Assembly (NCBI RefSeq): GCF_019972315.1
Contig: NZ_BLIZ01000001.1
Span: 1,252,513 to 1,316,512, forward strand
Source of the DNA: Geobacter sp. AOG1
GTDB lineage: Bacteria > Desulfobacterota > Desulfuromonadia > Geobacterales > Geobacteraceae
Reading direction: 5' to 3'
Length of the DNA: 64,000 bases
In this document: one piece after another, positions 1 through 64,000 of the stretch
How positions within the stretch are numbered: position 1 is the stretch's first letter
Layout of the letters: the number at the start of each line of letters is the position of its first letter
Translations under genes and position numbers: made by a program
The notes under the pieces: generated by a model
Database searches by the model: none
What the model saw: only the letters and a program-made list of their open reading frames with translations
What the model was told of the DNA's origin: nothing

Positions 1-541
1 GCAGAGCCAGGAAGGCCTGGGGATAATCGTCGAAGGAGAGAACGGTTGCCGACGGAATGGCCTTTTTCACGTTCTGCTCCGAGGTGGAACCCTTGGCGGT
101 ACCGATCTTCTTCCCTTCCAGGTCCTTCGTGGTGTGAACGGTTCCCTTCTTGGTGATGAACTTCTGGCCGGTGAAGAAGTAGGTGTGGCTGAAGTCGATC
201 TGCTTTGCCCGTTCTGGGTTCTTGGTCATGGTGGCGGCGATGATGTCGATGTTTCCTTCCTGGAGCTGGGGCATCCGGCTGGCCGAGGTGACCGGTTTAA
301 GCTCGACCTTGACGCCGAGTTTCTTGGCGATGGCATGGATGAAGTCGATGTCATAGCCGACGATGGTGCGGCTCTTTTCGTCGATGTAGCCGAAGGGAGG
401 GAGGGAGTCCTTCACCCCTGCCACGAGGACACCTTTTTTCTTGACTTCAGCCAGGGTGTCGGCGGGGGGAGCCGCCAGGGCAGCCTTGCCGAGGAGTCCA
501 ACCAGCGTCAGGGCGATTGCAACGGTAACCAGTTTCTTCAT
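1..541 (-). CDS. Polar amino-acid ABC transporter substrate-binding protein (C-terminal part beyond window)
   Basis: This is the periplasmic solute receptor of a polar amino-acid ABC importer; it captures the substrate for a membrane permease that is not in view. The 180 visible codons begin with a Sec signal peptide (MKKLVT, hydrophobic core, likely cleavage near ALAAPP around residue 23). The usual family opening follows, with KKGVLVAGVKDSLPPFGYI and GYDIDFIHAIAKKLG. An AGGAGG box eight bases upstream fixes the start. It lies 119 bases downstream of the matching ATPase gene on the same strand, so the two are probably co-transcribed. The protein is cut by the window edge, and its ligand cannot be read from this part. 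Confidence 0.88.
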   Translation of the reverse strand, partial: MKKLVTVAIALTLVGLLGKAALAAPPADTLAEVKKKGVLVAGVKDSLPPFGYIDEKSRTIVGYDIDFIHAIAKKLGVKVELKPVTSASRMPQLQEGNIDIIAATMTKNPERAKQIDFSHTYFFTGQKFITKKGTVHTTKDLEGKKIGTAKGSTSEQNVKKAIPSATVLSFDDYPQAFLAL

Positions 542-660
542 GCCATGTTCCTCCTTAAAGAATTGTGCCTGCTCATTCCATCCTGCGAATATACGGGGAA
601 CGAGGACTTTTCGCTGGTTCAAGGGAAAACTTAGAGCCAAGGAAAAGCATCGTTTTCCCC

Positions 661-1395
661 CTAGTGCATGGGGGAGAGGAGCTGCTTCAGGAACTGCTGT
701 GCCCGCTCGTGTTGCGGGTTGCGGAAGAACTCCTCCGGTTTCGCCTCCTCAAGCACCACCCCGTGGTCCATGAAGGCGACCCGATGGGCGACCTCCCGGG
801 CAAAGCCCATCTCGTGGGTCACCACTACCATGGTGATGCCGGTCCCCGCCAGACCCTGCATGACCGCCAGCACCTCGCCGATCATCTCCGGGTCGAGTGC
901 CGAGGTCGGCTCGTCGAAGAGCATGATCTTCGGTTTCATGGCCAGGGCCCGGGCAATGGCTACCCGTTGCTGCTGCCCGCCGGAGAGCTGGGATGGATAG
1001 GCGTCCCGCTTTTCGGCCAGACCGACCCGCGCCAGCAGTGTCATGGCCTGCTCCTCCGCCTCCTTTTTCTGCATCTTGCGGATCTTGAGGGGGGCCAGGG
1101 TGATGTTGCTGAGAACGGACAGGTGGGGGTAGAGGTTGAACTGCTGGAAGACGAAGCCGATTTCGGCGCGCAGCTTGTTGATATCGGTTTTTTTGTCCAG
1201 GAGATCCATCCCGTCAACGACCAGCTTCCCTTCGTTGATCGGCTCCAGCTGGTTGATGGTACGGATGAGGGTGGACTTGCCGGAACCGGACGGTCCGCAG
1301 ACAACCAGCACCTCACCCGGCGTGATCCGGAGGTTGATATCGTTCAGTACGTGGAGTTGTTTGAACCACTTATGGACACCTGAAAACTGGATCAT
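661..1395 (-). CDS. Polar amino-acid ABC transporter ATP-binding protein (GlnQ-like)
   Basis: This cytoplasmic ATPase of 244 residues powers amino-acid import. Walker [10 protein letters not shown] lies at residues 34-42, followed by a Q-loop in FVFQQFN, the signature LSGGQQQR, Walker [12 protein letters not shown] and the H-loop VTHEMGF. The length and motifs fit the GlnQ/HisP/ArtP class. The frame stays open for 39 more codons upstream, but [11 protein letters not shown] is chosen because it has an AGGAG box and matches the family start. A sigma-70 type promoter sits about 70 bases upstream. The binding-protein gene follows; no permease gene is visible, so it probably lies beyond position 1. 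Confidence 0.93.
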
Positions 1396-1463
1396 TGCCT
1401 TGCTCCTGGCGGGTCGGGGGAGATGAAATTGCGGTTCGCCCAAGGCGGGCGAAAATCCTCCCA

Positions 1464-1491
1464 ATTGTAGCCACAACGGTAAAAAAATCAA
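1464..1491 (-). promoter_or_regulatory. Candidate sigma-70 promoter for the amino-acid ABC operon
   Basis: On the minus strand TTGATT and TACAAT are separated by 16 bases, and the -10 box lies about 68 bases upstream of the ATPase start codon. It sits in the gap after gspN, so the transporter need not depend on read-through from the secretion operon. This is assigned by eye only. Confidence 0.55.
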
Positions 1492-1536
1492 TCCCAAACT
1501 GCCGTTTTGCAATTAAAAACGCTTATTGAACGTGCG

Positions 1537-2373
1537 TTAGGGAAGGGCAGGCCGGGAGAGCATTCCCTTGACCGGGATTTCGTAGCGACCCGGGGACGTC
1601 AGGTACTTTGTCAGGAGGAGAAAGACGAACTTTTGCCGCTCCAAAAATTCCGGTTTAGGCATCAATTCCAGGGTCAGGTTGAGGGGGGCTTTGGCCAGAG
1701 GGGAGATGATGGGGAAGTCTCCCCTGAGCCGTACGTAGAGCCCTTCCCCTTCCAGGGAGAAGCTCTCCAGGTTTGCCTTGTTGCCGGAGAGTCTCAGCAT
1801 ACCCTGGATCTGCCGGTAGCCAGCGTCCGGCAGGGGGGTTCCGCCGATCTTGATACCGGCGAGTTCCGCCCCCTTGACGTCCAGTTTTATCTCTCCTCGG
1901 CGGGTGCTCTGACTCCCCCGCAGATTTGCATCCACCTGCATCACCCCTTTGGCGGCGGCGCCGGTTACCGTGGAGAAGAAGGGGATGTCCTCCAGCCGGA
2001 TACCGCTGGCATGCAGCCCCCCCCCGCTGCGGCGGGACCATGCTCCGTCGATCTGTCCGCTGCCGATGCGGGCTCGGCCGGTAACCTTGATATCCCCCAG
2101 GAAGAGGGGCAGGAGTTGAAGTCGGACCGTTACCCTGTCAGCGCGAAAAAGCGGGCCACGCTCGTCGCCGATCTCCATGGCGCGGGCGGTAAGGCCGAGG
2201 GGGAATGCCTTGCCGAAGCTGGTGGCGCGAAAGGTGTACCCTTCGCTGGCCAGCCCGCGAACGACTAATCCTTGCAGCTCCCGGGCAGGGATGAAGCAGA
2301 CAGTCAGGACGAGGAAAATGAAAAGTGCCGCCGGGACACCGACGACCAGATAGAACCAGCGGCGCGGTTTCAT
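1537..2373 (-). CDS. gspN: Type II secretion system protein N
   Basis: GspN is an accessory bitopic inner-membrane protein of the type II secretion machine; its exact role is unsettled. The protein has 278 residues: a short basic N-terminus (MKPRRW), one transmembrane helix at about residues 7-27, and a periplasmic beta-rich domain. That region has the bacterial GspN layout, including ELQGLVVRGLASEGYTF and a closing LSRPAL. It is the last gene of the operon and its ATG overlaps the gspM stop by four bases. The family is weakly conserved, so the name rests on both sequence character and position. Confidence 0.78.
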   Translation of the reverse strand: MKPRRWFYLVVGVPAALFIFLVLTVCFIPARELQGLVVRGLASEGYTFRATSFGKAFPLGLTARAMEIGDERGPLFRADRVTVRLQLLPLFLGDIKVTGRARIGSGQIDGAWSRRSGGGLHASGIRLEDIPFFSTVTGAAAKGVMQVDANLRGSQSTRRGEIKLDVKGAELAGIKIGGTPLPDAGYRQIQGMLRLSGNKANLESFSLEGEGLYVRLRGDFPIISPLAKAPLNLTLELMPKPEFLERQKFVFLLLTKYLTSPGRYEIPVKGMLSRPALP

Positions 2374-2918
2374 CGCGGACCCGTCGGCGCGGCCTTGAGG
2401 AGGGCGATGGTGAGGGTGAGGTCCAGACGCGACGGATCATCGAAGCGGGCCTTGAGGAGTGCCTTCTTGATAATGACGGGCTTGCTCCCTTTTTCCAGCC
2501 GGTAAAGAAGGTTGACCGTCTCGTTGGCGGTGAGCCCGTCCAGCTTGACTTCGGCGGCGTCCTCGACGAAGCCGGGCTGCTCGTCTCCCTTGACCGGCTT
2601 GATCTGGCTGTTCTTCCCTTTGATGCCGATCTCGTCAATGAGCTTGGCCGGGGAATCGTCGGGGCGGGTTGCGGCAAGGCGGTTCGCCAGTTTCTGGGCG
2701 CCGGCGTTGGCAATCTGATAGCGCTGCCTGAGGATGAGCATTTCCGCGACATCCCTTTCCCGGGCAGTGCGCAGCTTGGAGAGATAGGCGATCCTGGTGT
2801 TGGCGGCGGAGAAAAGTACGGCCAGGGCGAGGACGATGGCGATGCCCACGCCCCAGCGGAGGCGGGTGGTGCTGTCAAGATTTCGGTACTGTTCGGCCAG
2901 GAGGCGCAGATAGGTCAT
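2370..2918 (-). CDS. gspM: Type II secretion system protein M
   Basis: GspM is an inner-membrane assembly-platform protein that pairs with GspL. The 182-residue product has a short cytoplasmic N-terminus, one transmembrane helix (about residues 20-40, GVGIAIVLALAVLFSAA), a predicted coiled region rich in R, K and E (TARERDVAEMLILRQRYQ), and a small ferredoxin-like periplasmic domain. This is the normal layout and size. Overlaps of four bases with gspL before it and gspN after it indicate translational coupling. Sequence conservation in this family is low, so synteny is half of the evidence. Confidence 0.8.
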   Translation of the reverse strand: MTYLRLLAEQYRNLDSTTRLRWGVGIAIVLALAVLFSAANTRIAYLSKLRTARERDVAEMLILRQRYQIANAGAQKLANRLAATRPDDSPAKLIDEIGIKGKNSQIKPVKGDEQPGFVEDAAEVKLDGLTANETVNLLYRLEKGSKPVIIKKALLKARFDDPSRLDLTLTIALLKAAPTGPR

Positions 2919-4240
2919 TTCTTCTCCTCCTTGAAGGTGCCGCGGAACAGGAAGCTGACAGTTCCATCTGGTTTTGATTTTATCTCGCTCACTTCCCCGT
3001 CGCTGAATGCAGCAGCTGTCCGGGTCTTGAAATCATTCACCCCCTGGGTGGAGCGGGCATCTCCCTTGAGCCGGAGCTGTCCGCTGTCGAATTCCGCCTC
3101 GTAGATGCCGGTGATGTCATCACCCTTGAGCTCCGCCGCTTTGGTCAGGGCGGCCAGGACGTTGCCGGTCGCCGCCCTGCCGGAGAGGCGCCTGATTTCC
3201 CCCTTCAGTTCCCCGACGGCATCCACCGGTTTTTTCCTGCTCGGGAACACCTGCCGGTAGATGGTGAAGATCGAGGTGTCGAGGGAGTTCAGGTCCCGCC
3301 GCACCAGGTAGTAGCGAACAGTTGTCTCGGCGATGAGTGCGACGACAAGGATTGCCGCAAGGACCAGGGGGAGCCTGAATTTGCGGCGCGCGAGCGCGTT
3401 ACCGGCGGTGTAGGCCAGGGTGCCGCTTCTGAAGTTCACCGCCGCTCCGGAGCCACAGGCTGCCGCGACGGCGTAGGTGGAGGCGAGGTCCCGGGCTGCC
3501 CCTGCATCGCCGGCAAATGCCCGGGCCGTTGCATCGGCGAGGGGAAGCGGCCGGAATGTCAGGCCGGACGTCGTTGTCGGGAGGGGCTGACGGGCCAGGT
3601 CGCCGTGGAGGAGCACCTCTCGTACCGCTATATTTTTGCCGAGCTCCAGCGCCGCCAGGGTTCGCGCCACGTCTGCGAAGGGGTCGCCACCCCCGAGGGG
3701 GCGGCAAAACAGGAGTCGCCCCGCCAGGGCAACGACCAGTGCCTCACCGTCGGTAATGGCAACAGGCTCCGTCGTGTCGGACGGCGCAAACAGTTCGGGC
3801 CAGTGGAGGGGTGCGGCGCTTACCGTTTCCGGTTCGAGGCCGGCTTCGGTCATGGTCCGTATCAGATCGGCCACCCCGGTTCGCCGGGTCCATACCGCCA
3901 GGGTCTTGCCGTCAGCCAGGAGGATTGCATCGAATACCAGTTCGTCGGTATCGATGGCCGTTTCACCTTTGAGCTCCAGGGGGAGTACCTGGCGTGCCTT
4001 GCGGCGGTCGGTGAGGGGGAGATCCAGCTCCCGCAGAAAGAGGCTGGAGGGGGGAAGGGTCAGCACCACCTTTTCCTCTTCTCGACGGGTGCCGGCCAGT
4101 TCCTTCAGAAGGTCGTCGAAGGTCGGTTCGCCGGCGAGGGGGTGACGGCCACCCCCCAGGAACGCAAGCTCGCCGCGCTGGCGCTGAAAGCGCCCCCAGA
4201 GCACTTCGTTACGGGTCAACTGTACGATCAGGTACGTCAT
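2915..4240 (-). CDS. gspL: Type II secretion system protein L
   Basis: GspL links the cytoplasmic ATPase GspE to the inner-membrane platform. The 441-residue protein has a large actin/PilM-like cytoplasmic domain (residues 1 to about 275), a single transmembrane helix near 285-310 (FRLPLVLAAILVVALIAE), and a periplasmic ferredoxin-like domain ending in RGTFKEEKK. The N-terminal MTYLIVQLTRNEVLWG and LPPSSLFLRELDLPL resemble the PilM/GspL fold. Its ATG overlaps the last base of the gspK stop, and its own stop overlaps gspM. Confidence 0.85.
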   Translation of the reverse strand: MTYLIVQLTRNEVLWGRFQRQRGELAFLGGGRHPLAGEPTFDDLLKELAGTRREEEKVVLTLPPSSLFLRELDLPLTDRRKARQVLPLELKGETAIDTDELVFDAILLADGKTLAVWTRRTGVADLIRTMTEAGLEPETVSAAPLHWPELFAPSDTTEPVAITDGEALVVALAGRLLFCRPLGGGDPFADVARTLAALELGKNIAVREVLLHGDLARQPLPTTTSGLTFRPLPLADATARAFAGDAGAARDLASTYAVAAACGSGAAVNFRSGTLAYTAGNALARRKFRLPLVLAAILVVALIAETTVRYYLVRRDLNSLDTSIFTIYRQVFPSRKKPVDAVGELKGEIRRLSGRAATGNVLAALTKAAELKGDDITGIYEAEFDSGQLRLKGDARSTQGVNDFKTRTAAAFSDGEVSEIKSKPDGTVSFLFRGTFKEEKK

Positions 4241-5166
4241 CAGTATTCTCTCCAGTAGAGCATCGTTGCCTGGTTGCCATTGATTCTCACCACGGCTTCT
4301 ATAATCCTCGCTGTTTCATGCACCTGTCCTCGTGAGACCAGGCGGTAGACGGTGCTTCTGGTCTGGATCCTGGTTTGCAGGGCGATTCCGATTTTGTCCA
4401 GACCGGCAATCTTGAGGATATCCGCGGGTGATTTGAACGGCGTGGTTTTCCGGTAGTCCACGATCCGTGCCACCAGGTCGTCGCTCAGCCCTTCATCCAA
4501 GGCTGCCAGTATCTCCGGGGGGGCAGTGTTAATGTTGATCGGTGCCGGTGAACCCGGAAGGGAATTGGCAAAGACGGTAATGAAGGGGCGCAGTCGCTCC
4601 ATCGTCTTTGCATCGAATCCTTTGACGAGTCGCAGTTCATCCACAGTATCGAACCAGGCGTTCTTCGCATTGTAAGGTGGCTGCAATGAACGGTAGTAGG
4701 TTGCTTCCGCCCCGGCCGGCTTGGGTTCATCGTTGGTGTCCACCCAGTCGGCAATGCCGTCGCACAGGTCCGGGGAGAGACCGGCTTTCTTCAGGAAACG
4801 GGTTGCTATGGGATAATATGCATCGATAAAATTTCCGTTCGACCCGGCTATGGAGTTGAGGTTGATCTTGGCGGCCTCGTCCTCGATGGTTACCTCTATG
4901 GAGCCCTGCTCGTCGTCGAGCTTCAGCGGCTTGGCCCACGGGTCCAGGAGGGAGGTGAATCCCTGGCTCGCCATGGTGAACTGGAGCACCTTGATTCCGC
5001 CGGCCACGCCGGATTCGGCAAGAAGACTCGCCTGCTGCCCATCGACGAAGTTCTGCCGGGAGCTGGTATCCACGTAGACCTCGTTGATGAACTCGGCGAC
5101 CAGCGCCACCAGCAGGGCGCTCACCACGAGGGTTATGACCAGGGCAAACCCCCTTTCGCCCTTCAC
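4240..5166 (-). CDS. gspK: Type II secretion minor pseudopilin K
   Basis: GspK is the large minor pseudopilin at the tip of the pseudopilus, usually with GspI and GspJ. The 308-residue protein has a prepilin-type leader MKGERG followed by the hydrophobic helix FALVITLVVSALLVALVAEF. The rest is the big globular domain, including AKINLNSIAG, CDGIADWVDTND and ININTAPPEILAAL, which are hallmark GspK segments. As is normal for GspK, the usual Glu5 after the cleavage site is absent. The start is GTG and overlaps the gspJ stop by four bases. Confidence 0.92.
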   Translation of the reverse strand: MKGERGFALVITLVVSALLVALVAEFINEVYVDTSSRQNFVDGQQASLLAESGVAGGIKVLQFTMASQGFTSLLDPWAKPLKLDDEQGSIEVTIEDEAAKINLNSIAGSNGNFIDAYYPIATRFLKKAGLSPDLCDGIADWVDTNDEPKPAGAEATYYRSLQPPYNAKNAWFDTVDELRLVKGFDAKTMERLRPFITVFANSLPGSPAPININTAPPEILAALDEGLSDDLVARIVDYRKTTPFKSPADILKIAGLDKIGIALQTRIQTRSTVYRLVSRGQVHETARIIEAVVRINGNQATMLYWREY

Positions 5167-5831
5167 TTGCCGGTCACCCGCGGCGTGGCGATGGTGGAGA
5201 ATTCGTTGATCTCCTCACCCTCTTTGAGCCGTATGGTCACCCGAACGGCCTTCGGGAGCCCAGAGTTGAGGCCGGGGGTGGTGTCCCAGCTCCTGACCCA
5301 TTTACTGCCGTCGTAGCACTCCACCAGAAAACCTTCCACATCCTCCATCTGCGGGTAGGGGACAGGAGTGCCGGCCAGGTAGCGGTCCTGGGCCTCACGG
5401 GTCAATTCCAGCCGTTTCTCATGCTCCACTATCCGGTAGCGCACCGTCACCTGGTCCGATGTGGGAGCGCTGTCGCTGCGGGGCGGAACGAAGGTGGTGA
5501 AGGTCAGGGTCGAAGCCGGCTTGCCGAAGGAGTCACGGTCTTCCACCACGAACGGGACCAGCGGTTTCACCCCCAGTGGGGCCGGCCCGCGGATGAACGC
5601 TCCCGACAACTCCCGCCGCACCTGGTCCAGGGTGGTGCGCAGCTCGCGGCGGGTTTCCATGCCGGAGGTTGCCGCGTCACGGCCGCGGGTCAGGGCAAAA
5701 AAGGTGCCGTAAAGGGCTGCGAACAGTACGGTAAGAAGTGCCAGGGCTACCAGCAGTTCCAGCAGGGTGAACCCCCCGTTTCGTCTCTGCGGTTTCGTGT
5801 GGTAAACCGTCCTGGTTGTCGCGTTTCTCAT
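5163..5831 (-). CDS. gspJ: Type II secretion minor pseudopilin J
   Basis: GspJ is a minor pseudopilin of the pseudopilus tip complex. The 222-residue product carries a 19-residue basic leader ending in NGG, then the class III cleavage motif GFTLLELLVALALLTVLFAALYG with the conserved Glu5. A beta-rich globular domain follows. Its size and its position between gspI and gspK fit. A GAGGAG box lies upstream of the ATG, and about 20 bases separate it from gspI, so it may have independent initiation despite belonging to the same operon. Confidence 0.9.
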   Translation of the reverse strand: MRNATTRTVYHTKPQRRNGGFTLLELLVALALLTVLFAALYGTFFALTRGRDAATSGMETRRELRTTLDQVRRELSGAFIRGPAPLGVKPLVPFVVEDRDSFGKPASTLTFTTFVPPRSDSAPTSDQVTVRYRIVEHEKRLELTREAQDRYLAGTPVPYPQMEDVEGFLVECYDGSKWVRSWDTTPGLNSGLPKAVRVTIRLKEGEEINEFSTIATPRVTGK

Positions 5832-5850
5832 GGGGCCGGACTCCTCACGG

Positions 5851-6192
5851 TCAGAGGGCCCGTTCCAGGTATTTCGCCAGGGTCAGCTTGTGCCGTTCAC
5901 CATCCCAGGCAACCGTGAAGGTCAGTCGGTCAACCCCCGGTATCTCGGCGGCGGCCCTCTCCACTTTCCAGGTTATGTCGGGATGCCGGGGGGCGAAGTT
6001 TCCTGATGTCTGTCCCTGTTGCAGGAAGTTGGGCTCGTCCAGTTTGGCCCGGGCCAGCAGCATGGCCTCAGTCTCCTCCTTGTCCCGTGTGACGATCCCC
6101 AGGTGATAGTTATAGGAGGTGATGACCGTGAGTATCACACCGGCAAGGATGGCCAGGGCGACCATCACCTCCAGCAGGGTAAACCCCTTCAT
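5851..6192 (-). CDS. gspI: Type II secretion minor pseudopilin I
   Basis: GspI is a minor pseudopilin that seeds the tip complex with GspJ and GspK. The 113-residue product starts MKGFTLLEVMVALAILAGV, a two-residue leader before the prepilin peptidase site and Glu5. The size is typical for the family. The start is fixed by AGGAGG upstream, and the ATG overlaps the gspH stop by four bases. Confidence 0.9.
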   Translation of the reverse strand: MKGFTLLEVMVALAILAGVILTVITSYNYHLGIVTRDKEETEAMLLARAKLDEPNFLQQGQTSGNFAPRHPDITWKVERAAAEIPGVDRLTFTVAWDGERHKLTLAKYLERAL

Positions 6193-6776
6193 GGCCCCAC
6201 CTCCTGGTATCCTTCCTCGACCTTGACCTTGCCGTTCTGGGGGTAAGCGGTCACGGTGAAATGGGTGTCGCGGCTCCCCTTCAGGTGGATGATCGCGAAG
6301 TCCTCCAGCCCTGCCGGGCCGAAGTTGACGGCCACCTCGCCGGCGGTGACCTTTCCGAGGCGGGGGATGGTCACGTCCTCGATGGTTACTCCGTCCGCCA
6401 GTATCTGGCGGCTGAAGAAGGGGTCGGTGTCGGTGCTTTCTTCACCATTCACCATTTTTACCACCGCCAGCCTGGTGTCGGTCAGGTTGACCCGGAGCCG
6501 GTAGGCGTTCTTGGAGGTGACTGCCTTGTCCCCCATGTAACGGATCGTGGCGGCCAGGGTGCGCGCCGAACTGCGCAGGTTGGCGGCACTGGTGGACGGG
6601 AGTCGGGGGAAGACAAGGAGTGCCACCATCGCAAGGATAGCCAGCACCACCACCAGTTCGATGAGGGTAAAACCGCCGGAAAGGCAGTTTTGAATTTTGA
6701 CCCAAACTGCTGGCCTGAAGAATTTTGAGTTTTGAGTTTTTGTCACCACAACACAACGATCTAGGTGTTCGAACAT
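6189..6776 (-). CDS. gspH: Type II secretion minor pseudopilin H, start uncertain
   Basis: GspH is a minor pseudopilin with the motif GGFTLIELVVVLAILAMVALLVFP and a GspH-type beta-rich domain (RSSARTLAATIRYMGDKA). The open frame gives 195 residues with a 34-residue leader, which is longer than usual, and no convincing Shine-Dalgarno box precedes the first ATG. The leader is encoded by low-complexity DNA built from TTTTGAA/TTTTGAG-like units (about 6705-6745). The true start may therefore be a later GTG, or this stretch may be inserted sequence. A copy of the dispersed 120-base element lies between it and gspG. Confidence 0.85.
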   Translation of the reverse strand: MFEHLDRCVVVTKTQNSKFFRPAVWVKIQNCLSGGFTLIELVVVLAILAMVALLVFPRLPSTSAANLRSSARTLAATIRYMGDKAVTSKNAYRLRVNLTDTRLAVVKMVNGEESTDTDPFFSRQILADGVTIEDVTIPRLGKVTAGEVAVNFGPAGLEDFAIIHLKGSRDTHFTVTAYPQNGKVKVEEGYQEVGP

Positions 6777-6792
6777 AAAACACGGTCCGGTC

Positions 6793-6912
6793 GGGAACGC
6801 GATTTTTTCGCAAGGTCAAGGCGGTCGAGGGATGACGCGGAGGCGTAGCATAGCTACGCCGCACAAGGAATTCCGAAGACCAACGCCGAGATTGCGGAAA
6901 AGGCGCGTTCCC
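6793..6912 (-). repeat. 120-base dispersed palindromic element, copy 1 (after gspG)
   Basis: This is the first of four copies of an intergenic element. Its ends are a perfect 9-base inverted repeat, GGGAACGCG and CGCGTTCCC. The centre is an 8-base stem GGCGTAGC with loop ATA and GCTACGCC. A middle pair, CGCAA with TTGCG, also matches. The right end overlaps the first base of the gspG stop codon (complement of 6912-6914). It interrupts the tight packing of the gsp operon between gspG and gspH. Strand is given as that of the adjoining gene. Confidence 0.85.
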
Positions 6913-7355
6913 TATTTCATGTCATAGTTGCAGATGTCCGCGTTCTTCCCTTCTCCCCCCTTGACGCTGTCGGCGCCCAGGGAGCAGAGGTCGTAGTCAC
7001 CGTGCTCACCGGGGGAGATGTAGACGTAGTCGGTCTTCCACGGGTCCTGGGGAACCTGTTTGCTCTCCAGGTATCCTTCGGTCTTGTAGTTCTTCGGGAT
7101 TACCCCCACGGTCGGCTTGGTGATGAGGGCCGCCAGTCCCTGTTCGGTGGTGGGGTAGGTGCCGTTGTCCAGCTTGTAGAGCTTGAGGGCGCTCTCGATA
7201 TTTCTGATCTGGTTTTTGGCCACGGATATCTTGGCGTCATCGCTTCGTCCCATGATCTTGGGTGCGACCAGGGCTGCCAGCAGGGCGAGAATGACGATTA
7301 CCACCATGATCTCGATGAGGGTGAAGCCACGGCTGTCGCGTAAGGTGTTGTGCAT
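6912..7355 (-). CDS. gspG: Type II secretion major pseudopilin G
   Basis: GspG is the major subunit of the pseudopilus that pushes folded exoproteins through the secretin. The 147-residue protein has a nine-residue leader, the cleavage motif RGFTLIEIMVVIVILALLAAL and the conserved GspG body (AKNQIRNIESALKLYKLDNG, YPTTEQGLAALI, the VPQDPWKTDYVYISPGEHG calcium-binding region). It is the most confidently named pilin-like gene here. About 70 bases separate it from gspF. Its stop codon directly abuts the dispersed element. Confidence 0.96.
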   Translation of the reverse strand: MHNTLRDSRGFTLIEIMVVIVILALLAALVAPKIMGRSDDAKISVAKNQIRNIESALKLYKLDNGTYPTTEQGLAALITKPTVGVIPKNYKTEGYLESKQVPQDPWKTDYVYISPGEHGDYDLCSLGADSVKGGEGKNADICNYDMK

Positions 7356-7424
7356 GGATAAATCCTCCTCTGACGGGTTAAACGTTCAAAGTTAAAGGTT
7401 GTGGGTAACAGGGAACGTTGAACC

Positions 7425-8636
7425 TTATTTGATCAACTGGTTCAGCTGGAAAATCGGGAGCAGCACGGCGATGACCACGAACCCGACGCAGATTCCCATC
7501 CCCAGTACGAGAAGGGGCTCCAGCAGGGCCATGGAGCGGGTAACGGCAGTATCGAACTCCTTTTCGAAGGCCGCCCCGGCCTTGGCGAGCATCTGTTCCA
7601 ACTCTCCCCCCTTTTCCCCCACCGCCACCATGTGGACGAGGAGGGGGGGGAAGAGGGGGTTCTTACCGAGACCGGCCGCCAGGGTGCCACCCTGCATCAA
7701 TTCTTCCCGCACCAGGGCCAGGCAGGTGCGGTATTCCCTGTTTACAACGACATCGCCGGTGATCTCCATGGCCCGGGTGACCGGCACCCCGCTGGCAAGG
7801 AGAAGCCCGAGCACCTTGGCAAAGCGAGAGAGTATCAGGCGCTGCATGAGCGGCCCCACGAGGGGGAGGCGGAGCAGCCAGCGGTCTTGCCGCTGTCGCA
7901 CGCTTTCCCTGCGCCGGAGCCGGTCGTAGCCGAGCAGCGCACCGCAGCCGGCCAGCACCAGGAGCCACCACCCCTTCTGGAGCAGCGTGCTCACCTTGAT
8001 GAGTATGATGGTGATGAGAGGGAGGGTCGCCTTGCTCTCCTGGAAGACGGTGATGATCTTCGGTACTACGAAGGCGAGCAGGAACAGCATCACCCCGCTG
8101 CCGACCACGAGCATCAAGGCCGGATAGGCGAGGGAGGTGACTACCTTGCTCCGGACCGCTTCCTGGTCTTCCTGGAATCCGGCGAGTTTTTCCAGGACGA
8201 TTTCCAGCGCCCCGCTCGCCTCGCCGGCCGCCACCATGCTGATGTAGCTTTCGCTGAAGACATGGGGCTCGCTGCCGAGGGCCTTGGCCAGCGTAGACCC
8301 TTCAGCCAGCCGGTCCCGAATCCGGTTGAGGATGTTTTTCAGTTCTCCCGGACGCTCCTGTTCGTAGAGGGTGGTGACCGCCTCAAACACCGGCACTGCC
8401 GATCCGATAAGGGTGGCGAGCCGGCGGGTCATGAGGGAGAGGTCGGCGCTGCCGACCCGCCGCCGCCAACTCCGCCTCTGCGTGCCGCCGGAGAGTTCCG
8501 TGTCGGGGACAAGTTCTTTCGGGTACAGCCCCTGGTTCTTCAGGCGCAGCCGGGCATCCCGCAGGCTCTCAGCATCGATGGTGCCAGTCACCTCGGAACC
8601 TGCCGCCTTGAATGCGCTATAGCGAAAGGTCGGCAT
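7425..8636 (-). CDS. gspF: Type II secretion inner-membrane platform protein F
   Basis: GspF is the polytopic core of the inner-membrane assembly platform and couples the ATPase to pseudopilus growth. The 403-residue protein has two copies of the T2SSF helical domain (about 70-193 and 270-392), each followed by hydrophobic segments such as YPALMLVVGSGVMLFLLAFVV and the C-terminal GICVGFVVIAVLLPIFQLN. The N-terminal MPTFRYSAFKAAGSEVTG is the usual GspF opening. Its start lies 20 bases inside the end of gspE, which implies coupled translation. Confidence 0.95.
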   Translation of the reverse strand: MPTFRYSAFKAAGSEVTGTIDAESLRDARLRLKNQGLYPKELVPDTELSGGTQRRSWRRRVGSADLSLMTRRLATLIGSAVPVFEAVTTLYEQERPGELKNILNRIRDRLAEGSTLAKALGSEPHVFSESYISMVAAGEASGALEIVLEKLAGFQEDQEAVRSKVVTSLAYPALMLVVGSGVMLFLLAFVVPKIITVFQESKATLPLITIILIKVSTLLQKGWWLLVLAGCGALLGYDRLRRRESVRQRQDRWLLRLPLVGPLMQRLILSRFAKVLGLLLASGVPVTRAMEITGDVVVNREYRTCLALVREELMQGGTLAAGLGKNPLFPPLLVHMVAVGEKGGELEQMLAKAGAAFEKEFDTAVTRSMALLEPLLVLGMGICVGFVVIAVLLPIFQLNQLIK

Positions 8637-10179
8637 AGTCCTCCTGGGTTACCCGCAGGACCTCTTCGATGGTAGTGATGCCGGCGGCCACCTTGGCCAT
8701 GCCGTCGTCCCGGAGGGTCTTCATCCCCTTGCCGATGGCGTATTCCTTGATCTCACCCGCCGAACAGCGCCGGATGATCATGGAGCAGAGCTCCGCGTCC
8801 ACGGGGAGGGATTCGTAAATACCGACACGGCCCGTCATGCCGATGCCGAAACAGTGGTCGCACCCCTTGCCACGGTAAAGGGTCGGTGGCAGTTCGACTC
8901 CCTGATACTGGCGGTCCGGGGTGTACGATTCGCGACAGTAGGGGCATATTTTTCTGACGAGTCGCTGGGCCATGACCGCCGCCAGGGACGAGGCGACCAT
9001 GAATGGCTCGATTCCCATGTCGATGAGCCGTGACACCGCAGTGGCCGAGTCGTTGGTGTGGAGGGTGGAGAGGACCAGGTGGCCGGTGAGAGATGCCTGC
9101 ATGGCGATTTCCGCGGTCTCCGCGTCCCGGATTTCGCCGACCATGATGATGTCCGGGTCCTGGCGCAGGATGGAGCGGAGGCCGCTGGCGAAGGTGAGAT
9201 CGATCTTGGGATTGACCTGGATCTGGCCGACCCCCTTCAGCTGGTATTCCACCGGGTCCTCGATGGTGATGATGTTTTTTTCGGGGGAGTTCAGGTAGTT
9301 GAGGGCGGCATAGAGGGTGGTGGACTTGCCGCTGCCGGTGGGGCCGGTGACGAGGATGATGCCGCTGGTCCGCTTCAGGAACCGTTCGAACCCCTGCACC
9401 GCCGCATCCGTGAACCCCAGGTGGGAGAGGGAGATGATCCCCTTCTGCTTGTCGAGGAGGCGCAGCACCACCCGTTCGCCGAAGAAAGTGGGGATGATGG
9501 AGACGCGGATGTCCACGTCCCGGCCGGCGACGATGACCCGTATCCGCCCGTCCTGGGGGAGCCGTTTTTCGGCGATGTTGAGGGAGGCCATGATCTTGAC
9601 CCGGGAGATAAGGGCTTCCTGGACCACCTTGGGGGGAGCAAGCATCTTGTAGAGGATGCCGTCGATCCGGAAACGAACCTCTAGCTCACGCTCGTAAGGC
9701 TCGATATGAATATCGCTGGCCCGCTCTTTCACCGCCTGGAAAAGGATGGAGTTGAGGAGCCGGATGACCGGCGCCTCGTCGGCGAGATCGAGGAGGTCCT
9801 TCGGCTCGGCCAGCTCGGTGGCGATGGTGGAGAGGTCTTCCCCTTGCAACTCTTCCACAACCTCTTGGGCCGACCCGGAGAGCCGGGAATAGAGGCGGTT
9901 TATGGCGTCCAGAAGCACCTGTCGCGGCACCAACACGGCGGCCGGCTGTATGGCGAACAGGCCTCGCAGCTCGTCCAGGGGGAGGAGGTTGGCTGGGTCG
10001 CCGATGGCCACCAGGAGCCGGCCTTCCTCCTCACGCAGGGGAAGGAGAAGGTTGGCGCGGGCGAAGGCGAGGGGCAATTTTCCCAGAAGAGCCGTATCCA
10101 CTTGGCTGTCGTCGATCTCCGCCTGGCAGGGGAGGCCGAACCGGGCAGCGAGATTTTCCAGTTCCGCGGTCATGGTCAT
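8617..10179 (-). CDS. gspE: Type II secretion ATPase E
   Basis: GspE is the hexameric cytoplasmic ATPase that drives pseudopilus assembly. The 520-residue protein has an N-terminal MshEN-like domain and then the catalytic core. Visible motifs are Walker A GPTGSGKSTTLY (about 280), an Asp box in ITIEDPVEYQ, Walker B DPDIIMVGEIRD and a His box in TGHLVLSTLHTND. The zinc-binding CM domain has its four cysteines in ICPYCRES and CDHCFG. The ATG overlaps the gspD stop by four bases. Confidence 0.97.
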   Translation of the reverse strand: MTMTAELENLAARFGLPCQAEIDDSQVDTALLGKLPLAFARANLLLPLREEEGRLLVAIGDPANLLPLDELRGLFAIQPAAVLVPRQVLLDAINRLYSRLSGSAQEVVEELQGEDLSTIATELAEPKDLLDLADEAPVIRLLNSILFQAVKERASDIHIEPYERELEVRFRIDGILYKMLAPPKVVQEALISRVKIMASLNIAEKRLPQDGRIRVIVAGRDVDIRVSIIPTFFGERVVLRLLDKQKGIISLSHLGFTDAAVQGFERFLKRTSGIILVTGPTGSGKSTTLYAALNYLNSPEKNIITIEDPVEYQLKGVGQIQVNPKIDLTFASGLRSILRQDPDIIMVGEIRDAETAEIAMQASLTGHLVLSTLHTNDSATAVSRLIDMGIEPFMVASSLAAVMAQRLVRKICPYCRESYTPDRQYQGVELPPTLYRGKGCDHCFGIGMTGRVGIYESLPVDAELCSMIIRRCSAGEIKEYAIGKGMKTLRDDGMAKVAAGITTIEEVLRVTQEDYADLSL

Positions 10180-12128
10180 TGCTTCGGTTGGGTCTCCTCG
10201 GCTTTCTTGCCGAATTTTTGCAGCTGTTCGTTGATGTCGAGCCAGCGGTCGCCGGTGCTGGCGTCATTGAAGCGCTGTTTTTGCTGGGTCATGACCTCGG
10301 CCATTTCTTCTGACCCTCTGACAATGCGGGGGGTTAGGACGATCATGAGATTGGTTTTTTTCCGTTCCTTGCTCTTGGTCTTGAAGAGCCAGCCGAGTAG
10401 CGGGATGTCTCCCAAGAGCGGGATCTTGTTGATGTTCTCCGTTTCCTGGTCCTGGATGAGCCCGCCTATCACCACGGTATCCTTGTCCTTGACGACAACC
10501 GAAGTCTTAGCCGAACGTTTTGTGGTGGTAATGTCGGCGGCGGCACCCTTGTTGAGAGCGTCCTTCACGGCGGATATCTCCTGGTAGATGTCGAGCTTGA
10601 CGTACTCCCCTTCGCTGATCTGGGGGGTGATCTTAAGGGTGATGCCCGTGTCCTTTCGTTCCACGTTGGATGTCTGCGCCACACCGGTACTGTATGAAGT
10701 GCTTGAGGTGAGGAACGGTACGTTTTCGCCGACGAAGATCTCTGCTTCCTTGTTGTCGGAAGTAAGAACATTGGGGGTGGAAAGGACATTCACCGTGCCG
10801 TCTGAGAAGAGTGCCTTAAGATTACCGGCAAGCTGGAGGTTGGTGCTTCCGGCAACACCCTTCAGAAAAGCGGTGATAAGTGCCTGGGCCGGATCGGTGG
10901 CACCGATGAAGTTGAAGGGATCGAAGGCACCTGCAGCAGCGGTATTACCGGTGACTCCCCCTCCTGTTGCCCCCAGCTGTGCTCCGAACTCCTTCAGCTT
11001 GTCCAGAGAAACCTCGGCAATGAGGGCCTGAACAAAGACCTGTCGCCGCCGTCGATCAAGTTTCTGAATCACCTGGAGGAGGTTCTGGTAGTCGTTGGGG
11101 GAGGCCATGATGACGAGGGAGTTGGTTGCCTTGTCAGGGGTGACGGTGATCTTTCCTCCCTCGAAGGGGGACTGTTGCGGTGCAGCCGCTGCCGCGCCCT
11201 GTGCTGTGCCGGCAGCAGCGGTCACTCCCTTTACTACCCCGTCCAGGACCTTGGCCACCTCGGTGGCATCGGCATTTTCCAGGGAGTAGACGTTCACCTT
11301 GCTGCTGGAGGTGGGAGGGACCACGTCGATGAGGGCGACGAGCTTCTTGATGTCCTCTTTGTCCTTGTCGCTGCCGAAGACGATGAGGGCGTTCAGCCGG
11401 GTGTCGGGGACAATGATGGTCCCCGTTCCCGAACTCACGCTCTGCCCGGTGCCACGTGGTGTTGCCGGAGCGGCCTTTTCCCGGTTGCCGAGCCATTCGC
11501 GGGCCACGTTGGCGGCGCTGTCGGCCGATGCGTTCTTGAGGAAGATCACTTCACCCTTTTCGCGGCGCTGGCCCGTGTCGATCAGCTTCAGGATGCCGAG
11601 GATCTTCTCGATGTTGAGAGAGGAATCCACCATCAGCAACATGTTGGCGGGGCCGAAGGCGGAGATGTAGCCGTCCTTGGAAACCACCGGCTGGAGAAAG
11701 GTGACCGCTTCCTGGCTGGAGATGTTTTCAAGTGAAATGACCCGGGCGACGTATGCCTCGTTCACCGCCCCCCGCTCCTGGTCGCTGAGTATCTTCATCC
11801 CCGACTGCTTGGCCGCGGAGATGGGGACGATCTTGTAGACCCGCCCGGCCTGGACGATGGTGAACCCCTTCAGTTCCAGTACCGACGTGAAGACGTTGAA
11901 AGCTTCGTCCGTGGAGAGCTTGGCGGGGGAGAAGACCGATATCTTCCCCTTGACCCGATCGTCCATGACGAAGTTTTTTCCCGTCAGGTCGCTGATGAAC
12001 TTGGCCATAGTGGAGATGTCCACCTCGTTGAAGTTCAGTACGACCCCTTTGGCGTGGACTGCTGCCGGCAGCGTCAGGAGGAACAGAAGGAGACCTGTGG
12101 TGATACTGCGTGAAATGTGCCTAGTCAA
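10176..12128 (-). CDS. gspD: Type II secretion outer-membrane secretin D
   Basis: GspD forms the gated outer-membrane secretin channel. The 650-residue product has a signal peptide (SITTGLLLFLLTLPAAVHA), N0 (VVLNFNEVDISTMAKFIS), N1-N3 repeats, and the secretin core with the VPFLTSSTSYSTG gate region and KDKDTVVIGGLIQDQ near the end. TTG at 12128 is chosen because a perfect TGGAGG box sits six bases upstream. An in-frame GTG at 12140 overlaps that box and has none of its own. No S-domain or lipobox is obvious, so the way the channel reaches the outer membrane is not evident. Confidence 0.93.
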   Translation of the reverse strand: MTRHISRSITTGLLLFLLTLPAAVHAKGVVLNFNEVDISTMAKFISDLTGKNFVMDDRVKGKISVFSPAKLSTDEAFNVFTSVLELKGFTIVQAGRVYKIVPISAAKQSGMKILSDQERGAVNEAYVARVISLENISSQEAVTFLQPVVSKDGYISAFGPANMLLMVDSSLNIEKILGILKLIDTGQRREKGEVIFLKNASADSAANVAREWLGNREKAAPATPRGTGQSVSSGTGTIIVPDTRLNALIVFGSDKDKEDIKKLVALIDVVPPTSSSKVNVYSLENADATEVAKVLDGVVKGVTAAAGTAQGAAAAAPQQSPFEGGKITVTPDKATNSLVIMASPNDYQNLLQVIQKLDRRRRQVFVQALIAEVSLDKLKEFGAQLGATGGGVTGNTAAAGAFDPFNFIGATDPAQALITAFLKGVAGSTNLQLAGNLKALFSDGTVNVLSTPNVLTSDNKEAEIFVGENVPFLTSSTSYSTGVAQTSNVERKDTGITLKITPQISEGEYVKLDIYQEISAVKDALNKGAAADITTTKRSAKTSVVVKDKDTVVIGGLIQDQETENINKIPLLGDIPLLGWLFKTKSKERKKTNLMIVLTPRIVRGSEEMAEVMTQQKQRFNDASTGDRWLDINEQLQKFGKKAEETQPKQ

Positions 12129-12201
12129 GGATGCCTCCACAAGAGGTACGTGGGATGAGGTAGGGGTGTTTTCTCAACCGTAGCCGCTACCTTTCCCTGC
12201 C

Positions 12202-13068
12202 TCATCGTATGTCGTAATTGAATGTCGTCGGTTGCCCGTCCCGGACAAGGTCGAGTTTGATGCGGCTCTGACCCTTGAGGGATGCCAGGGACTGGATGGC
12301 TTTTTCCGGCGAATCGATGGGAAACTCATTGATCCGGAGGAGCACATCGCCGTTTTTCATCCCGACGGTGCCGAATATCCCTCCCTGCCGGACTTCCGAG
12401 ACCCTGAACCCCTCAACCTTGCCATCCTTCACGCTCGGAAGGAGCCGGGCATCGGTCATGGCCTGGCCGATATTGTCAAGCGCCGCGTTGAGGGCGCGTT
12501 GGTCGATGACGTAGTTTCCCGTTCCCACCTGTGCAGCGAGTCCGCCGCTACCCGGTGCCGGAGGCTGGCTGGAAGCGGCTTCGGTGGCAACTGCTGTCGG
12601 GGTGAGTATCTTGACCTTTTGGCCGCCGGCCAGGATTTCGGCGCTTTCCTTCTGGACCGCCACCAGTGGCCCCATGCCGTACACCTGATCGCCGAGCCGG
12701 AAAACCCGTTCCTCTTTGGTGGAAATCTTCTGGATCAGGGCGAACGTCTCCCGAAACGAACCGCGGGCGGTGCCGAGGAGGAGCAGGTCGCTCTGGGAGG
12801 TCCCACCCCCCTGTTTTGCGGAGGAAGCGGCGGTGATGGGGGTCAGCTGTCCCTGGGTCGCCTTGCCGAACAGTCCCTTGGTGAGGATCGGCGCGAACGA
12901 CATGAGATCGTCGGTGGCGGGGGGGGGAATGGTGAGGGCCTGAGTTTTTGTGCCGCTGGGGAACAGTTTTCCAAGGCGGAATGAGACAAGATCGGAAGCG
13001 ATCAGGGCAACGACCGAAAGGATGAGGAGCGTGAGAGCGATGTTAAGGGGGAAGACCCATTTCTGCAT
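12202..13068 (-). CDS. gspC: Type II secretion protein C (PDZ type)
   Basis: GspC bridges the inner-membrane platform and the periplasmic N0 domain of the secretin and helps choose substrates. The 288-residue protein has one N-terminal transmembrane helix (about 8-30), an HR domain (about 50-140, with LLLLGTARG and VFRLGDQVYGMGPL), and a C-terminal PDZ domain (about 205-288, with IFGTVGMKNGDVLLRINEF). It is the first gene of the operon and sits behind a strong promoter match. The spacing to gspD is about 70 bases. Confidence 0.92.
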   Translation of the reverse strand: MQKWVFPLNIALTLLILSVVALIASDLVSFRLGKLFPSGTKTQALTIPPPATDDLMSFAPILTKGLFGKATQGQLTPITAASSAKQGGGTSQSDLLLLGTARGSFRETFALIQKISTKEERVFRLGDQVYGMGPLVAVQKESAEILAGGQKVKILTPTAVATEAASSQPPAPGSGGLAAQVGTGNYVIDQRALNAALDNIGQAMTDARLLPSVKDGKVEGFRVSEVRQGGIFGTVGMKNGDVLLRINEFPIDSPEKAIQSLASLKGQSRIKLDLVRDGQPTTFNYDIR

Positions 13069-13105
13069 GCTGGCTACCCTTTGCCGAGGTCATTGAAACC
13101 AGGAA

Positions 13106-13134
13106 AATATAGTAGATGTACCCGTTAGATGCAA
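13106..13134 (-). promoter_or_regulatory. Sigma-70 type promoter of the gsp operon
   Basis: Reading the minus strand, TTGCAT and TATATT are 17 bases apart, with the -10 box about 38 bases upstream of the gspC ATG. It is the only good promoter-like match seen upstream of the twelve-gene operon. Confidence 0.65.
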
Positions 13135-13344
13135 GGGGAAAGAAGGCGCATCGGCCGTTTGCGATGTTCCGCCCGTGGTGGTTCCAGCTGTGAAGGATGA
13201 ACGTGGTCCGGAATTCCTCCTAAGTATGCTTCATGTCGGGTCAGATGCAAGGTGGTCTCTGCGTCTGCTTGCCGTTCGATGAAAAGGTGTCGTTTACGAC
13301 CAGTCTTGAATTCATCATGTCCCTTGTGCTACCATCGCCCCACC

Positions 13345-14115
13345 ATGGAGACATTGACACCGAACAACGGCGCGCCGGTGCTCGTCACTGCTGCCACCCT
13401 TCAGGAACTCGACCATCTGTTCAGGGCAATCGGTCCGGGCCGGCAGGATAGCCTCCTGTTTCGCGAGGTACATACGGGGGCGATTGACGGTGTGTCGGTG
13501 GTGCTGGCGGTCACCGGCATGGGAAAGGTCAATGCCGCTTCGGTCTTGACCCTTCTCGTGGAGCGTTATCGGCCGCGACTCGTTATCAATACCGGCTGTG
13601 CCGGTGCCTATGAGGGGAGCGGTCTCGAGGTTGGCGACCTAGCAGTGGCCAGTGTTGAGGTTTATGGAGATGACGGCGTGATCAGCCCCGCCGGTTGGGA
13701 GCCCCTGGACCTTATCGGCATCCCCCTGTTGGAGCTGAAGGGGCGTCGTTATTTCAACGAATTTCCCCTCTCCTTCTCGGCCAGTGAAAAGGCTATGCAG
13801 CTGGCGGCAGCCCTCGGCATTTCCGTGAAACGGGGGCGTTTTGTCACCGTTTCCACCTGCAGCGGCAGCGCATCCCGTGGTCGGGAGCTGGCAGATCGGT
13901 TCGATTCCCTCTGCGAGAACATGGAGGGTGCAGCGGTGGCCCACGTGTCGCTCATGTATGGCATCGACTGCATGGAGGTGCGGGGGATCAGCAACCTGGT
14001 AGAGGACCGCGACCTTTCCCGCTGGAATATCCCCCGCGCCGTGGAGAACGCCCAGCGGTTCGTCCTGAAATACATTCAAAGTCTTGCCCCCAAGGAGTTC
14101 GGGTCTCGTGAGTGA
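13345..14115 (+). CDS. mqnB: Futalosine hydrolase
   Basis: MqnB removes the base from futalosine (hypoxanthine release) in the futalosine route to menaquinone, the electron carrier of anaerobic respiration. The 256-residue protein has the nucleoside phosphorylase-like fold: VTGMGKVNAASVL, INTGCAGAYEGSGLEVGD, and the catalytic-side CENMEGAAVAHVSL with VRGISNLVEDRD. It could be mistaken for MTA/SAH nucleosidase, but pairing with mqnD decides it. ATG 13345 has no Shine-Dalgarno box; a possible -10 (TACCAT) only about ten bases upstream suggests a leaderless transcript. It is divergent from gspC. Confidence 0.88.
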   Translation: METLTPNNGAPVLVTAATLQELDHLFRAIGPGRQDSLLFREVHTGAIDGVSVVLAVTGMGKVNAASVLTLLVERYRPRLVINTGCAGAYEGSGLEVGDLAVASVEVYGDDGVISPAGWEPLDLIGIPLLELKGRRYFNEFPLSFSASEKAMQLAAALGISVKRGRFVTVSTCSGSASRGRELADRFDSLCENMEGAAVAHVSLMYGIDCMEVRGISNLVEDRDLSRWNIPRAVENAQRFVLKYIQSLAPKEFGSRE

Positions 14116-14995
14116 TCATTCCGCGTCCCACCTCCCGTCGCGTGTAGTCGATGCAGGGGAAGACAGGGAACTGTCGTTGGGCTTTTCTCCCTGTCCCAAC
14201 GACACCTTCATCTTCAATGCCCTGATTCACGGACTGGTGGCTTGTGGCGGCTATCGCTTCCGGGAGCAGTTGGAGGATGTGGAAACCCTCAACCGTCTCG
14301 TTCTGGCCGGCGCCCTCGACATCAGCAAGATATCCTATCATCTCCTCGGGTTCATCCGGGATGACTACGTGCTGCTCCGCTCCGGCGGTGCGCTCGGACG
14401 GGGGTGCGGTCCCCTTCTGGTTGCCCGACAGCCGCTCCCCCTCGAAGCCCTGCGTGGAGCGCCGATCGCCGTTCCCGGCCGGTACACCACCGCCTGCCTG
14501 CTGCTCCGCCTGTTCGATCCGGCCCTCGACAACCTGGTCTTCATGCCGTTTCACGAGATCATGGGGGCTGTCGGGCGGGGAGAGGTGGCGGCGGGGGTCA
14601 TCATCCACGAATCACGCTTTACCTTTACCAGCTATGGTCTTACCCGGCTTCTGGACCTGGGTGCGTGGTGGGAACAGGATTCGGGCTGCCCTATCCCCTT
14701 GGGGGGGATCGTCATGCGGCGTGAGCTCGGCACCGAAGCTGCCGCCACCGTCGAGCGGGCACTCCGGGCAAGCGTCCAATACGCCTTCGCCCATCCCGAC
14801 GCAGCCAGCGGCTACGTACATGCCCATTCCCAGGAACTGAGCGACGAGGTGTGCGCTGCCCACATCAACCTCTACGTCAATCCTTTCTCCCTTGCCCTCG
14901 GGCCAGAGGGTGAATCGGCTGTTGCGACCCTTATGGAGCGTGCCGAAAGGGTCGGGCTCATACCCACCTCCACCCGCAACCTGTTCCTCCCCTGA
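14108..14995 (+). CDS. mqnD: 1,4-dihydroxy-6-naphthoate synthase
   Basis: MqnD converts cyclic de-hypoxanthine futalosine to 1,4-dihydroxy-6-naphthoate, the ring precursor of menaquinone. The 295-residue protein shows the solute-binding-like fold and family motifs: LGFSPCPNDTFIFNAL, DISKISYHL, PGRYTTACLLLRL, IIHESRFTF and CPIPLGGIVMRR. The chosen GTG start overlaps the mqnB stop by eight bases and has AAGGAG ten bases upstream. Other pathway genes are not in this window. Confidence 0.92.
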   Translation: MSDHSASHLPSRVVDAGEDRELSLGFSPCPNDTFIFNALIHGLVACGGYRFREQLEDVETLNRLVLAGALDISKISYHLLGFIRDDYVLLRSGGALGRGCGPLLVARQPLPLEALRGAPIAVPGRYTTACLLLRLFDPALDNLVFMPFHEIMGAVGRGEVAAGVIIHESRFTFTSYGLTRLLDLGAWWEQDSGCPIPLGGIVMRRELGTEAAATVERALRASVQYAFAHPDAASGYVHAHSQELSDEVCAAHINLYVNPFSLALGPEGESAVATLMERAERVGLIPTSTRNLFLP

Positions 14996-15072
14996 TCCCC
15001 CTGCACGCTTCCGTTAAGTTGCAGTAACTACTTGAAAAATAAAAAAATTCGCCCGTTTTTGCTGCCTTTTTC

Positions 15073-15102
15073 TTGACCTGGGCAATATGTCTGTGCTATA
15101 AG
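15073..15102 (+). promoter_or_regulatory. Sigma-70 type promoter of the RlpA-like gene
   Basis: TTGACC and TATAAG are spaced by 18 bases, with TGTGC just before the -10 box. They end 27 bases upstream of the ATG. Confidence 0.6.
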
Positions 15103-15129
15103 GTCCCCTCGCCCAAGAAGGAGGTGCGC

Positions 15130-15591
15130 ATGGCAACACCGAACCCGAGGGGCAGGTTGGCGCTGATTGTTTTCCTCTGCCAACTGGCTCTCCTGGTCCA
15201 CACACTTCCCCTGCAGGCTGACGAAACGAAAACCGACAGCAACCAGGCAGAGATCGCTGCCCCGGTTAAAGGGGCAGACGACGGGATGGTAGGGATCGCT
15301 TCCTACTACGCCAAACGCTACAACGGCAGAAAAACGAATTCGGGGGCACGCTACAATCCGGAAAAGCTGACGGCAGCTCATCAGGATCTCCCCCATGGTA
15401 CCAGGGTGAAGGTGATAAACCTCGCCAACGACAAAGAGGTCGTGGTTACGGTCAATGACCGCTGCCGCAGACGGAACAAGCCGTTCATCGACCTGTCCCG
15501 CGCGGCGGCCAGAGAGCTTGGGTTTCTCGGCAAGGGGACTGCCCGGGTCAGGATCGTCGTCCTGGAGGACGGGGAAGAAGAATCGAGCTGA
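15130..15591 (+). CDS. Septal ring lytic transglycosylase RlpA-family protein
   Basis: This is an exported double-psi beta-barrel protein of the RlpA family, whose members cleave glycan strands lacking peptide side chains. The 153-residue product has a signal peptide (LALIVFLCQLALLVHTLPLQ, cleaved before DETK) and a single DPBB domain: GIASYYAKRYNGRKTNSG, LTAAHQDLPHGTRVKV, VTVNDRCRRRNKPFIDLS. The aspartate of NDR is the presumed catalytic residue. No SPOR domain follows, so septal targeting is not assured. The start has AGAAGGAGGT just upstream. A strong terminator follows. Confidence 0.88.
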   Translation: MATPNPRGRLALIVFLCQLALLVHTLPLQADETKTDSNQAEIAAPVKGADDGMVGIASYYAKRYNGRKTNSGARYNPEKLTAAHQDLPHGTRVKVINLANDKEVVVTVNDRCRRRNKPFIDLSRAAARELGFLGKGTARVRIVVLEDGEEESS

Positions 15592-15616
15592 CACAATTTT
15601 ATGTTTGGGCGAAACG

Positions 15617-15657
15617 GAAGAGGCCGGGAGGAAACCCCCGGCCTCTTCGCATTTTTT
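15617..15657 (+). terminator. Rho-independent terminator of the RlpA-like gene
   Basis: A 12-base perfect stem (GAAGAGGCCGGG with CCCGGCCTCTTC) is followed by a run of six T. Confidence 0.9.
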
Positions 15658-15660
15658 GAA

Positions 15661-15693
15661 TAAAAAAACAGGCCGGGGATGACTCCGGCCTGT
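15661..15693 (-). terminator. Rho-independent terminator of the TPR gene
   Basis: On the minus strand a 9-base stem (ACAGGCCGG with CCGGCCTGT) is followed by seven T. It sits back to back with the plus-strand terminator and 30 bases past the TPR gene stop. Confidence 0.85.
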
Positions 15694-15723
15694 CCTGACA
15701 TGGTGACGGGTGATTGAGGGTGG

Positions 15724-17631
15724 CTACTGGTTGGACTTCTTGGTCGTCTTCTTGGCGCCAGTCTTTCCGCTGCTCTTCTTGCTCCCCTTCTTCGAGCCTT
15801 TCCCTTTTTTTACTTTCTTTCCTTTTTTCCCTTTCGTAACTTTTTTCCCCTTATGCCTCGGTTCAGGCGAAAGCTCGTCACGGATATTGTTGAGGAGGAC
15901 TGCAGTTTCCTCCAAGGCCGGATCGGCTTTTTTCGCCGCTTCCAGGGCTTCCTTGGCCTCCTTGATGTTACCGGTCTTCATGTAGACACGCCCGAGGGCG
16001 TTGAGGGCCTTGGCGTGGTCGGCCTTCAGTTCGACCGCCGCCTTGTAGGCGGGGATGGCATTTTCATACTCCTTCTTGAATTCGTAGATAATCCCCAGCT
16101 TGTAGTGGGCATTGGGATCCTTGGGGGCAAGGTCCACGTTTTCCTTGAGAAGCTTGACCAATTCATCGTAGTTCTTGTTCTTGACGTAGATGGCGGTGAG
16201 GGCGGTGCGGGTGTCGATGTCGTCCTTTTTCAGGCGGAGCACCTCACGGTACTGTTTTTCCGCCTCCTCCATCTGGTTGTTTCGTTTGTAGAGGGCCGCC
16301 AGTTCCCGGTGGGCCTCCAGGTTATCCGCATCCAGCCGGATCGCTTCTGCGTACGCTGCTACCGCTTCCTTGTAATTCTTGGTTTTCACGTAGACCCGGG
16401 CAAGTTTGAAGTGGATGAGCGGGTTGTCCTTTCGGTTCTTGAGGAGTTCCTGGTACTGTTCGATGGCCTGAGAAAAGCTCCCCCTCAGGGAATAGATATC
16501 CGCCAGGCGCCGTCGGGCATCGCCGAAGTCGTTGTTGTATTTGAGGGCCTGCCGGTACTCCACGACCGCTTCATCCAGGAGCCCCTTTTTTTCGAAGATG
16601 GAGCCCAGGCTGTAATGGATCGCGGCGCTTCCTCCGTTGAGTCGCACTGCTTCACGGTAGGCAGCAGCGGCGTCGTCGTCCCGGTCGGCAGCCAGGTAGG
16701 CGTCCCCCAGCTTCTGGAAGACGACCGGTCGTTCGGGCTTTTCCTTAAGGGCGGCTAGGTACTCGGTGGCGGCCTTGTCGTAATTCTTCGCCTGAAAGTA
16801 CTCATCCCCCTTGAGGATGTGTTCATCGAACTGGCCCGCTGCCGTGCTTATGCCTCCCAGGACGGCTTCGTATTCGGCCCCTTTCTGGTCCCCTTTCTTC
16901 GTGTAGGCATCCGCCATGAGACGGTGGATTTCCTTGTTTTGGGGATTGGCCGTTGCCGCTTTTTTCAAGATATCCAATGCACGGTCTGGCTGATTCTTCC
17001 CGAGCAGAAGTCTGGCAAGACCGACCTGCGCTGGTTCATACCCTGCATCCAGCTCAAGTGCCTTTGTGTATGCATCTTCCGCATTGTCTGCCTGCCCCAT
17101 GCCGACGTAGACATCGGCGAGTCCGGAATGGAGGGCGGGGTCTGACGGGAATGCCTTGAGAGCCTCGTTGTAATGGTGAGTGGCGAGGGTATAGAGCTTG
17201 CGTTCGCTGAAAACCTGGGCCAGTCCCCGTTGGTAACGGGGGTCGGGCGCACCCTTTACGGCCTTGGTCAGTTCGAGTGACGCCTCATCGAGCATTCCCT
17301 TCTGCAGGTAGATAAGACCCAGGTTGCCACTGGCCTGGTGAAAGGCGGGATCTTCCTTGAGGGCTTCCTGATACTCGCGGACAGCCCGGTCCGCATTTCC
17401 CCCCGATTCCTGCTGGAGTCCCTGCACAAAGTGACCTACGGCCCCGTCGGGGCAGAGATTGAGTATCTTGGTTTCCAGCGCTACCCGCGCCGCATTGTCT
17501 TTGGTTTCCGTAAGTTCCGCCAGCATTTCCCGCGCTTGGCGACATTTGTCCGTCGGTCCGAATCCCCAGTCAAATCCCCAGGTAAGCTGGGGGAGCATGA
17601 GCAGGGCGATCAGCAGCAGATAGTTTCTCAT
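15724..17631 (-). CDS. Exported TPR-repeat protein with a lysine-rich tail
   Basis: This 635-residue protein has a signal peptide (MRNYLLLIALLMLPQLTWG). Residues 30 to about 590 are almost entirely tetratricopeptide repeats, at least a dozen; typical units contain NLGLIYLQKGMLDEASLEL and LGDAYLAADRDDDAAAAYREAV. The last 45 residues are nearly all K, G, S and T (for example KGKKGKKVKKGKGSKKG). TPR arrays are protein-binding scaffolds, and the basic tail could bind a polyanion or the cell envelope; both are inferences. It is monocistronic, with its own promoter and terminator. No precise function is recognised. Confidence 0.85.
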   Translation of the reverse strand: MRNYLLLIALLMLPQLTWGFDWGFGPTDKCRQAREMLAELTETKDNAARVALETKILNLCPDGAVGHFVQGLQQESGGNADRAVREYQEALKEDPAFHQASGNLGLIYLQKGMLDEASLELTKAVKGAPDPRYQRGLAQVFSERKLYTLATHHYNEALKAFPSDPALHSGLADVYVGMGQADNAEDAYTKALELDAGYEPAQVGLARLLLGKNQPDRALDILKKAATANPQNKEIHRLMADAYTKKGDQKGAEYEAVLGGISTAAGQFDEHILKGDEYFQAKNYDKAATEYLAALKEKPERPVVFQKLGDAYLAADRDDDAAAAYREAVRLNGGSAAIHYSLGSIFEKKGLLDEAVVEYRQALKYNNDFGDARRRLADIYSLRGSFSQAIEQYQELLKNRKDNPLIHFKLARVYVKTKNYKEAVAAYAEAIRLDADNLEAHRELAALYKRNNQMEEAEKQYREVLRLKKDDIDTRTALTAIYVKNKNYDELVKLLKENVDLAPKDPNAHYKLGIIYEFKKEYENAIPAYKAAVELKADHAKALNALGRVYMKTGNIKEAKEALEAAKKADPALEETAVLLNNIRDELSPEPRHKGKKVTKGKKGKKVKKGKGSKKGSKKSSGKTGAKKTTKKSNQ

Positions 17632-17669
17632 CGGTTCCTCATGGGTCGCTGGGATTTAAAGAATGGCGA

Positions 17670-17698
17670 ATTATACACAGGGGGGATGTAAAGTTCAA
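17670..17698 (-). promoter_or_regulatory. Sigma-70 promoter of the TPR gene
   Basis: On the minus strand TTGAAC and a perfect TATAAT lie 17 bases apart, with TGTG before the -10 box. This is one of the best promoter matches in the window and lies about 39 bases upstream of the ATG. Confidence 0.75.
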
Positions 17699-17918
17699 TT
17701 CATAACAGTGCAAAATGGCTCTTCACAGTCATTTGCGCGGATATTGGCGAATATTGCCCTTGCCAGAGGCGCTTCTCCGCGCCACAAGGCCAGATTACCT
17801 TGACTTTCGACCCAAAGATGGTTAAATCATGTAAATCAATCCGCTCTGAAAGCGGGTTGGACGCTGGATTTGAACGTATTTATTGTACGGGACGCCCCGT
17901 GAGAAGAAGGAGTTGGAG

Positions 17919-20360
17919 ATGGAAGTCAAACCGGACAACGAAGAATTGAAGATACCGGATGTCCTGCCCCTGTTGCCGGTGCGGGACGTGGTGGTCTACC
18001 CCTATATGATACTTCCCCTTTTTGTGGGGCGGGAAATCTCCATAGCTGCGGTGGATCATGCCCTTTCCCAGGACCGCCTGATCTTCCTGGCTACCCAGCG
18101 GGAGGTTGGGGAGGAAGAACCGACCCCGGACACGATCTACAGCGTCGGGACTGTAGCCATGATCATGAGGATGCTGAAGCTTCCCGACGGTCGAGTCAAA
18201 ATCCTGGTGCAGGGGCTCTCAAAAGGGCGGATTACCGAGTACCTTGCGGAGAAACCGTTCTATTCGGTACGGATCGAACGAGTTGCCGATCCCCAGATCG
18301 CGGAGAACTCCCTTGAGACCGAAGCGCTCATGCGTACGGTCAAGGAACAGCTCGGCAAGGTCATTTCCCTCGGCAAGGTCATCTCCCCCGAAGTGATGGT
18401 GATCGTCGAAAACATGCAGGAGCCGGGGAGTCTTGCCGATCTTGTTGCCAGCAATATCGGCCTCAAGGTTGAAGATGCCCAGCGTCTGCTGGAGATCGCA
18501 GACCCGCTTGAGAGGCTGGGCCGTGTCAACGAACTCCTTAATAAGGAGTACGAGCTTCTCAACATGCAAGCACGTATCCAGTCCGCCGCCAAGGAGGAGA
18601 TGGGGAAGAGCCAGCGGGAATACTTCCTGCGCGAGCAGTTGCGGGCGATCCAGCAGGAGCTGGGGGAGACGGATGCTCGCGCCGAGGAGATCGCCGAACT
18701 GCGCAAGGCGATCGAGCAGGCCAAGATGCCGTCGACTGTGGAGAAGGAGGCCCTCAAGCAGCTGGGACGCCTGGAGCAGATGCACCCGGATGCCGCCGAA
18801 TCGGGGATGCTTCGGACCTACCTGGACTGGATGGTGGAGATCCCCTGGAGCAAGTCAACCAAGGATTCTCTGGATATCAAGAGGGCAAAGGAGATTCTAG
18901 ACGAGGATCATTTTTACCTGGATAAGGTCAAGGAGCGGATTCTTGAGTTCCTCGCGGTGCGCAAGCTGAAGAAAAAAATGAAGGGACCGATTCTCTGCTT
19001 TGTCGGGCCTCCGGGAGTGGGGAAGACGTCGCTCGGCAAATCCATCGCCCGGGCCATGGGACGCAAGTTCGTGCGCATTTCCCTGGGCGGAGTCCGTGAC
19101 GAGGCGGAAATCCGGGGCCACCGCCGCACGTATGTGGGCGCCCTGCCGGGACGGATAGTTCAGGGGCTCAAGCAGGCCGGCGCCAACAACCCGGTCTTCA
19201 TGCTCGACGAACTGGACAAGATCGGTGCCGATTTCCGCGGCGACCCCTCGTCGGCCCTTCTGGAGGTGCTCGATCCGGAACAGAACCATGCGTTTTCGGA
19301 TCACTACATCAACCTCCCCTACAATCTTTCCAATGTCATGTTCATCGCGACGGCCAACCAGATCGATCCGGTTCCCGGGCCTCTGCAGGACCGAATGGAA
19401 GTGATCAACCTGGCCGGCTACACCGAGGAGGAAAAGCTGCAGATCGCCAAGCGCTACCTCGTGCCGCGCCAGATCAAGGAAAATGGCATTACGGAAAAGA
19501 CTCTCACCGTTTCCGACGAGGCGATCAAGACGATCATCGCCAAGTATACCCGGGAAGCGGGGTTGCGTAACCTGGAGCGGGAGATCGGCTCCATCTGCCG
19601 CAAGGTGGCCCGCAAGGTGGCGGAGGGTGAGAAGAGGCATTTCACGGTCAATGCAGCGGCAGTGGCAAAATACCTCGGCCCTCCCAAGTTCCTCCGTGAA
19701 GAGGAAATGGAGCACAACGAGGTGGGAGTGGTAACGGGGCTCGCCTGGACACCCGTCGGTGGGGAAGTGCTCTTTGTCGAGGCGACCATCATGCAGGGGA
19801 AGGGTGGACTCACCCTGACGGGTCAGCTCGGCGATGTCATGAAGGAATCGGTGCAGGCGGCCCTTTCCTATATCCGTTCCAAGGAGGCGGAACTCAACCT
19901 TCCCACCGATTTCTTCCATAACATGGAGATTCATGTCCATGTCCCGGCCGGTGCCATCCCCAAGGACGGCCCGTCGGCAGGTGTCACCATGGCCACGGCC
20001 CTCGTGTCGGCCCTGACGAAGATTCCCGTCCGGAAAGATGTTGCCATGACCGGCGAGATTACCCTACGGGGGAAAGTCCTCCCCATCGGAGGGCTGAAGG
20101 AGAAAATGCTGGCCGCCATCCGTGCCGGCGTGAAAACTATTGTGATTCCTGAACAGAACAAGAAGGACCTGGAAGAGGTCCCTCGCCATATCCTTAAGAA
20201 GGTGAAGGTTGTCACCGCCAGGACCATTGACGAAGTTCTCAAGGTGGCGCTCGAAACGTATCCTCCGCCACCGTCCCGCCAGGGAAAAGCTCCGGCGGTC
20301 AAGGGGAAAGTTCCCCCGCCGCGGGTTCTGGTAAAACCACGCAAGGGTGTGGTTGCGTGA
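17919..20360 (+). CDS. lon: ATP-dependent protease Lon
   Basis: Lon is the cytoplasmic AAA+ serine protease for misfolded and regulatory proteins. The 813-residue enzyme has the LonN substrate domain (LPLLPVRDVVVYPYMILPLF), Walker A GPPGVGKTS (about 363), Walker B VFMLDELDKIG, and the protease domain with the catalytic Ser in KDGPSAGVTMATAL and the Lys in GGLKEKMLAAIRAG. The C-terminus is extended by about 35 basic, Pro-rich residues (PPPPSRQGKAPAVKGK). The start with AAGGAG is preferred over an ATG 12 codons earlier. It is coupled to thiL by a GTGA overlap. No clear heat-shock promoter was found. Confidence 0.97.
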   Translation: MEVKPDNEELKIPDVLPLLPVRDVVVYPYMILPLFVGREISIAAVDHALSQDRLIFLATQREVGEEEPTPDTIYSVGTVAMIMRMLKLPDGRVKILVQGLSKGRITEYLAEKPFYSVRIERVADPQIAENSLETEALMRTVKEQLGKVISLGKVISPEVMVIVENMQEPGSLADLVASNIGLKVEDAQRLLEIADPLERLGRVNELLNKEYELLNMQARIQSAAKEEMGKSQREYFLREQLRAIQQELGETDARAEEIAELRKAIEQAKMPSTVEKEALKQLGRLEQMHPDAAESGMLRTYLDWMVEIPWSKSTKDSLDIKRAKEILDEDHFYLDKVKERILEFLAVRKLKKKMKGPILCFVGPPGVGKTSLGKSIARAMGRKFVRISLGGVRDEAEIRGHRRTYVGALPGRIVQGLKQAGANNPVFMLDELDKIGADFRGDPSSALLEVLDPEQNHAFSDHYINLPYNLSNVMFIATANQIDPVPGPLQDRMEVINLAGYTEEEKLQIAKRYLVPRQIKENGITEKTLTVSDEAIKTIIAKYTREAGLRNLEREIGSICRKVARKVAEGEKRHFTVNAAAVAKYLGPPKFLREEEMEHNEVGVVTGLAWTPVGGEVLFVEATIMQGKGGLTLTGQLGDVMKESVQAALSYIRSKEAELNLPTDFFHNMEIHVHVPAGAIPKDGPSAGVTMATALVSALTKIPVRKDVAMTGEITLRGKVLPIGGLKEKMLAAIRAGVKTIVIPEQNKKDLEEVPRHILKKVKVVTARTIDEVLKVALETYPPPPSRQGKAPAVKGKVPPPRVLVKPRKGVVA

Positions 20361-21373
20361 AACTTGAAGAGCTGGGCGAATTCGGTTTTATCGACCGGCT
20401 CGCCGGGCAGGTCAAGGCAAGGCCCGGAGTGATGCTTGGCATCGGCGACGATGCGGCCATACTGGCACCGACGGCGAGCAAGGTAACCCTTGCCACGTCG
20501 GACATGCTCGTGGAAGGGATCCATTTCGATCTCGCCCTTACCGACCCCTTTACCCTGGGGCGGAAGTCTCTTGCGGTCAATCTATCCGATCTTGCCGCAA
20601 TGGGCGCGCAGCCACGGCATGCCCTTCTCTCTCTGGCCATTCCGCCTGCCCTTCCCGTGGAGTTCCTCGATGAATTCACCCGCGGCTTCCTCGCGTTGGC
20701 CGACGAGTTCCAGGTTGCGCTGGTGGGGGGTGATACCTGTGCCTCCAGGGGAGGCCTGGTCATATCTGTCACCGCCCTGGGGGAGCAGTGCCCCGACTTG
20801 GTGGTGCGCCGGTCAACGGCTTGCGCCGGAGACCTGGTGCTGGTCACGGGGAGCCTGGGGGATTCGGCACTCGGCCTGGAGTTTCTCAGGCAGGATATTC
20901 GCTCCGGGAGGGCGGTGGAACGCCATCTTGACCCCCTTCCCCGGGTAGCGGCCGGCCTCCGGCTTGCCGAAGCGTGCCTGGCAACCGCCATGATCGATGT
21001 GAGTGACGGTCTGTTGGCCGACCTCGGCCATATCCTCGATTTGTCCGGTGTTGGCGCGCGCCTCGACCTGGCCCGACTTCCCCTATCCGAGGAGTGCCGG
21101 CACCATGTTTCCGTTGACAGGAAAGACCCCTTTGCCCTTCCTCTCGCCGGTGGTGAGGACTACGAACTCCTCTTCACGGCTTTGCCGGAACGGGAGGCGT
21201 TGGTCCGTTCGGAGCTGGCCGACTGCGGCGTGCCGGTAACCGTCATCGGGGAGATTACCGCCGACAGAGGGTTGTCGTTGACCGATCCTGCCGGTAACCC
21301 CTACCACCCGGAACGGCAAGGGTACAACCATTTCGGAACCATCCGAAACACCGGCCCCCAGCCCGCTTCCTGA
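20357..21373 (+). CDS. thiL: Thiamine-monophosphate kinase
   Basis: ThiL phosphorylates thiamine monophosphate to the cofactor thiamine pyrophosphate. The 338-residue protein has the AIRS/PurM-like layout with GIGDDAAILAP, the metal-binding TSDMLVEGIHFD, AVNLSDLAAMGAQPRHALLSL, VGGDTCAS and ISDVSDGLLAD-like IDVSDGLLADLGHIL. The GTG start overlaps the lon stop by four bases, so the two are translationally coupled; a functional link between Lon and ThiL is not implied. Confidence 0.94.
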   Translation: MKLEELGEFGFIDRLAGQVKARPGVMLGIGDDAAILAPTASKVTLATSDMLVEGIHFDLALTDPFTLGRKSLAVNLSDLAAMGAQPRHALLSLAIPPALPVEFLDEFTRGFLALADEFQVALVGGDTCASRGGLVISVTALGEQCPDLVVRRSTACAGDLVLVTGSLGDSALGLEFLRQDIRSGRAVERHLDPLPRVAAGLRLAEACLATAMIDVSDGLLADLGHILDLSGVGARLDLARLPLSEECRHHVSVDRKDPFALPLAGGEDYELLFTALPEREALVRSELADCGVPVTVIGEITADRGLSLTDPAGNPYHPERQGYNHFGTIRNTGPQPAS

Positions 21374-21424
21374 AGTGGTGTGACACGGACTGCATATCTC
21401 AAAGGATGGTGCGACCCTCTCCAC

Positions 21425-22285
21425 ATGACATCGGCTGTCACTCAAACATACCTTGAACTCAAGAATTTCCCCGACATTTCTCCGGAAGCTTTCGAGGTTA
21501 TCCGGCGGATAATGAAGAATGCCTGTGGCGTCAACCTGGACAGTTACAAGGATAAATGCATCAAACGACGGATTGCGCTCCGGGTTCGGGCGACCAACTG
21601 TATCACTGCGGAAGAATACTGCGACCTCCTGCTGCGGGACGAAGAGGAGGTGGACCGACTTCTGAAGGTGCTGACCATCCATGTCAGTCAGTTCTTTCGC
21701 AATCCCCCCATGTTCGAAAAACTGCGCCAGGAAATCTTTCCTTTTCTCTTTACGCTCCCCGAGATAAACGTGACGGGGGGGCTGACTGTCTGGAGCGTCG
21801 GTTGTGCCAGCGGGGAGGAACCCTACACGGTGGCACTGCTCCTCAGGCATTTTTTTGCGTCTGAATTGGGCCGGATTGGGGCGACCATCCTTGCCACCGA
21901 CGTGGATGCGGCCATTCTGGAAGCTGCACGGGAGGGAATATTCGGAGAAGAACGACTGGTGGAAGTTTCCGCCGAGTTGCGGCGGAAATATTTCGTGCAG
22001 CGGGATGGCAGATACCAGGTGGTGCCGGAGATCAAATCGCTCGTTGAGTTCCGGCAGGCGGATCTTGGCCATCTGGATACATTCCCTGAATGCGACCTGA
22101 TCCTCTGCCGCAACGTTTTCATCTATTTCGAACGTTCACAGCAGGAGGCGATTCTTCACGGGTTTGCCGACAAGCTGCATCCGGGAGGGGTGCTCATTCT
22201 CGGCAAATCGGAATCACTGGTTGGGGACGTGCGTAGCCGGTTCCAAACCATCTGTCCTGTAGAACGGATATATCGGAGAGTGTGA
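21425..22285 (+). CDS. cheR: Chemotaxis protein methyltransferase CheR
   Basis: CheR methylates glutamates on chemoreceptors using S-adenosylmethionine. The 286-residue protein has the N-terminal helical CheR_N region ([17 protein letters not shown]) and the SAM-binding domain with [30 protein letters not shown] and [12 protein letters not shown], matching the canonical CheR pattern. No strong ribosome site exists; an in-frame GTG at 21380 would add 15 residues. It opens the chemosensory cluster, 51 bases after thiL. No C-terminal pentapeptide-binding extension is apparent. Confidence 0.94.
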
Positions 22286-22319
22286 AAGAAGCTTGCCAGG
22301 AAAAGAGAGGATTTTTTTT

Positions 22320-23600
22320 ATGTATGTTCCCATAGGATACAAGTTTATCATGGGATTTGTGATGGTGGTCGGGGCGGTGGCTTTTGCTCCGGATCTGGTG
22401 CGCCAGCTTGGATATGCTCCTGAAATTACCAGTGTTTTCTCCTATCTGGTGGCTCTTACCATCGGGCTGGTGCTTGGCTGGATATTTTCCCGGGGTTTTA
22501 CCCGCAACATTTCCCGTCTCACCCAGTCGGCTGAAGCAATCAGCCAGGGGGACCTGACACGGGATGTTACCCTGAAGGAATCCCGTTTCCCCGATGAGAC
22601 CCACGACTTGGAGAGCTCCATCAATCAGATGGTGGAAAGTCTGCGGGATCTGGTCCGGCATATACGGGAGACGTCGGAGCGGGTATCCGAGTCGGCGCGT
22701 ACGCTCTCTTCGTCGGCCCTTGAAATCAACGCTTCCACCGAAGAAGTTGCCCAGGCCATGGAGCAGATCTCCCGTGGGGCGGACAGTCAGGTTGAGTTGG
22801 TCGGCAAGACCTCAGCCCTTATCCGCGAAACGGCGGTTTCCGTTGAATTGGTCGCAAAGCGTGCGCGTGAAGCGGCACAGGCGGCCCGAGACACCAGCAT
22901 GACCGCGCAGCGTGGGGACGAACTGGCCAGTGATTCCCTGGCAAGGATGAAGGAATTTTTCGACAACGCGGAGACGATGGGACGGCGCTTCATAGCCTTG
23001 AATGGCAAACTCCAGCAAGTGGGTAGAATTGCCGATTTCATCGGCGAGATTGCTCGGCAGACCAACATGCTGGCACTGAATGCTTCCATTGAAGCGGCCC
23101 GTGCGGGAGAATACGGCAAGGGGTTCTCGGTGGTCGCCGAGGAGGTACGCAAGCTCTCCGACGGTACCAGCAAGTATGCCGGCGAGATTGTCGAACTGAT
23201 CGCCATGCTCAAGGAAGAGAGCGGCAAGGTCCATGAAACGATTGTGGAAAGTTCCCGCCTGATCGTCGTTGGGAAAAAGAACATCGACACCACTGCTGCA
23301 TCGTTCAGGGAAATCCTCGACACGGTCATCGAAACGGAGAATAAGGCAAACAGCATCGCCGATCTGTCACACATGCAGACGGACGGCGCTGAAAAGATGG
23401 TTCGGGCGGTGGATGAGATTGCCAGGGTTGCCGAAGACAATGCTGCCTCGACCCAGCAGGTATCCGCGGCGACGGAAGAGCAGTCGGCGGCCATGCAGGA
23501 GATGGCCCATGCGGCCCAGGAAATGGCCAAGCTGGCCGATGAACTTCTGGTGGTTGTGCAGCGCTTCAAGGTAAATCTGGACGAAGCGCCGGTGTTATGA
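22320..23600 (+). CDS. Methyl-accepting chemotaxis protein without a periplasmic sensor domain
   Basis: This chemoreceptor transmits a signal to CheA/CheW. In its 426 residues two transmembrane helices (about 4-22 and 35-57) are separated by only a dozen residues, so there is no extracytoplasmic sensor domain. A HAMP-like region follows ([20 protein letters not shown]), then a long coiled-coil signalling domain with the hairpin tip ([34 protein letters not shown]). ATG 22320 is chosen with a GAGAGGA box; a TTG nine codons upstream is possible. The stop overlaps cheW by four bases. The input must come from the membrane, the cytoplasm or a partner. Confidence 0.92.
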
Positions 23601-24022
23601 AGGCCTCGTCCCGCGGATTGCTCGTGTTTACCCTGCAGGGAGAGAGGTATGGCCTTTCTCTTCAGGATGTGCTGGAGGTCATCGACCCGTCACGGCCGGT
23701 TCCGGTACCGCGTGCTCCCGAGTTTATCCGGGGGGTTATCAACGTCCACGGCAGTTTGGTGACGATCCTCGATCTGGCCCGGTTGCTCGCTTGTGGCGAG
23801 GCGGCGCCCGCCGGCAAGTTCCTCGTCCTCGACCGCAGGATCGCCAATCTTGCCCTGTGGGTGGATAGTGTGGAGGGGTTTGTTGCGGAAGAGGGGGAGC
23901 TAGGCACAGATTCTCCCGCCGATGAATTGATTGCCAGGGAAGTGCGGAGTGGCACCGGCACCATCAGGATTCTGGCTCTTGACCGTATAGTGAACAGAGT
24001 AGAAGAAACACTCAAACGATAA
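23597..24022 (+). CDS. cheW: Chemotaxis adaptor CheW
   Basis: CheW couples receptors to CheA. The 141-residue protein is a single CheW SH3-like domain: [21 protein letters not shown], the motif [24 protein letters not shown], and [11 protein letters not shown]. It overlaps the receptor gene by four bases (ATGA). A short imperfect hairpin (GTGGCAAG with CTTGCCGC) fills the gap before the cheY-like gene. Confidence 0.93.
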
Positions 24023-24084
24023 TTCGGGCAGATTAGTGGCAAGCCAGGACTTGCCGCTACACCCAGATTGACACCGGAGGAAAC

Positions 24085-24450
24085 ATGGGGCTCACGGTTT
24101 TGCTGGTTGACGATTCGCTATTCATGCGCAATATGCTGCGTGGTATCCTCGAGGGAGAGGGGTACGAGATCGTTGCCGAGGCAGTGGACGGCATGGATGC
24201 GGTGCGGAAGTACCGAGAGTTCCGCCCCGATGTCACCACGATGGATATTGTCATGCCGGTTAAAAACGGCATTGAGGCACTGCGCGAGATTCGGATCCTT
24301 GATGCCAAAGCCTGTGTTGTCATGTGCAGCGCGGTCGGGCAGGAATCGCTCGTAAATGCTGCCCATGAAGCCGGTGCATGCGACTTCATCATAAAACCAT
24401 TCAATCCGGAGCGGGTCAGGGAGGTCATCAAGCGGGTGGCGGGAGCCTGA
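24085..24450 (+). CDS. cheY: CheY-type response regulator
   Basis: This is a single-domain receiver of 121 residues, the diffusible output of the CheA kinase. The acidic pair is in VDDSLFMR (Asp9, Asp10), the phospho-acceptor is Asp54 in DVTTMDIVMP, the switch Ser82 is in CSAVGQ, and Lys104 is in IIKPF; all active-site residues are present. It lies between cheW and cheA and ends three bases before cheA. No flagellar genes are in this window, so the output may be motility or another process. Confidence 0.93.
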   Translation: MGLTVLLVDDSLFMRNMLRGILEGEGYEIVAEAVDGMDAVRKYREFRPDVTTMDIVMPVKNGIEALREIRILDAKACVVMCSAVGQESLVNAAHEAGACDFIIKPFNPERVREVIKRVAGA

Positions 24451-24453
24451 CCC

Positions 24454-26082
24454 ATGGACATGTCCCCGTACCGGGATCTGTTTATCTCCGAGTCCCGGGA
24501 ACATCTCCGTGCGGTCAGCGAACTGATCGTCAAGGTGGAACAGGAGGCAGGCAGTCGGAAGGATATGGATGCCCTGTTTCGGGCAGCCCACTCCCTCAAG
24601 GGGATGGCCGCCTCCATGGGGTACGGCGAGATCGCCGAACTGTCACACAGAATCGAAGACCTGATGGACCGGGTCCGGAAGGAAGAGTTGGTTTTTGACG
24701 CGGGGATTGCCGATCTTCTCTTGGAGGGGGCGGACCTGCTGGAGGTGATGATCACCGATGTGGCGAATGAGGTACAGGCCGTCAGAGACATCGGAGATCT
24801 GGTGCAGCGGCTTGTCGCCTACCGGCCCGCCACGGGAACTGCTGGGACGGCAGATGGAGGGGATGTTGCGGGTGGTGCACCATCGGACAGGCAGTCGCCT
24901 GCTGACCTGCTCCACGGGGAACCGGACCGGCACGGTGACGCATCGCAGACGGTACGAGTCCGAACTGAGGTGCTCGATCACCTCATCAATATCACCGGCG
25001 AGTTGATCACCAACAAGCATCGGCTTATGACCGTCGGGAAAGAGTTGGCTTCACAGCCGCTTGACGAGGCGACGGTGGAACTTTCCCGGCTGTTGCGTGA
25101 CCTGCATACCGAGGTGCTGCTGGTTCGCCTCATCCCATTCTCTACGATTGCCGACCGGTTCCCCCGCGTCGTGCGTGACCTGGCAAAGAAGGTCGGCAAA
25201 GAGGTTGTCTTCGAAGTCGATGGAAAGGGGATCGAACTGGATCGGGGGATTCTGGAGGGGCTTTCCGATCCACTCACCCACATTCTGCGCAATGCCGTGG
25301 ATCATGGTCTGGAGTTGCCCGACGAACGTCGGGCGTGCGGAAAGCCTCTCCACGGGAGAATCCGGCTTGCTGCCCGCCGGGAAAAGGACCAGGTCGTGGT
25401 TGTGGTCGAGGACGACGGCAGGGGGATGGACCCTGCGCTGCTGATTGCCTCGGCTATTGAGAAGAGACTCGTCAGCCCGGAGGCCGGTCGGCTCATGTCA
25501 GCCCGGGAGGCCTTCATGCTCACCTGTATCCCCGGCTTCTCGACCGCCCGGGAAGTGACCGATGTGTCGGGCCGTGGTGTGGGGATGGATGCGGTTCGCT
25601 CCACCATCCAGACCCTTGGTGGCAATCTGACCATCGAGTCGGAACTGGGGAAGGGGAGCCGCTTCATCCTTCGCCTCCCCCTGACCATCGCCATCATCAA
25701 TGTTCTGCTGGTGAGACTTGCCAGGGTTGCGCTGGCGATTCCCATCACCAGTGTTCAGCGAACAGTGGAACTCAGGCGCGACCTCATCTACAGCCGTGGC
25801 AAGCAGAAAGTATTCGATTTTGACGGCGAAGCGTTACCTCTCTTGAGTTTGAACCGGATTCTCGGCCTTCCCCACAGCCATGCCGGCGAACTGCTCCCCC
25901 TTTTCGTGAGTGAGCTGAAGGGGCGTCGTGTCGGGCTCGTGGTGGATGAATTTATCGGTCAGCAAGAGATATTTGTCAAGCCACTGGGGCGCCCCCTGGC
26001 GAGCATGAAGGGGTTGGGAGGAGGGGCGGTGCTCGGGAACGGTGAAGTCGTCTTCATCCTCGATGTTGCCAATGTTCTGTAA
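24454..26082 (+). CDS. cheA: Chemotaxis histidine kinase CheA lacking a P2 domain
   Basis: CheA autophosphorylates and passes phosphate to CheY. The 542 residues contain P1 (Hpt, His46 in FRAAHSLKG), a linker of about 35 low-complexity residues where P2 would be, the P3 dimerisation region from about 168 (TVRVRTEVLDHLINITGEL), the P4 ATPase (N box HILRNAVDHGLE, G boxes VVEDDGRGMD and SGRGVGMDAV), and a P5 CheW-like domain (about 410-542). E. coli CheA has about 650 residues and a CheY-binding P2; its absence implies direct P1-CheY docking. Confidence 0.94.
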   Translation: MDMSPYRDLFISESREHLRAVSELIVKVEQEAGSRKDMDALFRAAHSLKGMAASMGYGEIAELSHRIEDLMDRVRKEELVFDAGIADLLLEGADLLEVMITDVANEVQAVRDIGDLVQRLVAYRPATGTAGTADGGDVAGGAPSDRQSPADLLHGEPDRHGDASQTVRVRTEVLDHLINITGELITNKHRLMTVGKELASQPLDEATVELSRLLRDLHTEVLLVRLIPFSTIADRFPRVVRDLAKKVGKEVVFEVDGKGIELDRGILEGLSDPLTHILRNAVDHGLELPDERRACGKPLHGRIRLAARREKDQVVVVVEDDGRGMDPALLIASAIEKRLVSPEAGRLMSAREAFMLTCIPGFSTAREVTDVSGRGVGMDAVRSTIQTLGGNLTIESELGKGSRFILRLPLTIAIINVLLVRLARVALAIPITSVQRTVELRRDLIYSRGKQKVFDFDGEALPLLSLNRILGLPHSHAGELLPLFVSELKGRRVGLVVDEFIGQQEIFVKPLGRPLASMKGLGGGAVLGNGEVVFILDVANVL

Positions 26083-26119
26083 TCAATCGCTGTGATTCTT
26101 GATCCCGAAAGGAATGTTT

Positions 26120-26737
26120 ATGCGGATTGCTAATCTGAATGAGGCCCAAATAGATGCGCTGCGAGAGGTAAGCAATATCGGCATGGGACATGCCGCCACG
26201 GCGCTCTCGCAGCTGCTCGGGAAAACCGTTCATCTGCAAGTGCCACAGGTATTGATCACCGACATCTCAAAGGTGCCCGAATTGCTCGGCGGTGCGGAAA
26301 AGATGGTGGTCGGCATCTACCTCCAGGTTCTCGGCAGTGCCCGGGGAAATATCCTCATGATTTTCCCGCGGGAAAATGCCATCAGGATGCTGGATAAGCT
26401 TCTCAGCAGGGAGAATACCCGGGGCGGGTTGTTGAGCGAACTGGAGGTTTCCGCGCTCAAGGAAGTGGGAAACATTCTTGCCTCGGCCTACCTGAATGCG
26501 CTTGGCGCCATGTTGAAGATGACGCTCATCCCCTCAGTGCCGGTACTCTCCTTCGATATGGCAGGTGCAGTGGTAGACTACGTCCTTGTTGATCTGGCAG
26601 AGGTCGGGGATCTGTCGCTCATGGTTGAAACCGAGTTTTTCGAGGATGAAGAACAGGTGAAAGGACATTTTTTCCTCCTTCCCGACCCCCCTTCCCTGCA
26701 GATCATACTCGAGTCGATTGGTGTCCTCCATGGCTGA
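26120..26737 (+). CDS. cheC: CheY-P phosphatase CheC
   Basis: CheC dephosphorylates CheY-P and, with CheD, forms a feedback loop. The 205-residue protein contains both phosphatase helices: ALREVSNIGMGHAATAL and ALKEVGNILASAYLNAL, each with the essential Glu and Asn. ATG 26120 is preferred because AGGA lies six bases upstream; the frame extends six to seven codons further. It follows cheA by 37 bases and overlaps cheD slightly. The CheC-CheD pairing is the Bacillus-type adaptation module. Confidence 0.93.
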   Translation: MRIANLNEAQIDALREVSNIGMGHAATALSQLLGKTVHLQVPQVLITDISKVPELLGGAEKMVVGIYLQVLGSARGNILMIFPRENAIRMLDKLLSRENTRGGLLSELEVSALKEVGNILASAYLNALGAMLKMTLIPSVPVLSFDMAGAVVDYVLVDLAEVGDLSLMVETEFFEDEEQVKGHFFLLPDPPSLQIILESIGVLHG

Positions 26738-27218
26738 GTTGACCATCATAGGGCTGTCAGAGTACGGATTTGCCTCTTCTCCGGGCGTTCTGATGACATA
26801 CGGGCTCGGTTCCTGTATCGGCATTGCTCTCTACGACCCGGAACTGCGCATGGGATCGTTGGCCCATACCCTGCTTCCGGTCAGCCACGAGGGTACCCAG
26901 TCCACGGTTAAATCGGCCAAATTCACCGATCTTGCCATCGATATCATGGTTGAAGAGCTGGTGAAAAGTGGTTGCGCCAAAGAACGACTTGTGGCAAAAT
27001 TAGCCGGCGGCGCCAGCATGTTTGACTCGCAATATCGGTCGTTTCGGGGAGATATCGGCCAGCGAAACGTCGATTCCGCCAAAAAAACACTAGCCGGTCA
27101 CGGAATACCGCTCCTGGCCGAGGATTCGGGCGGTGATTATGGACGCACCGTCGAATTCCATACCAGTAGCGGGTTGATGCTCATAAAGGCCATACAGAAA
27201 CCGAGCAAAACTATTTAG
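26730..27218 (+). CDS. cheD: Chemoreceptor glutamine deamidase CheD
   Basis: CheD deamidates receptor glutamines and is regulated by CheC. The 162-residue protein keeps the papain-like catalytic set: the Cys in GLGSCIGIALYD, the His in GSLAHTLLP, and the GGAS and GDIGQRN segments. The ATG lies eight bases before the end of cheC, an overlap typical of co-regulated partners. The dispersed 120-base element begins nine bases after the stop. Confidence 0.94.
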   Translation: MAELTIIGLSEYGFASSPGVLMTYGLGSCIGIALYDPELRMGSLAHTLLPVSHEGTQSTVKSAKFTDLAIDIMVEELVKSGCAKERLVAKLAGGASMFDSQYRSFRGDIGQRNVDSAKKTLAGHGIPLLAEDSGGDYGRTVEFHTSSGLMLIKAIQKPSKTI

Positions 27219-27227
27219 TTTCCATCC

Positions 27228-27347
27228 GGAAACGGTTCTTTTCCGCCCTGGCGGTGTCAATCTGCGGTCTTGCTTGTGCGGCGTACCGACGTACGCCTCC
27301 GCGCAATCCCTTGATTTCCTTGCCAGGACGAAAAATCCCTCGTTTCC
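27228..27347 (+). repeat. 120-base dispersed palindromic element, copy 4 (after cheD)
   Basis: This is a divergent copy lying reversed on the plus strand relative to copies 1-3, yet in the same orientation to the gene it follows. Its ends are GGAAACG and CGTTTCC. The central stem is GGCGTAC with GTACGCC, where one base pair is swapped relative to the GGCGTAG/CTACGCC of other copies. A long inner stem (TTTTTCGTCCTGGC with GCCAGGGCGGAAAA) replaces their CGCAA/TTGCG. Further TTTCC/GGAAA motifs flank it up to about 27391. Confidence 0.75.
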
Positions 27348-27462
27348 AATCTGGAAACCAGTAGTGTCTCATCCGGAGTTTCCGGATGGACATTATTTAG
27401 CCCAGAATGGTGGTGCTTGTTGTTAGTTTGCCAGGACGGGGTTCTCCCTGGGAGGAGGCATT

Positions 27463-28254
27463 ATGAAAAGGTTCTGCATGGTGGCTGCGGCTCTGTTGTT
27501 GGCGTTGACCACCGGTTCCGCCGAGGCCGCAACCATTCAGCGGGTCAATGTGGGACTCAATGATGTCATCGACACCCTGGAGAAATCGTACCGTTCCCTG
27601 AACGATGTGACCGCAGATTTCTTCCAGCGTTCGACCCTGGCGTCCTCAAAGCGGGAGATGCGTGCCGACGGGCAGATGTTTCTCAAACCACCCACCTCCT
27701 CCAGTCCGCTCATGTTCCGCTTTGACTACTTCCGCCCCCTGACCCAGGAAATCGTCTGCGACGGCAGGACCATGTGGATGTACCTGCCAGAGAACCGCCA
27801 GGTGATCCAGAGTGACGTCAGTTTTTTCTTCAGTCCCTTCAGTGCCGGCCAGTACAGTAACCAGCCGGTTAATTTTCTCCAGGGGATGGGGCGGTTTTCC
27901 AAGGATTTCCAGACGGTCTTTTCGTCCCAGCGGCAGGATATGGCGGGTAACTATGTCCTTGAACTCACCCCACGCCGTTCCTCTGTTACCATCACAAAGA
28001 TGTATCTGGTAATCAATCGGGATGCGGTGCTTTCTTACGTGGAGAACAACCGGGATATCACCAAGATAATCAACGACCCCCGGCGGCCGGAGTTTGCCTT
28101 TCCCCTCCTCTCTTCCACCGTCATAGATCCTCAAGGTAACACGACTATCATGGAGTTCAGCAATGCCAGGACAAACTCGCGGCTGATGGACAACATGTTC
28201 ACCTTTACCGTTCCGGCAGGCGTCCAGGTTGTGCGTCCGCCATCTGGCCGGTAA
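27463..28254 (+). CDS. LolA-like outer-membrane lipoprotein carrier protein (first of two)
   Basis: This is a periplasmic chaperone-like protein of the LolA family, which ferries lipoproteins from the inner to the outer membrane. The 263-residue product has a signal peptide (MKRFCMVAAALLLALTTGSA) and the LolA half-barrel: VIDTLEKSYRSLNDVTADFF, FRFDYFRPLTQEIVCDG, MWMYLPENRQVIQSD. A GGGAGGAGG box precedes the ATG. It is followed 108 bases later by a shorter paralogue; the pair probably arose by duplication. Whether both act on lipoproteins is unknown. Confidence 0.85.
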   Translation: MKRFCMVAAALLLALTTGSAEAATIQRVNVGLNDVIDTLEKSYRSLNDVTADFFQRSTLASSKREMRADGQMFLKPPTSSSPLMFRFDYFRPLTQEIVCDGRTMWMYLPENRQVIQSDVSFFFSPFSAGQYSNQPVNFLQGMGRFSKDFQTVFSSQRQDMAGNYVLELTPRRSSVTITKMYLVINRDAVLSYVENNRDITKIINDPRRPEFAFPLLSSTVIDPQGNTTIMEFSNARTNSRLMDNMFTFTVPAGVQVVRPPSGR

Positions 28255-28362
28255 GACCGGCAGGGACCGGACGCCAGGGTACCGCGGTTTTGCAAAGGCG
28301 ACATGCATTATTAATGTCGCCTTTGAACATTTAGCCGGCTATTCCGGTACAGGACAGAGGTT

Positions 28363-29076
28363 ATGAAAACATATATGTTGAGGTTGCTTTCTTCGCTTGT
28401 GCTGGTGGCAATCATGATTCAGGGGGCTACCGCAGCCGAACTGAAGGATGTGGTCGACACCCTTGAGCAGGGCTACCGCGTTCTTACTGACCTGCAGGCC
28501 GACTTCACCCAGCGCACCACCATTGCCTCCCTGAAGCGGGAGGAGCGTGGTGGCGGCGAACTGCTCATGAAGAAGCCGTCGGGGGCAAACGCCATGTTCC
28601 GTTTCAATTACTCAAAGCCGAAGCAGCAGATTATCTCCAACGGCAAGACGGTCTGGTACTACCTCCCCGACAACAAGCAGGTCATGGTGATGGAGATGGC
28701 GGCCATGTTCCAGGGGGGTAACGGGGTAGCGCTTAACTATCTGACGGGGATGGGGAGCGTGTCGCGCGATTTCACCATCAGCTTCGCCGGCGATGGTCGG
28801 GACAAGAAGGGGAACTATGTTCTCGATCTCGTGCCGAAGAAACCGAGCCAGGCTCTTGCCAGGCTTCAACTGACCATCGCCGCAACGGCCGTGGATCGCT
28901 TTCTGGTGGATCACAAGCCGGAAGTGCCGTTTCCCATCCTCGCATCAGTGGTGTACGACCAGTTAGGCAACAAGACCGCCATCGACTACACCCGGGTCAA
29001 GGTGAATCGCGGTATCGGGGGGAATCGTTTCACCTTCAAGGTGCCCGACGGAGTGGAAATCATAAGGAACAGGTAA
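28363..29076 (+). CDS. LolA-like outer-membrane lipoprotein carrier protein (second of two)
   Basis: This paralogue of the preceding gene has 237 residues. A signal peptide (LSSLVLVAIMIQGATAAE) is followed by VVDTLEQGYRVLTDLQADFT, FRFNYSKPKQQIISNGKTVW and YYLPDNKQVMVMEM, aligning with the classic LolA core. It is closer than its neighbour to the canonical size of about 200 residues and is the better candidate for the true LolA. The 108-base gap before it contains no obvious promoter, so co-transcription is likely. Confidence 0.86.
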   Translation: MKTYMLRLLSSLVLVAIMIQGATAAELKDVVDTLEQGYRVLTDLQADFTQRTTIASLKREERGGGELLMKKPSGANAMFRFNYSKPKQQIISNGKTVWYYLPDNKQVMVMEMAAMFQGGNGVALNYLTGMGSVSRDFTISFAGDGRDKKGNYVLDLVPKKPSQALARLQLTIAATAVDRFLVDHKPEVPFPILASVVYDQLGNKTAIDYTRVKVNRGIGGNRFTFKVPDGVEIIRNR

Positions 29077-29127
29077 GAGGTCGATAGCGAAGAATACCTC
29101 TACCTGATTTATTAAGGAGGTTGTGAG

Positions 29128-29613
29128 ATGCCGTCATTCGACATCGTTTCCAAGGTAGATATGCAGGAGGTGGATAACGCGGTCAACCAGACCGTTAAGG
29201 AGATTGCCCAGCGTTACGACTTCAAAGGGAGCAAGTGCGAGGTGACCCAGGAAAAGGAGAGCATCAAAGTACTGGCGGACGATGATTTCCGGCTGAAGTC
29301 GATCATCGACATTCTTCAGTCCAAGTTCATCAAGCGGGGGATATCCGTAAAAGCGCTTCAGTACGGGAAGGCAGAGTCCGCCTCCGGCAGCATGGTGCGG
29401 CAGATAATCACCATCCAGCAGGGGATCTCCAAAGAAAAGGGGAAGGAGATCAACGCTGTCATCAAGGAGACCAAGCTCAAGGTGCAGAGCCAGATTCAGG
29501 ACGACCAGGTGCGGGTGACCGGCAAGAACATCGATGACCTCCAGGAGGTCATCAGGATTCTGAAGGGGAAGAATCTGGATGTCGAGATGCAATTCATAAA
29601 TTTCAGGTCGTAA
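29128..29613 (+). CDS. YajQ-family nucleotide-binding protein
   Basis: This cytoplasmic protein belongs to the YajQ family, some members of which bind cyclic di-GMP. The 161-residue product begins [20 protein letters not shown] and contains [12 protein letters not shown] and [14 protein letters not shown], all family hallmarks, giving two RRM-like domains. AAGGAGG sits just upstream. It lies between the LolA pair and rimO. A signalling role here is an inference from the family; the window separately encodes HD-GYP and GGDEF proteins. Confidence 0.93.
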
Positions 29614-29662
29614 TTCGGTATCCTTCGAGGGTGCCCCTACAAAACGTTTTCACGAGGTCATA

Positions 29663-31006
29663 TTGAGCACAGCTAAAGAAAAAGTCAGCCTGGTCAGCCT
29701 CGGCTGTCCGAAGAATCTGGTGGACGCCGAGGTGATGCTCGGCTATCTGTCCAATGAGAAGTACGAGATCACGACCGACGAACGGGATGCCGATATCATC
29801 ATCGTCAATACCTGTTCGTTCATAAAAGAGGCGAAGCAAGAGAGCATTGACACCATTCTCGACCTGGCCGACCGCAAGCATGACGCCCGCTGCCGGCTTC
29901 TCATCGTCACCGGCTGCCTTCCCCAGCGCTACCAGGAGGAACTGGCCCAGGACCTTCCGGAGGTGGACATCTTCGTCGGGACCGGCGATTACCCGCGTAT
30001 CGCCGAGATCATTGCGGAAAAGGAGGGGACCGATGAGCAACTCCGCTATGTTGGCGATCCCAACCTCATCTATGACGAGAACCTCCCCCGCCTCAAATCG
30101 TCTCCGGCCTACACTGCCTACCTGAAGATCGCCGAGGGGTGCTCCAACTGCTGCTCCTACTGCGTCATTCCGTCTCTGCGTGGTTCCTTCCGCTCCCGTC
30201 CCAAGGCTCGGCTCCTTGAGGAAGCTCGCACCCTGGTGGCGGGTGGGGTGAAGGAAATCAACCTGATTGCCCAGGACATCACCGGCTACGGCCAGGATCT
30301 GCCGGAGCGGCCGACCTTGGAGGAACTCATACGGGAATTGGCGAAGATCGAGGGACTTGCCTGGATCAGGCTTCTCTACGCCTATCCCGACGGCATACGG
30401 GAGAGTCTCATCGAGGTCATCAGGACCGAATCCAAGGTCTGCAAATATCTTGATATTCCTCTCCAGCACATCAGTGATCCCATTCTCAAGAAGATGAATC
30501 GCCGCAGTTCGGAAGCGGAGATCCGGGCACTCATAAACCGGTTGCGGGAAGAGATTCCCGGTGTTGCCCTGCGTACTTCCCTCATCGTCGGTTTTCCCGG
30601 CGAAACCGATGACGATTTCAAGAAGCTTCTCCGGTTTGTGGAGGAGGCTCAGTTCGACCGGCTCGGGGTCTTCTGCTACTCGCGGGAAGAGGGGACGCCG
30701 GCGGCGGAGATGCCGGAGCAGGTTTCGGAGCGGGTCAAGCGGGAACGCTACAAGAAGCTGATGCGGGCTCAGGCGCGACTCTCCTTTCGGCGCAACCGCC
30801 AGCTGATCGATACGGTGGAACAGGTCATCGTCGAAGGGTACAGCGAGGAGACCGAACTGCTGCTGCGGGGGCGCTCGGCCCGCCAGGCACCCGACATCGA
30901 CGGACAGGTTTATATCACCGCCGGTAATGCCAATGTGGGGGATATCGTCAATCTGCGGATTACCGACTCCTCGGACTATGATCTTATCGGGGAAATCGTT
31001 GCCTGA
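29663..31006 (+). CDS. rimO: Ribosomal protein uS12 methylthiotransferase RimO
   Basis: RimO is a radical SAM enzyme that adds a methylthio group to a conserved aspartate of ribosomal protein S12. The 447-residue product has the N-terminal UPF0004 domain with cluster cysteines ([26 protein letters not shown]), the radical SAM motif CSNCCSYC (CxxxCxxC), FPGETDDDF, and a C-terminal TRAM domain. The start is TTG (29663) with GAGGT upstream. The first residues ([14 protein letters not shown]) agree with RimO rather than MiaB. Confidence 0.94.
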
Positions 31007-31043
31007 AGCCGCGGCGCGGGGTTTCCGCCTCCCGGCTTTTTCC

Positions 31044-31071
31044 TTGACAAAAGGGGAAATTACTGTATTAT
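31044..31071 (+). promoter_or_regulatory. Sigma-70 promoter of the DksA/TraR-type gene
   Basis: A perfect TTGACA and TATTAT are 16 bases apart, about 45 bases upstream of the ATG. This suggests the zinc-finger gene is transcribed apart from rimO. Confidence 0.75.
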
Positions 31072-31116
31072 TGCGACGCCTCGAAGGGGGACATTTCAAG
31101 ATGGAGCGTGGGTGTA

Positions 31117-31536
31117 ATGGTTGAAAAGATGGACGAGATGAAGGCGATCCTCCTGAGAATGAAGGACGATACGCTTACGGAGATAAACAAGGCGGTCAAA
31201 AGCGGCTCCAGCCTCTCCACCGGCGAGCCGAGCGGAGATATTTACGACCAGGCTTCATCGGAACGGGACCGGGAACTGGGTCTGCTGCTGAATGACCGGG
31301 AGCGGGAAAAGCTCCACAACATCGACGAGGCCCTCCTCAAGATTGAGGACGGCGAGTACGGTATCTGTGAGGAGTGCGAGGAGGAGATCCCCCTCGGCCG
31401 GCTCAAAGTCATGCCCTTTGCCCGGTACTGCGTCAAGTGCAAGGCCGACATCGAGAAGCAGCAGGCACAGACCAAGCGTTTCGAGGAAGAGCGGGCCTAC
31501 AGGGAGATCGCCCTAGGGGAAGAGGAAGAGGCCTGA
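31117..31536 (+). CDS. DksA/TraR C4-type zinc-finger protein
   Basis: This DksA-like protein probably acts in the secondary channel of RNA polymerase. The 139-residue product has a coiled-coil N-terminal half (MKAILLRMKDDTLTEINK), the DQASSERDRELGLLLNDRER segment and a C4 zinc finger, CEECEEEIP then YCVKCKADIE. The usual DxxDxA acidic tip is not obvious, so it may be a TraR/YocK-like relative rather than DksA itself. ATG 31117 has GGAG about 12 bases upstream; GTG 31108 is a less likely alternative. A terminator follows. Confidence 0.85.
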   Translation: MVEKMDEMKAILLRMKDDTLTEINKAVKSGSSLSTGEPSGDIYDQASSERDRELGLLLNDREREKLHNIDEALLKIEDGEYGICEECEEEIPLGRLKVMPFARYCVKCKADIEKQQAQTKRFEEERAYREIALGEEEEA

Positions 31537-31582
31537 GAAAACAAAAGGGATTGCCGCTGGCACTCCCTTACTGTCAAGATAC

Positions 31583-31618
31583 AAAAGGCGGCCCGCATCC
31601 TGCGGGCCGTCTTTTCTT
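31583..31618. terminator. Bidirectional terminator between the dksA-like gene and gpmI
   Basis: A ten-base stem (GGCGGCCCGC with GCGGGCCGTC, one G-T pair) is flanked by AAAA and TTTTCTT. It can end the plus-strand gene and the minus-strand gpmI transcript. Confidence 0.85.
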
Positions 31619-31660
31619 GTGCTCAGTGACCTCGGTGGCCAATGCATGTCAGTTGAGAAA

Positions 31661-33196
31661 TTACTCCGCGAGCAGGCTTTTACCGGTCATTTCCTTGGGC
31701 TGCGGGATGCCGAGGAGGTGCAGCATGGTCGGTGCGATGTCGGCCAGTATACCGGGCCGCAACGTTTTCCCCTTACACGTATCGTTAACAAGTATGAGCG
31801 GCACCCGGTCGGTGGTGTGGGCGGTGTGGGGGCCGCCGGTTTCGTCCACCATGACTTCTGCATTGCCGTGATCGGCGGTGATGATGGCCGTCCCTCCCAT
31901 CTCGCGCACTTTTGTCACCAGTCGGCCGACGCAGTCGTCAACCGTCTCGATGGCCCGTATGGCGGCCGGCATGATGCCGGTGTGCCCCACCATGTCGGCG
32001 TTGGCGAAGTTGAGGACAATGACGTCGTAGTTCCCCGTGTCGAGGCGCTTCATCAGTTCGTCGGTGACCAGATAGGCACTCATTTCCGGCTTCTGGTCAT
32101 AGGTGGCGACCTCCTTGGGCGAGGGGATGAGGCAGCGCTCCTCACCGGGAAACGGTTCCTCCACGCCTCCATTGAAGAAAAAGGTGACGTGGGCATATTT
32201 CTCCGTTTCGGCAATCCGGAGTTGCGTAAGGCCATGCTTTCCCAGTACTTCGCCGAGGATGTTGGTAAGAGACTCCGGACCGAAGGCAAGGGGGAGGCCG
32301 AAGGTGGCGTCGTATTCGGTCATGCAGACGTAGGCGGAGAGCCGCGGCCGGTCCTGCCGGACAAAGCCGGGACAGTCATCCAGTGCCAACGCCCGGGTGA
32401 TTTCACGGGCCCGGTCGGAGCGGAAGTTGAAGAAGATAAAGCCGTCGCCGTCCCGTACTGTTCCCACCGGCTGGCCGTTGGCGACGATCACCGCCGGCTT
32501 CACGAACTCGTCGTTCACCCCCGCGGCGTAGCTTGCATCGATGGCTTCCGCGGCACTTTTCCTTGACTCTCCAGTACCGCGAACGATGGCGTTGTAGGCC
32601 TGCTCGACCCGCTCCCACCGGTTGTCCCTGTCCATGGCGTAGTAGCGGCCGATAACCGTGGCAATCTTTCCCGCGCCGATCTTTCCTATTTCAACTCCCA
32701 GTTGGGCGAGATAGCCGGCACCGCTCTTGGGGGGGGTGTCCCGGCCATCCATGAGGCAGTGGACGAATGTCTCTACCCCTTCCCTGCGGGCAAGTTCCAG
32801 GAGTCCATAGAGGTGGGTGTTGTGAGAATGCACTCCGCCGTCGGAGAGAAGGCCGGCCAGATGGAGCCGGCCGCCGGCGGCCTTGGCCTTGCGGATGCAG
32901 TCGAGGAGCACCGGATTGTCGAAGAAATCGCCGTCATTGATCGATTTGGAGATGCGAGTCAGGTCCTGGTAAACGGTCCTGCCGGCACCGATGTTCAGGT
33001 GTCCCACTTCCGAATTTCCCATCTGGCCGTCGGGGAGGCCCACCGACATGCCGGAAGTGCCGATGTCGGTACAGGGGTACTCTCGGCAGAGCCCGGTCAT
33101 GTTCGGTGTCCGGGCCTGGGCGATGGCGTTGTGTTCAGGGTGGGGGTTCAGCCCCCAGCCGTCGAGAATCATCAGCAGCAATGGTTGTTTCGGCAT
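31661..33196 (-). CDS. gpmI: 2,3-bisphosphoglycerate-independent phosphoglycerate mutase
   Basis: GpmI interconverts 3- and 2-phosphoglycerate in glycolysis and gluconeogenesis using two Mn ions. The 511-residue protein has the alkaline-phosphatase-like core: [12 protein letters not shown], the catalytic Ser in [43 protein letters not shown] and [12 protein letters not shown] 33196 is chosen with a GAGGAG box nine bases upstream, rather than an ATG five codons earlier. It is the last gene of the minus-strand housekeeping run. Confidence 0.97.
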
Positions 33197-33229
33197 ATTG
33201 GTTCTCCTCACTCTTCACGTTTCACCGGT

Positions 33230-33691
33230 TCAATGGTGGTACGGTTCGTTGTTGAGAATGGTGAATCCCCGGTAAATCTGTTCCAGCAGGAAAAGCCGCA
33301 CCATCTGGTGGGTGAAGGTGAGGCGTGACAGGGCAATGGTGCGTTGTGCCTGGCGGCGGAACTCGTCGCTGAAGCCGTAGGCCCCGCCGATGGCGAACAC
33401 CAGTTCGGGAATGGCGCTGTCACGTTGCTTTTCGATGAAGGTTGCCAGCTGGCGGGAGTCCAGTTCATCTCCCCGTTCGTCGAGAAGGACCAGACAGGCG
33501 TTTTTCGGCAGGAGTTTCCCGAGTCGTGCGCACTCTGCAGCACGCCCCATTTCATGCTGGATCCCCTTTTCCTCTTTTGCCTCTGAAATTTCCAGGGGTG
33601 TATAGCGCCGGATGCGGCCTGCGTACTCCTCGATACCGGCCTTTACCCATGCCTCCTGGGTCTTGCCGACCCAGACGACCCTGATCTTCAC
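33230..33691 (-). CDS. rlmH: 23S rRNA (pseudouridine1915-N3)-methyltransferase RlmH
   Basis: RlmH is a SPOUT methyltransferase that modifies pseudouridine 1915 in the ribosome decoding region. The 153 residues include VKIRVVWVGKTQEAWV at the start, the SAM-binding knot VFAIGGAYGFSDEF and the invariant C-terminus RLFLLEQIYRGFTILN followed by EPYHH. The GTG start overlaps the rsfS stop by four bases with AGGGA upstream; the open frame runs 20 codons further but lacks support. Confidence 0.96.
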   Translation of the reverse strand: MKIRVVWVGKTQEAWVKAGIEEYAGRIRRYTPLEISEAKEEKGIQHEMGRAAECARLGKLLPKNACLVLLDERGDELDSRQLATFIEKQRDSAIPELVFAIGGAYGFSDEFRRQAQRTIALSRLTFTHQMVRLFLLEQIYRGFTILNNEPYHH

Positions 33692-34074
33692 AGTTCCCTG
33701 TCTTCCCAGCGGTATTCGGCGGGGATTTCCACTTCCGGCGCGGCGCTCCAAAGTTCATCCAGGTCGTAGCGGTGGCGCAGTTCCTCCTGAAAGACATGGA
33801 CGATCACGTCACCGTAATCGATGACGATCCAGTTCCCTTCCTTCTCCCCCTCGATATCCAGGAATTTGCCGAATTTCTTCAGCCCCTGCCGGACCGAATC
33901 GGCGATGGCCTGGACCTGCTTGTCCGAACGGCCGGATGCCAGTACCAGGTAATCGGCGATGGAGGAAAGCTTCCGTATTTCCAGGACCCGAACGTCGAGG
34001 GCCTTCTTGTCGAGTGCCAGGGCGGCGGATTTGATGGCCCGTTCCTGGGCCTCCATAATCTGTTTAGTACTCAT
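33688..34074 (-). CDS. rsfS: Ribosomal silencing factor RsfS
   Basis: RsfS (Iojap family) binds uL14 and blocks subunit joining when nutrients are scarce. The 128-residue product shows ALDKKALDVRVLEIRKLSSI, ADYLVLASGRSDKQVQAIAD and WIVIDYGDVIVHVF, all conserved in the family. It sits between nadD and rlmH and overlaps each by four bases, the common bacterial order. Confidence 0.95.
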   Translation of the reverse strand: MSTKQIMEAQERAIKSAALALDKKALDVRVLEIRKLSSIADYLVLASGRSDKQVQAIADSVRQGLKKFGKFLDIEGEKEGNWIVIDYGDVIVHVFQEELRHRYDLDELWSAAPEVEIPAEYRWEDREL

Positions 34075-34712
34075 AGGTACAACCTCTGTTCCTTTATGTA
34101 ATGCTCGACCGTTGACGGTACGAGGTATCTGAGCGAGTGCCCCTGCCGGGCCTGTTCCCGGATGGCGCTGGATGAGATGTCGAAGGGAATCCCGCGCAGG
34201 TAATGGACCGAGTAGCCTGAGCGGTGGACGAGGCGGTGTTCCTCGGGTAAATAATCGAATTCCCCGGCAATGGCGGTGGGGAGGACTGTCTCCAAGTCGG
34301 TAATAGCGGCGCCAGGGCGTTCCACTACCACCAGGTTGCAGCAGGCAAATATGGCGTCAAATTCATGCCAGCTGCCGATTTCCAGGAAGGAGTCGCTGCC
34401 AATGATGAAAAAGAATTCGTCGTTGGGATGGTCGTTACGCAGGGTCCGCAGGGTATCGATCGAATAGGACCTTCCCCCCCGCTTTCCCTCCATGTCCGAC
34501 ACGCTGAAGGCTGGGTTGTCCTGTACCGCCAGCTGCACCATGGCAAGCCGGTGCGCAAAAGGAATCTCTCCTGCCAGCGGCTTGTGGGGTGGCGACGACG
34601 CCGGGATGAAGACCACCCGTGCCAGCTCAAGACTGTCCCGCACCTCCTCTGCGATGCGCAGATGAGCCAAATGAATTGGATTGAAGGTGCCGCCGATAAT
34701 GCCTACTTTCAC
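34071..34712 (-). CDS. nadD: Nicotinate-nucleotide adenylyltransferase
   Basis: NadD adenylates nicotinate mononucleotide in NAD synthesis. The 213-residue protein has the nucleotidyltransferase signature GGTFNPIHLAHL, PPHK, FFIIGSDSFLEI and the ISSSAIRE motif. The GTG start (VKVGIIGGTF) is selected because the fold begins there; an ATG 21 codons upstream adds unrelated residues. The intergenic region before it holds the dispersed element (copy 2). Confidence 0.95.
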   Translation of the reverse strand: MKVGIIGGTFNPIHLAHLRIAEEVRDSLELARVVFIPASSPPHKPLAGEIPFAHRLAMVQLAVQDNPAFSVSDMEGKRGGRSYSIDTLRTLRNDHPNDEFFFIIGSDSFLEIGSWHEFDAIFACCNLVVVERPGAAITDLETVLPTAIAGEFDYLPEEHRLVHRSGYSVHYLRGIPFDISSSAIREQARQGHSLRYLVPSTVEHYIKEQRLYL

Positions 34713-34780
34713 AAAGACCCCGGAATCATTTTTAACAGCACAGGAATCGGGATGAAACGATTCGTCATCAATCACTACTC

Positions 34781-34901
34781 AGGAATGTGATTTTTTCGCA
34801 AGGTCAAGGCGATCAAGGGGTGACGCGGAGGCGTAGCAGCGCTACGCCGCACAAGGAATCCCCGAAGATCAACGCAGAGATTGCGTAAAAGGCGCGTTCC
34901 T
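34781..34901 (-). repeat. 120-base dispersed palindromic element, copy 2 (after proA)
   Basis: The ends are AGGAATGTG and CGCGTTCCT, which pair if two T-G wobbles are allowed. The central stem GGCGTAGC has loop AGC and GCTACGCC (34830-34848). The inner CGCAA/TTGCG is kept. The right end overlaps the first base of the proA stop codon (complement of 34901-34903). Internal sequence is about 85 percent like copy 1 by eye. Confidence 0.85.
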
Positions 34902-36157
34902 TATTGTCGTATTTGTCCGTCACCGTAGACGATGAACTTGGTCGTCGTCAGATCCTCCAGTCCCATGGGGCCGAAGGAGTGGAGCTTGGTGGTTGAGATG
35001 CCGATCTCCGCGCCGAGTCCCAACTGGTTACCGTCGGCGAAACGGGTCGAGGCGTTGACCAGTACGCAGCTCGAGTTTACCTCTCTGATGAATCGCTGGG
35101 CGGTGGCGTAGTCGCTGGTGACGATTGCCTCGGTGTGGAGCGAGCCGTACCGGTTGATGTGGTCGATCGCCTCGTCCAGACCGTCCACCACCCGGGCCGC
35201 AAGGATCAACTCCAGGTACTCGGCATGCCAGTCCTCTTCCGTCGCGGGTTTGGCCTGGGGGGCGAACTGGCGGAAGCAGTCATCGCCCCGCAGTTCTACC
35301 TTGAGGCCTGTGAGGGTTGTGGCGATGCGGGGGATGAAGGTCTCGGCCACATCTTTGTGCACGAGAAGGGTTTCCAGGGCGTTGCAGACGCCGGGACGCT
35401 GAGTCTTGGCGTTGATGATGATCCTCTCAGCCATGTCGAAGTCGGCTGTGGCATCGACGAATACATGACAGACCCCTTTGTAATGCTTGATGACCGGAAT
35501 CTTGGAGTGCTCCACCACGAAGCGGATGAGGCTTTCGCCGCCACGGGGGATGATGAGGTCGATGAATTCCTCCTGCTTGAGCAGTTCCAGTACCCCCTCC
35601 CTCTCAGCAAAGGGAACGACAGCGAGGGCCGCTGCCGGGATGCCGGCCTTGTTCATCTCAGCCTGAAGAATACGGGCAATGGCCAGGTTTGAGTGGATCG
35701 CCTCGGAGCCGCCACGCAGTATCACGCCATTCCCAGCCTTGAGGCAGAGGGCCGCCGCATCGGCAGTGACGTTGGGACGTGCTTCGTAGATGATGCCGAT
35801 GACCCCCAGAGGGATGCGCATCTTGCCCACCTGCAGGTCGTTGGGGCGTTTCCACATCCTGGTTACCTCGCCGACCGGGTCGGGGAGAGTGGCCACTTCC
35901 CGCAGACCGTCTGCCATCGCCCTAACCCGCGTTTCATCGAGCATGAGGCGGTCGAGCATGGCACTGGAGAGCCCTTTCTGTTCACCCGCCGACAGGTCTT
36001 TTTTGTTTTCACCCACGAGTATGGCTGTATTGGCGACAAGGGCATCGGCCATGGCGAGGAGCAGCCCGTTTTTCGCCCCGGAAGAGAGGCGGGCCATCAC
36101 GTGCGAGGCCTGACGTGCATCAGTGGCGATTTTTCTGATCTGTTCGGCTATGGTCAT
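34901..36157 (-). CDS. proA: Gamma-glutamyl phosphate reductase
   Basis: ProA reduces gamma-glutamyl phosphate to glutamate semialdehyde in proline synthesis. The 418-residue enzyme has [28 protein letters not shown], the [12 protein letters not shown] region and the catalytic Cys in [22 protein letters not shown] precedes the ATG. It follows proB by 41 bases, so the first two steps of the pathway are encoded together. Confidence 0.97.
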
Positions 36158-36198
36158 GCTGGGTCCCTCCGCATTAAGTAATCGGACGATGTTGCACT

Positions 36199-37320
36199 TC
36201 AGAGCACCACCAGGTTGTCCCGGTGAATGATCTCGTCCCCGTACCGGTAACCAAGAATCTGCTCGATCTCGCCGCTTTTGTGACCGAGGATCTTGCCGAG
36301 TTCCTGGCTCGCGTAGTCGACGATGCCGCGGGCGAACTCCGTGCCGTCCGGGCCGCAGACCCGCACGCAGGACCCCCGTTCGAATTCCCCTTCGATACCG
36401 ACGATGCCGGAGGGGAGGAGGCTTCTGCCATGCTGGGCAAGCACCTTGCGTGCCCCTTCGTCGACAATGATCCTGCCGCGGGGTCGCAGGGTGTAGGCGA
36501 TCCAGTGCTTGCGCCGGTTCAGCACCGTCCGCGCCGGCAGGAACAGGGTCCCCACCTCTTCTCCCGCCATAATTCGGGTGAGGTTGCCGGCGGTCATGCC
36601 GTTGATCATGATCGTCGCTACGCCGAACTGCCCCGCCTTTTTCGCGGCCGCCAACTTAGTGGCCATGCCACCGGTGCCAACGGTAGAACCGGAGCTTCCT
36701 CCCGCCTTCTCCACGTCCTTGGTGATGGCCCGTACCAGCGGCACCAGCCGGGCGTCGGGGTTTCCCCGGGGGTCGGCATCGTAAAAACCGTCTATGTCGG
36801 TCAGGATCACCAGAAGCTGGGCTTCGGTCAGGTTGGTCACCAGGGCCGACAGGTTGTCGTTGTCGCCAAACTTGATTTCATCCACCACGACGGTGTCGTT
36901 CTCGTTGATGATCGGGATGACGCCGAAGTGTAGGAGGGTGTCGAGGGTGGCGCGGGCGTTGAGAAAGCGCTGCCGGTCCATCAGGTCGTGCCGCGTGAGG
37001 AGAAGCTGGGCCACCTTGTGTCCGTGGGCGGCAAACGCCTCTTCGTAGGCGCGCATGAGCCGTGGTTGGCCAATGGCCGCCGCGGCTTGCTTCTGGGGGA
37101 TGGTTCGGGGGCGGTCGTCCAGCCCGAGCTCCTTGCGCCCGGCCGCTCCGGCCCCTGAGGAGACCATGATGACCTCAAAGCCACGGCTGCGCAGATCGGT
37201 GATCTCGGCGGCGAGACGGCCGATGGTCGCCAGGTCGAGACCGTTGTCGGTGCAGGTGAGGACCCGGCTGCCGATTTTGATGACGAGCCGTTTGACCTTG
37301 TGGAGAATTTCTTCGCGCAT
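36199..37320 (-). CDS. proB: Glutamate 5-kinase
   Basis: ProB phosphorylates glutamate, the committed and usually proline-inhibited step of proline synthesis. The 373 residues contain an amino-acid kinase domain ([58 protein letters not shown]) and a C-terminal PUA domain (about 280-365, [28 protein letters not shown]). It lies between obg and proA; this obg-proB-proA order is common. Confidence 0.97.
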
Positions 37321-37448
37321 GGCGTGCCTGTTTTTTCGCTGATGTCCCGACGCGCTGAATGAGCGTTTCCGCCGAGGACCTCCGTAAATGTGCCGCAGTT
37401 ACTAAGGATATGACATTACATACCATGTTTGCCCGGGCATGGCAAACG

Positions 37449-38555
<1,107 letters not shown>

Positions 38556-38575
38556 CGTTGTTTGTGGTTGGCTCC

Positions 38576-38833
38576 CTAGTTTGCGGGGTAGACGGAAACC
38601 TTCTTGCGGTCCCGGCCGAGCCGTTCGAACTTGACAACGCCGTCGATCAGGGCGTAGAGGGTGTAATCCCTGCCACATCCGACGTTGGTTCCCGGATGAA
38701 TCTGGGTACCGCGCTGACGGTAGATGATGTTGCCGGCTGTGACGGCTTCGCCGCCGAACTTCTTGCAGCCGAGGCGTTTGCTTTCCGAGTCGCGGCCGTT
38801 ACGCGAACTTCCGCCGGCTTTCTTGTGTGCCAT
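38576..38833 (-). CDS. rpmA: 50S ribosomal protein bL27
   Basis: bL27 lies close to the peptidyl-transferase centre. The 85 residues begin [16 protein letters not shown] and contain [28 protein letters not shown] and [16 protein letters not shown], all invariant family segments. The N-terminus is the short, non-cleaved form. It sits 29 bases after rplU. Confidence 0.98.
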
Positions 38834-38862
38834 GGTGCTATCTCCTTGATCAGGTAAAACTT

Positions 38863-39171
38863 TTAGGCGTTAATCTTTTCGATCTTCAGAATGGTTCTCG
38901 GTTGACGGTGCCCGTTAAGTTTCCTGGAGTTTTTTCTCCGTTTCGACTTGAAGACAAGGATTTTCTTGTCTTTCCCCTGCTCGACGATCTTGCCGACCAC
39001 AGAGGCACTGGGCACTAACGGTGTTCCGATTTTGACCGTATCGCCGCCAACCATCAGGACTTCGCTGAGTTCGACGGTGTCACCGACGGCCCCCTCGAGT
39101 TTCTCGATCTTCAACAGATCGCCTTCGGAAACTTTGTATTGCTTCCCTCCGGTTTTAACTACTGCGTACAT
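38863..39171 (-). CDS. rplU: 50S ribosomal protein bL21
   Basis: bL21 is a 23S rRNA-binding protein of the large subunit. The 102-residue protein has [20 protein letters not shown] at its start and the C-terminal RNA-binding segment [19 protein letters not shown]. It starts the rplU-rpmA unit behind its own promoter, with a palindrome in the 5' leader. Confidence 0.98.
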
Positions 39172-39193
39172 TGAGTTTCACCACCTTTACCGA

Positions 39194-39215
39194 TTTTTAG
39201 CGTGAGCGCTAAAAA
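39194..39215. repeat. Perfect palindrome in the rplU leader
   Basis: TTTTTAGCG, loop TGAG, CGCTAAAAA: a nine-base perfect stem overlapping the downstream edge of the rplU -10 box. It could be a leader hairpin, an operator, or the transcript end of the upstream Rieske gene; it lacks a good T-run. Confidence 0.6.
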
Positions 39216-39241
39216 ATATCGGAAATATATCGCCATGTCAA
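39213..39241 (-). promoter_or_regulatory. Sigma-70 promoter of rplU-rpmA
   Basis: On the minus strand TTGACA and TATTTT are 17 bases apart, and the -10 box is about 42 bases upstream of the rplU ATG. It is one of the strongest matches in the window. Confidence 0.75.
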
Positions 39242-39260
39242 GGCAAATATTTCGAGGGAA

Positions 39261-39560
39261 TCAGATTTCAACGTGGATTTCGTCTCCCACCATCTGGACG
39301 GGATAGGTTTTCAGGGTATACTCCGGGAACTCTTTACATTCACCGCTCTGCAGGTTGAAACGGTAACCGTGGCGCTGGCAGGTGATAATGTCGGCATCCT
39401 TGAGAAGTGCCCCGGAGAGGGGTGCCCCCTGATGGGGACATTCGGTTTCGCAGGCGTAGATGGTTCCTTTGCTGTTGACCAGCAGAATCTCCTGGCCGTT
39501 CATGGTGACAACCTTTTTCCCCCAGAGGGGAACCTCGGAAACCTTTGCGGCGAATACCAT
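39261..39560 (-). CDS. Rieske-type [2Fe-2S] protein
   Basis: This small soluble Rieske ferredoxin has 99 residues. The cluster ligands are Cys-His in ETECPHQGAPLSG and Cys-His in ITCQRHGYRFNLQSG, with correct spacing, and no signal peptide or membrane anchor, so it is cytoplasmic. The sequence resembles NirD/dioxygenase-ferredoxin components. No partner oxygenase or reductase gene lies nearby; it sits between rng and rplU, so its electron partner is unknown. Confidence 0.88.
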   Translation of the reverse strand: MVFAAKVSEVPLWGKKVVTMNGQEILLVNSKGTIYACETECPHQGAPLSGALLKDADIITCQRHGYRFNLQSGECKEFPEYTLKTYPVQMVGDEIHVEI

Positions 39561-39685
39561 TTAGTTCCTCCTTGGGTCGTTGGTCAGCCGGGGGTCAGGC
39601 ATCAATCGATCACATGGTGATGTTCATGATGGTGGAAGGGGGGGAGGTCATCCTCCCCAGTCCTTCTGAGGCTGAACTGCTGGAG

Positions 39686-41203
39686 CTAGCTAATGGTGAT
39701 CTCGAACTGTTCCTGGTGAAAACCCGGCTTTGCCCGTACCGTGATCCGCTTCTTGAACTTCTTTTCCAGTTCCTCCAGGCCGCGCCGCTCTTCGTCGTAG
39801 AGGAGGTCGGCCACCTGAGGGTGGACGGTGAGCATCACCTTGGTGCCGCGGATGTCGAGCATCTCCCTCCTGAGCTCCCGGAATATCTCGTGGCAGACGG
39901 TGGTCTTGGACTTGACATAGCCGCGCCCCTCGCAGTAGGGACAGGGCTCGCAGAGCATCCTGCCGATGCTCTCCCGCACCCGTTTGCGGGTCATCTCCAC
40001 CAGCCCCAATTCGGAGATCTTGAGGATATTGGTCTTGGATTTGTCGCTTTTAAGCGCCTCCTCCAAGGCGGTGAAGACCTTGTCCCGATTGACCTCCTTT
40101 TCCATGTCGATGAAGTCGATGATGATGATGCCACCGATATTCCTGAGGCGCAACTGGTAGGCGATTTCCTTGACCGCCTCCAGGTTGGTCTTGAGGATGG
40201 TGTCTTCCAGATTGTGCTTTCCCACGAAGCGGCCGGTGTTAACGTCAATGGCGGTGAGTGCCTCGGTCTGTTCGATGATGATGTAGCCGCCCGATTTTAG
40301 CCAGACCTTCCGCCCCAGGGCGCGGCTGATTTCCACCTCCAGACCGAAGTGGTCGAAGATAGGCTCTTCCTCGTCGTAGAGCTCGATGGAGTATTTCATT
40401 TTCGGCATGAAGGTGGTGATGAACTGGACGATCCGGTCGTGCTCCGGCTTGGAATCGACCACGATCCGGTCCACCGCTTCGGTGAGAATGTCCCGTACCA
40501 CCTTCTGGGTTACGTCCAGGTCGGAATGGATGAGGCTGGGGGCGTGGGCCTTCTCGTTCTTCTTGACCACCTCACCCCAGAGTTTGGTCAGGTAGTTCAG
40601 GTCGGCGACCAGGTCCTCCTCGCTTTTCCCTTCCGAGACGGTACGGACGATGAAGCCGCCGTTTGCAGGCTTGATCCGTTCGACGATCTCCTTGAGCCGC
40701 TCCCGCTCCACCTCCTCCTCGATGCGGCGTGATACCCCCACATGGTCAACGGTCGGCATGTAGACAAGGTGCCGGCCGGGGAGGGAGATGTGGGCGGTGA
40801 TACGTGCCCCCTTGGTGCCGAGGGGCTCCTTGGAAATCTGCACCAGGAGCTCCTGCCCCTCCTGGAGGAGTTCTTCGATGGGGTGGAGCGGATGCAGCAC
40901 AGCACCTTCCCCCTCGCCTTCAGGTTGCTCTTCCTTCTTGCCGTTGCCGTCCATGAACGACTCGTATTCGTCCATGGCGTCGAAGACGTCGGCAACGTAG
41001 AGGAAGGCGGCCTTCTCCAGGCCGATGTCCACGAAGGCGGCCTGCATGCCGGGAAGCACCCGGATGACCCGTCCTTTGTAAATATTGCCGACGATCCCCT
41101 TGACCCGGCTCCGCTCAATGTAGAGTTCGGCGATGGTGCCGTTCTCTATGAGCGCGATGCGGGTTTCGTGGGAGGCGGTGTTTATGACCAGTTCGTTGCC
41201 CAT
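39686..41203 (-). CDS. rng: Ribonuclease G/E family endoribonuclease
   Basis: This is an RNase E/G-type single-strand endonuclease for rRNA maturation and mRNA decay. The 505-residue protein has an S1 domain with an acidic insert (EEQPEGEGEGAVL), the catalytic DIDVNTGRFVG-like AIDVNTGRFVGKHNLEDT, IIIDFIDM, and the zinc link CEPCPYCEGRGYV. ATG 41203 (MGNELVINTA) with GGAGG is chosen; 58 further open codons upstream look non-coding. It follows the radical SAM gene, the usual rng neighbourhood. Confidence 0.95.
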   Translation of the reverse strand: MGNELVINTASHETRIALIENGTIAELYIERSRVKGIVGNIYKGRVIRVLPGMQAAFVDIGLEKAAFLYVADVFDAMDEYESFMDGNGKKEEQPEGEGEGAVLHPLHPIEELLQEGQELLVQISKEPLGTKGARITAHISLPGRHLVYMPTVDHVGVSRRIEEEVERERLKEIVERIKPANGGFIVRTVSEGKSEEDLVADLNYLTKLWGEVVKKNEKAHAPSLIHSDLDVTQKVVRDILTEAVDRIVVDSKPEHDRIVQFITTFMPKMKYSIELYDEEEPIFDHFGLEVEISRALGRKVWLKSGGYIIIEQTEALTAIDVNTGRFVGKHNLEDTILKTNLEAVKEIAYQLRLRNIGGIIIIDFIDMEKEVNRDKVFTALEEALKSDKSKTNILKISELGLVEMTRKRVRESIGRMLCEPCPYCEGRGYVKSKTTVCHEIFRELRREMLDIRGTKVMLTVHPQVADLLYDEERRGLEELEKKFKKRITVRAKPGFHQEQFEITIS

Positions 41204-41418
41204 CTGTTCCTCCGGAAACGCGGCTTTTTCATCCTGACTGTGTGAGTCATCGGGTTTGCTTGTGGCTCGGCCATTGGCGGCCCCCTTCGGGGCGCCTTCG
41301 CGGCCCAATTTGCAAGCAAAGTTGGGCGGCATGGCACTAATTGCGGTTTCGCGCATTCTCCCGGTTTGCCAGGGCAAATATCCACGTTTCTTAACTATTT
41401 AATTGTTATTAATATCTT

Positions 41419-43932
41419 TCAAGAAGGTAAATCTTTGAAAATCACGTCGAGTTTTTCGACCTGTGCGCCCGTCAGTTCTTCCAGGGAGAGGCCGGTTATG
41501 GCGGCGGCGAATTCAAGGGGCTTGCCGCGGCCGACGACCATCTCCAACTCGCCGCCGGAAACCCGGAGGTCCTGAAGTTCCATGCGCAGGTCGAAATCCT
41601 GGATCTTTCCCTTTTTCTCCCGGTGGTACGGATGGCTTTCCAGGGCGAGAAAGGACACCGCCCGCGCCGGCAGGTCGAGGTCGAGTCCGGCAGGAAGGGT
41701 GACCCGGTAGCGCACCTTATCCATGATAACCGACAGGGAGGTACTGTTCAACGGGATTTCTGCACTTTCGAGAATTTCAACCCCTGCGGGGAGGACCGAA
41801 TTGAGGGCATCCTTCACCCTGTCGGCGCTCCAGGGTTCGGCCAGTTCCATGTCCAGGTATTCGGCCCACGATTCAACCCCTACCGACAGGGCAGTGGCGA
41901 AGGAGAATTTGGGGTGGGGATGAAATCCCTGGGAGTAGCGGATCGGCACCCGGCTCTTCCCAACTGCACGGGTGAAGAGCGTGATCATCTCCAGGTGGCT
42001 CAGAAAGCGCATGGGGCCGGTTTTGCTGAAGCGGATGCGGATGCGTGTCGGTGTTGTTGTGGGCAGTGGTATCTCGGTTGGTGGAGCAGCGGCAGTGGGT
42101 TCCTTTAAGTCGGGAGCGCTCAGCCGCATCCTGATATTGCCGAAGTCACAGACCCCGCAACCGGTACAGGCGCCGGTACGGCAGTCGGGAGTATAGGCGG
42201 CATCATCGGCCGTTGCGTTGGCGAGTTCGCGCAGCAGGAACTCCTTGGTTACCCCGCATTCCAGGTGGTCCCAAGGGAGGATTTCCGCAGGATTCCGGCC
42301 GCGGAGGTAGAAACGCGGGTCGATGCCGCAGTTTTTGAACGCCTCCTGCCAGCGGGAGAAGCTGAAATGCTCACCCCAGCCGTCGAAGCGGCAGCCGAGG
42401 CGACGGGCTTCCAGCAACACCTTGCCGAGGCGGCGGTCGCCGCGGGCAAAGACCCCTTCCATGACCGACAGCGGTGCGTCCTGCCATTTGAAGTTGAGCT
42501 TGCGTTTCTTCAGTTCCGTCCGGAGGAATTCCTGCTTGGTGAGGATCTCCTCGTAACTGATCTGGGGTTCCCACTGGAAGGGGGTGTTCGGTTTGGGGAC
42601 GAAGCTGGAGACCGCCACGTTCACCTCGCCGCCGTGCCCCGACAGCTTTCCCTGCTGTTTGACCTTTCTTGCCAGGTCGGCGATGCCGAGCACGTCGTCC
42701 ATGGTTTCGGTCGGAAGGCCGATCATGAAGTAGAGCTTAATGAGCCGCCAGCCGGCCCGGTAGACCTCCGCGGCATTCTGCAGCAGGTCGTCTTCCGTTA
42801 TCCCCTTGTTGATCACCAGCCGGAGTCGCTCGCTCCCCGCCTCCGGGGCAAGAGTAAAGCCGGTCTTGCGCACTTTCTTTACCTCGTCCACCAGTTCCTG
42901 GGTGAGTGAGCCAACCCGGAGCGACGGAAAGGAAACGGCGATCCTTTGCTCCGCATACCTCGCCATGAGTTCCTTGAGAAGTGGTGCGATGCAGCTGTAA
43001 TCCCCCGTGGATAGGGAGAGAAGAGAAATCTCATCGTAGCCGGTATTGCGGAGGGTCGCCTCGACCAGATCCAGTATCCGCTGTGGCGAACGTTCCCGCA
43101 CCGGGCGGTAGATGTAGCCAGCCTGGCAGAAGCGGCAGCCGCGGGTGCAGCCGCGGGCGATCTCCAGGCTTACCCGATCGTGGACGGTTTTCAGGAAGGG
43201 AATGACCGGTGCGGTAGGGTAGGGGGCATCCTCCAGGTTGGCAAGGATTCGCCGCTTCACTCGATCATAGCCCGGCTTGAGGGGATCGATGACCGCGATC
43301 TGCCCGTTCTCCCCGTAGCTGATGGTGAAGAAGGAGGGGACATACACCCCTTCGATTTTCGACAGTTCCGTCAGAAGAGCCGCTTTGTTGCCGCTTCCTT
43401 CAAGCTTCCATCGACGAACGGTTTCAGCAATCTCAATGGATGCCTCTTCCCCGTCCCCCAGCAGGACGGCGTCAAAAAAATCGGCCAGGGGCTCCGGGTT
43501 TCCGGCACACGGGCCGCCGGCTATGACGAGCGGCCAGGATGCGTCCCGCTCGGTTGCAAGGAGGGGAATGCCTGCCAGTTCCAGCATGTTGAGGATGTTG
43601 GTGTAGGAAAGCTCGTACTGGAGCGTAAAGCCGACAATATCTGCCCGTGCGAGTGGAGTGCCGCTTTCCAGGGTGGCAAGGGGAGTCATTTCGTGACGGA
43701 GCTGCTCTTCCCGGTCGGGCCAGGGGGTGTAAGCACGTTCAGCGGCGAGCCACTGTACGCTGTTCAGAATTCCGTAGAGAATCTGCAGTCCCAGATGGCT
43801 CATCCCCACTTCATAAACATCGGGAAATGCGAGGACAAAGCGGATTTCCGGCCGTTCCTTGCGCACTCCCCCCATTTCGCCCCCCATGTAGCGGGCAGGT
43901 TTTTCGATTCTAAGCAAGTCATCATTCAGCAA
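41419..43932 (-). CDS. TIGR03960-type B12-binding/radical SAM protein fused to a DUF2344 domain
   Basis: This is a radical SAM enzyme of unknown substrate, conserved next to rng. Its 837 residues carry a B12-binding-like N-terminal region (MSHLGLQILYGILN, FTLQYELSYTNIL), the motif CTRGCRFCQAGYIY (CxxxCxxC), EISLLSLSTGDYSC, a cysteine cluster CRTGACTGCGVCDFGN and a C-terminal DUF2344 domain (about 640-837: RFSKTGPMRFLSHLEM, YSQGFHPHPKFSFA). The two halves are separate genes in many bacteria and fused here. A role in tRNA or ribosome modification is only suggested by the neighbours. Confidence 0.9.
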   Translation of the reverse strand: MLNDDLLRIEKPARYMGGEMGGVRKERPEIRFVLAFPDVYEVGMSHLGLQILYGILNSVQWLAAERAYTPWPDREEQLRHEMTPLATLESGTPLARADIVGFTLQYELSYTNILNMLELAGIPLLATERDASWPLVIAGGPCAGNPEPLADFFDAVLLGDGEEASIEIAETVRRWKLEGSGNKAALLTELSKIEGVYVPSFFTISYGENGQIAVIDPLKPGYDRVKRRILANLEDAPYPTAPVIPFLKTVHDRVSLEIARGCTRGCRFCQAGYIYRPVRERSPQRILDLVEATLRNTGYDEISLLSLSTGDYSCIAPLLKELMARYAEQRIAVSFPSLRVGSLTQELVDEVKKVRKTGFTLAPEAGSERLRLVINKGITEDDLLQNAAEVYRAGWRLIKLYFMIGLPTETMDDVLGIADLARKVKQQGKLSGHGGEVNVAVSSFVPKPNTPFQWEPQISYEEILTKQEFLRTELKKRKLNFKWQDAPLSVMEGVFARGDRRLGKVLLEARRLGCRFDGWGEHFSFSRWQEAFKNCGIDPRFYLRGRNPAEILPWDHLECGVTKEFLLRELANATADDAAYTPDCRTGACTGCGVCDFGNIRMRLSAPDLKEPTAAAPPTEIPLPTTTPTRIRIRFSKTGPMRFLSHLEMITLFTRAVGKSRVPIRYSQGFHPHPKFSFATALSVGVESWAEYLDMELAEPWSADRVKDALNSVLPAGVEILESAEIPLNSTSLSVIMDKVRYRVTLPAGLDLDLPARAVSFLALESHPYHREKKGKIQDFDLRMELQDLRVSGGELEMVVGRGKPLEFAAAITGLSLEELTGAQVEKLDVIFKDLPS

Positions 43933-44001
43933 GGCGATACTCCGGAACTGTAGTCATTAACCGTAGAGGTGCGGGTTGCCGGGGAGAACTGATGGCAGCC
44001 G

Positions 44002-44038
44002 AAAAAAAAAGGTCCCGGCGGGGGCTACCGCCACGACC
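44002..44038 (-). terminator. Terminator-like hairpin in the leader of the radical SAM gene
   Basis: On the minus strand GGTC...GGCGG pairs with CCGCC...GACC across two mismatches and is followed by nine T. It lies about 70 bases upstream of the radical SAM start with no gene before it, so it may be a leader attenuator or the end of a short RNA. Confidence 0.6.
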
Positions 44039-44169
44039 TATCTATTTGCCAACATAGTACAATTTAATGTTTTTAGCAAGAGAGATGCCGTGTCGACTTG
44101 ACTGCACCATATACCGCAAATGAGGTTTTGACTGGACGATTTCCGGTTACCGTATATGGATGTGGTGCT

Positions 44170-44196
44170 GGTTATAAGGGTATATATCGTATAACC
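44170..44196. repeat. Inverted repeat upstream of the sigma-54 promoter
   Basis: GGTTATA and TATAACC are separated by 13 bases, about 30 bases upstream of the -24 element. It could bind a regulator, though enhancer sites are usually further away. Confidence 0.4.
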
Positions 44197-44223
44197 TGCT
44201 GTAATTACATGTTGTCATAAGGT

Positions 44224-44239
44224 TGGCATGAGTAGTGCT
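44224..44239 (+). promoter_or_regulatory. Sigma-54 (RpoN) promoter of the Ala/Lys-rich protein gene
   Basis: TGGCATGAGTAGTGCT matches the -24/-12 consensus TGGCACG-N4-TTGCT, with GG and GC exactly ten bases apart. The expected transcript start is near 44250, leaving a leader of about 30 bases before the ATG. Confidence 0.75.
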
Positions 44240-44278
44240 AATGAGATAGGCACAAACCATTTTTAGGAGGAAGTACAA

Positions 44279-44524
44279 ATGAAAAAAGTTCTGTCCACCA
44301 TCGTTGCTGCTCTTGTTGCCGTTTCTTTCGCTGGTATCGTGTGCGCCGCTGAGCCCGCCAAGCCTGCTGCTGCTCCGGCTGCTCCGGCTGCTCCGGCTGC
44401 CGAAGTGAAGAAAGAAGAGAAGAAACCGGCCAAGAAAGCCAAGAAAGCCAAGAAAGCCAAGAAAGCCGTGAAAAAAGAAGAAGCTGCTGCTCCTGCTGCT
44501 CCTGCTGCTCCGGCCGCGAAGTAA
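44279..44524 (+). CDS. Small exported Ala/Pro/Lys-rich protein (first paralogue)
   Basis: This 81-residue protein of unknown function has a signal peptide (MKKVLSTIVAALVAVSFAGI, cleavage near CAAEP). The mature part is about 55 residues of low complexity: Ala/Pro repeats, a highly basic centre (KKAKKAKKAKKAKKAVKK), then Ala/Pro again ending AAK. AGGAGG precedes the ATG. A paralogue with the same design is at 59348-59596. Both have sigma-54 promoters and strong terminators, so each is a dedicated single-gene unit. Mature products should be strongly cationic and disordered in the periplasm or outside. Confidence 0.85.
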   Translation: MKKVLSTIVAALVAVSFAGIVCAAEPAKPAAAPAAPAAPAAEVKKEEKKPAKKAKKAKKAKKAVKKEEAAAPAAPAAPAAK

Positions 44525-44544
44525 TTCGAGATTCACAGCACATG

Positions 44545-44578
44545 AAAAAAGCCGCCTCTTCGGATGCGGCTTTTTTTT
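44545..44578. terminator. Terminator after the Ala/Lys-rich gene
   Basis: GCCGC pairs with GCGGC, extended by TC/GA round a TTCG loop, flanked by six A and eight T. It also suits the minus-strand gene ending at 44621. Confidence 0.88.
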
Positions 44579-44620
44579 GTCTGCAATGCGGGTAGAAACG
44601 GCAGCCCCTCTGTTTGTTTC

Positions 44621-45013
44621 CTACTCTTCTTCCCAGGCAAACTCAGGCTCAAAATAGGGGTCGTAAAAACCGGGATAGGCGAGGAAGAAGGTCGTGGTTT
44701 CGGCGGCTCCCGTTACCGTCCTGACCAGGGTCATGCCGAGCCCTTTCAGTGGGCCGACGGTCAGTCCCTTCGTGACTCCCTCGTTCTTGATGGTCAGATA
44801 TATCTGCATGGGGAATTCCAGCCAGCCGGTCGCAACGTTGGTGACCCCCCTGACCATCTTGCCCGACATGCCTTCCACCAGTTGCTGGGGAGACGAATTT
44901 TCCGGGGTCTGGAAGTTGTCGGCACCGGCATGGACAGGGTTCACTTCTCCACAGAGAAGTCCCGCGCACAGCAGTGCCATGCCCGCCATCTTTTTCAGTG
45001 TGTTCCGTTCCAT
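44621..45013 (-). CDS. TIGR04073-like exported protein (second of the pair)
   Basis: This exported protein has 130 residues, with signal peptide MAGMALLCAGLLCGEVNPVHA. The conserved core is MVRGVTNVATGWLEFPMQIY, a Gly-rich VGPLKGLGMTLVRTVTGAAE and an aromatic, acidic end (YPGFYDPYFEPEFAWEEE). This resembles the exosortase-associated TIGR04073 group, but no exosortase gene is in view. It starts one base after the stop of its paralogue, so the pair is one operon. Function unknown. Confidence 0.75.
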   Translation of the reverse strand: MERNTLKKMAGMALLCAGLLCGEVNPVHAGADNFQTPENSSPQQLVEGMSGKMVRGVTNVATGWLEFPMQIYLTIKNEGVTKGLTVGPLKGLGMTLVRTVTGAAETTTFFLAYPGFYDPYFEPEFAWEEE

Positions 45014-45014
45014 A

Positions 45015-45422
45015 TCATTTCGCCGGCGCCGGCTGTCCCGCATCGGCCTGATTAATGGGCTCATTTCGCATCTCTTCCCACCCCTGCCAGACATACTCGG
45101 GATCGACCATGGGGTCGAAATAACCCGGTTGGGGGACCATGAAGAACACCGTCTCGGCGGCTCCCATCACTGCTCTGTAGACAGTCATACCAATACCCGC
45201 AAGTGGTCCGACCACGTAACCGACCTTCCCCCGGTCCCGCACATTAAGGTAGGTCTGCTTGGGGACCTCCGCGATGGACGTTGCCACATTTGTCACGCCG
45301 CGGACAAATTTGAAGGCCATCTTGTCCACAATGGTTTCCGGTTTCGGGGAATCCTGGGCGAGGACCGGACTGGCAAGGCAAAGCAGGAGCAGGAGGGGGA
45401 GAGTTCTGGTGAGAATCCGCAT
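45015..45422 (-). CDS. TIGR04073-like exported protein (first of the pair)
   Basis: This 135-residue protein has a signal peptide (ILTRTLPLLLLLCLASPVLA) and the same core as its neighbour: FVRGVTNVATSIAEVPKQTY, VGPLAGIGMTVYRAVMGAAE, then PQPGYFDPMVDPEYVWQGWEE. The shared pattern RGVTNVAT...E.P.Q.Y and VGPL.G.GMT suggests a duplicated gene. AAAGGAG precedes ATG 45422; nine codons of upstream frame are discarded. The glycine-rich hydrophobic middle may associate with membrane. Function unknown. Confidence 0.75.
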   Translation of the reverse strand: MRILTRTLPLLLLLCLASPVLAQDSPKPETIVDKMAFKFVRGVTNVATSIAEVPKQTYLNVRDRGKVGYVVGPLAGIGMTVYRAVMGAAETVFFMVPQPGYFDPMVDPEYVWQGWEEMRNEPINQADAGQPAPAK

Positions 45423-45629
45423 ATAATCTCCTTTCAAAAACACGAACATATTGAATGTAATTGTCTTTTAACACAATTAGTGCGGCGTGGCAAGCTTGTG
45501 TCAGTGCAGAGGCATCATTCTTCCAATTTTATAGCGGCTTTTCCTCGTCTTTCCTGCAGGGAGGACTTCCCGTGTACAGAAGTCCCAGCGATAGTGCGCT
45601 CAGGCACGTGTGCACGCCTGATACTGTTA

Positions 45630-47870
45630 TCACTCGAACAGTGATTTTTCGGCGGGGAGGAAAGGGATGAACTTCCGGTGGAGGAGGCGCAGTTTTTTCT
45701 TGTAGTATTCAACGTTTTCGTCGGGCTTGGTCGGATCGTAGCTGCCGACGGGGCGGCAGTTTTCGTAGGCGGCCACTCCTTTCGCGTGTCCGGTGACGTA
45801 GTAACTGATCTGGTCTCCGGCCTGGTAGTCACGCTCTGACTGGAGGGCAAGTTCAAAGGCTGCCGCAGGGAGCCGCTTTCCTTGCTGCACTTTCTGCTGA
45901 TAGCTGGCAGGGGATTCGTTGAGCGTTTCGGTTTTTTCCAGCCGATCGATGGGGATGGCGTGGTCGCGCAGCCTCTGCAGGTATTCCTGGTAAACCGCAT
46001 CGATGCGATCTCCCTCACCATGCAGGAGGAGCCGTACCACTTCGGAGGTGAAATCCCGCAGATACTTCTCGGTCCCCCGCGATTTCAGGCCGCTCCCCTT
46101 GATGGTCATCCTTCCTGCGTCGTCGAGCAGGGCATAGTTTTTCATCTTGTAGGAGAACATTGCACGGTACCAGCCGTCCATTTCCACATCGATGCCGGCG
46201 GGGAGTGTTGTTGAAAGCTCCCCGATCAGTTCTGCTGCTTTTCCCAGGGCCGTCACCCCGGCGGGAGGGATGAAATAGATGCCGTCGGTGTCGACTTCAA
46301 CCGGCCTGGCGCCCTGTGCTGCCAGCCAGTCAAGCATCCGCTGGATGATTTCCCGGCCGCGCAGGGTCACCTCGGCAGCCAGCGCCATGTCGGCAAAATT
46401 GTGGATAGTGGTACCGAGGTAGCCATAGAAGGAGTTGATGAGTACCTTGAAGGCCTGCTGGAGCGCCTGGTAATAGTCCCGCAGGTGGGGATCGGGGGTT
46501 TCACGAGCCATCTTCTTTGCCCGGAGCCGGAAGGTCCGCAATTCGTCGAGAAGGGGGAGGAACAGACCGAGACGCTCCCGGTCAGGCTGCAACCGATAGG
46601 CAAGGAGTATGGACGGGTAAAGAGATGCCACATCGCAGTGGGCAACCGGTCCCACCACACCGGTGACGAACAGATTGTTGTAACCCCCCTCTAGTTCGCC
46701 ATCACCCGAAGGGCGGGGAATGGCCGTTTCCCGGTGCAGGTACTCGCGCAGGAAGAGGGCGTTGATCTTTGTGGCGTTACCGCGGATAGGGCAGTTCTGG
46801 TAAGAGTAAGGGAACATGCGGGTCTGCAGGAAGTAGGGGTAGGACAAAAGGCGAGACAGGGCAAGGGTCTCGCGGACATCGTCCAGGTTGTAATCCGCCA
46901 GAGCCTGGGGGTCTTCAAGGAAAGTGCGTGCGATAGCCGACCCTTCCAGGTAGACCCGGTTGGGGCGGGCCAGCCCGAAATGGCGGGCTGCCGCCTTGAG
47001 CCCATAGCTCTCCAGGTCCCTGTTCCCCACGTCATAGACGAGGAGGAGGAAGTAAGTGTCGATGATATGCCGGCCGTAGACGTTCCAGCGGGGGTAATCG
47101 ACGATCCGTTCGGCGACGGTGAAGCGGGAGGGGTGAACCCGCGGTTCGCTGCCGTCTCTCCCCCAGGCGAGCCTGATGCCGTGACGGGCGGCCCGGATGC
47201 GGAGGTACTCCAGGTCGAAGCGAAAGATGTTGTGCCCCTCGATGACGTCCGGGTCCCGTTCCTGCAGTATCCGGTTTAGACGCTCCAGCATGGCAGGTTC
47301 GTCCAGGTTGTGGCCGGACAGCACCTCTTCGTACCCCTCACTGTCGAGCACCGCGACGGAAATGATCCGGTCCTCTTCCCGCAGGGGGTTGGAAAATTCG
47401 AACCCCGGCGCGCACCAGGTCTCGATATCGAGGGCCAGCCGCCTGATCTCCGGGAACTCGATCTGCTTGAAGAGGGTCTTGCCGGTCAGGAGCAGGTGCT
47501 GGTGGATTGGGTCCGAAAAAAAGAGGTAAGGGGCGGCAGCGGCCGACGGCGTTTTGCTGGTGGTCCGAACCAGGTAATCCCGGGCATCCAGGCAGGTGCG
47601 CCAGTCGTTGAAGAGGGCCAGGTGACGAAATTCGCCGCTGCCGGCCAGCGTTCTGATGGTCGTTGGGCGGGGAAAGCCCGACAGAAGGTGGGCATTGGTC
47701 AGGATGATGAAGGGATGGAAAGGGTCATCGTGGAAATATACGCCGTCAGGTGTGCGGTAGAAGAGGCGGATGAAGCGGCCGGCCAGTTCGGCTGCCACGA
47801 TCCGCTCCGACCGGTCCCGGCCGAACAGAAGGGTGCTCTCCTCGAAACGGGGTGCGTCCATGGCAACCAT
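45630..47870 (-). CDS. Family B DNA polymerase (Pol II-like)
   Basis: This is a replicative-fold repair polymerase with proofreading. Of its 746 residues, the exonuclease domain shows Exo I LALDIETW (about 143), Exo II EGHNIFRFDLEYL and Exo III YNLDDVRET. The polymerase motifs are A in CDVASLYPSILLAY (about 410), B in QQAFKVLINSFYGYLG (about 477) and C in VEVDTDGIYF (about 523). All catalytic acids are present. E. coli PolB is 783 residues, so this is near full length. Starts at 47870 and 47861 are both possible. The promoter region overlaps the prx terminator. Confidence 0.9.
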   Translation of the reverse strand: MVAMDAPRFEESTLLFGRDRSERIVAAELAGRFIRLFYRTPDGVYFHDDPFHPFIILTNAHLLSGFPRPTTIRTLAGSGEFRHLALFNDWRTCLDARDYLVRTTSKTPSAAAAPYLFFSDPIHQHLLLTGKTLFKQIEFPEIRRLALDIETWCAPGFEFSNPLREEDRIISVAVLDSEGYEEVLSGHNLDEPAMLERLNRILQERDPDVIEGHNIFRFDLEYLRIRAARHGIRLAWGRDGSEPRVHPSRFTVAERIVDYPRWNVYGRHIIDTYFLLLVYDVGNRDLESYGLKAAARHFGLARPNRVYLEGSAIARTFLEDPQALADYNLDDVRETLALSRLLSYPYFLQTRMFPYSYQNCPIRGNATKINALFLREYLHRETAIPRPSGDGELEGGYNNLFVTGVVGPVAHCDVASLYPSILLAYRLQPDRERLGLFLPLLDELRTFRLRAKKMARETPDPHLRDYYQALQQAFKVLINSFYGYLGTTIHNFADMALAAEVTLRGREIIQRMLDWLAAQGARPVEVDTDGIYFIPPAGVTALGKAAELIGELSTTLPAGIDVEMDGWYRAMFSYKMKNYALLDDAGRMTIKGSGLKSRGTEKYLRDFTSEVVRLLLHGEGDRIDAVYQEYLQRLRDHAIPIDRLEKTETLNESPASYQQKVQQGKRLPAAAFELALQSERDYQAGDQISYYVTGHAKGVAAYENCRPVGSYDPTKPDENVEYYKKKLRLLHRKFIPFLPAEKSLFE

Positions 47871-47883
47871 ACTCTTTCTGCAC

Positions 47884-47914
47884 AAAAAACGACGCGGCCA
47901 AAGCCGCGCCGTTT
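47884..47914 (-). terminator. Terminator of the peroxiredoxin gene
   Basis: On the minus strand AAAC-GGCGCGGC pairs with GCCGCGTC-GTTT (one mismatch) with a four-base loop TTTG, followed by a T-run. It ends 14 bases before the polymerase start, so the polymerase is poorly expressed from the prx transcript unless read-through occurs. Confidence 0.8.
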
Positions 47915-47930
47915 GCCATTCCGGCAGTAA

Positions 47931-48533
47931 TCACTTCTTGGCGTGCTTGGCCAGGTAGTCTGCCACCCCTGCCGCCGTCGGTTTCATCGCCTCCTGGCCT
48001 TCCTGCCAGTTGGCGGGACAGACCTGATCGCCGTGGGTTTCCACGAACTGGAGGGCATCAACCATCCGCAGGGCCTCATTGACACTCCTTCCCAGTGGCA
48101 GGTCATTGATGACGGCGTGCCGGACGATTCCCTTGGTGTCGATGAGAAACAGCCCCCGAAGGGCAACTGCGTCTCCGAAGAGGATGCCGTAGGCCCTGGC
48201 GATCTCTTTCTTGATGTCGGCCACCAATGGATACTGGATGTCGCCGATGCCGCCGTTCTCCACAGGGGTGTTCTTCCAGGCCAGGTGGGTAAACTTGGAG
48301 TCGACGGAAACGCCGATCACTTCGCAGTTCTTTGCCTTGAAGTCGGCAAGTCGCTGATTGAAGGCGAGTATCTCCGACGGGCAGACGAAGGTGAAATCCA
48401 GGGGGTAGAAGAAGAGGACCGTGTATTTGCCGCGAAAGCTGGAGAGCTGGATCTGGCCGAAGGTATTGTCCGGCATCACCGCATCGGCTATAAAATCGGG
48501 GGCTTCCTGGGTTACGAGGGTACAAACGCTCAT
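47931..48533 (-). CDS. 2-Cys peroxiredoxin (AhpC/Prx1 type)
   Basis: This thiol peroxidase removes hydrogen peroxide and organic peroxides. The 200-residue protein has the peroxidatic Cys in DFTFVCPSEILAF (about residue 51) and the resolving Cys in GDQVCPANWQEG (about 172), as in typical 2-Cys enzymes. LFFYPLDFTF and LRGLFLIDTKGIVRH are further family motifs. It has its own sigma-70 type promoter and terminator. No AhpF lies nearby, so the reductant is probably a thioredoxin system elsewhere. Confidence 0.95.
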   Translation of the reverse strand: MSVCTLVTQEAPDFIADAVMPDNTFGQIQLSSFRGKYTVLFFYPLDFTFVCPSEILAFNQRLADFKAKNCEVIGVSVDSKFTHLAWKNTPVENGGIGDIQYPLVADIKKEIARAYGILFGDAVALRGLFLIDTKGIVRHAVINDLPLGRSVNEALRMVDALQFVETHGDQVCPANWQEGQEAMKPTAAGVADYLAKHAKK

Positions 48534-48579
48534 GGGGGTGAAACTCCTTTCTCAGGGGGAATTAATGTGATGTGGAGAA

Positions 48580-48608
48580 ACCTTAACAGCCCCACGAACG
48601 GTTGTCAA
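48580..48608 (-). promoter_or_regulatory. Sigma-70 type promoter of the peroxiredoxin gene
   Basis: On the minus strand a perfect TTGACA and TAAGGT are 17 bases apart, about 47 bases upstream of the ATG. Confidence 0.65.
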
Positions 48609-48680
48609 TGTAAAAAGATAAAAAAAGTCCTTTTTGTCTTGTGCACCTCTTTGCGAGTGAAATTCTCTGATTCCCGAAGA

Positions 48681-48701
48681 GGGCGATCGCGAGGATCGCC
48701 C
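48681..48701. repeat. Hairpin abutting the iron-sulfur protein stop codon
   Basis: GGGCGATC and GATCGCCC form an eight-base perfect stem with a five-base loop, immediately before the complement of the TAG at 48702-48704. There is no T-run, so it is not a standard terminator. Confidence 0.6.
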
Positions 48702-49439
48702 CTACTTCACCTCACCACGGATGCCGATGGTGACTTCCTTGAACGGAATATCCTTGCCGCTCGCCGACAGAGCTCGCCGTGCAGCCATGACGATACCTCC
48801 GCAGCAGGGGACTTCCATCCGGAGGACAGTGATGCTCTTGATGCTGGAGACCCGAAACAGTTCGGCAAGCTTTTCTTCATAAAAGTTGTTGTCGTCAAGT
48901 TTGGGACAGCCGATTACCAACGCCTTGCCTGCCAGGAAATCCCGATGGAAATCGGCGTAGGCGAAGGGTACACAGTCCGCGGCGATGAGGAGGTCGGCGT
49001 TCTGGAAATAGGGGGCGGAGGTCGGAACCAGATGGAGTTGGACTGGCCACTGGCCGAGCTGGCTCGTCTGGCTTGCCGTCTCTGCAGGGTTTGCCGGCGA
49101 AATGGGTGGCGCCAGGGTCATGGCCCGGGAGCCGGGGCAGCCGCCGTGGGGAGTATGCTGCTGAGCAGGCTGCGGGGCGGCGTGGCCGGACTCGGGAAGG
49201 GCCTGTGCCAGGTGGTGGGCCACCGCCTGTTCGTCGAACTCATCCGCGTCCCGCTCGATGATGTGGATGGCGTCCTGGGGACACTCTCCCAGGCAGGCAC
49301 CGAGCCCGTCGCAGAGGTTGTCGGCGGAAAGAACCGCTTTGCCGTTCACGATCCGGATGGCCCCTTCGGCGCAGGCTGGGACGCACTCCCCGCAGCCGTT
49401 GCACTTCTCCGCATCGATCTGGACGATTTTTCTGATCAT
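48702..49439 (-). CDS. Two-cluster ferredoxin-like iron-sulfur protein with a C-terminal Cys domain
   Basis: The 245-residue protein has an N-terminal ferredoxin domain (about 1-63): first motif CNGCGECVPAC complete, second motif LCDGLGACLGECP with Leu where the second Cys is usual. A Pro/Ala-rich linker follows, then a C-terminal domain with conserved Cys in AADCVPFAYADFH, VIGCPKLDD and EVPCCGGIV. The missing Cys could give a [3Fe-4S] cluster. It looks soluble. Anaerobes have many such proteins near redox enzymes, but no partner is adjacent. Function unknown. Confidence 0.82.
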   Translation of the reverse strand: MIRKIVQIDAEKCNGCGECVPACAEGAIRIVNGKAVLSADNLCDGLGACLGECPQDAIHIIERDADEFDEQAVAHHLAQALPESGHAAPQPAQQHTPHGGCPGSRAMTLAPPISPANPAETASQTSQLGQWPVQLHLVPTSAPYFQNADLLIAADCVPFAYADFHRDFLAGKALVIGCPKLDDNNFYEEKLAELFRVSSIKSITVLRMEVPCCGGIVMAARRALSASGKDIPFKEVTIGIRGEVK

Positions 49440-49474
49440 GTATGCTTCCTTTCTTGTTGGATAACCGTTGTCGC

Positions 49475-49594
49475 GGAAACGAGATTTTTTCGCAAGATCA
49501 AGGCTGTCGAGGGGTGGCGCGGAGGCGTAGCAGCGCTACGCCGCACAAGCCGCCCCGAAGACTTACGCAGAGATTGCGGAAAAGGCCCGTTTCC
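49475..49594 (-). repeat. 120-base dispersed palindromic element, copy 3 (after the YgbA-like gene)
   Basis: The ends are GGAAACG and CGTTTCC, a perfect 7-base inverted repeat; the centre GGCGTAGC, AGC, GCTACGCC lies at 49524-49542, and the inner CGCAA/TTGCG pair is kept. The right end overlaps the first base of the stop codon of the neighbouring minus-strand gene (complement of 49594-49596). Confidence 0.85.
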
Positions 49595-49944
49595 TAAAAA
49601 AAGTAGTGCCAGAGGTAGTCAAGCCTCCCCCTCATAATCATCCTCCGCCCGGAGAAGGCCATGATCTGGCGGATCTGTGTGCGGTGTTCCTTACTGTAAC
49701 AGTGGATGCGGCAGTGCTTGCAGGACGGTTTCGGGTCGAGGGGGCAGTTGCGGCGCTTGAGAAGGGAATAGTCGAGGAGCGCCGCGCAGTCGGGACAGAG
49801 TGCGACTCCCGTGCGAAACATCCCTGAAAGTTCGGTCGGGATGTGGAATGCTGACTGTCCTTCGTGTCTTGCCGCACAAAAAATCCGCACGAAGTCGACG
49901 AGTACCTTCAGGTCTTTTTTCTGATCGGGAGTGAATTGTTCCAT
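49594..49944 (-). CDS. YgbA-family (nitrous oxide-stimulated promoter type) protein
   Basis: The 116-residue protein matches the small YgbA_NO family: FVRIFCAARHEG, LCPDCAALLDYSLLKRRNCP, KPSCKHCRIHCYSKEHRTQI and MAFSGRRMIMRG. The pattern of Cys pairs (CPDC, CKHCRIHC) suggests a metal or iron-sulfur site. E. coli ygbA responds to nitrosative stress, but its biochemical role is not something the sequence shows. Its stop overlaps the end of the dispersed element. No NorR or other NO gene is adjacent, though a Crp/Fnr regulator lies 10 kb away. Confidence 0.85.
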   Translation of the reverse strand: MEQFTPDQKKDLKVLVDFVRIFCAARHEGQSAFHIPTELSGMFRTGVALCPDCAALLDYSLLKRRNCPLDPKPSCKHCRIHCYSKEHRTQIRQIMAFSGRRMIMRGRLDYLWHYFF

Positions 49945-50032
49945 GGGAGTGAGCGTAGCTGAATCAAGGGGGATTCCCCATGACGCAGGTCAAAAAAGCG
50001 CCGTTTGTCGCAGTGGGGAGATTACCGTACCG

Positions 50033-50455
50033 TCACATATGGAGTTCCGGCTTGATGCCTGCCGGAGTGAGATTCCGTGCGATGCGCCATCCCTTCTCCT
50101 TCACCAGCACCGGCGCGAACTGGCAGGCGATGTAGCCGATGAGGTTCATGTTGGCAGGGAGGTCTGAGGCGATGGTGACGATGCGGAAACCGACAAGGTC
50201 TCCGATATTCGGGAAATCGGTTCCCTCCTTGAGTGTGCAGCCCCATACTGTCCGATCGCCTCCCCTGGTCGCCAGCCGGAGCAGGTAATAGCGTTCACCC
50301 TCTGCGCCAGCCTTTCCTTCTTCCTCGACGAGTGCGGGTATGACCGCCCCGAGCAAAAGCGGGTAATCCATATGGGAGATTGCATAGTCGAAGGCCGCCC
50401 GGTTGTCGGGAAAGACCAGCGGGGGATCGTCCTTTTTTTTGAACCAGCCGAACAT
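50033..50455 (-). CDS. Hypothetical protein, 140 residues
   Basis: No family is recognised. The product starts MFGWFKKKDD (GAGG five bases upstream decides this ATG over a GTG two codons earlier) and appears cytoplasmic, without signal peptide or membrane segment. Readable parts are AAFDYAISHMDYPLLLGAVIPALVEEE, shown here only in part as AISHMDYPLLLGAVIP, and GDLVGFRIVTIASDLPANM. It is transcribed divergently from pcnB. The reading frame is clean and its codon use is like its neighbours, so it is probably a real gene. Confidence 0.65.
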   Translation of the reverse strand: MFGWFKKKDDPPLVFPDNRAAFDYAISHMDYPLLLGAVIPALVEEEGKAGAEGERYYLLRLATRGGDRTVWGCTLKEGTDFPNIGDLVGFRIVTIASDLPANMNLIGYIACQFAPVLVKEKGWRIARNLTPAGIKPELHM

Positions 50456-50559
50456 CCGCACCTCGTAAGGGGAAATTACGATAGAGTATAGCAGGAATGG
50501 ATGTTATCACCTACGGTTCTTTGCATTTCTCTACCGTCTGTGGTAGTAATGAGGCTCCT

Positions 50560-51945
50560 ATGGAAACCATAACGCCCCTAGTCATTCCCCGGTCAGCCCA
50601 CCCCATTTCCCGCAGCATGGTGAGCCCCAATGCCCTGCGGGTCCTGTATCGTCTGCGGGACCAAGGATTTATCGCCTACCTGGTGGGGGGGTGCGTACGT
50701 GACCTTCTTTTGGGGCGCGAACCGAAGGATTTCGACGTGGTGACCGACGCGACGCCGGGCCAGCTCAAGCGGCTGTTCCGCAACTGTCGCCTCGTCGGCC
50801 GTCGCTTCCGGCTCGCCCACATCCATTTTCAGGACGAACTGATCGAGGTCGCTACCTTCCGCGCCCTGCAGGCTGAGGATGACGCGGCAGAGAAAGCCGA
50901 GGCAGGAGAGAAGTCATCCCCTTCTTCCGACGCCGAGCCTGCGCCCAGGTCGCCGCGCCACCTCAAGAGCGACGAGGGGATGGTGCTGCGGGACAATGTC
51001 TTCGGCAACCCCCGGGAAGATGCCCTGCGCCGCGATTTCACGGTCAATGCCCTTTTCTACAATATTGCCGATTTCTCCCTTATCGACTATGCCGGCGGGA
51101 TGGCAGACCTGGAAGCCGGCGTTATCCGGACCATCGGTGACCCTTTGGTACGCTTCACCGAGGACCCGGTGCGGATGCTGCGGGCGGTTCGCTTTGCCGC
51201 CATGCTTGGCCTTGATGTGGAACAGGATACCTGGCAGGCAATCCTGGATCTGGCGCCTACCATCAACCGGGCCACCCCACCCCGTCTGTTCGAGGAGATG
51301 CTCAAGCTGTTTCTGCTCGGGGAGGGGGAGAAGAGTTACCAGATGCTGCGCCGGACCGGCCTGTTCGCACCTCTGTTCCCCCGCTTCAATGTCTGGCTTG
51401 ACACGGAGACGGACGGTTTTCCCCATACCCGGGTGAGCCAAGCCCTTGACCGCGTTGATGCTTTGGTTCAGCAGGGGGAGACCGTGGTGCCGCCGCTTTT
51501 CCTGGCACTGATGTTCGGCGAGTATCTGGAAGAATCGGCGGCTGCGTTTCGGCAGGGAGGTACTCCTCCCCAGGAGGCACTGAACCAGGCGGTTGCCGAG
51601 TGGCTTGGCGAGCTGGCGCCGACGGTTCTTGTCCCGAACCGGGTAGGGATGCAAGTCCGCGATATCCTCTCCAGCCAGCAACGGTTCGGCAAAATGCCGG
51701 GAAAGCGCCCCCAGTCGTTTCTCGGCCGTCCCGGTTTTCCTACTGCGTTGGCATATCTCCGCCTGCAGGCGGAGATGGGTAACGGGGGTCAGGATATCTG
51801 GAGCTGGTGGGACCGTTACAGCCGCGAGAATGTCGTCGACCGTCCCTCCGTTGACACTGCCACACACGAAGGTGCACCACCGGCCGGAAAACGCCGCCGG
51901 CGAAGGCGGCGTAAGCCACGTACCAGTGCGCCGGCACCACGATAA
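50560..51945 (+). CDS. pcnB: Poly(A) polymerase PcnB
   Basis: PcnB adds 3' poly(A) tails that promote RNA decay. The 461-residue nucleotidyltransferase has LVGGCVRDLLLGREPKDFDVV with the catalytic Asp pair, RRFRLAHIHF, EVATFRA and LRRDFTVNALFYNI. Between those last two, a spacer rich in A, E, S and P (about residues 107-145) is longer than in E. coli PcnB. The C-terminus has a run of eight basic residues (KRRRRRRRK) fit for RNA binding. tRNA nucleotidyltransferase is less likely because of the PcnB-type helical and basic C-terminal region. Confidence 0.88.
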   Translation: METITPLVIPRSAHPISRSMVSPNALRVLYRLRDQGFIAYLVGGCVRDLLLGREPKDFDVVTDATPGQLKRLFRNCRLVGRRFRLAHIHFQDELIEVATFRALQAEDDAAEKAEAGEKSSPSSDAEPAPRSPRHLKSDEGMVLRDNVFGNPREDALRRDFTVNALFYNIADFSLIDYAGGMADLEAGVIRTIGDPLVRFTEDPVRMLRAVRFAAMLGLDVEQDTWQAILDLAPTINRATPPRLFEEMLKLFLLGEGEKSYQMLRRTGLFAPLFPRFNVWLDTETDGFPHTRVSQALDRVDALVQQGETVVPPLFLALMFGEYLEESAAAFRQGGTPPQEALNQAVAEWLGELAPTVLVPNRVGMQVRDILSSQQRFGKMPGKRPQSFLGRPGFPTALAYLRLQAEMGNGGQDIWSWWDRYSRENVVDRPSVDTATHEGAPPAGKRRRRRRRKPRTSAPAPR

Positions 51946-51968
51946 CCTTTTTCCGTCCGGGAGCCCCC

Positions 51969-52892
51969 ATGAACCACAAACCGTTCAGCCTCGCCGCAGC
52001 CATCGGCAACACGCCGCTCATCGAATTGACTTCCTTCTCGCCGAACCCGCGGGTTCGTATCCTGGCCAAGCTGGAGGGGAACAACCCCGGCGGGTCCATC
52101 AAGGACCGGCCGGCCCTTTATATGCTGACCAGGGCCGAGGAGAACGGGGCGCTTTCCCATGGGAAGATAATCCTGGAGCCGACCTCCGGCAATACGGGGA
52201 TCGCCCTGGCGATGCTCGGCACGTCCAAGGGATACCGGGTCAAGCTGGTGATGCCTGCCTGCGTGAGCCAGGAGCGGCGCAGTGTCCTGGAAGCCTACGG
52301 AGCCGAAGTGGTGCTTTCTCCCGCCGGAGAGGCAACGGACGGAGCGATCCGGATGGCGCATCGCATTCTCGCCGCTGAGCCGAACCGCTACTACATGCCC
52401 AACCAGTACGCCAACCCCTGCAACGTCCTGGCCCATGTGGAGACGACCGGTCCCGAGATCCAGCGGCAGACCGGCGGCGAGATCGACCTGTTCGTAGCGG
52501 GGATGGGAACCACCGGCACTCTCATGGGGGTGGCGGAGTACTTTCGCCGGCACAACCCGCGGGTCAGAGTGATCGGTGTGGAGCCACCTTTGGGACACGC
52601 CATTCAGGGGCTGAAGAACATGGAAGAGGCGATCGTGCCGGAAATCTATCAGCCATCGGCCCTTCACGGGAAATGCACCGTCGTTGACGAGGAGGCTTTT
52701 GCCATGGCCCGGGAACTGGCCCGGCGAGAAGGGCTGTTCGTCGGCATGTCGAGCGGCGCTGCCGTGGCCGGAGCCATCGAGGCCGCAAAAAACCTCGACA
52801 GCGGCACCATCGTGACCATTCTTCCCGACCGCGGCGACCGCTATCTCAGCACCACCCTGTTCCGCTCGGTCTGCGGCTGCTGCCCCCCCTAG
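51969..52892 (+). CDS. cysM: Cysteine synthase (CysM type)
   Basis: This is a PLP-dependent O-acetylserine sulfhydrylase. The 307-residue enzyme has the PLP lysine in NPGGSIKDRPALY, the EPTSGNTGIALAM loop, the phosphate-binding GMGTTGTLMG and the Ser loop GMSSGAAVAGA. The Arg-rich region and length favour CysM over CysK. A short GC-rich C-terminus ends with a Cys pair (CGCCPP). It follows pcnB by 23 bases; this looks like proximity rather than shared pathway. Confidence 0.92.
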   Translation: MNHKPFSLAAAIGNTPLIELTSFSPNPRVRILAKLEGNNPGGSIKDRPALYMLTRAEENGALSHGKIILEPTSGNTGIALAMLGTSKGYRVKLVMPACVSQERRSVLEAYGAEVVLSPAGEATDGAIRMAHRILAAEPNRYYMPNQYANPCNVLAHVETTGPEIQRQTGGEIDLFVAGMGTTGTLMGVAEYFRRHNPRVRVIGVEPPLGHAIQGLKNMEEAIVPEIYQPSALHGKCTVVDEEAFAMARELARREGLFVGMSSGAAVAGAIEAAKNLDSGTIVTILPDRGDRYLSTTLFRSVCGCCPP

Positions 52893-52927
52893 CCACCATC
52901 AGCCCCTTCCTTCGTCCGCATCGATGC

Positions 52928-52956
52928 TTGTAAAGTGTCATCATCTATACTAAAAT
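52928..52956 (+). promoter_or_regulatory. Candidate sigma-70 promoter before the HEAT-repeat gene
   Basis: TTGTAA and TAAAAT are 17 bases apart, about 140 bases upstream of the assigned start, leaving a long 5' leader. It may drive the HEAT / HD-GYP / GGDEF operon. Confidence 0.5.
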
Positions 52957-53096
52957 GATGGCACGACGGAACCGCCGGGATGCGGCCCATCTCTTTTCCT
53001 CCTTCTCTTGCGCTTCTTGCCGTGGCCACCGCTCTTTGCCATGGCATTCACCTATAAATCAAGCCAGCACCGTGCGTGCGCAGGTAAGGCGCTGTC

Positions 53097-55310
53097 ATGG
53101 AGACAGGGGCTCGCGTGTCCACCGATGTCATGGAAAAATCTGAACTTGGGTTGGATACCAGACTGCTGTCGGATTTTATCTGCGAGCTGAATATCTCACG
53201 CCGCCATGTTACCGCCTATCCCTCCAACCACCCTATCATCGTGGCATCTGCCGGCAAGGTCCTGCGGCTGCTGCAACGACTCCTCGAAGTTCAACCCGTT
53301 CTTACCATTGGCATCGCTCGTGACACCCTTATAATCGGTGAGGGTTTTCTTGACAGGAATAACCCCTTGTACCGCGATTTGGCGCGGGCACTCTTCGGCC
53401 ATGGCATTGCCTCCATAAGCTTCAGTGGCGACCTGCCTCCGGAGGAGCTGCAGCGTTTCAATGAAATACTCTGTCTGAAAAAGGAAGAAGTCCGGGGGCG
53501 GGGTGGGATAGAGGCAGTGGTCGCCGCCGCTGGCATCACCCATCTGCAGGTTCAGGCAATTGACTACAGCTCTTTCCATGCCACCGACGAAGTGGTGCTG
53601 ACGCAACCGGAGCGGGAGACAGTTGAACTCTGGGAACAGTTCATCCACGGCCTGCTCGAGGGGACTCTTGCCCCTTGGGGGGAACGGGCTGCCGAGTGGG
53701 ATGCGATCACGCCGGAAATGATGGCCCAGGCCCTGAATCGGCAGCTTGCGTTGACCCCGGCCAAGAGTATGGCCAGCTACGAACAGGCGGTCACCGATTT
53801 CCTGCGGAACATGGACCGGCAGCGTGCCAGGGGGGGGGGCAGTGAGACCATCGACAAGCTGGCGGCCTGCATCAACCAGCTCAATCCGGAGGTGCGCCGT
53901 CAGTTTCTCCTCAGTGCCTTCTCTTCCCTCCCGGCACGACAGGAGATGGCCGAGGAGCTGGTGAAACGCTTTCCGCCGGAGGTCATTCTGGACGCCCTGG
54001 AAGACATCAGTGTCTCCAACTCTTCCCTTTCGCCGGTCGTCCTGGATCTGGTAAAGAAACTGGCGGCGCATGCACCGCTGGGGGAGGCGAAGAGCCAGGT
54101 AGCGAAGCTGCAGCAACCGACCGAACGGGAGCTGCGGGACGATCTGGCGATGATCTTCCGTGAGGACAACGGCGACCACTTTCTTCCCGCGGCTTACCAG
54201 GAAAAGCTTCGCACCATCGTGGCCATCGAAGGGGTATCCGCCCTGGAAGAGGATGAAATTGCGGAGTTGAAGGAGACCCTTACCAACCACTGCGTGGAGA
54301 CAGAGGTAAATGCGGTTATCCTGGAGATCCTCAAAGAACTCCCCGATGATTGCCCGACGCACGTGCTGCAACGAAATCTCCTCGATCTCAGTGGCTATTT
54401 CCTCGAAATGGGGGATTTCGCTTCACTTGCTACCATGTACGACCGCCTGGAGAGTATACATCCTGCCATGGAGATGAGGACGGCAGGGCTCTTTGGTGAA
54501 GTGCTGGCGGTGTTCGCCCGGCCCGAATTCGTGGCGGAGGTGGTGCAGGGGCTTGTTTTCTGGGGTAAGGCCAAGTATGGCGAGATTCAACGACTAATTC
54601 TGCGGGTTGGCGCCCCCTTTGCGGGGCCACTTCTGGATGCCTTGGCGCAGGAACAACGCATGTCCCTGCGCCATTTTTACATGGACTGTCTGCAGAAGAT
54701 GGGAGCAATCGCGCGGGATGCCGCCCTGGCCAGGCTGCGTGACAGCCGCTGGTATTTCGTCCGTAATCTCCTTGTGCTTCTCCGCGACCTTGATGACCCT
54801 ACGGTGGTGCGCCATATAAAGCTCCTCCTCTCCCATCCCCATCCGAAGGTTCGCCAGGAACTGCTCAAGACCCTCCTCCATTATCAGGACCCTGAGTCCG
54901 ATCGGCTTCTGCACCGCTATCTGACCGGCAAAGATCGTGAGCAGCGACTGATGGGGGTTCAGTTGGCGGCACAGAGTCGCAACCCGCAGGTTGTAACCAT
55001 GCTCCTGGCGTTTCTGGCGAAGGGAGGCATTGCCGATTACGAGTTTGGGCTCAAGAGTGCCGTGGTGAAGACCCTCGGGGAGATGGGGAATGTGGACGCG
55101 CTACCGGAACTGGTGACACTGCTCCGTTCCCGGAATCTTCTCCATCCGCAGAAGCATGCCCTTCTCAAGGTGAAGATAGTGCATTCCCTGGCGCATTACC
55201 CTCCGGCCTGGGTTAGCTACCTGCTCGACGAGTTGTGCCGGGGGGACAACCAGGAACTCGCCAAGGCGGCGTCAGATGTACGGCAACAGTTGTCAGTGAG
55301 GGGCGCATGA
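53097..55310 (+). CDS. HEAT-repeat protein of a c-di-GMP signalling operon
   Basis: This 737-residue protein appears cytoplasmic, without signal peptide or membrane helix. The N-terminal part (about 25-130) has FICELNISRRHVTAYPSNHP and is not assigned; a similar start (HLMTAVSNASLYNLEHQQV) opens the next gene, suggesting a shared domain. The C-terminal part from about 480 is a HEAT-like helical repeat (LLLSHPHPKVRQELLKTLLH, MGVQLAAQSRNPQVVTMLL). Such proteins are scaffolds. The stop overlaps the HD-GYP start. ATG 53097 is weakly supported; 53130 is an alternative. Confidence 0.8.
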   Translation: METGARVSTDVMEKSELGLDTRLLSDFICELNISRRHVTAYPSNHPIIVASAGKVLRLLQRLLEVQPVLTIGIARDTLIIGEGFLDRNNPLYRDLARALFGHGIASISFSGDLPPEELQRFNEILCLKKEEVRGRGGIEAVVAAAGITHLQVQAIDYSSFHATDEVVLTQPERETVELWEQFIHGLLEGTLAPWGERAAEWDAITPEMMAQALNRQLALTPAKSMASYEQAVTDFLRNMDRQRARGGGSETIDKLAACINQLNPEVRRQFLLSAFSSLPARQEMAEELVKRFPPEVILDALEDISVSNSSLSPVVLDLVKKLAAHAPLGEAKSQVAKLQQPTERELRDDLAMIFREDNGDHFLPAAYQEKLRTIVAIEGVSALEEDEIAELKETLTNHCVETEVNAVILEILKELPDDCPTHVLQRNLLDLSGYFLEMGDFASLATMYDRLESIHPAMEMRTAGLFGEVLAVFARPEFVAEVVQGLVFWGKAKYGEIQRLILRVGAPFAGPLLDALAQEQRMSLRHFYMDCLQKMGAIARDAALARLRDSRWYFVRNLLVLLRDLDDPTVVRHIKLLLSHPHPKVRQELLKTLLHYQDPESDRLLHRYLTGKDREQRLMGVQLAAQSRNPQVVTMLLAFLAKGGIADYEFGLKSAVVKTLGEMGNVDALPELVTLLRSRNLLHPQKHALLKVKIVHSLAHYPPAWVSYLLDELCRGDNQELAKAASDVRQQLSVRGA

Positions 55311-56506
55311 GCGGCGACCGGCGTACAAACCTGCAAAGCTGCATCCGTCATCTGATGACGGCGGTATCCAATGCCTCTCTCTATAATCTGGAGCACCAGC
55401 AGGTAGCGCGTCTCTGCGAGACGGCCCTGTCCGATCTACTGGGGGCCATGGGTGATGGAGAGGAGGTAGCGCTGCTCCTCGTCGATGAAGAACTGGTCTT
55501 TGCCGACTCCCCGCTCGACAGCAACATGTATGTCAACCGTTTTTCCCGTGCCCTGAAAAGCCGTGGCGTCGGTCATCTCCGGTTGCTTCGGGGGGTCACC
55601 CATCAGGAATTGAAGCTTCTGGTCGGCTGCCTTTCCAGGCAGATGGGGGCTGGCGGGGGAGTCCGCTCCACCGATCACGTCCGGTTCGGGCGTCTTGAAG
55701 TTCTTACCGCAAGTCCCTTCGCCGACAGCGCGACAACGTGGGACGAGGTCGGCGAACGCCCTGTCCCTTCTCTGGAGGAGATCCCCGCCGAAGAGGTGGC
55801 CCGCTTCATGGATATCTACCAGGGGGTGCGCCGGCATCGGAAGCTCCATGTGGTCGGTATTTCCGAGATCGTGGCCGGCTTCGTGGATGCGTTCCAGCAG
55901 GTGGGGAATCCGTTCCTGGCTCTGGCGCCGTTGCGGGCACTGGATGAATATACCTTTACCCATTCAACCAATGTCTGCATTCTCAACCTGGGGCAGGCCA
56001 TGGCGCTCGGCATCGACGGACCGCTCTTGCACGACATAGGGATAGCGGCCATGCTTCACGATATTGGCAAGCTGTTCATCCCCGAAGAAATCCTCAAAAA
56101 GGCGGGCCAGCTGGAAGACGATGAGTGGAAACTGGTCCGGGAGCACCCTCTCAAGGGGGCTCAATACCTGCTCGATACCCCTGGTGTGCCGCGGCTTGCG
56201 GTGGTGACCGCTTTCGAGCACCATATGAGATTCAATGGTACCGGCTATCCCGCCGTCACTCCCGGGTGGCGGCAGAACCTTTGCAGCCAGATGACGACGG
56301 TATCCGACTGCTTCGATGCCCTGCGCAGCAATCGGGCCTATCGAGGAGCCCTCGAATACGACGAAATTTCCGACATCATGCTGGGACAGGCGGGGAACGA
56401 ACTCCATCCGCTCCTGACCAGGAATTTTCTCAAGGTCCTGCGCCGGCTAACGGGTGCCCAGACCAACCCTGCCAATCCGTCGCGACAGGAAGGAGCACCG
56501 CGCTGA
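55307..56506 (+). CDS. HD-GYP domain protein (putative c-di-GMP phosphodiesterase)
   Basis: HD-GYP proteins hydrolyse cyclic di-GMP. The 399-residue protein has an N-terminal domain like that of the preceding gene (about 1-170), then the HD domain (DEYTFTHSTNVCILNL, AMLHDIGKLFIP at about 248-259) and the GYP part (EHHMRFNGTGYP at about 304-315). The metal-binding HD pair is present; the motif HHExxDGxGYP reads HHMRFNGTGYP, with Asn for Asp and Met for Glu, so activity should not be assumed. Start and stop overlap both neighbours by four bases. Confidence 0.88.
   Translation: MSGDRRTNLQSCIRHLMTAVSNASLYNLEHQQVARLCETALSDLLGAMGDGEEVALLLVDEELVFADSPLDSNMYVNRFSRALKSRGVGHLRLLRGVTHQELKLLVGCLSRQMGAGGGVRSTDHVRFGRLEVLTASPFADSATTWDEVGERPVPSLEEIPAEEVARFMDIYQGVRRHRKLHVVGISEIVAGFVDAFQQVGNPFLALAPLRALDEYTFTHSTNVCILNLGQAMALGIDGPLLHDIGIAAMLHDIGKLFIPEEILKKAGQLEDDEWKLVREHPLKGAQYLLDTPGVPRLAVVTAFEHHMRFNGTGYPAVTPGWRQNLCSQMTTVSDCFDALRSNRAYRGALEYDEISDIMLGQAGNELHPLLTRNFLKVLRRLTGAQTNPANPSRQEGAPR
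56490..56495 (+). promoter_or_regulatory. Ribosome binding site supporting a CTG start
   Basis: AAGGAG lies seven bases before the CTG at 56503. No ATG, GTG or TTG exists in frame between the coding start region and codon 50 of the cyclase, so this site is what decides the start. Confidence 0.65.
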
Positions 56507-57780
56507 AGCTTTTTCCCCTCACACTCCGTCTCTGGCCCAAGCCGTTCAATTACTTCGAGCATGTCAAGCTGTTCGTTATCACTCTCGGCGCGCTCGTCGC
56601 CTTCATCGTCGCCGGTATCTTCGCGGTGCTCTATACCCGTACCAACACCCTCATGTACGAACGGGTTCGGGAGCAGGCGGCAACCTATGCCGATCTGATC
56701 ATGCATACCAAGATGTGGAACTACGACTACGGCGGTGTCTACGTAGAAAAGCGTCGCGGGGTCGATTCCAATGCCTATCTCCGGCAACTCGGCGTGAACC
56801 CCGATGTGAAGGTGGCGGGGGGGCGAACATTCACCATCCGCAACCACGCCATCATGATTGAGGAGATATCCCACCGCAGCGAAAAGCAGGACGGGGTGAG
56901 GTTCCGCATCGTCAGTCTCAAGCCCATCGACCCGGCCAACGTGCCGGACAAGCTGGAAACGGCGGCGTTCGACCAGTTTGCCCGGGGGGAGCGTGAATCG
57001 CATTTTCAGCAAAAAGGGGATAATCCTTCATTTCGTTACCTGAAGCCGCTCTTTGTGGAGCAGAGCTGCCTTGAGTGCCATACCACCCAGGGTTACAAGG
57101 TTGGTGACGTCATCGGTGCGATAAGTATCTCCATCCCCATGACCACCCTTGTCCGGGAAGCCCGCGCGAACAAAATACTTATTGTTGTCGCTGCGGTACT
57201 GACCATCGGTCTCCTGGTGACGCTCATCTACATTCTCACCTGGCGGCTTGTCATCAAGCTCGATGAAGTGCAGAAGCGGCTCAAGAAGCTCGCTTCCACC
57301 GACGAACTGACCGGGCTCAAGAACCGGCGGCACATCATGAAGCGGCTCGAAGAGGAATTCGAGCGGGCTGGCAGGCTGCAGGAAACCCTTTGTCTCATCA
57401 TCCTTGACATCGACCATTTCAAGCGAATCAACGATACCCATGGCCACCCCTTTGGCGATCTCGTCCTCAAGCGTGTGGCCAAGCGTCTGCAGGAGGCAAC
57501 ACGTCGTTATGACACCATCGGACGGATTGGTGGCGAGGAGTTCCTCGTCATCTCCCCTGGCACGAATGCCGAAGAAGCGTTGCATCTCGCGGAGCGGTTG
57601 CGGACCACGGTCAGCCAGGAACCGATGGGGGATGGAGAGAAAGACGTCACCATCACCCTCAGTGCCGGCTTTGCTCTCTCCAAACCGGGTGACAGGGGAA
57701 GCGAGACTCTCATGAAAAGGGCGGATATGGCGCTTTATCGGGCCAAACAGGGGGGGCGAAACAGGGTGGAAGAAGGGTGA
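56503..57780 (+). CDS. Periplasmic heme-sensor (DUF3365) diguanylate cyclase
   Basis: This protein makes cyclic di-GMP. In its 425 residues, TM1 (about 20-42) is followed by a periplasmic Tll0287-like DUF3365 domain with a c-type heme motif CLECH (about 189-193), then TM2 (about 226-248) and a GGDEF domain. The active site GGEEF is intact (343-347) and an inhibitory RRYD site sits five residues before it. The start appears to be CTG, overlapping the HD-GYP stop in a CTGA, with AAGGAG at good spacing. The gene ends the three-gene operon, pairing a synthase with a putative hydrolase. Confidence 0.88.
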   Translation: MKLFPLTLRLWPKPFNYFEHVKLFVITLGALVAFIVAGIFAVLYTRTNTLMYERVREQAATYADLIMHTKMWNYDYGGVYVEKRRGVDSNAYLRQLGVNPDVKVAGGRTFTIRNHAIMIEEISHRSEKQDGVRFRIVSLKPIDPANVPDKLETAAFDQFARGERESHFQQKGDNPSFRYLKPLFVEQSCLECHTTQGYKVGDVIGAISISIPMTTLVREARANKILIVVAAVLTIGLLVTLIYILTWRLVIKLDEVQKRLKKLASTDELTGLKNRRHIMKRLEEEFERAGRLQETLCLIILDIDHFKRINDTHGHPFGDLVLKRVAKRLQEATRRYDTIGRIGGEEFLVISPGTNAEEALHLAERLRTTVSQEPMGDGEKDVTITLSAGFALSKPGDRGSETLMKRADMALYRAKQGGRNRVEEG

Positions 57781-57839
57781 CGGGGATGAACCGTCATTTC
57801 CGGGACAGCGCCGGGTTCGGCGCAATAACAGAATAATGT

Positions 57840-57867
57840 TTGAAAAATTTAATCATAGTAGTATACT
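57840..57867 (+). promoter_or_regulatory. Sigma-70 promoter of the SAP-like gene
   Basis: TTGAAA and TATACT are 16 bases apart, about 63 bases upstream of the ATG, in the gap after the cyclase. Confidence 0.65.
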
Positions 57868-57930
57868 CCTGACAACCTGTTTGTGCCGTGACGGTAAGGG
57901 ACAAACATTTACCGAGGAAGGAGGGAGGAA

Positions 57931-58110
57931 ATGAAGCTCGATGAGATCAAGGAGATCGCCCGGAAACAGGGGATAAAAGCAGGTAAGATGAAGAAAGCGG
58001 ACCTCGTCAGGGCGATCCAGGCCGCGGAAGGGAACCCTGCCTGTTTCGAGAGCGGAACGGCGGACCAGTGCGGCCAGAATGTCTGTCTCTGGCGGGAGGA
58101 CTGCCGCTAG
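57931..58110 (+). CDS. Small SAP/Rho-N-like protein, 59 residues
   Basis: The short reading frame MKLDEIKEIARKQGIKAGK... is preceded by GGAGGGAGG and a good promoter. Residues 1-31 resemble the SAP or Rho N-terminal helix-extension-helix (LDEIKEIARKQGIKAGKMKK, ADLVRAIQ), a nucleic-acid-binding fold. Residues 32-59 are Cys-rich, with four Cys (PACFES, DQCGQNVC, REDCR) that could bind metal. A role in DNA or RNA binding is inferred from the fold only. It is easily missed because of its size. Confidence 0.8.
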   Translation: MKLDEIKEIARKQGIKAGKMKKADLVRAIQAAEGNPACFESGTADQCGQNVCLWREDCR

Positions 58111-58194
58111 GCAGGACCTTGTGCGGAGAAACTGGTTGCCAAGCCTGACCAGTGTGGTAAAGTCGAGCGAAACTTTCCCGCGAGGTAAGACTGC

Positions 58195-59268
58195 ATGGCA
58201 ACCGTCACCATTACCTGTTCCCACTGCGGCTTTTCTAAAGAGGTAGCGGTAGGGGTTGTTCCGGAAGGAGCGGTCCGGGTAACCTGCCCCCGCTGCAAGG
58301 AATCATTCCCTCTCGAAACTGATGCGCCGGTTGCAGCCGTGACCGACCCGCCTCCCTTGCTAACTCCTCCGCCACCAGAACCGCTTGCGTCTTCTGGCGC
58401 CGGCACTTCCTCACCCCCACCCATTTCTTCTCCGTACCCCACCGGCACCGACCAAGGGGCTTCGGGAGGGAACGGCAGAAAATTACCTCCCCGACGGGAA
58501 CTCTCGGGCCTTGGCGACCTCTTTGGCAAATCGTGGGAGGTGTTCAAGAACCGGATCGGGATACTTCTCGTTCTCTACCTGATCATCATTGCCTGTGTAC
58601 TCGTTCCGGTCGGCCTGTTCCTCGGCGCCGGCTTTCTCATCTCCCTGGTTATGCCGGAGGGGCGAGTTCCCCTGCTGATTGGCGGGGGTTTTACCGGCGG
58701 GGTCATCGGCCTGTGCGCTGCCTACTGGGGAGCCGCTGCTCTGGTCTTCGCCGTGGCTGACGAGACCCTGGGGATACGTGATTCACTAGTGAAGGGGTGG
58801 GAGCGGCTCGGCTCATTCATCTGGCTCTATTCCCTTTCCGGTTTCATCATTGTTGGCGGCTTCCTTCTCTTCATAGTGCCGGGAGTCATCTTCTACATCT
58901 GGTTTTTTTTCGGACAGTTCGTTCTGGTAGTCGAGGGGGACCGGGGGATGGCGGCGCTCCTCAAAAGCAAGGAGTACGTGAGGGGGCGTTGGCTCGACGT
59001 GTTCTTCCGGGTATTTGTGCTGTGGCTCATTTCAGTGGCCGCAGGAATGATACCGATTGCAGGTTCGTTCCTGTCGCTCCTGTTCATACCATTCAGCATG
59101 ATCTATCACTACCTCATCTACGCGGAACTTCGGGAGATACGGGGGGAGGTTGAGGTGGCGACGACGGGCAAGGACAAAAACATCCCATTGGGGGTGGGGG
59201 TGCTCGGCCACCTGGCATTATTCGGGCTGCTCGGCATGGCTCTGCTTAGACATTTTGCCGTGCACTGA
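58195..59268 (+). CDS. MJ0042-type zinc-ribbon membrane protein
   Basis: In this 357-residue protein the N-terminus has a C4 zinc ribbon (Cys 8, 11, 31, 34 in TCSHCGFS and VTCPRCKESF) of the MJ0042 kind. A Pro-rich linker (about 45-100) follows, then about six hydrophobic segments from residue 118 (LLVLYLIIIACVLVPVGLFL, LSGFIIVGGFLLFIVPG). The membrane half resembles DUF975/YciC-like proteins. The ribbon is cytoplasmic by topology. No function is known; the terminator at 59294 follows. Confidence 0.75.
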   Translation: MATVTITCSHCGFSKEVAVGVVPEGAVRVTCPRCKESFPLETDAPVAAVTDPPPLLTPPPPEPLASSGAGTSSPPPISSPYPTGTDQGASGGNGRKLPPRRELSGLGDLFGKSWEVFKNRIGILLVLYLIIIACVLVPVGLFLGAGFLISLVMPEGRVPLLIGGGFTGGVIGLCAAYWGAAALVFAVADETLGIRDSLVKGWERLGSFIWLYSLSGFIIVGGFLLFIVPGVIFYIWFFFGQFVLVVEGDRGMAALLKSKEYVRGRWLDVFFRVFVLWLISVAAGMIPIAGSFLSLLFIPFSMIYHYLIYAELREIRGEVEVATTGKDKNIPLGVGVLGHLALFGLLGMALLRHFAVH

Positions 59269-59293
59269 ATGTTCCTTCTGCCGGTTGCATGAC

Positions 59294-59332
59294 AAAAAAG
59301 GCCGCATCCGGGGAGGATGCGGCCTTTTTTTA
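59294..59332. terminator. Bidirectional terminator
   Basis: A perfect ten-base stem GGCCGCATCC with GGATGCGGCC and a five-base loop is flanked by six A and eight T. It serves both the zinc-ribbon gene and the minus-strand Ala/Lys gene. Confidence 0.93.
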
Positions 59333-59347
59333 CTGGTGCGACCTGAA

Positions 59348-59596
59348 TTACTTCGCAGCCGGTGCGGTCGGAGCAGCCGGGGCCTCGGCGGGCTTGTCGG
59401 CAGCTTTCTTCACGGCCTTCTTGGCTTTTTTGGCCTTTTTGACAGCTTTTTTCTCTTCCTTCTTGATCGGCGGGTGGCCGGCGGGGAGAGCAGGCTGGGC
59501 AGCCGGAGCAGCCGGAGCGGGTTCGGCGGCGCAGACCAGGCCGGCGAAGGAAATTGCTACGAGGGCGGTAACGATGGCGGACAGAACTTTTTTCAT
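59348..59596 (-). CDS. Small exported Ala/Pro/Lys-rich protein (second paralogue)
   Basis: This 82-residue paralogue of 44279-44524 has a nearly identical signal peptide (MKKVLSAIVTALVAISFAGL) and CAAEPA cleavage region. The mature part is Ala/Pro-rich with the basic block KKEEKKAVKKAKKAKKAVKK and the same AAK end. The middle has PALPAGHPPIKKE, unlike its partner. GAGAGG precedes ATG 59596. A very good sigma-54 promoter lies about 50 bases upstream. Function is unknown, but conservation of leader, basic block and promoter class argues for a real role. Confidence 0.85.
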   Translation of the reverse strand: MKKVLSAIVTALVAISFAGLVCAAEPAPAAPAAQPALPAGHPPIKKEEKKAVKKAKKAKKAVKKAADKPAEAPAAPTAPAAK

Positions 59597-59642
59597 GGTG
59601 GACCTCTCTTTGTTGGTTAATTGGTGCTGCTGATTTACATTT

Positions 59643-59658
59643 AGCAGGGAGCGTGCCA
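59643..59658 (-). promoter_or_regulatory. Sigma-54 (RpoN) promoter of the second Ala/Lys-rich gene
   Basis: On the minus strand TGGCACGCTCCCTGCT matches the -24/-12 consensus at every conserved base except one, with GG and GC ten bases apart. It implies control by RpoN and an enhancer-binding activator. Confidence 0.85.
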
Positions 59659-59741
59659 GTTTGCTTGATATTTGTAATAAGCTGTATATAAAGGACAATT
59701 TTAGGCGTGTGACTTGCTGACCGGTGAACGGCGTCCTTAAA

Positions 59742-60455
59742 TCATCCCACCCTTGCCCCATTTGCGGTATGCGGTCTGCCGGCCAGTCCGTTCAGCCGGT
59801 CCATGCTGTGAATCAGCACCCTGCTCCCCTCAACGTCGATAATCCCTTCCTCCTTCAGCTTCCTGAAGGTCCGGGAAAGCGTTTCGCTGACCGTACCGAG
59901 ACGGGATGCCAACTCCCCCTTTTTCATGTCCAGGTCGAGATAGGTCTTCCCCTGGAAGGTGGTCGATTTCCGTTCGGCCAGCTCGATCAGGTAGGTGGCC
60001 AGGCGGGCAGGGACCTCGGCGAAGGAGAGTTCCTCGATCTGGCGGGCGAAGCGGCGAAGGAGGAGCGACAGGGAAACGATCAGGTTGAGGGAAAAGCGGG
60101 GATTGCGTTCCAGGAGACCCATGAACGCTTCCCGGGGGAAAAAAAGCGCCTCTCCCTTTTCCAGCGCCCGGGCCTCGGCGGGATAGCGGCCATCGCCAAA
60201 GAAGGCCGCCTCGGCAAAGGTCTCGCCGGGGTGCACGAAGTGGAGGACCTTTTCCTTGCCGTCGGGGGAAACCTTGCAGAGTTTCATGCTGCCGGAGACG
60301 AGGAGATAGAAACCGTTGGCCGTATCCCCTTCCGCAAAGAGGGTTTCCCCCTTGGCGAAGCTCCGGCGAGAGACGATGGCCGCTACTTCTGCCAGGTGCC
60401 CGTCGTCCAGGCCGGAGAAGAGAAGGGATTTTTTCAGGCTTTCCTTGTTGTCCAT
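59742..60455 (-). CDS. Crp/Fnr-family transcriptional regulator
   Basis: This DNA-binding regulator has 237 residues: a cyclic-nucleotide-binding-like sensor domain (FAEGDTANGFYLLVSGSMKL, HPGETFAEAAFFG), a dimer helix and a winged HTH (MKKGELASRLGTVSETLSRT FRKLKEEG, about 175-200, split here). FNR-type N-terminal cysteines are lacking, so it is not an oxygen-sensing FNR; relatives such as DNR/HcpR sense NO or heme ligands. GGGGGAG precedes ATG 60455. Its target is not evident; a YgbA-type gene 10 kb away would be one candidate. Confidence 0.9.
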   Translation of the reverse strand: MDNKESLKKSLLFSGLDDGHLAEVAAIVSRRSFAKGETLFAEGDTANGFYLLVSGSMKLCKVSPDGKEKVLHFVHPGETFAEAAFFGDGRYPAEARALEKGEALFFPREAFMGLLERNPRFSLNLIVSLSLLLRRFARQIEELSFAEVPARLATYLIELAERKSTTFQGKTYLDLDMKKGELASRLGTVSETLSRTFRKLKEEGIIDVEGSRVLIHSMDRLNGLAGRPHTANGARVG

Positions 60456-60527
60456 GCAGGATTCTCCCCCGTGAATTTTAGCTGGTGTCCAAGACTCAAT
60501 GCGCAAGAATAACCTTAACCGACGGTT

Positions 60528-62555
60528 TTATGCAATGAACAGTTTCCTTCTGGTCCGAAGATGCTGTATAACCCGCTCAGCAACCTGGCTGGGGGTCAAC
60601 CCGTACTTCTCTGCAAGGACCTCCGCCGGAGCCGAGGCACCGAAATTTTCCACACCGATGAACAGGCCGCGCACTCCCAGCAGGCGCCACCAGAGTTCTC
60701 CCCGTCCTGCCTCCACGGCCACACGGGGTACCCGTGGAGGGATGATCTTGCGGAGGTAGCTGGCCGGCTGGTTCTGAAAAGTCTCCAGCGAGGGGACTGA
60801 GACAACACGGACGGCAATCTGCTGCTCCCGCAGGGAGGCAGCTGCTGTCACTGCCAGGGAGACTTCCGAGCCGCTGGCGAGGAGGATTACGTCTGGCTGC
60901 TTTCCCCCCGCCTCCAGCACGTATCCTCCCCGCAGGACCATATCCGGGGTAAAAGCCGGCTCCCTCGCAAGGGAGGGGAGTTTCTGACGGGTCAGTATGA
61001 GGGCAGACGGGCCGGTGGAGCGGCGTAGCGCCGCGGTCCAGGCCAGGGCCGTCTCCACGCCGTCGGCTGGCCGGAACACGGCCAGGTTAGGAATGAGGCG
61101 AAGTGCGGAGAGTTGTTCCACCGGCTGGTGAGTCGGGCCGTCCTCGCCGACGAAGAGGGAGTCGTGGGTGAAGAGGTAGATCGTCTGCTGTTCCATGAGG
61201 GCGGCGAGTCGGATGGCCGGACGGCAATAGTCGGAAAAGACGAGGAAAGTGGCGCCGAAGGGGATGAAGCAACCATAGCGGGCCATGCCGTTCATCATGG
61301 CGGCCATGGCGTGTTCCCGTACCCCGAAATGGATGTTGCGGCCATCGTAGGTGCCGGCGGCGATTCCCTGCGAACCCTTTATCCAGCTGTTGGTGGAAGG
61401 TTCCAGGTCGGCGGAGCCTCCGACCAGTGCCGGGAAAGCCGCTGCCGCTGCCTGGATGACCTTGCCGGAGAGGGCACGGGTGGCGCCGTCCGCATCGCCG
61501 ACGGCGGCCAGGAGTCGCTGCACGAGGTCAGCCGGCTGCTTTTGCCGCCACATGCCGTCCCAGAGCCTGGCCCGTTCCGGATTGCGCCGCCGCCACTTCC
61601 TGAAACCGTCCTGCCATCTTCCGTATTCCTCTTCAAGCGTTTCGCGCCGCCGTGCACAGATATCCCTCACCTCTGTCGGGACATGAAAAGGCTCGGCCGG
61701 CCAGTTCAGGTTATGGCGGGTGGCGGCCACCTCCTCCGCTCCGAGGGGGGAACCGTGGGCGGACGATGAATCATGTTTGCCGGGGCTCCCTTGGGCGATA
61801 TGGGTGCGGGCAATGATGAGTGATGGCCGCTCTTCTTCCTCCTGGGCTGCGGCAAGGGCGGCGTCGATCCGGGCAAAATCGTGGCCGTCTATTTTCTGGA
61901 CATGCCAGCCGCAGGCCGTGAACCGCCCCGCCACATCCTCGGAAAAGGCGAGGTCGGTACTCCCCTCGATGGTGATCCGGTTGTCGTCGTAGATGTAAAT
62001 AAGGTTTCCCAGCTTCAGATGACCGGCCAGGGAAGCCGCCTCCTGGCTGATCCCCTCCATCAGGTCGCCGTCGCTCACCAGGGCGTAGACCCGGTGGGCG
62101 ATGGGGGAAAAGAGGTCGTCGTTGAAGCGGTCGGCCGCCATCCGTGTTGCCAGGGCCATCCCCACACCGTTGGCAAATCCCTGTCCCAGCGGGCCGGTGG
62201 TAACCTCCACCCCCGGTGTTACGCCGTACTCTGGATGCCCGGGCGTCCTGCTCCCCCACTGGCGGAATCTCTCTAACTCTGTCAGGGGAAGATCGTAGCC
62301 GAACAGGTGAAGGAGGCCATAGAGGAGCATGGAGCCGTGCCCAGCCGAGAGAATGAAACGGTCCCGGTCGGGCCAGGCCGGATCTGCCGGGTTGAAGCGG
62401 AGCCGGTTGTGCCAGAGGGGGAAGGCGTAGTCGGCGGCTCCCATGGGGAGGCCAGGGTGCCCCGAATTGGCCTGCTCTACCCCGTCCACCGCCAGCATGC
62501 GCAGGGTATCTGCGCCCAGACGGGCCTCACGGTCGGTCAACGTGGCATGTTCCAT
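60528..62555 (-). CDS. tkt: Transketolase
   Basis: Transketolase moves two-carbon units in the pentose phosphate pathway with thiamine diphosphate. The 675-residue enzyme has [50 protein letters not shown], the TPP motif [15 protein letters not shown]...YDDN and the [14 protein letters not shown] loop. All core motifs are intact and the length is typical. It is transcribed divergently from the MerA-like gene, with 65 bases between the starts. Confidence 0.95.
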
Positions 62556-62620
62556 GGGTTTTCCCTTTCATGGTGCGAAGACGGTGCGGTTACGGTACAC
62601 TGGAAACAGGAGGCAGACCA

Positions 62621-64000
62621 ATGGCTGACAAACAGGACCTGGTAATCCTCGGCTCCGGCTCCACCGCATTTGCTGCGGCGCTCCGGGCCCAGTCCCATGG
62701 CGCCCGTGTGCTCATGATTGAAAAGAGCGTGCTGGGGGGGACTTGTGTCAACTGGGGATGCATTCCGAGCAAGACCCTCATCCACGCCGCACAATTCTAC
62801 CAGGATGGCCGTCTCGGGGCAAGGGTCGGACTCGGCCTCCGGGAGGAAGGGGTGGATTTCGCCCGGCTTACGGACCACAAGGAGCTGGTGGTCGGGCACC
62901 TCCGCCAGACCCGCTACCTGGATGTCCTTAAGAATGTACCGGGATTGACCCTTCTCAGGGGGACCGGTCGTTTCCTCGACCCCCGGACGCTGGAGGTGGG
63001 GGATCAGCAGGTCCGGGGGGAGAAATTCCTGATAGCCACCGGCGGCTACCCCCGCATTCCCGCCATTCCCGGCCTTACAGATGGAGGATTCCTCACCAGC
63101 CGGACCGCCCTCCTCCTCAGGGAACTCCCCCGATCGCTGGTCATCATCGGCGGGGGGGTCATCGCCCTGGAAATGGGACAGATGTACCGGCGCCTCGGTA
63201 CCCGTGTGACGGTTCTGGAACACGGGTACCGGGTTCTGCCGACGGTGGATAGTGACGTGGCCCTGGCGGTGCAGGAGGCGCTACGCTGCGAGGGGATGGA
63301 TATCGTGCTGGATGTGACGGTCTGCGGAGTGACCCGCCGGAATGGCGCAACGATCGTGCAGTGCGAGCAGGGGGGTGGGCCGGTGGAATTTGTCGCCGAG
63401 CGGCTCCTTGTGGCGGTCGGAACCGCGCCGGCCACGGCCGACATCGGTTTGGACCGGGCGGGGGTGGAGATTGACCCGAAGGGGTTCGTGCGGGTCGATG
63501 AACGGCTGCGCACCTCGGCGTCTGGTATCTGGGCTGCCGGCGACGCGATCGGCGGAATGATGATTGCGACGGCAGGGGCTCGGGAGGGGATAGTGGCGGT
63601 TGACGACATGTTCACTCCGGGGTGTGGTTGCACCATGGACCATCTCGTGACCCCCATGGCGATCTTCACCGATCCGGAGGTGGGGCTGGTCGGCCATACG
63701 GAGACCACGGCACGGGAGGCAGGCTACGAGGTAGTGAGCAACATCCTGCCGGTGTCCGCCATCCCCAAGGCCCATGTCACCGGGCAGACGGCCGGTGTGA
63801 TCAAGCTGGTGGCCGATGCCGCCACCGGACGGATACTGGGTGCCCATCTGGCATGCCACCGTGGAGCGGATATCATCAACGAGGCGGCCCTGGCCGTCCA
63901 GTTCCGGTTGACGGTAGCCAATCTGGCAAACAGCTTGCATGTTTACCCGACAATGGGGGAAGGACTGCGGCTCTGTGCCCAGGGGTTCGACCGGGATGTG
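62621..64000 (+). CDS. MerA-like FAD/NAD(P)-disulfide oxidoreductase (3' end beyond window)
   Basis: This flavoprotein is of the mercuric reductase/lipoamide dehydrogenase type, with 460 codons visible and no stop. An FAD-binding GSGSTAFAAALRA is followed by the redox disulfide CVNWGCIPSKT (Cys42, Cys47), the NAD(P) motif IIGGGVIALEMGQ, GIWAAGDAIGG and the dimer region with the base HVYPTMGEGL. CVNWGCIPSKT is closer to MerA than to lipoamide dehydrogenase. No N-terminal heavy-metal (HMA) domain exists, and any C-terminal Cys pair would lie past the window, so mercury activity is unproven. AGGAGG precedes ATG 62621. Confidence 0.85.
   Translation, partial: MADKQDLVILGSGSTAFAAALRAQSHGARVLMIEKSVLGGTCVNWGCIPSKTLIHAAQFYQDGRLGARVGLGLREEGVDFARLTDHKELVVGHLRQTRYLDVLKNVPGLTLLRGTGRFLDPRTLEVGDQQVRGEKFLIATGGYPRIPAIPGLTDGGFLTSRTALLLRELPRSLVIIGGGVIALEMGQMYRRLGTRVTVLEHGYRVLPTVDSDVALAVQEALRCEGMDIVLDVTVCGVTRRNGATIVQCEQGGGPVEFVAERLLVAVGTAPATADIGLDRAGVEIDPKGFVRVDERLRTSASGIWAAGDAIGGMMIATAGAREGIVAVDDMFTPGCGCTMDHLVTPMAIFTDPEVGLVGHTETTAREAGYEVVSNILPVSAIPKAHVTGQTAGVIKLVADAATGRILGAHLACHRGADIINEAALAVQFRLTVANLANSLHVYPTMGEGLRLCAQGFDRDV

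Follow-up and report, generated by a model that had tools for sequence, protein, structure and literature searches.

A conserved pair of overlapping HEAT-repeat and HD-GYP genes with a shared N-terminal domain, joined in some genomes by a heme-GGDEF cyclase gene

Computational analysis of the window, a stretch of 64,000 nucleotides from Geobacter sp. AOG1, revealed three overlapping genes encoding a HEAT-repeat protein, an HD-GYP protein and a membrane-bound cyclase with a periplasmic heme domain. The core unit is the HEAT/HD-GYP gene pair, and its two proteins begin with N-terminal domains that are homologous, as judged by profile comparison. On balance, we favour the interpretation that the pair constitutes a two-protein c-di-GMP unit, in which an HD-GYP phosphodiesterase and a HEAT scaffold dock via the shared N-terminal domain, with the heme cyclase as third gene providing a periplasmic input.

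Operon structure and gene overlaps

Three genes on the same strand code for a HEAT protein of 737 aa, an HD-GYP protein of 399 aa and a membrane heme-GGDEF cyclase of 425 aa; neighbouring genes overlap at their stop and start codons, as seen in the ORF listing and the sequence. The features are as follows (positions in the window):

53097..55310, plus strand: HEAT-repeat protein, 737 aa, with the shared N-terminal domain and a helical HEAT arm (ORF, HEAT_2, model)
53154..53561, plus strand: shared N-terminal domain of the HEAT protein, approximately residues 20-155, with Y41-P-x-x-H45 at 53217-53231 (profile comparison, alignment; one of four genome copies)
55307..55310, plus strand: ATGA shared by the HEAT stop and the HD-GYP start (sequence; 16 of 20 other pairs alike)
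55307..56506, plus strand: HD-GYP protein, 399 aa, predicted cyclic dinucleotide phosphodiesterase (ATG start at 55307; HD_5, match to PDB 4mcw, model)
55307..55690, plus strand: shared N-terminal domain of the HD-GYP protein, approximately residues 1-128 (profile comparison, alignment)
56057..56062, plus strand: HD motif H251-D252 (55 of 55 orthologs)
56243..56251, plus strand: GYP motif G313-Y314-P315 (55 of 55 orthologs)
56487..56495, plus strand: AGGAAGGAG, Shine-Dalgarno-like sequence before the cyclase (sequence; GGAAGGAG in the sister genome G001)
56503..57780, plus strand: sCache_heme (Tll0287-like) membrane diguanylate cyclase, 425 aa, probable CTG start (PF11845, PF00990)
57067..57081, plus strand: putative heme c attachment site CLECH, C189-L-E-C-H193 (sequence; aligned to CLACH of Tll0287, PDB 5b82)
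57502..57543, plus strand: RRYD, presumably the I-site pattern, and GGEEF signature (sequence; GGDEF alignments)

The overlapping frames described for the three genes in the initial annotation were borne out by ATGA at 55307 and a probable CTGA at 56503. In a survey of the family, the 4-base ATGA overlap between the HEAT and HD-GYP genes was present in 17 of 21 pairs (the window and 16 of the 20 others). The cyclase likely starts with the CTG at 56503, which lies 7 nt behind AGGAAGGAG and forms a CTGA overlap with the HD-GYP stop, because this overlap, preceded by GGAAGGAG, recurs in the sister genome G001, and Geobacter sp. OR-1 has ATGA at this position. The start first listed, GTG at 56125 (551 aa), was rejected as it lies inside the HD-GYP gene. 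A search of the 64 kb window against Rfam at the gathering threshold yielded no RNA families.

HEAT protein and shared N-terminal domain

The 737-aa protein was assigned to the HEAT-repeat proteins by a HEAT_2 match above the curated Pfam cut-off (E 4.2e-11), by the helical repeat fold of its predicted model (m00c803de270a; mean pLDDT 82.3) and by a fold search, in which the structural match list for residues 391-737 was filled by HEAT/ARM chains. Its N-terminal domain and that of the HD-GYP protein scored 98.2% in the profile comparison; all six comparisons between N-terminal domains gave 95.4-99.6%, and all 16 controls of N-terminal versus C-terminal parts gave at most 10.4%. The supposition of the initial annotation that both proteins carry one N-terminal domain type was thus upheld, and the structure prediction it had suggested as a check agreed: in the two predicted models, compared without superposition, the main helices and strands follow in the same order. 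In the HD-GYP protein, Y26 and H30 of this domain are kept in 55 of 55 orthologs.

In a Pfam scan of 18 domain members nothing reached the cut-off; the sole match was Pop8 in one member (E 0.0049), and in the scan of the window proteins Pop8 scored 15.2 bits versus a cut-off of 27.2. No convincing PDB sequence match to the domain was found, and the fold-search lists obtained with the predicted protein models consisted of matches to the HD and HEAT parts, barely probing the shared domain. PADLOC and PHROGs returned nothing for the HEAT or HD-GYP proteins, and PADLOC gave two weak matches (2.4e-4, 2.9e-4) in one fused GGDEF protein.

At E 0.01 the domain occurs four times in the genome, always within a pair: twice here and twice in a paralogous pair. 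In the phylum sample the domain was detected at E 1e-6 in 61 of 148 genomes, and 78 of the 128 matches form 39 adjacent pairs. A motif RW[YFH]xxR[NH] occurs in many of the HEAT proteins of the pairs (40 of 50 A-type, 8 of 12 B-type) and in none of the 94 domain-free ORFs from 20 loci; motifs of the RWYxxRN type are absent from the nine long fused proteins scanned. These nine, taken from 11 listed ORFs of at least 1180 codons in the phylum sample, all combine the domain with GGDEF (seven) or with PilZ and a cNMP-binding domain (two). The domain is thus tied to c-di-GMP independently of the operon, since single proteins elsewhere join it to GGDEF or PilZ. Their tandem domain copies show no division into HEAT-like and HD-like ones, and therefore the fused proteins offer no clean heterodimer picture. 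We tentatively propose that the shared domain may be an undescribed docking domain dedicated to c-di-GMP networks. In many Desulfobacterota it would bring together a phosphodiesterase complex on a HEAT scaffold, and it would also form one-chain versions with a GGDEF cyclase and an AAA ATPase, or with a cNMP-binding domain and a PilZ receptor.

Conservation of the pair and association with the cyclase

Conserved gene order, which the initial annotation had made a touchstone for the operon, was found for the pair and only partly for the cyclase. Among 78 loci from named genomes, 76 show a HEAT gene that stops where the HD-GYP gene begins, at -18 to +78 bases from the HD-GYP match, and contig ends truncate the remaining two. 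This count refers to the matched HD-GYP gene; six loci hold two HD-GYP genes, and taking the best-scoring one gives the same 76 of 78. All four genomes searched within the genus contain the paralogous pair B. The complete trio occupies one locus in four genomes, namely the window, Geomobilimonas luticola, Geobacter sp. OR-1 and the MAG NC_groundwater_1996. The cyclase was present in 20 of 48 family genomes; just 2 of the 48 have it next to the pair and the other 18 of the 20 do not, so that it is an occasional partner of the pair.

Whether the cyclase and the pair are functionally coupled has to be weighed against this distribution. They could be mere neighbours, the cyclase acting as an independent NO or redox sensor, and two observations fit this: in G002, G003 and G006 the same locus has a cyclase ortholog and no pair, and a heme-GGDEF gene lies downstream of the pair in only 3 of the 78 named loci (no heme-domain gene was seen in the other 75; the downstream sequence reaches 1200 bases or more in 69 of the 78). 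However, in each of the four trio genomes the second and third genes still overlap (CTGA twice, ATGA and TGATG) despite divergence of their HD-GYP proteins to 54-57% identity, and we regard missing coupling as somewhat unlikely.

A single recent insertion of the pair between cysK and the cyclase, confined to G000 and G001, was rejected, as OR-1 and NC_groundwater_1996 have the same trio at the same locus. For this reason, it is simpler to assume an old trio that lost the pair in G002, G003 and G006. In the tree, the four trio HD-GYP proteins share one branch with a support of 93/77, which is below the usual mark, and the stretches before the trio and before the lone cyclase are partly alignable, which fits insertion or loss. 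The cyclase tree was weak, with three very long outgroup rows, one of which (L081) is a misread 58-residue fragment, and no conclusion was drawn from it.

HD-GYP protein

Matches above the curated Pfam cut-offs to HD_5 (E 1.5e-17; 64.3 bits versus 27.2) and HD (E 6.6e-08), a profile match to PDB 4mcw (E 1.5e-34) and structural matches of the predicted model (mb890f240d53a; mean pLDDT 84.7) place the protein among the HD-GYP proteins. Residues H219, H251, D252, K255, H280, H305, H306 and D334 and the G-Y-P motif are kept in 55 of 55 orthologs, which covers all the positions that we take, from PmGH, to have ligand roles (first His, HD, second His, HH, final Asp, GYP). The signature is otherwise atypical at the sequence level. 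In all 55 orthologs the position after HH, where the HD-GYP motif presumably has E, carries M, L, I or A, and the Gly of what we take to be the DG motif is kept in only 10 of 55. The protein does not fall into the tri-nuclear PmGH type: at the third-metal position, placed via the alignment to 4mcw, all 55 orthologs carry Tyr (Tyr215), where the PmGH ligand is presumably Glu185.

The atypical residues after HH and for DG would also suit a protein that is chiefly a cyclic dinucleotide receptor, binding c-di-GMP with little or no turnover and passing its state to the HEAT arm, which would act on a target. The c-di-GMP-bound HD-GYP domain DvhD (9rbz_D; Z 18.1, rmsd 3.4, 188 aligned) is among the best structural matches. 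Yet the presumed two-metal ligands and the Lys of HDxGK are kept in all 55 orthologs, beyond the needs of binding alone, which makes such a receptor unlikely.

Heme-GGDEF cyclase

In the third protein, Pfam detected a Tll0287-like domain (PF11845; E 6.6e-22, 78.9 bits versus a cut-off of 24.1) and a GGDEF domain (PF00990; E 1.1e-47, 162.3 bits versus 23.8). Together with CxxCH the former places it among the sCache_heme / Tll0287-like sensors, and together with the GGEEF signature the latter makes it a diguanylate cyclase by sequence. The putative CxxCH heme site noted initially is accordingly backed both by the motif (CLECH versus CLACH of Tll0287) and by the family (PF11845). A sCache_heme-GGDEF cyclase is an already known kind: c-di-GMP enzymes carrying the sCache_heme domain are mentioned in PMC12889525. 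This 2026 preprint favours NO sensing, which makes NO the leading published candidate as ligand of the cyclase, with redox state second.

In Hypr GGDEF enzymes, which are cGAMP synthases, Ser or Thr replaces Asp at GacA position 348 (PMC6456294). The cyclase does not appear to belong to them: its GHPFGD aligns with GHxxGD of canonical cyclases, the column being assigned from the motif, and its signature (GGEEF, Asp where Hypr has Ser) reads as the c-di-GMP type. That the pair instead acts on 3',3'-cGAMP, used by Geobacter in metal respiration, with the neighbouring cyclase as a separate c-di-GMP source, is quite improbable given this Asp and GGEEF in the operon's own cyclase, even though cGAMP signalling is established in Geobacter (PMC8835794, PMC6456294) and a 2020 study by Wright refers in its title to divergent HD-GYP enzymes for cGAMP.

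Discussion

The two-protein c-di-GMP unit that we favour would operate as follows. A phosphodiesterase and a HEAT scaffold, encoded by overlapping genes, would dock through their shared, unnamed N-terminal domain, and the HEAT arm would probably hold on to an additional partner or a target. The third gene in this lineage encodes a membrane cyclase with a putative c-type heme domain in the periplasm, so that a periplasmic signal, NO or redox state, would raise c-di-GMP beside the enzyme that removes it. The arrangement suggests a compact make-and-break switch.

HD-GYP enzymes are usually viewed as single proteins whose activity is set by their own sensor domain. Here, such an enzyme seems to have a permanent companion, a HEAT protein with the same front domain, and this partnership is conserved far outside a single genus; the domain also recurs in cyclase and PilZ proteins. 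Should it dock both proteins, this would provide a testable answer to how one c-di-GMP enzyme among many in a Geobacter-type cell stays local and tied to its target, and many annotations as 'HEAT repeat protein' would move into the c-di-GMP network. If the proposed docking domain holds, these c-di-GMP machines would make up one family built around a single new domain. In the titles, abstract openings and available part of PMC7159879 covered by a literature search, with subscription papers mostly outside it, no description of the HEAT/HD-GYP pair was found.

Comparison with known systems

In its predicted HD-GYP fold and metal ligands, the HD-GYP protein resembles Bd1817 (3tmb_B; Z 22.5, rmsd 2.9, 215 aligned), PmGH (4mcw_B; Z 19.1, rmsd 3.3, 186 aligned) and PA4781 (4r8z_A; Z 18.2, rmsd 4.1, 190 aligned). 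It differs from these phosphodiesterases in its unnamed N-terminal domain, its near-constant HEAT neighbour, Tyr in place of the third-metal Glu and the missing HHE and DG residues. The HEAT protein resembles HEAT / alphaRep repeat proteins in its HEAT_2 domain and its HEAT and ARM structural matches, whereas the shared N-terminal domain is additional. With canonical membrane diguanylate cyclases the third protein has GGEEF, RRYD and Asp at the nucleotide-selecting position in common, in contrast to its probable CTG start overlapping the upstream HD-GYP stop. It resembles the sCache_heme / Tll0287-like sensors (Tll0287, GSU0582, GSU0935) in its PF11845 match and CxxCH, and is distinguished from them by sharing an operon with the HEAT/HD-GYP pair in four genomes.

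Organization of the trio and start codon of the cyclase gene

The window holds three genes arranged head to tail, each assigned by ORF and Pfam:

53097-55310, + strand, HEAT-repeat protein gene (737 aa), first of the trio
55307-56506, + strand, HD-GYP protein gene (399 aa), second of the trio
56503-57780, + strand, gene of a protein with Tll0287-like (heme) and GGDEF domains (425 aa; the cyclase), third of the trio

The overlapping frames described in the initial annotation are borne out by ATGA (55307-55310) between the HEAT and HD-GYP genes and CTGA (56503-56506) between the HD-GYP and cyclase genes. In the window, ATG, GTG and TTG were checked as cyclase starts in its frame and none was sensibly placed; AGGAAGGAG lies 7 nt ahead of the CTG (56487-56506 covers both). 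In the sister genome, Geomobilimonas luticola (G001), an in-frame stop 17 codons upstream closes the cyclase frame, and both GGAAGGAG and CTGA occur, while Geobacter sp. OR-1 has ATGA at the position of the CTGA. On these points, the CTG overlapping the HD-GYP stop is the probable start of the cyclase and the best reading of the sequence. Gene callers accepting just ATG, GTG and TTG would then put this start wrongly. Among the rejected candidates, the first one listed in the window (GTG 56125) would lengthen the protein by 126 residues translated from an out-of-frame part of the HD-GYP gene, and the first ordinary start in G001, also a GTG, would cost the protein a conserved WPKPF stretch.

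A short ORF (57932-58111) lies 3′ of the trio; its start has a presumed resemblance to helix domains of the Rho N-terminal or SAP-like kind, and its tail is rich in Cys.

Conservation of the HEAT/HD-GYP pair

HD-GYP orthologs (E 1e-40) were detected in 20 of 48 family genomes at 21 loci, one genome having two. A HEAT ortholog, or a piece of one, adjoins the HD-GYP gene at all 21, at least three of which contain damaged or cut genes (G042, G044, G046), and the 4-base overlap is found in 17, window included. In a scan of named genomes, 78 loci were kept from the best 80 of at least 389 candidates; by title they belong mostly to Geobacteraceae and other Desulfuromonadales, and also to Nitrospirota, Syntrophus and Syntrophorhabdus MAGs. 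Within this selection, the HEAT/HD-GYP gene order is conserved at 76 of 78 loci, the HEAT gene ending −18 to +78 bases from the HD-GYP match; at the two others this match begins at a contig end.

The window genome carries a second, paralogous pair (pair B; L066:3330-6271, G000:C1:571.3-574.3 kb) of a 532 aa HEAT and a 445 aa HD-GYP protein, adjoining a radA-like gene (named by eye). Pair B is shared by the four genomes of the genus and extends to further genera within the family. Also, six fetched stretches (L133, L140, L141, L169, L171, L172) contain two HD-GYP genes of the window type each, which suggests a side-by-side duplication of the pair in some Desulfuromonadales.

The common N-terminal domain

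The proteins of both pairs were aligned and their N- and C-terminal parts compared by profile-profile alignment. All six N-N comparisons matched (probability 95.4-99.6%, E 2e-8 to 1e-23), and the 16 N-versus-C controls stayed at or below 10.4%, the top value stemming from an 11-residue overlap between the two cuts. With 98.2% and E 5e-14 for the window HEAT and HD-GYP proteins, the N-terminal domain type suspected to be common to both is confirmed. The Tyr and His of a YxxxH motif are the two invariant residues in all 18 rows of the joint alignment. In AlphaFold models of both proteins the domain has high confidence and, compared by element order, the same succession of main elements (helix-helix-strand-strand-helix-strand-helix, then a late strand). 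Two extra short helices precede the last strand in the HEAT model. Of 18 members scanned against Pfam, one had one weak hit (Pop8, 0.0049), the best hit of a PDB sequence search had E 0.036 over 39 positions, and the structural match lists for the models were taken up by the HD and HEAT parts.

The window genome has four matches at E 0.01, one in each protein of the two pairs. In a spread sample of the phylum, the domain was found in 61 of 148 genomes (E 1e-6). Among the 128 matches listed, 78 are accounted for by 39 pairs of adjacent ORFs on one strand, spread over 33 genomes, the upstream ORF being longer in 36 pairs; eight are tandem copies inside four ORFs and 42 remain unpaired, several of these (L249, L250, L256) adjoining an HD-GYP gene with a sub-threshold copy of its own.

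Nine of 11 ORFs of at least 1180 codons were scanned (left out were G088, G123 and also a 953-codon ORF of G099). Seven have the order GGDEF-AAA-domain-HEAT, with the domain present twice in five, and two the order domain-HEAT-cNMP-binding-PilZ; L248 (836 aa) has HEAT-type repeats only. GGDEF is the domain making c-di-GMP and PilZ a domain sensing it, and their presence in these fused proteins ties the shared domain to c-di-GMP beyond this operon. The chain of GGDEF, AAA_16 ATPase, one or two shared domains and HEAT (~1180-1450 aa; L240, L241, L242, L244, L245, L247) is an unusual cyclase architecture, and in L240 two such genes adjoin each other. In L243:1080-5456 and L246:5014-10056, cNMP-binding and PilZ domains in one chain with the shared domain and HEAT repeats would unite two types of cyclic nucleotide sensing.

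Active site of the HD-GYP protein

Across 55 aligned HD-GYP proteins, H219, H251, D252, K255, H280, H305, H306, D334 and G313-Y314-P315 are invariant. Compared with the reference motif (HHExxDGxGYP plus a third-metal Glu), M, L, I or A instead of Glu follows HH in all 55 proteins, the Gly of DG is kept in 10 of 55, and Tyr replaces the third-metal Glu throughout. We read this as a predicted active enzyme with two metals; the same alignment could also describe a slow or receptor-like protein.

Distribution and history of the trio

Orthologs of the cyclase (E 1e-60) were detected in 20 of the 48 genomes of the family, but adjoin the pair in just two of them, the window genome and G001. Among the 78 named loci (from the best 80 of at least 389), 69 of which hold at least 1200 bases downstream, a heme-GGDEF gene lies 3′ of the pair in L129 (the G001 locus), L130 (MAG NC_groundwater_1996) and L131 (Geobacter sp. 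OR-1). In the HD-GYP tree these loci and the window group on a single branch (support 93/77), and the trio sits at the same locus in all four genomes. It is preceded by pcnB and cysK in the window, immediately by pcnB in L130, and by MFGW-type, ferredoxin-like and peroxiredoxin-like genes in L131 (neighbours named by eye, save pcnB and cysK, by Pfam). Each of the four trios retains an overlap between its HD-GYP and cyclase genes (CTGA, CTGA, ATGA, TGATG). In G002 and G003 cysK is followed by a cyclase gene with its own ATG, and in G006 pcnB by a cyclase gene. The trio could have arisen by repeated gain; an ancient trio from which the pair was later lost is the simplest account.

The cysK-HEAT intergenic region (52890-53096) is partly alignable with the gap between cysK and the lone cyclase gene in G002 and G003, with a common CTTGT and a TA-rich word, which suggests a promoter region common to trio and lone cyclase. 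In Geomonas oryzae (L161, ~7256-10067) a GGDEF protein without heme-domain match follows the pair, and other cyclases may also join it.

Input and product of the cyclase

The CxxCH heme site noted initially in the cyclase was recovered as CLECH, aligned with CLACH of Tll0287 (E 0.0024, single-sequence search); two hydrophobic stretches, read by eye, flank the Tll0287-like domain. A 2026 preprint describes PF11845 domains as Cache, not PAS, domains with covalent heme c, acting as sensors of the NO type in fusions with signalling modules and as redox proteins when alone (PMC12889525). This favours NO as input here, with redox state as second choice. Its signature is GGEEF, with Asp at the selecting position where cGAMP-making enzymes have Ser (PMC6456294), and c-di-GMP is therefore the expected product.

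Proposed mechanism and comparison with known systems

HEAT and HD-GYP proteins would be translated together and, as we infer, bind each other via their common N-terminal domain. The HEAT arm, with regular repeats over approximately residues 390-737 of the model, would present a surface for a target. A candidate site on the HEAT protein is an RWYxxRN-type motif found in 40 of 50 HEAT proteins of the window type and eight of 12 of the pair B type, in none of 94 ORFs without the shared domain from 20 other loci, and in none of the fused proteins. The complex would presumably remove c-di-GMP locally by hydrolysis, and in genomes with the trio a periplasmic heme ligand may set its local synthesis. 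In the part of the literature searched, which takes in a minority of subscription papers, no description was found of the HEAT/HD-GYP pairing, of the unnamed domain common to the two proteins, or of the recurrence of this domain in cyclase and PilZ proteins. Each enzyme by itself is of a known kind.
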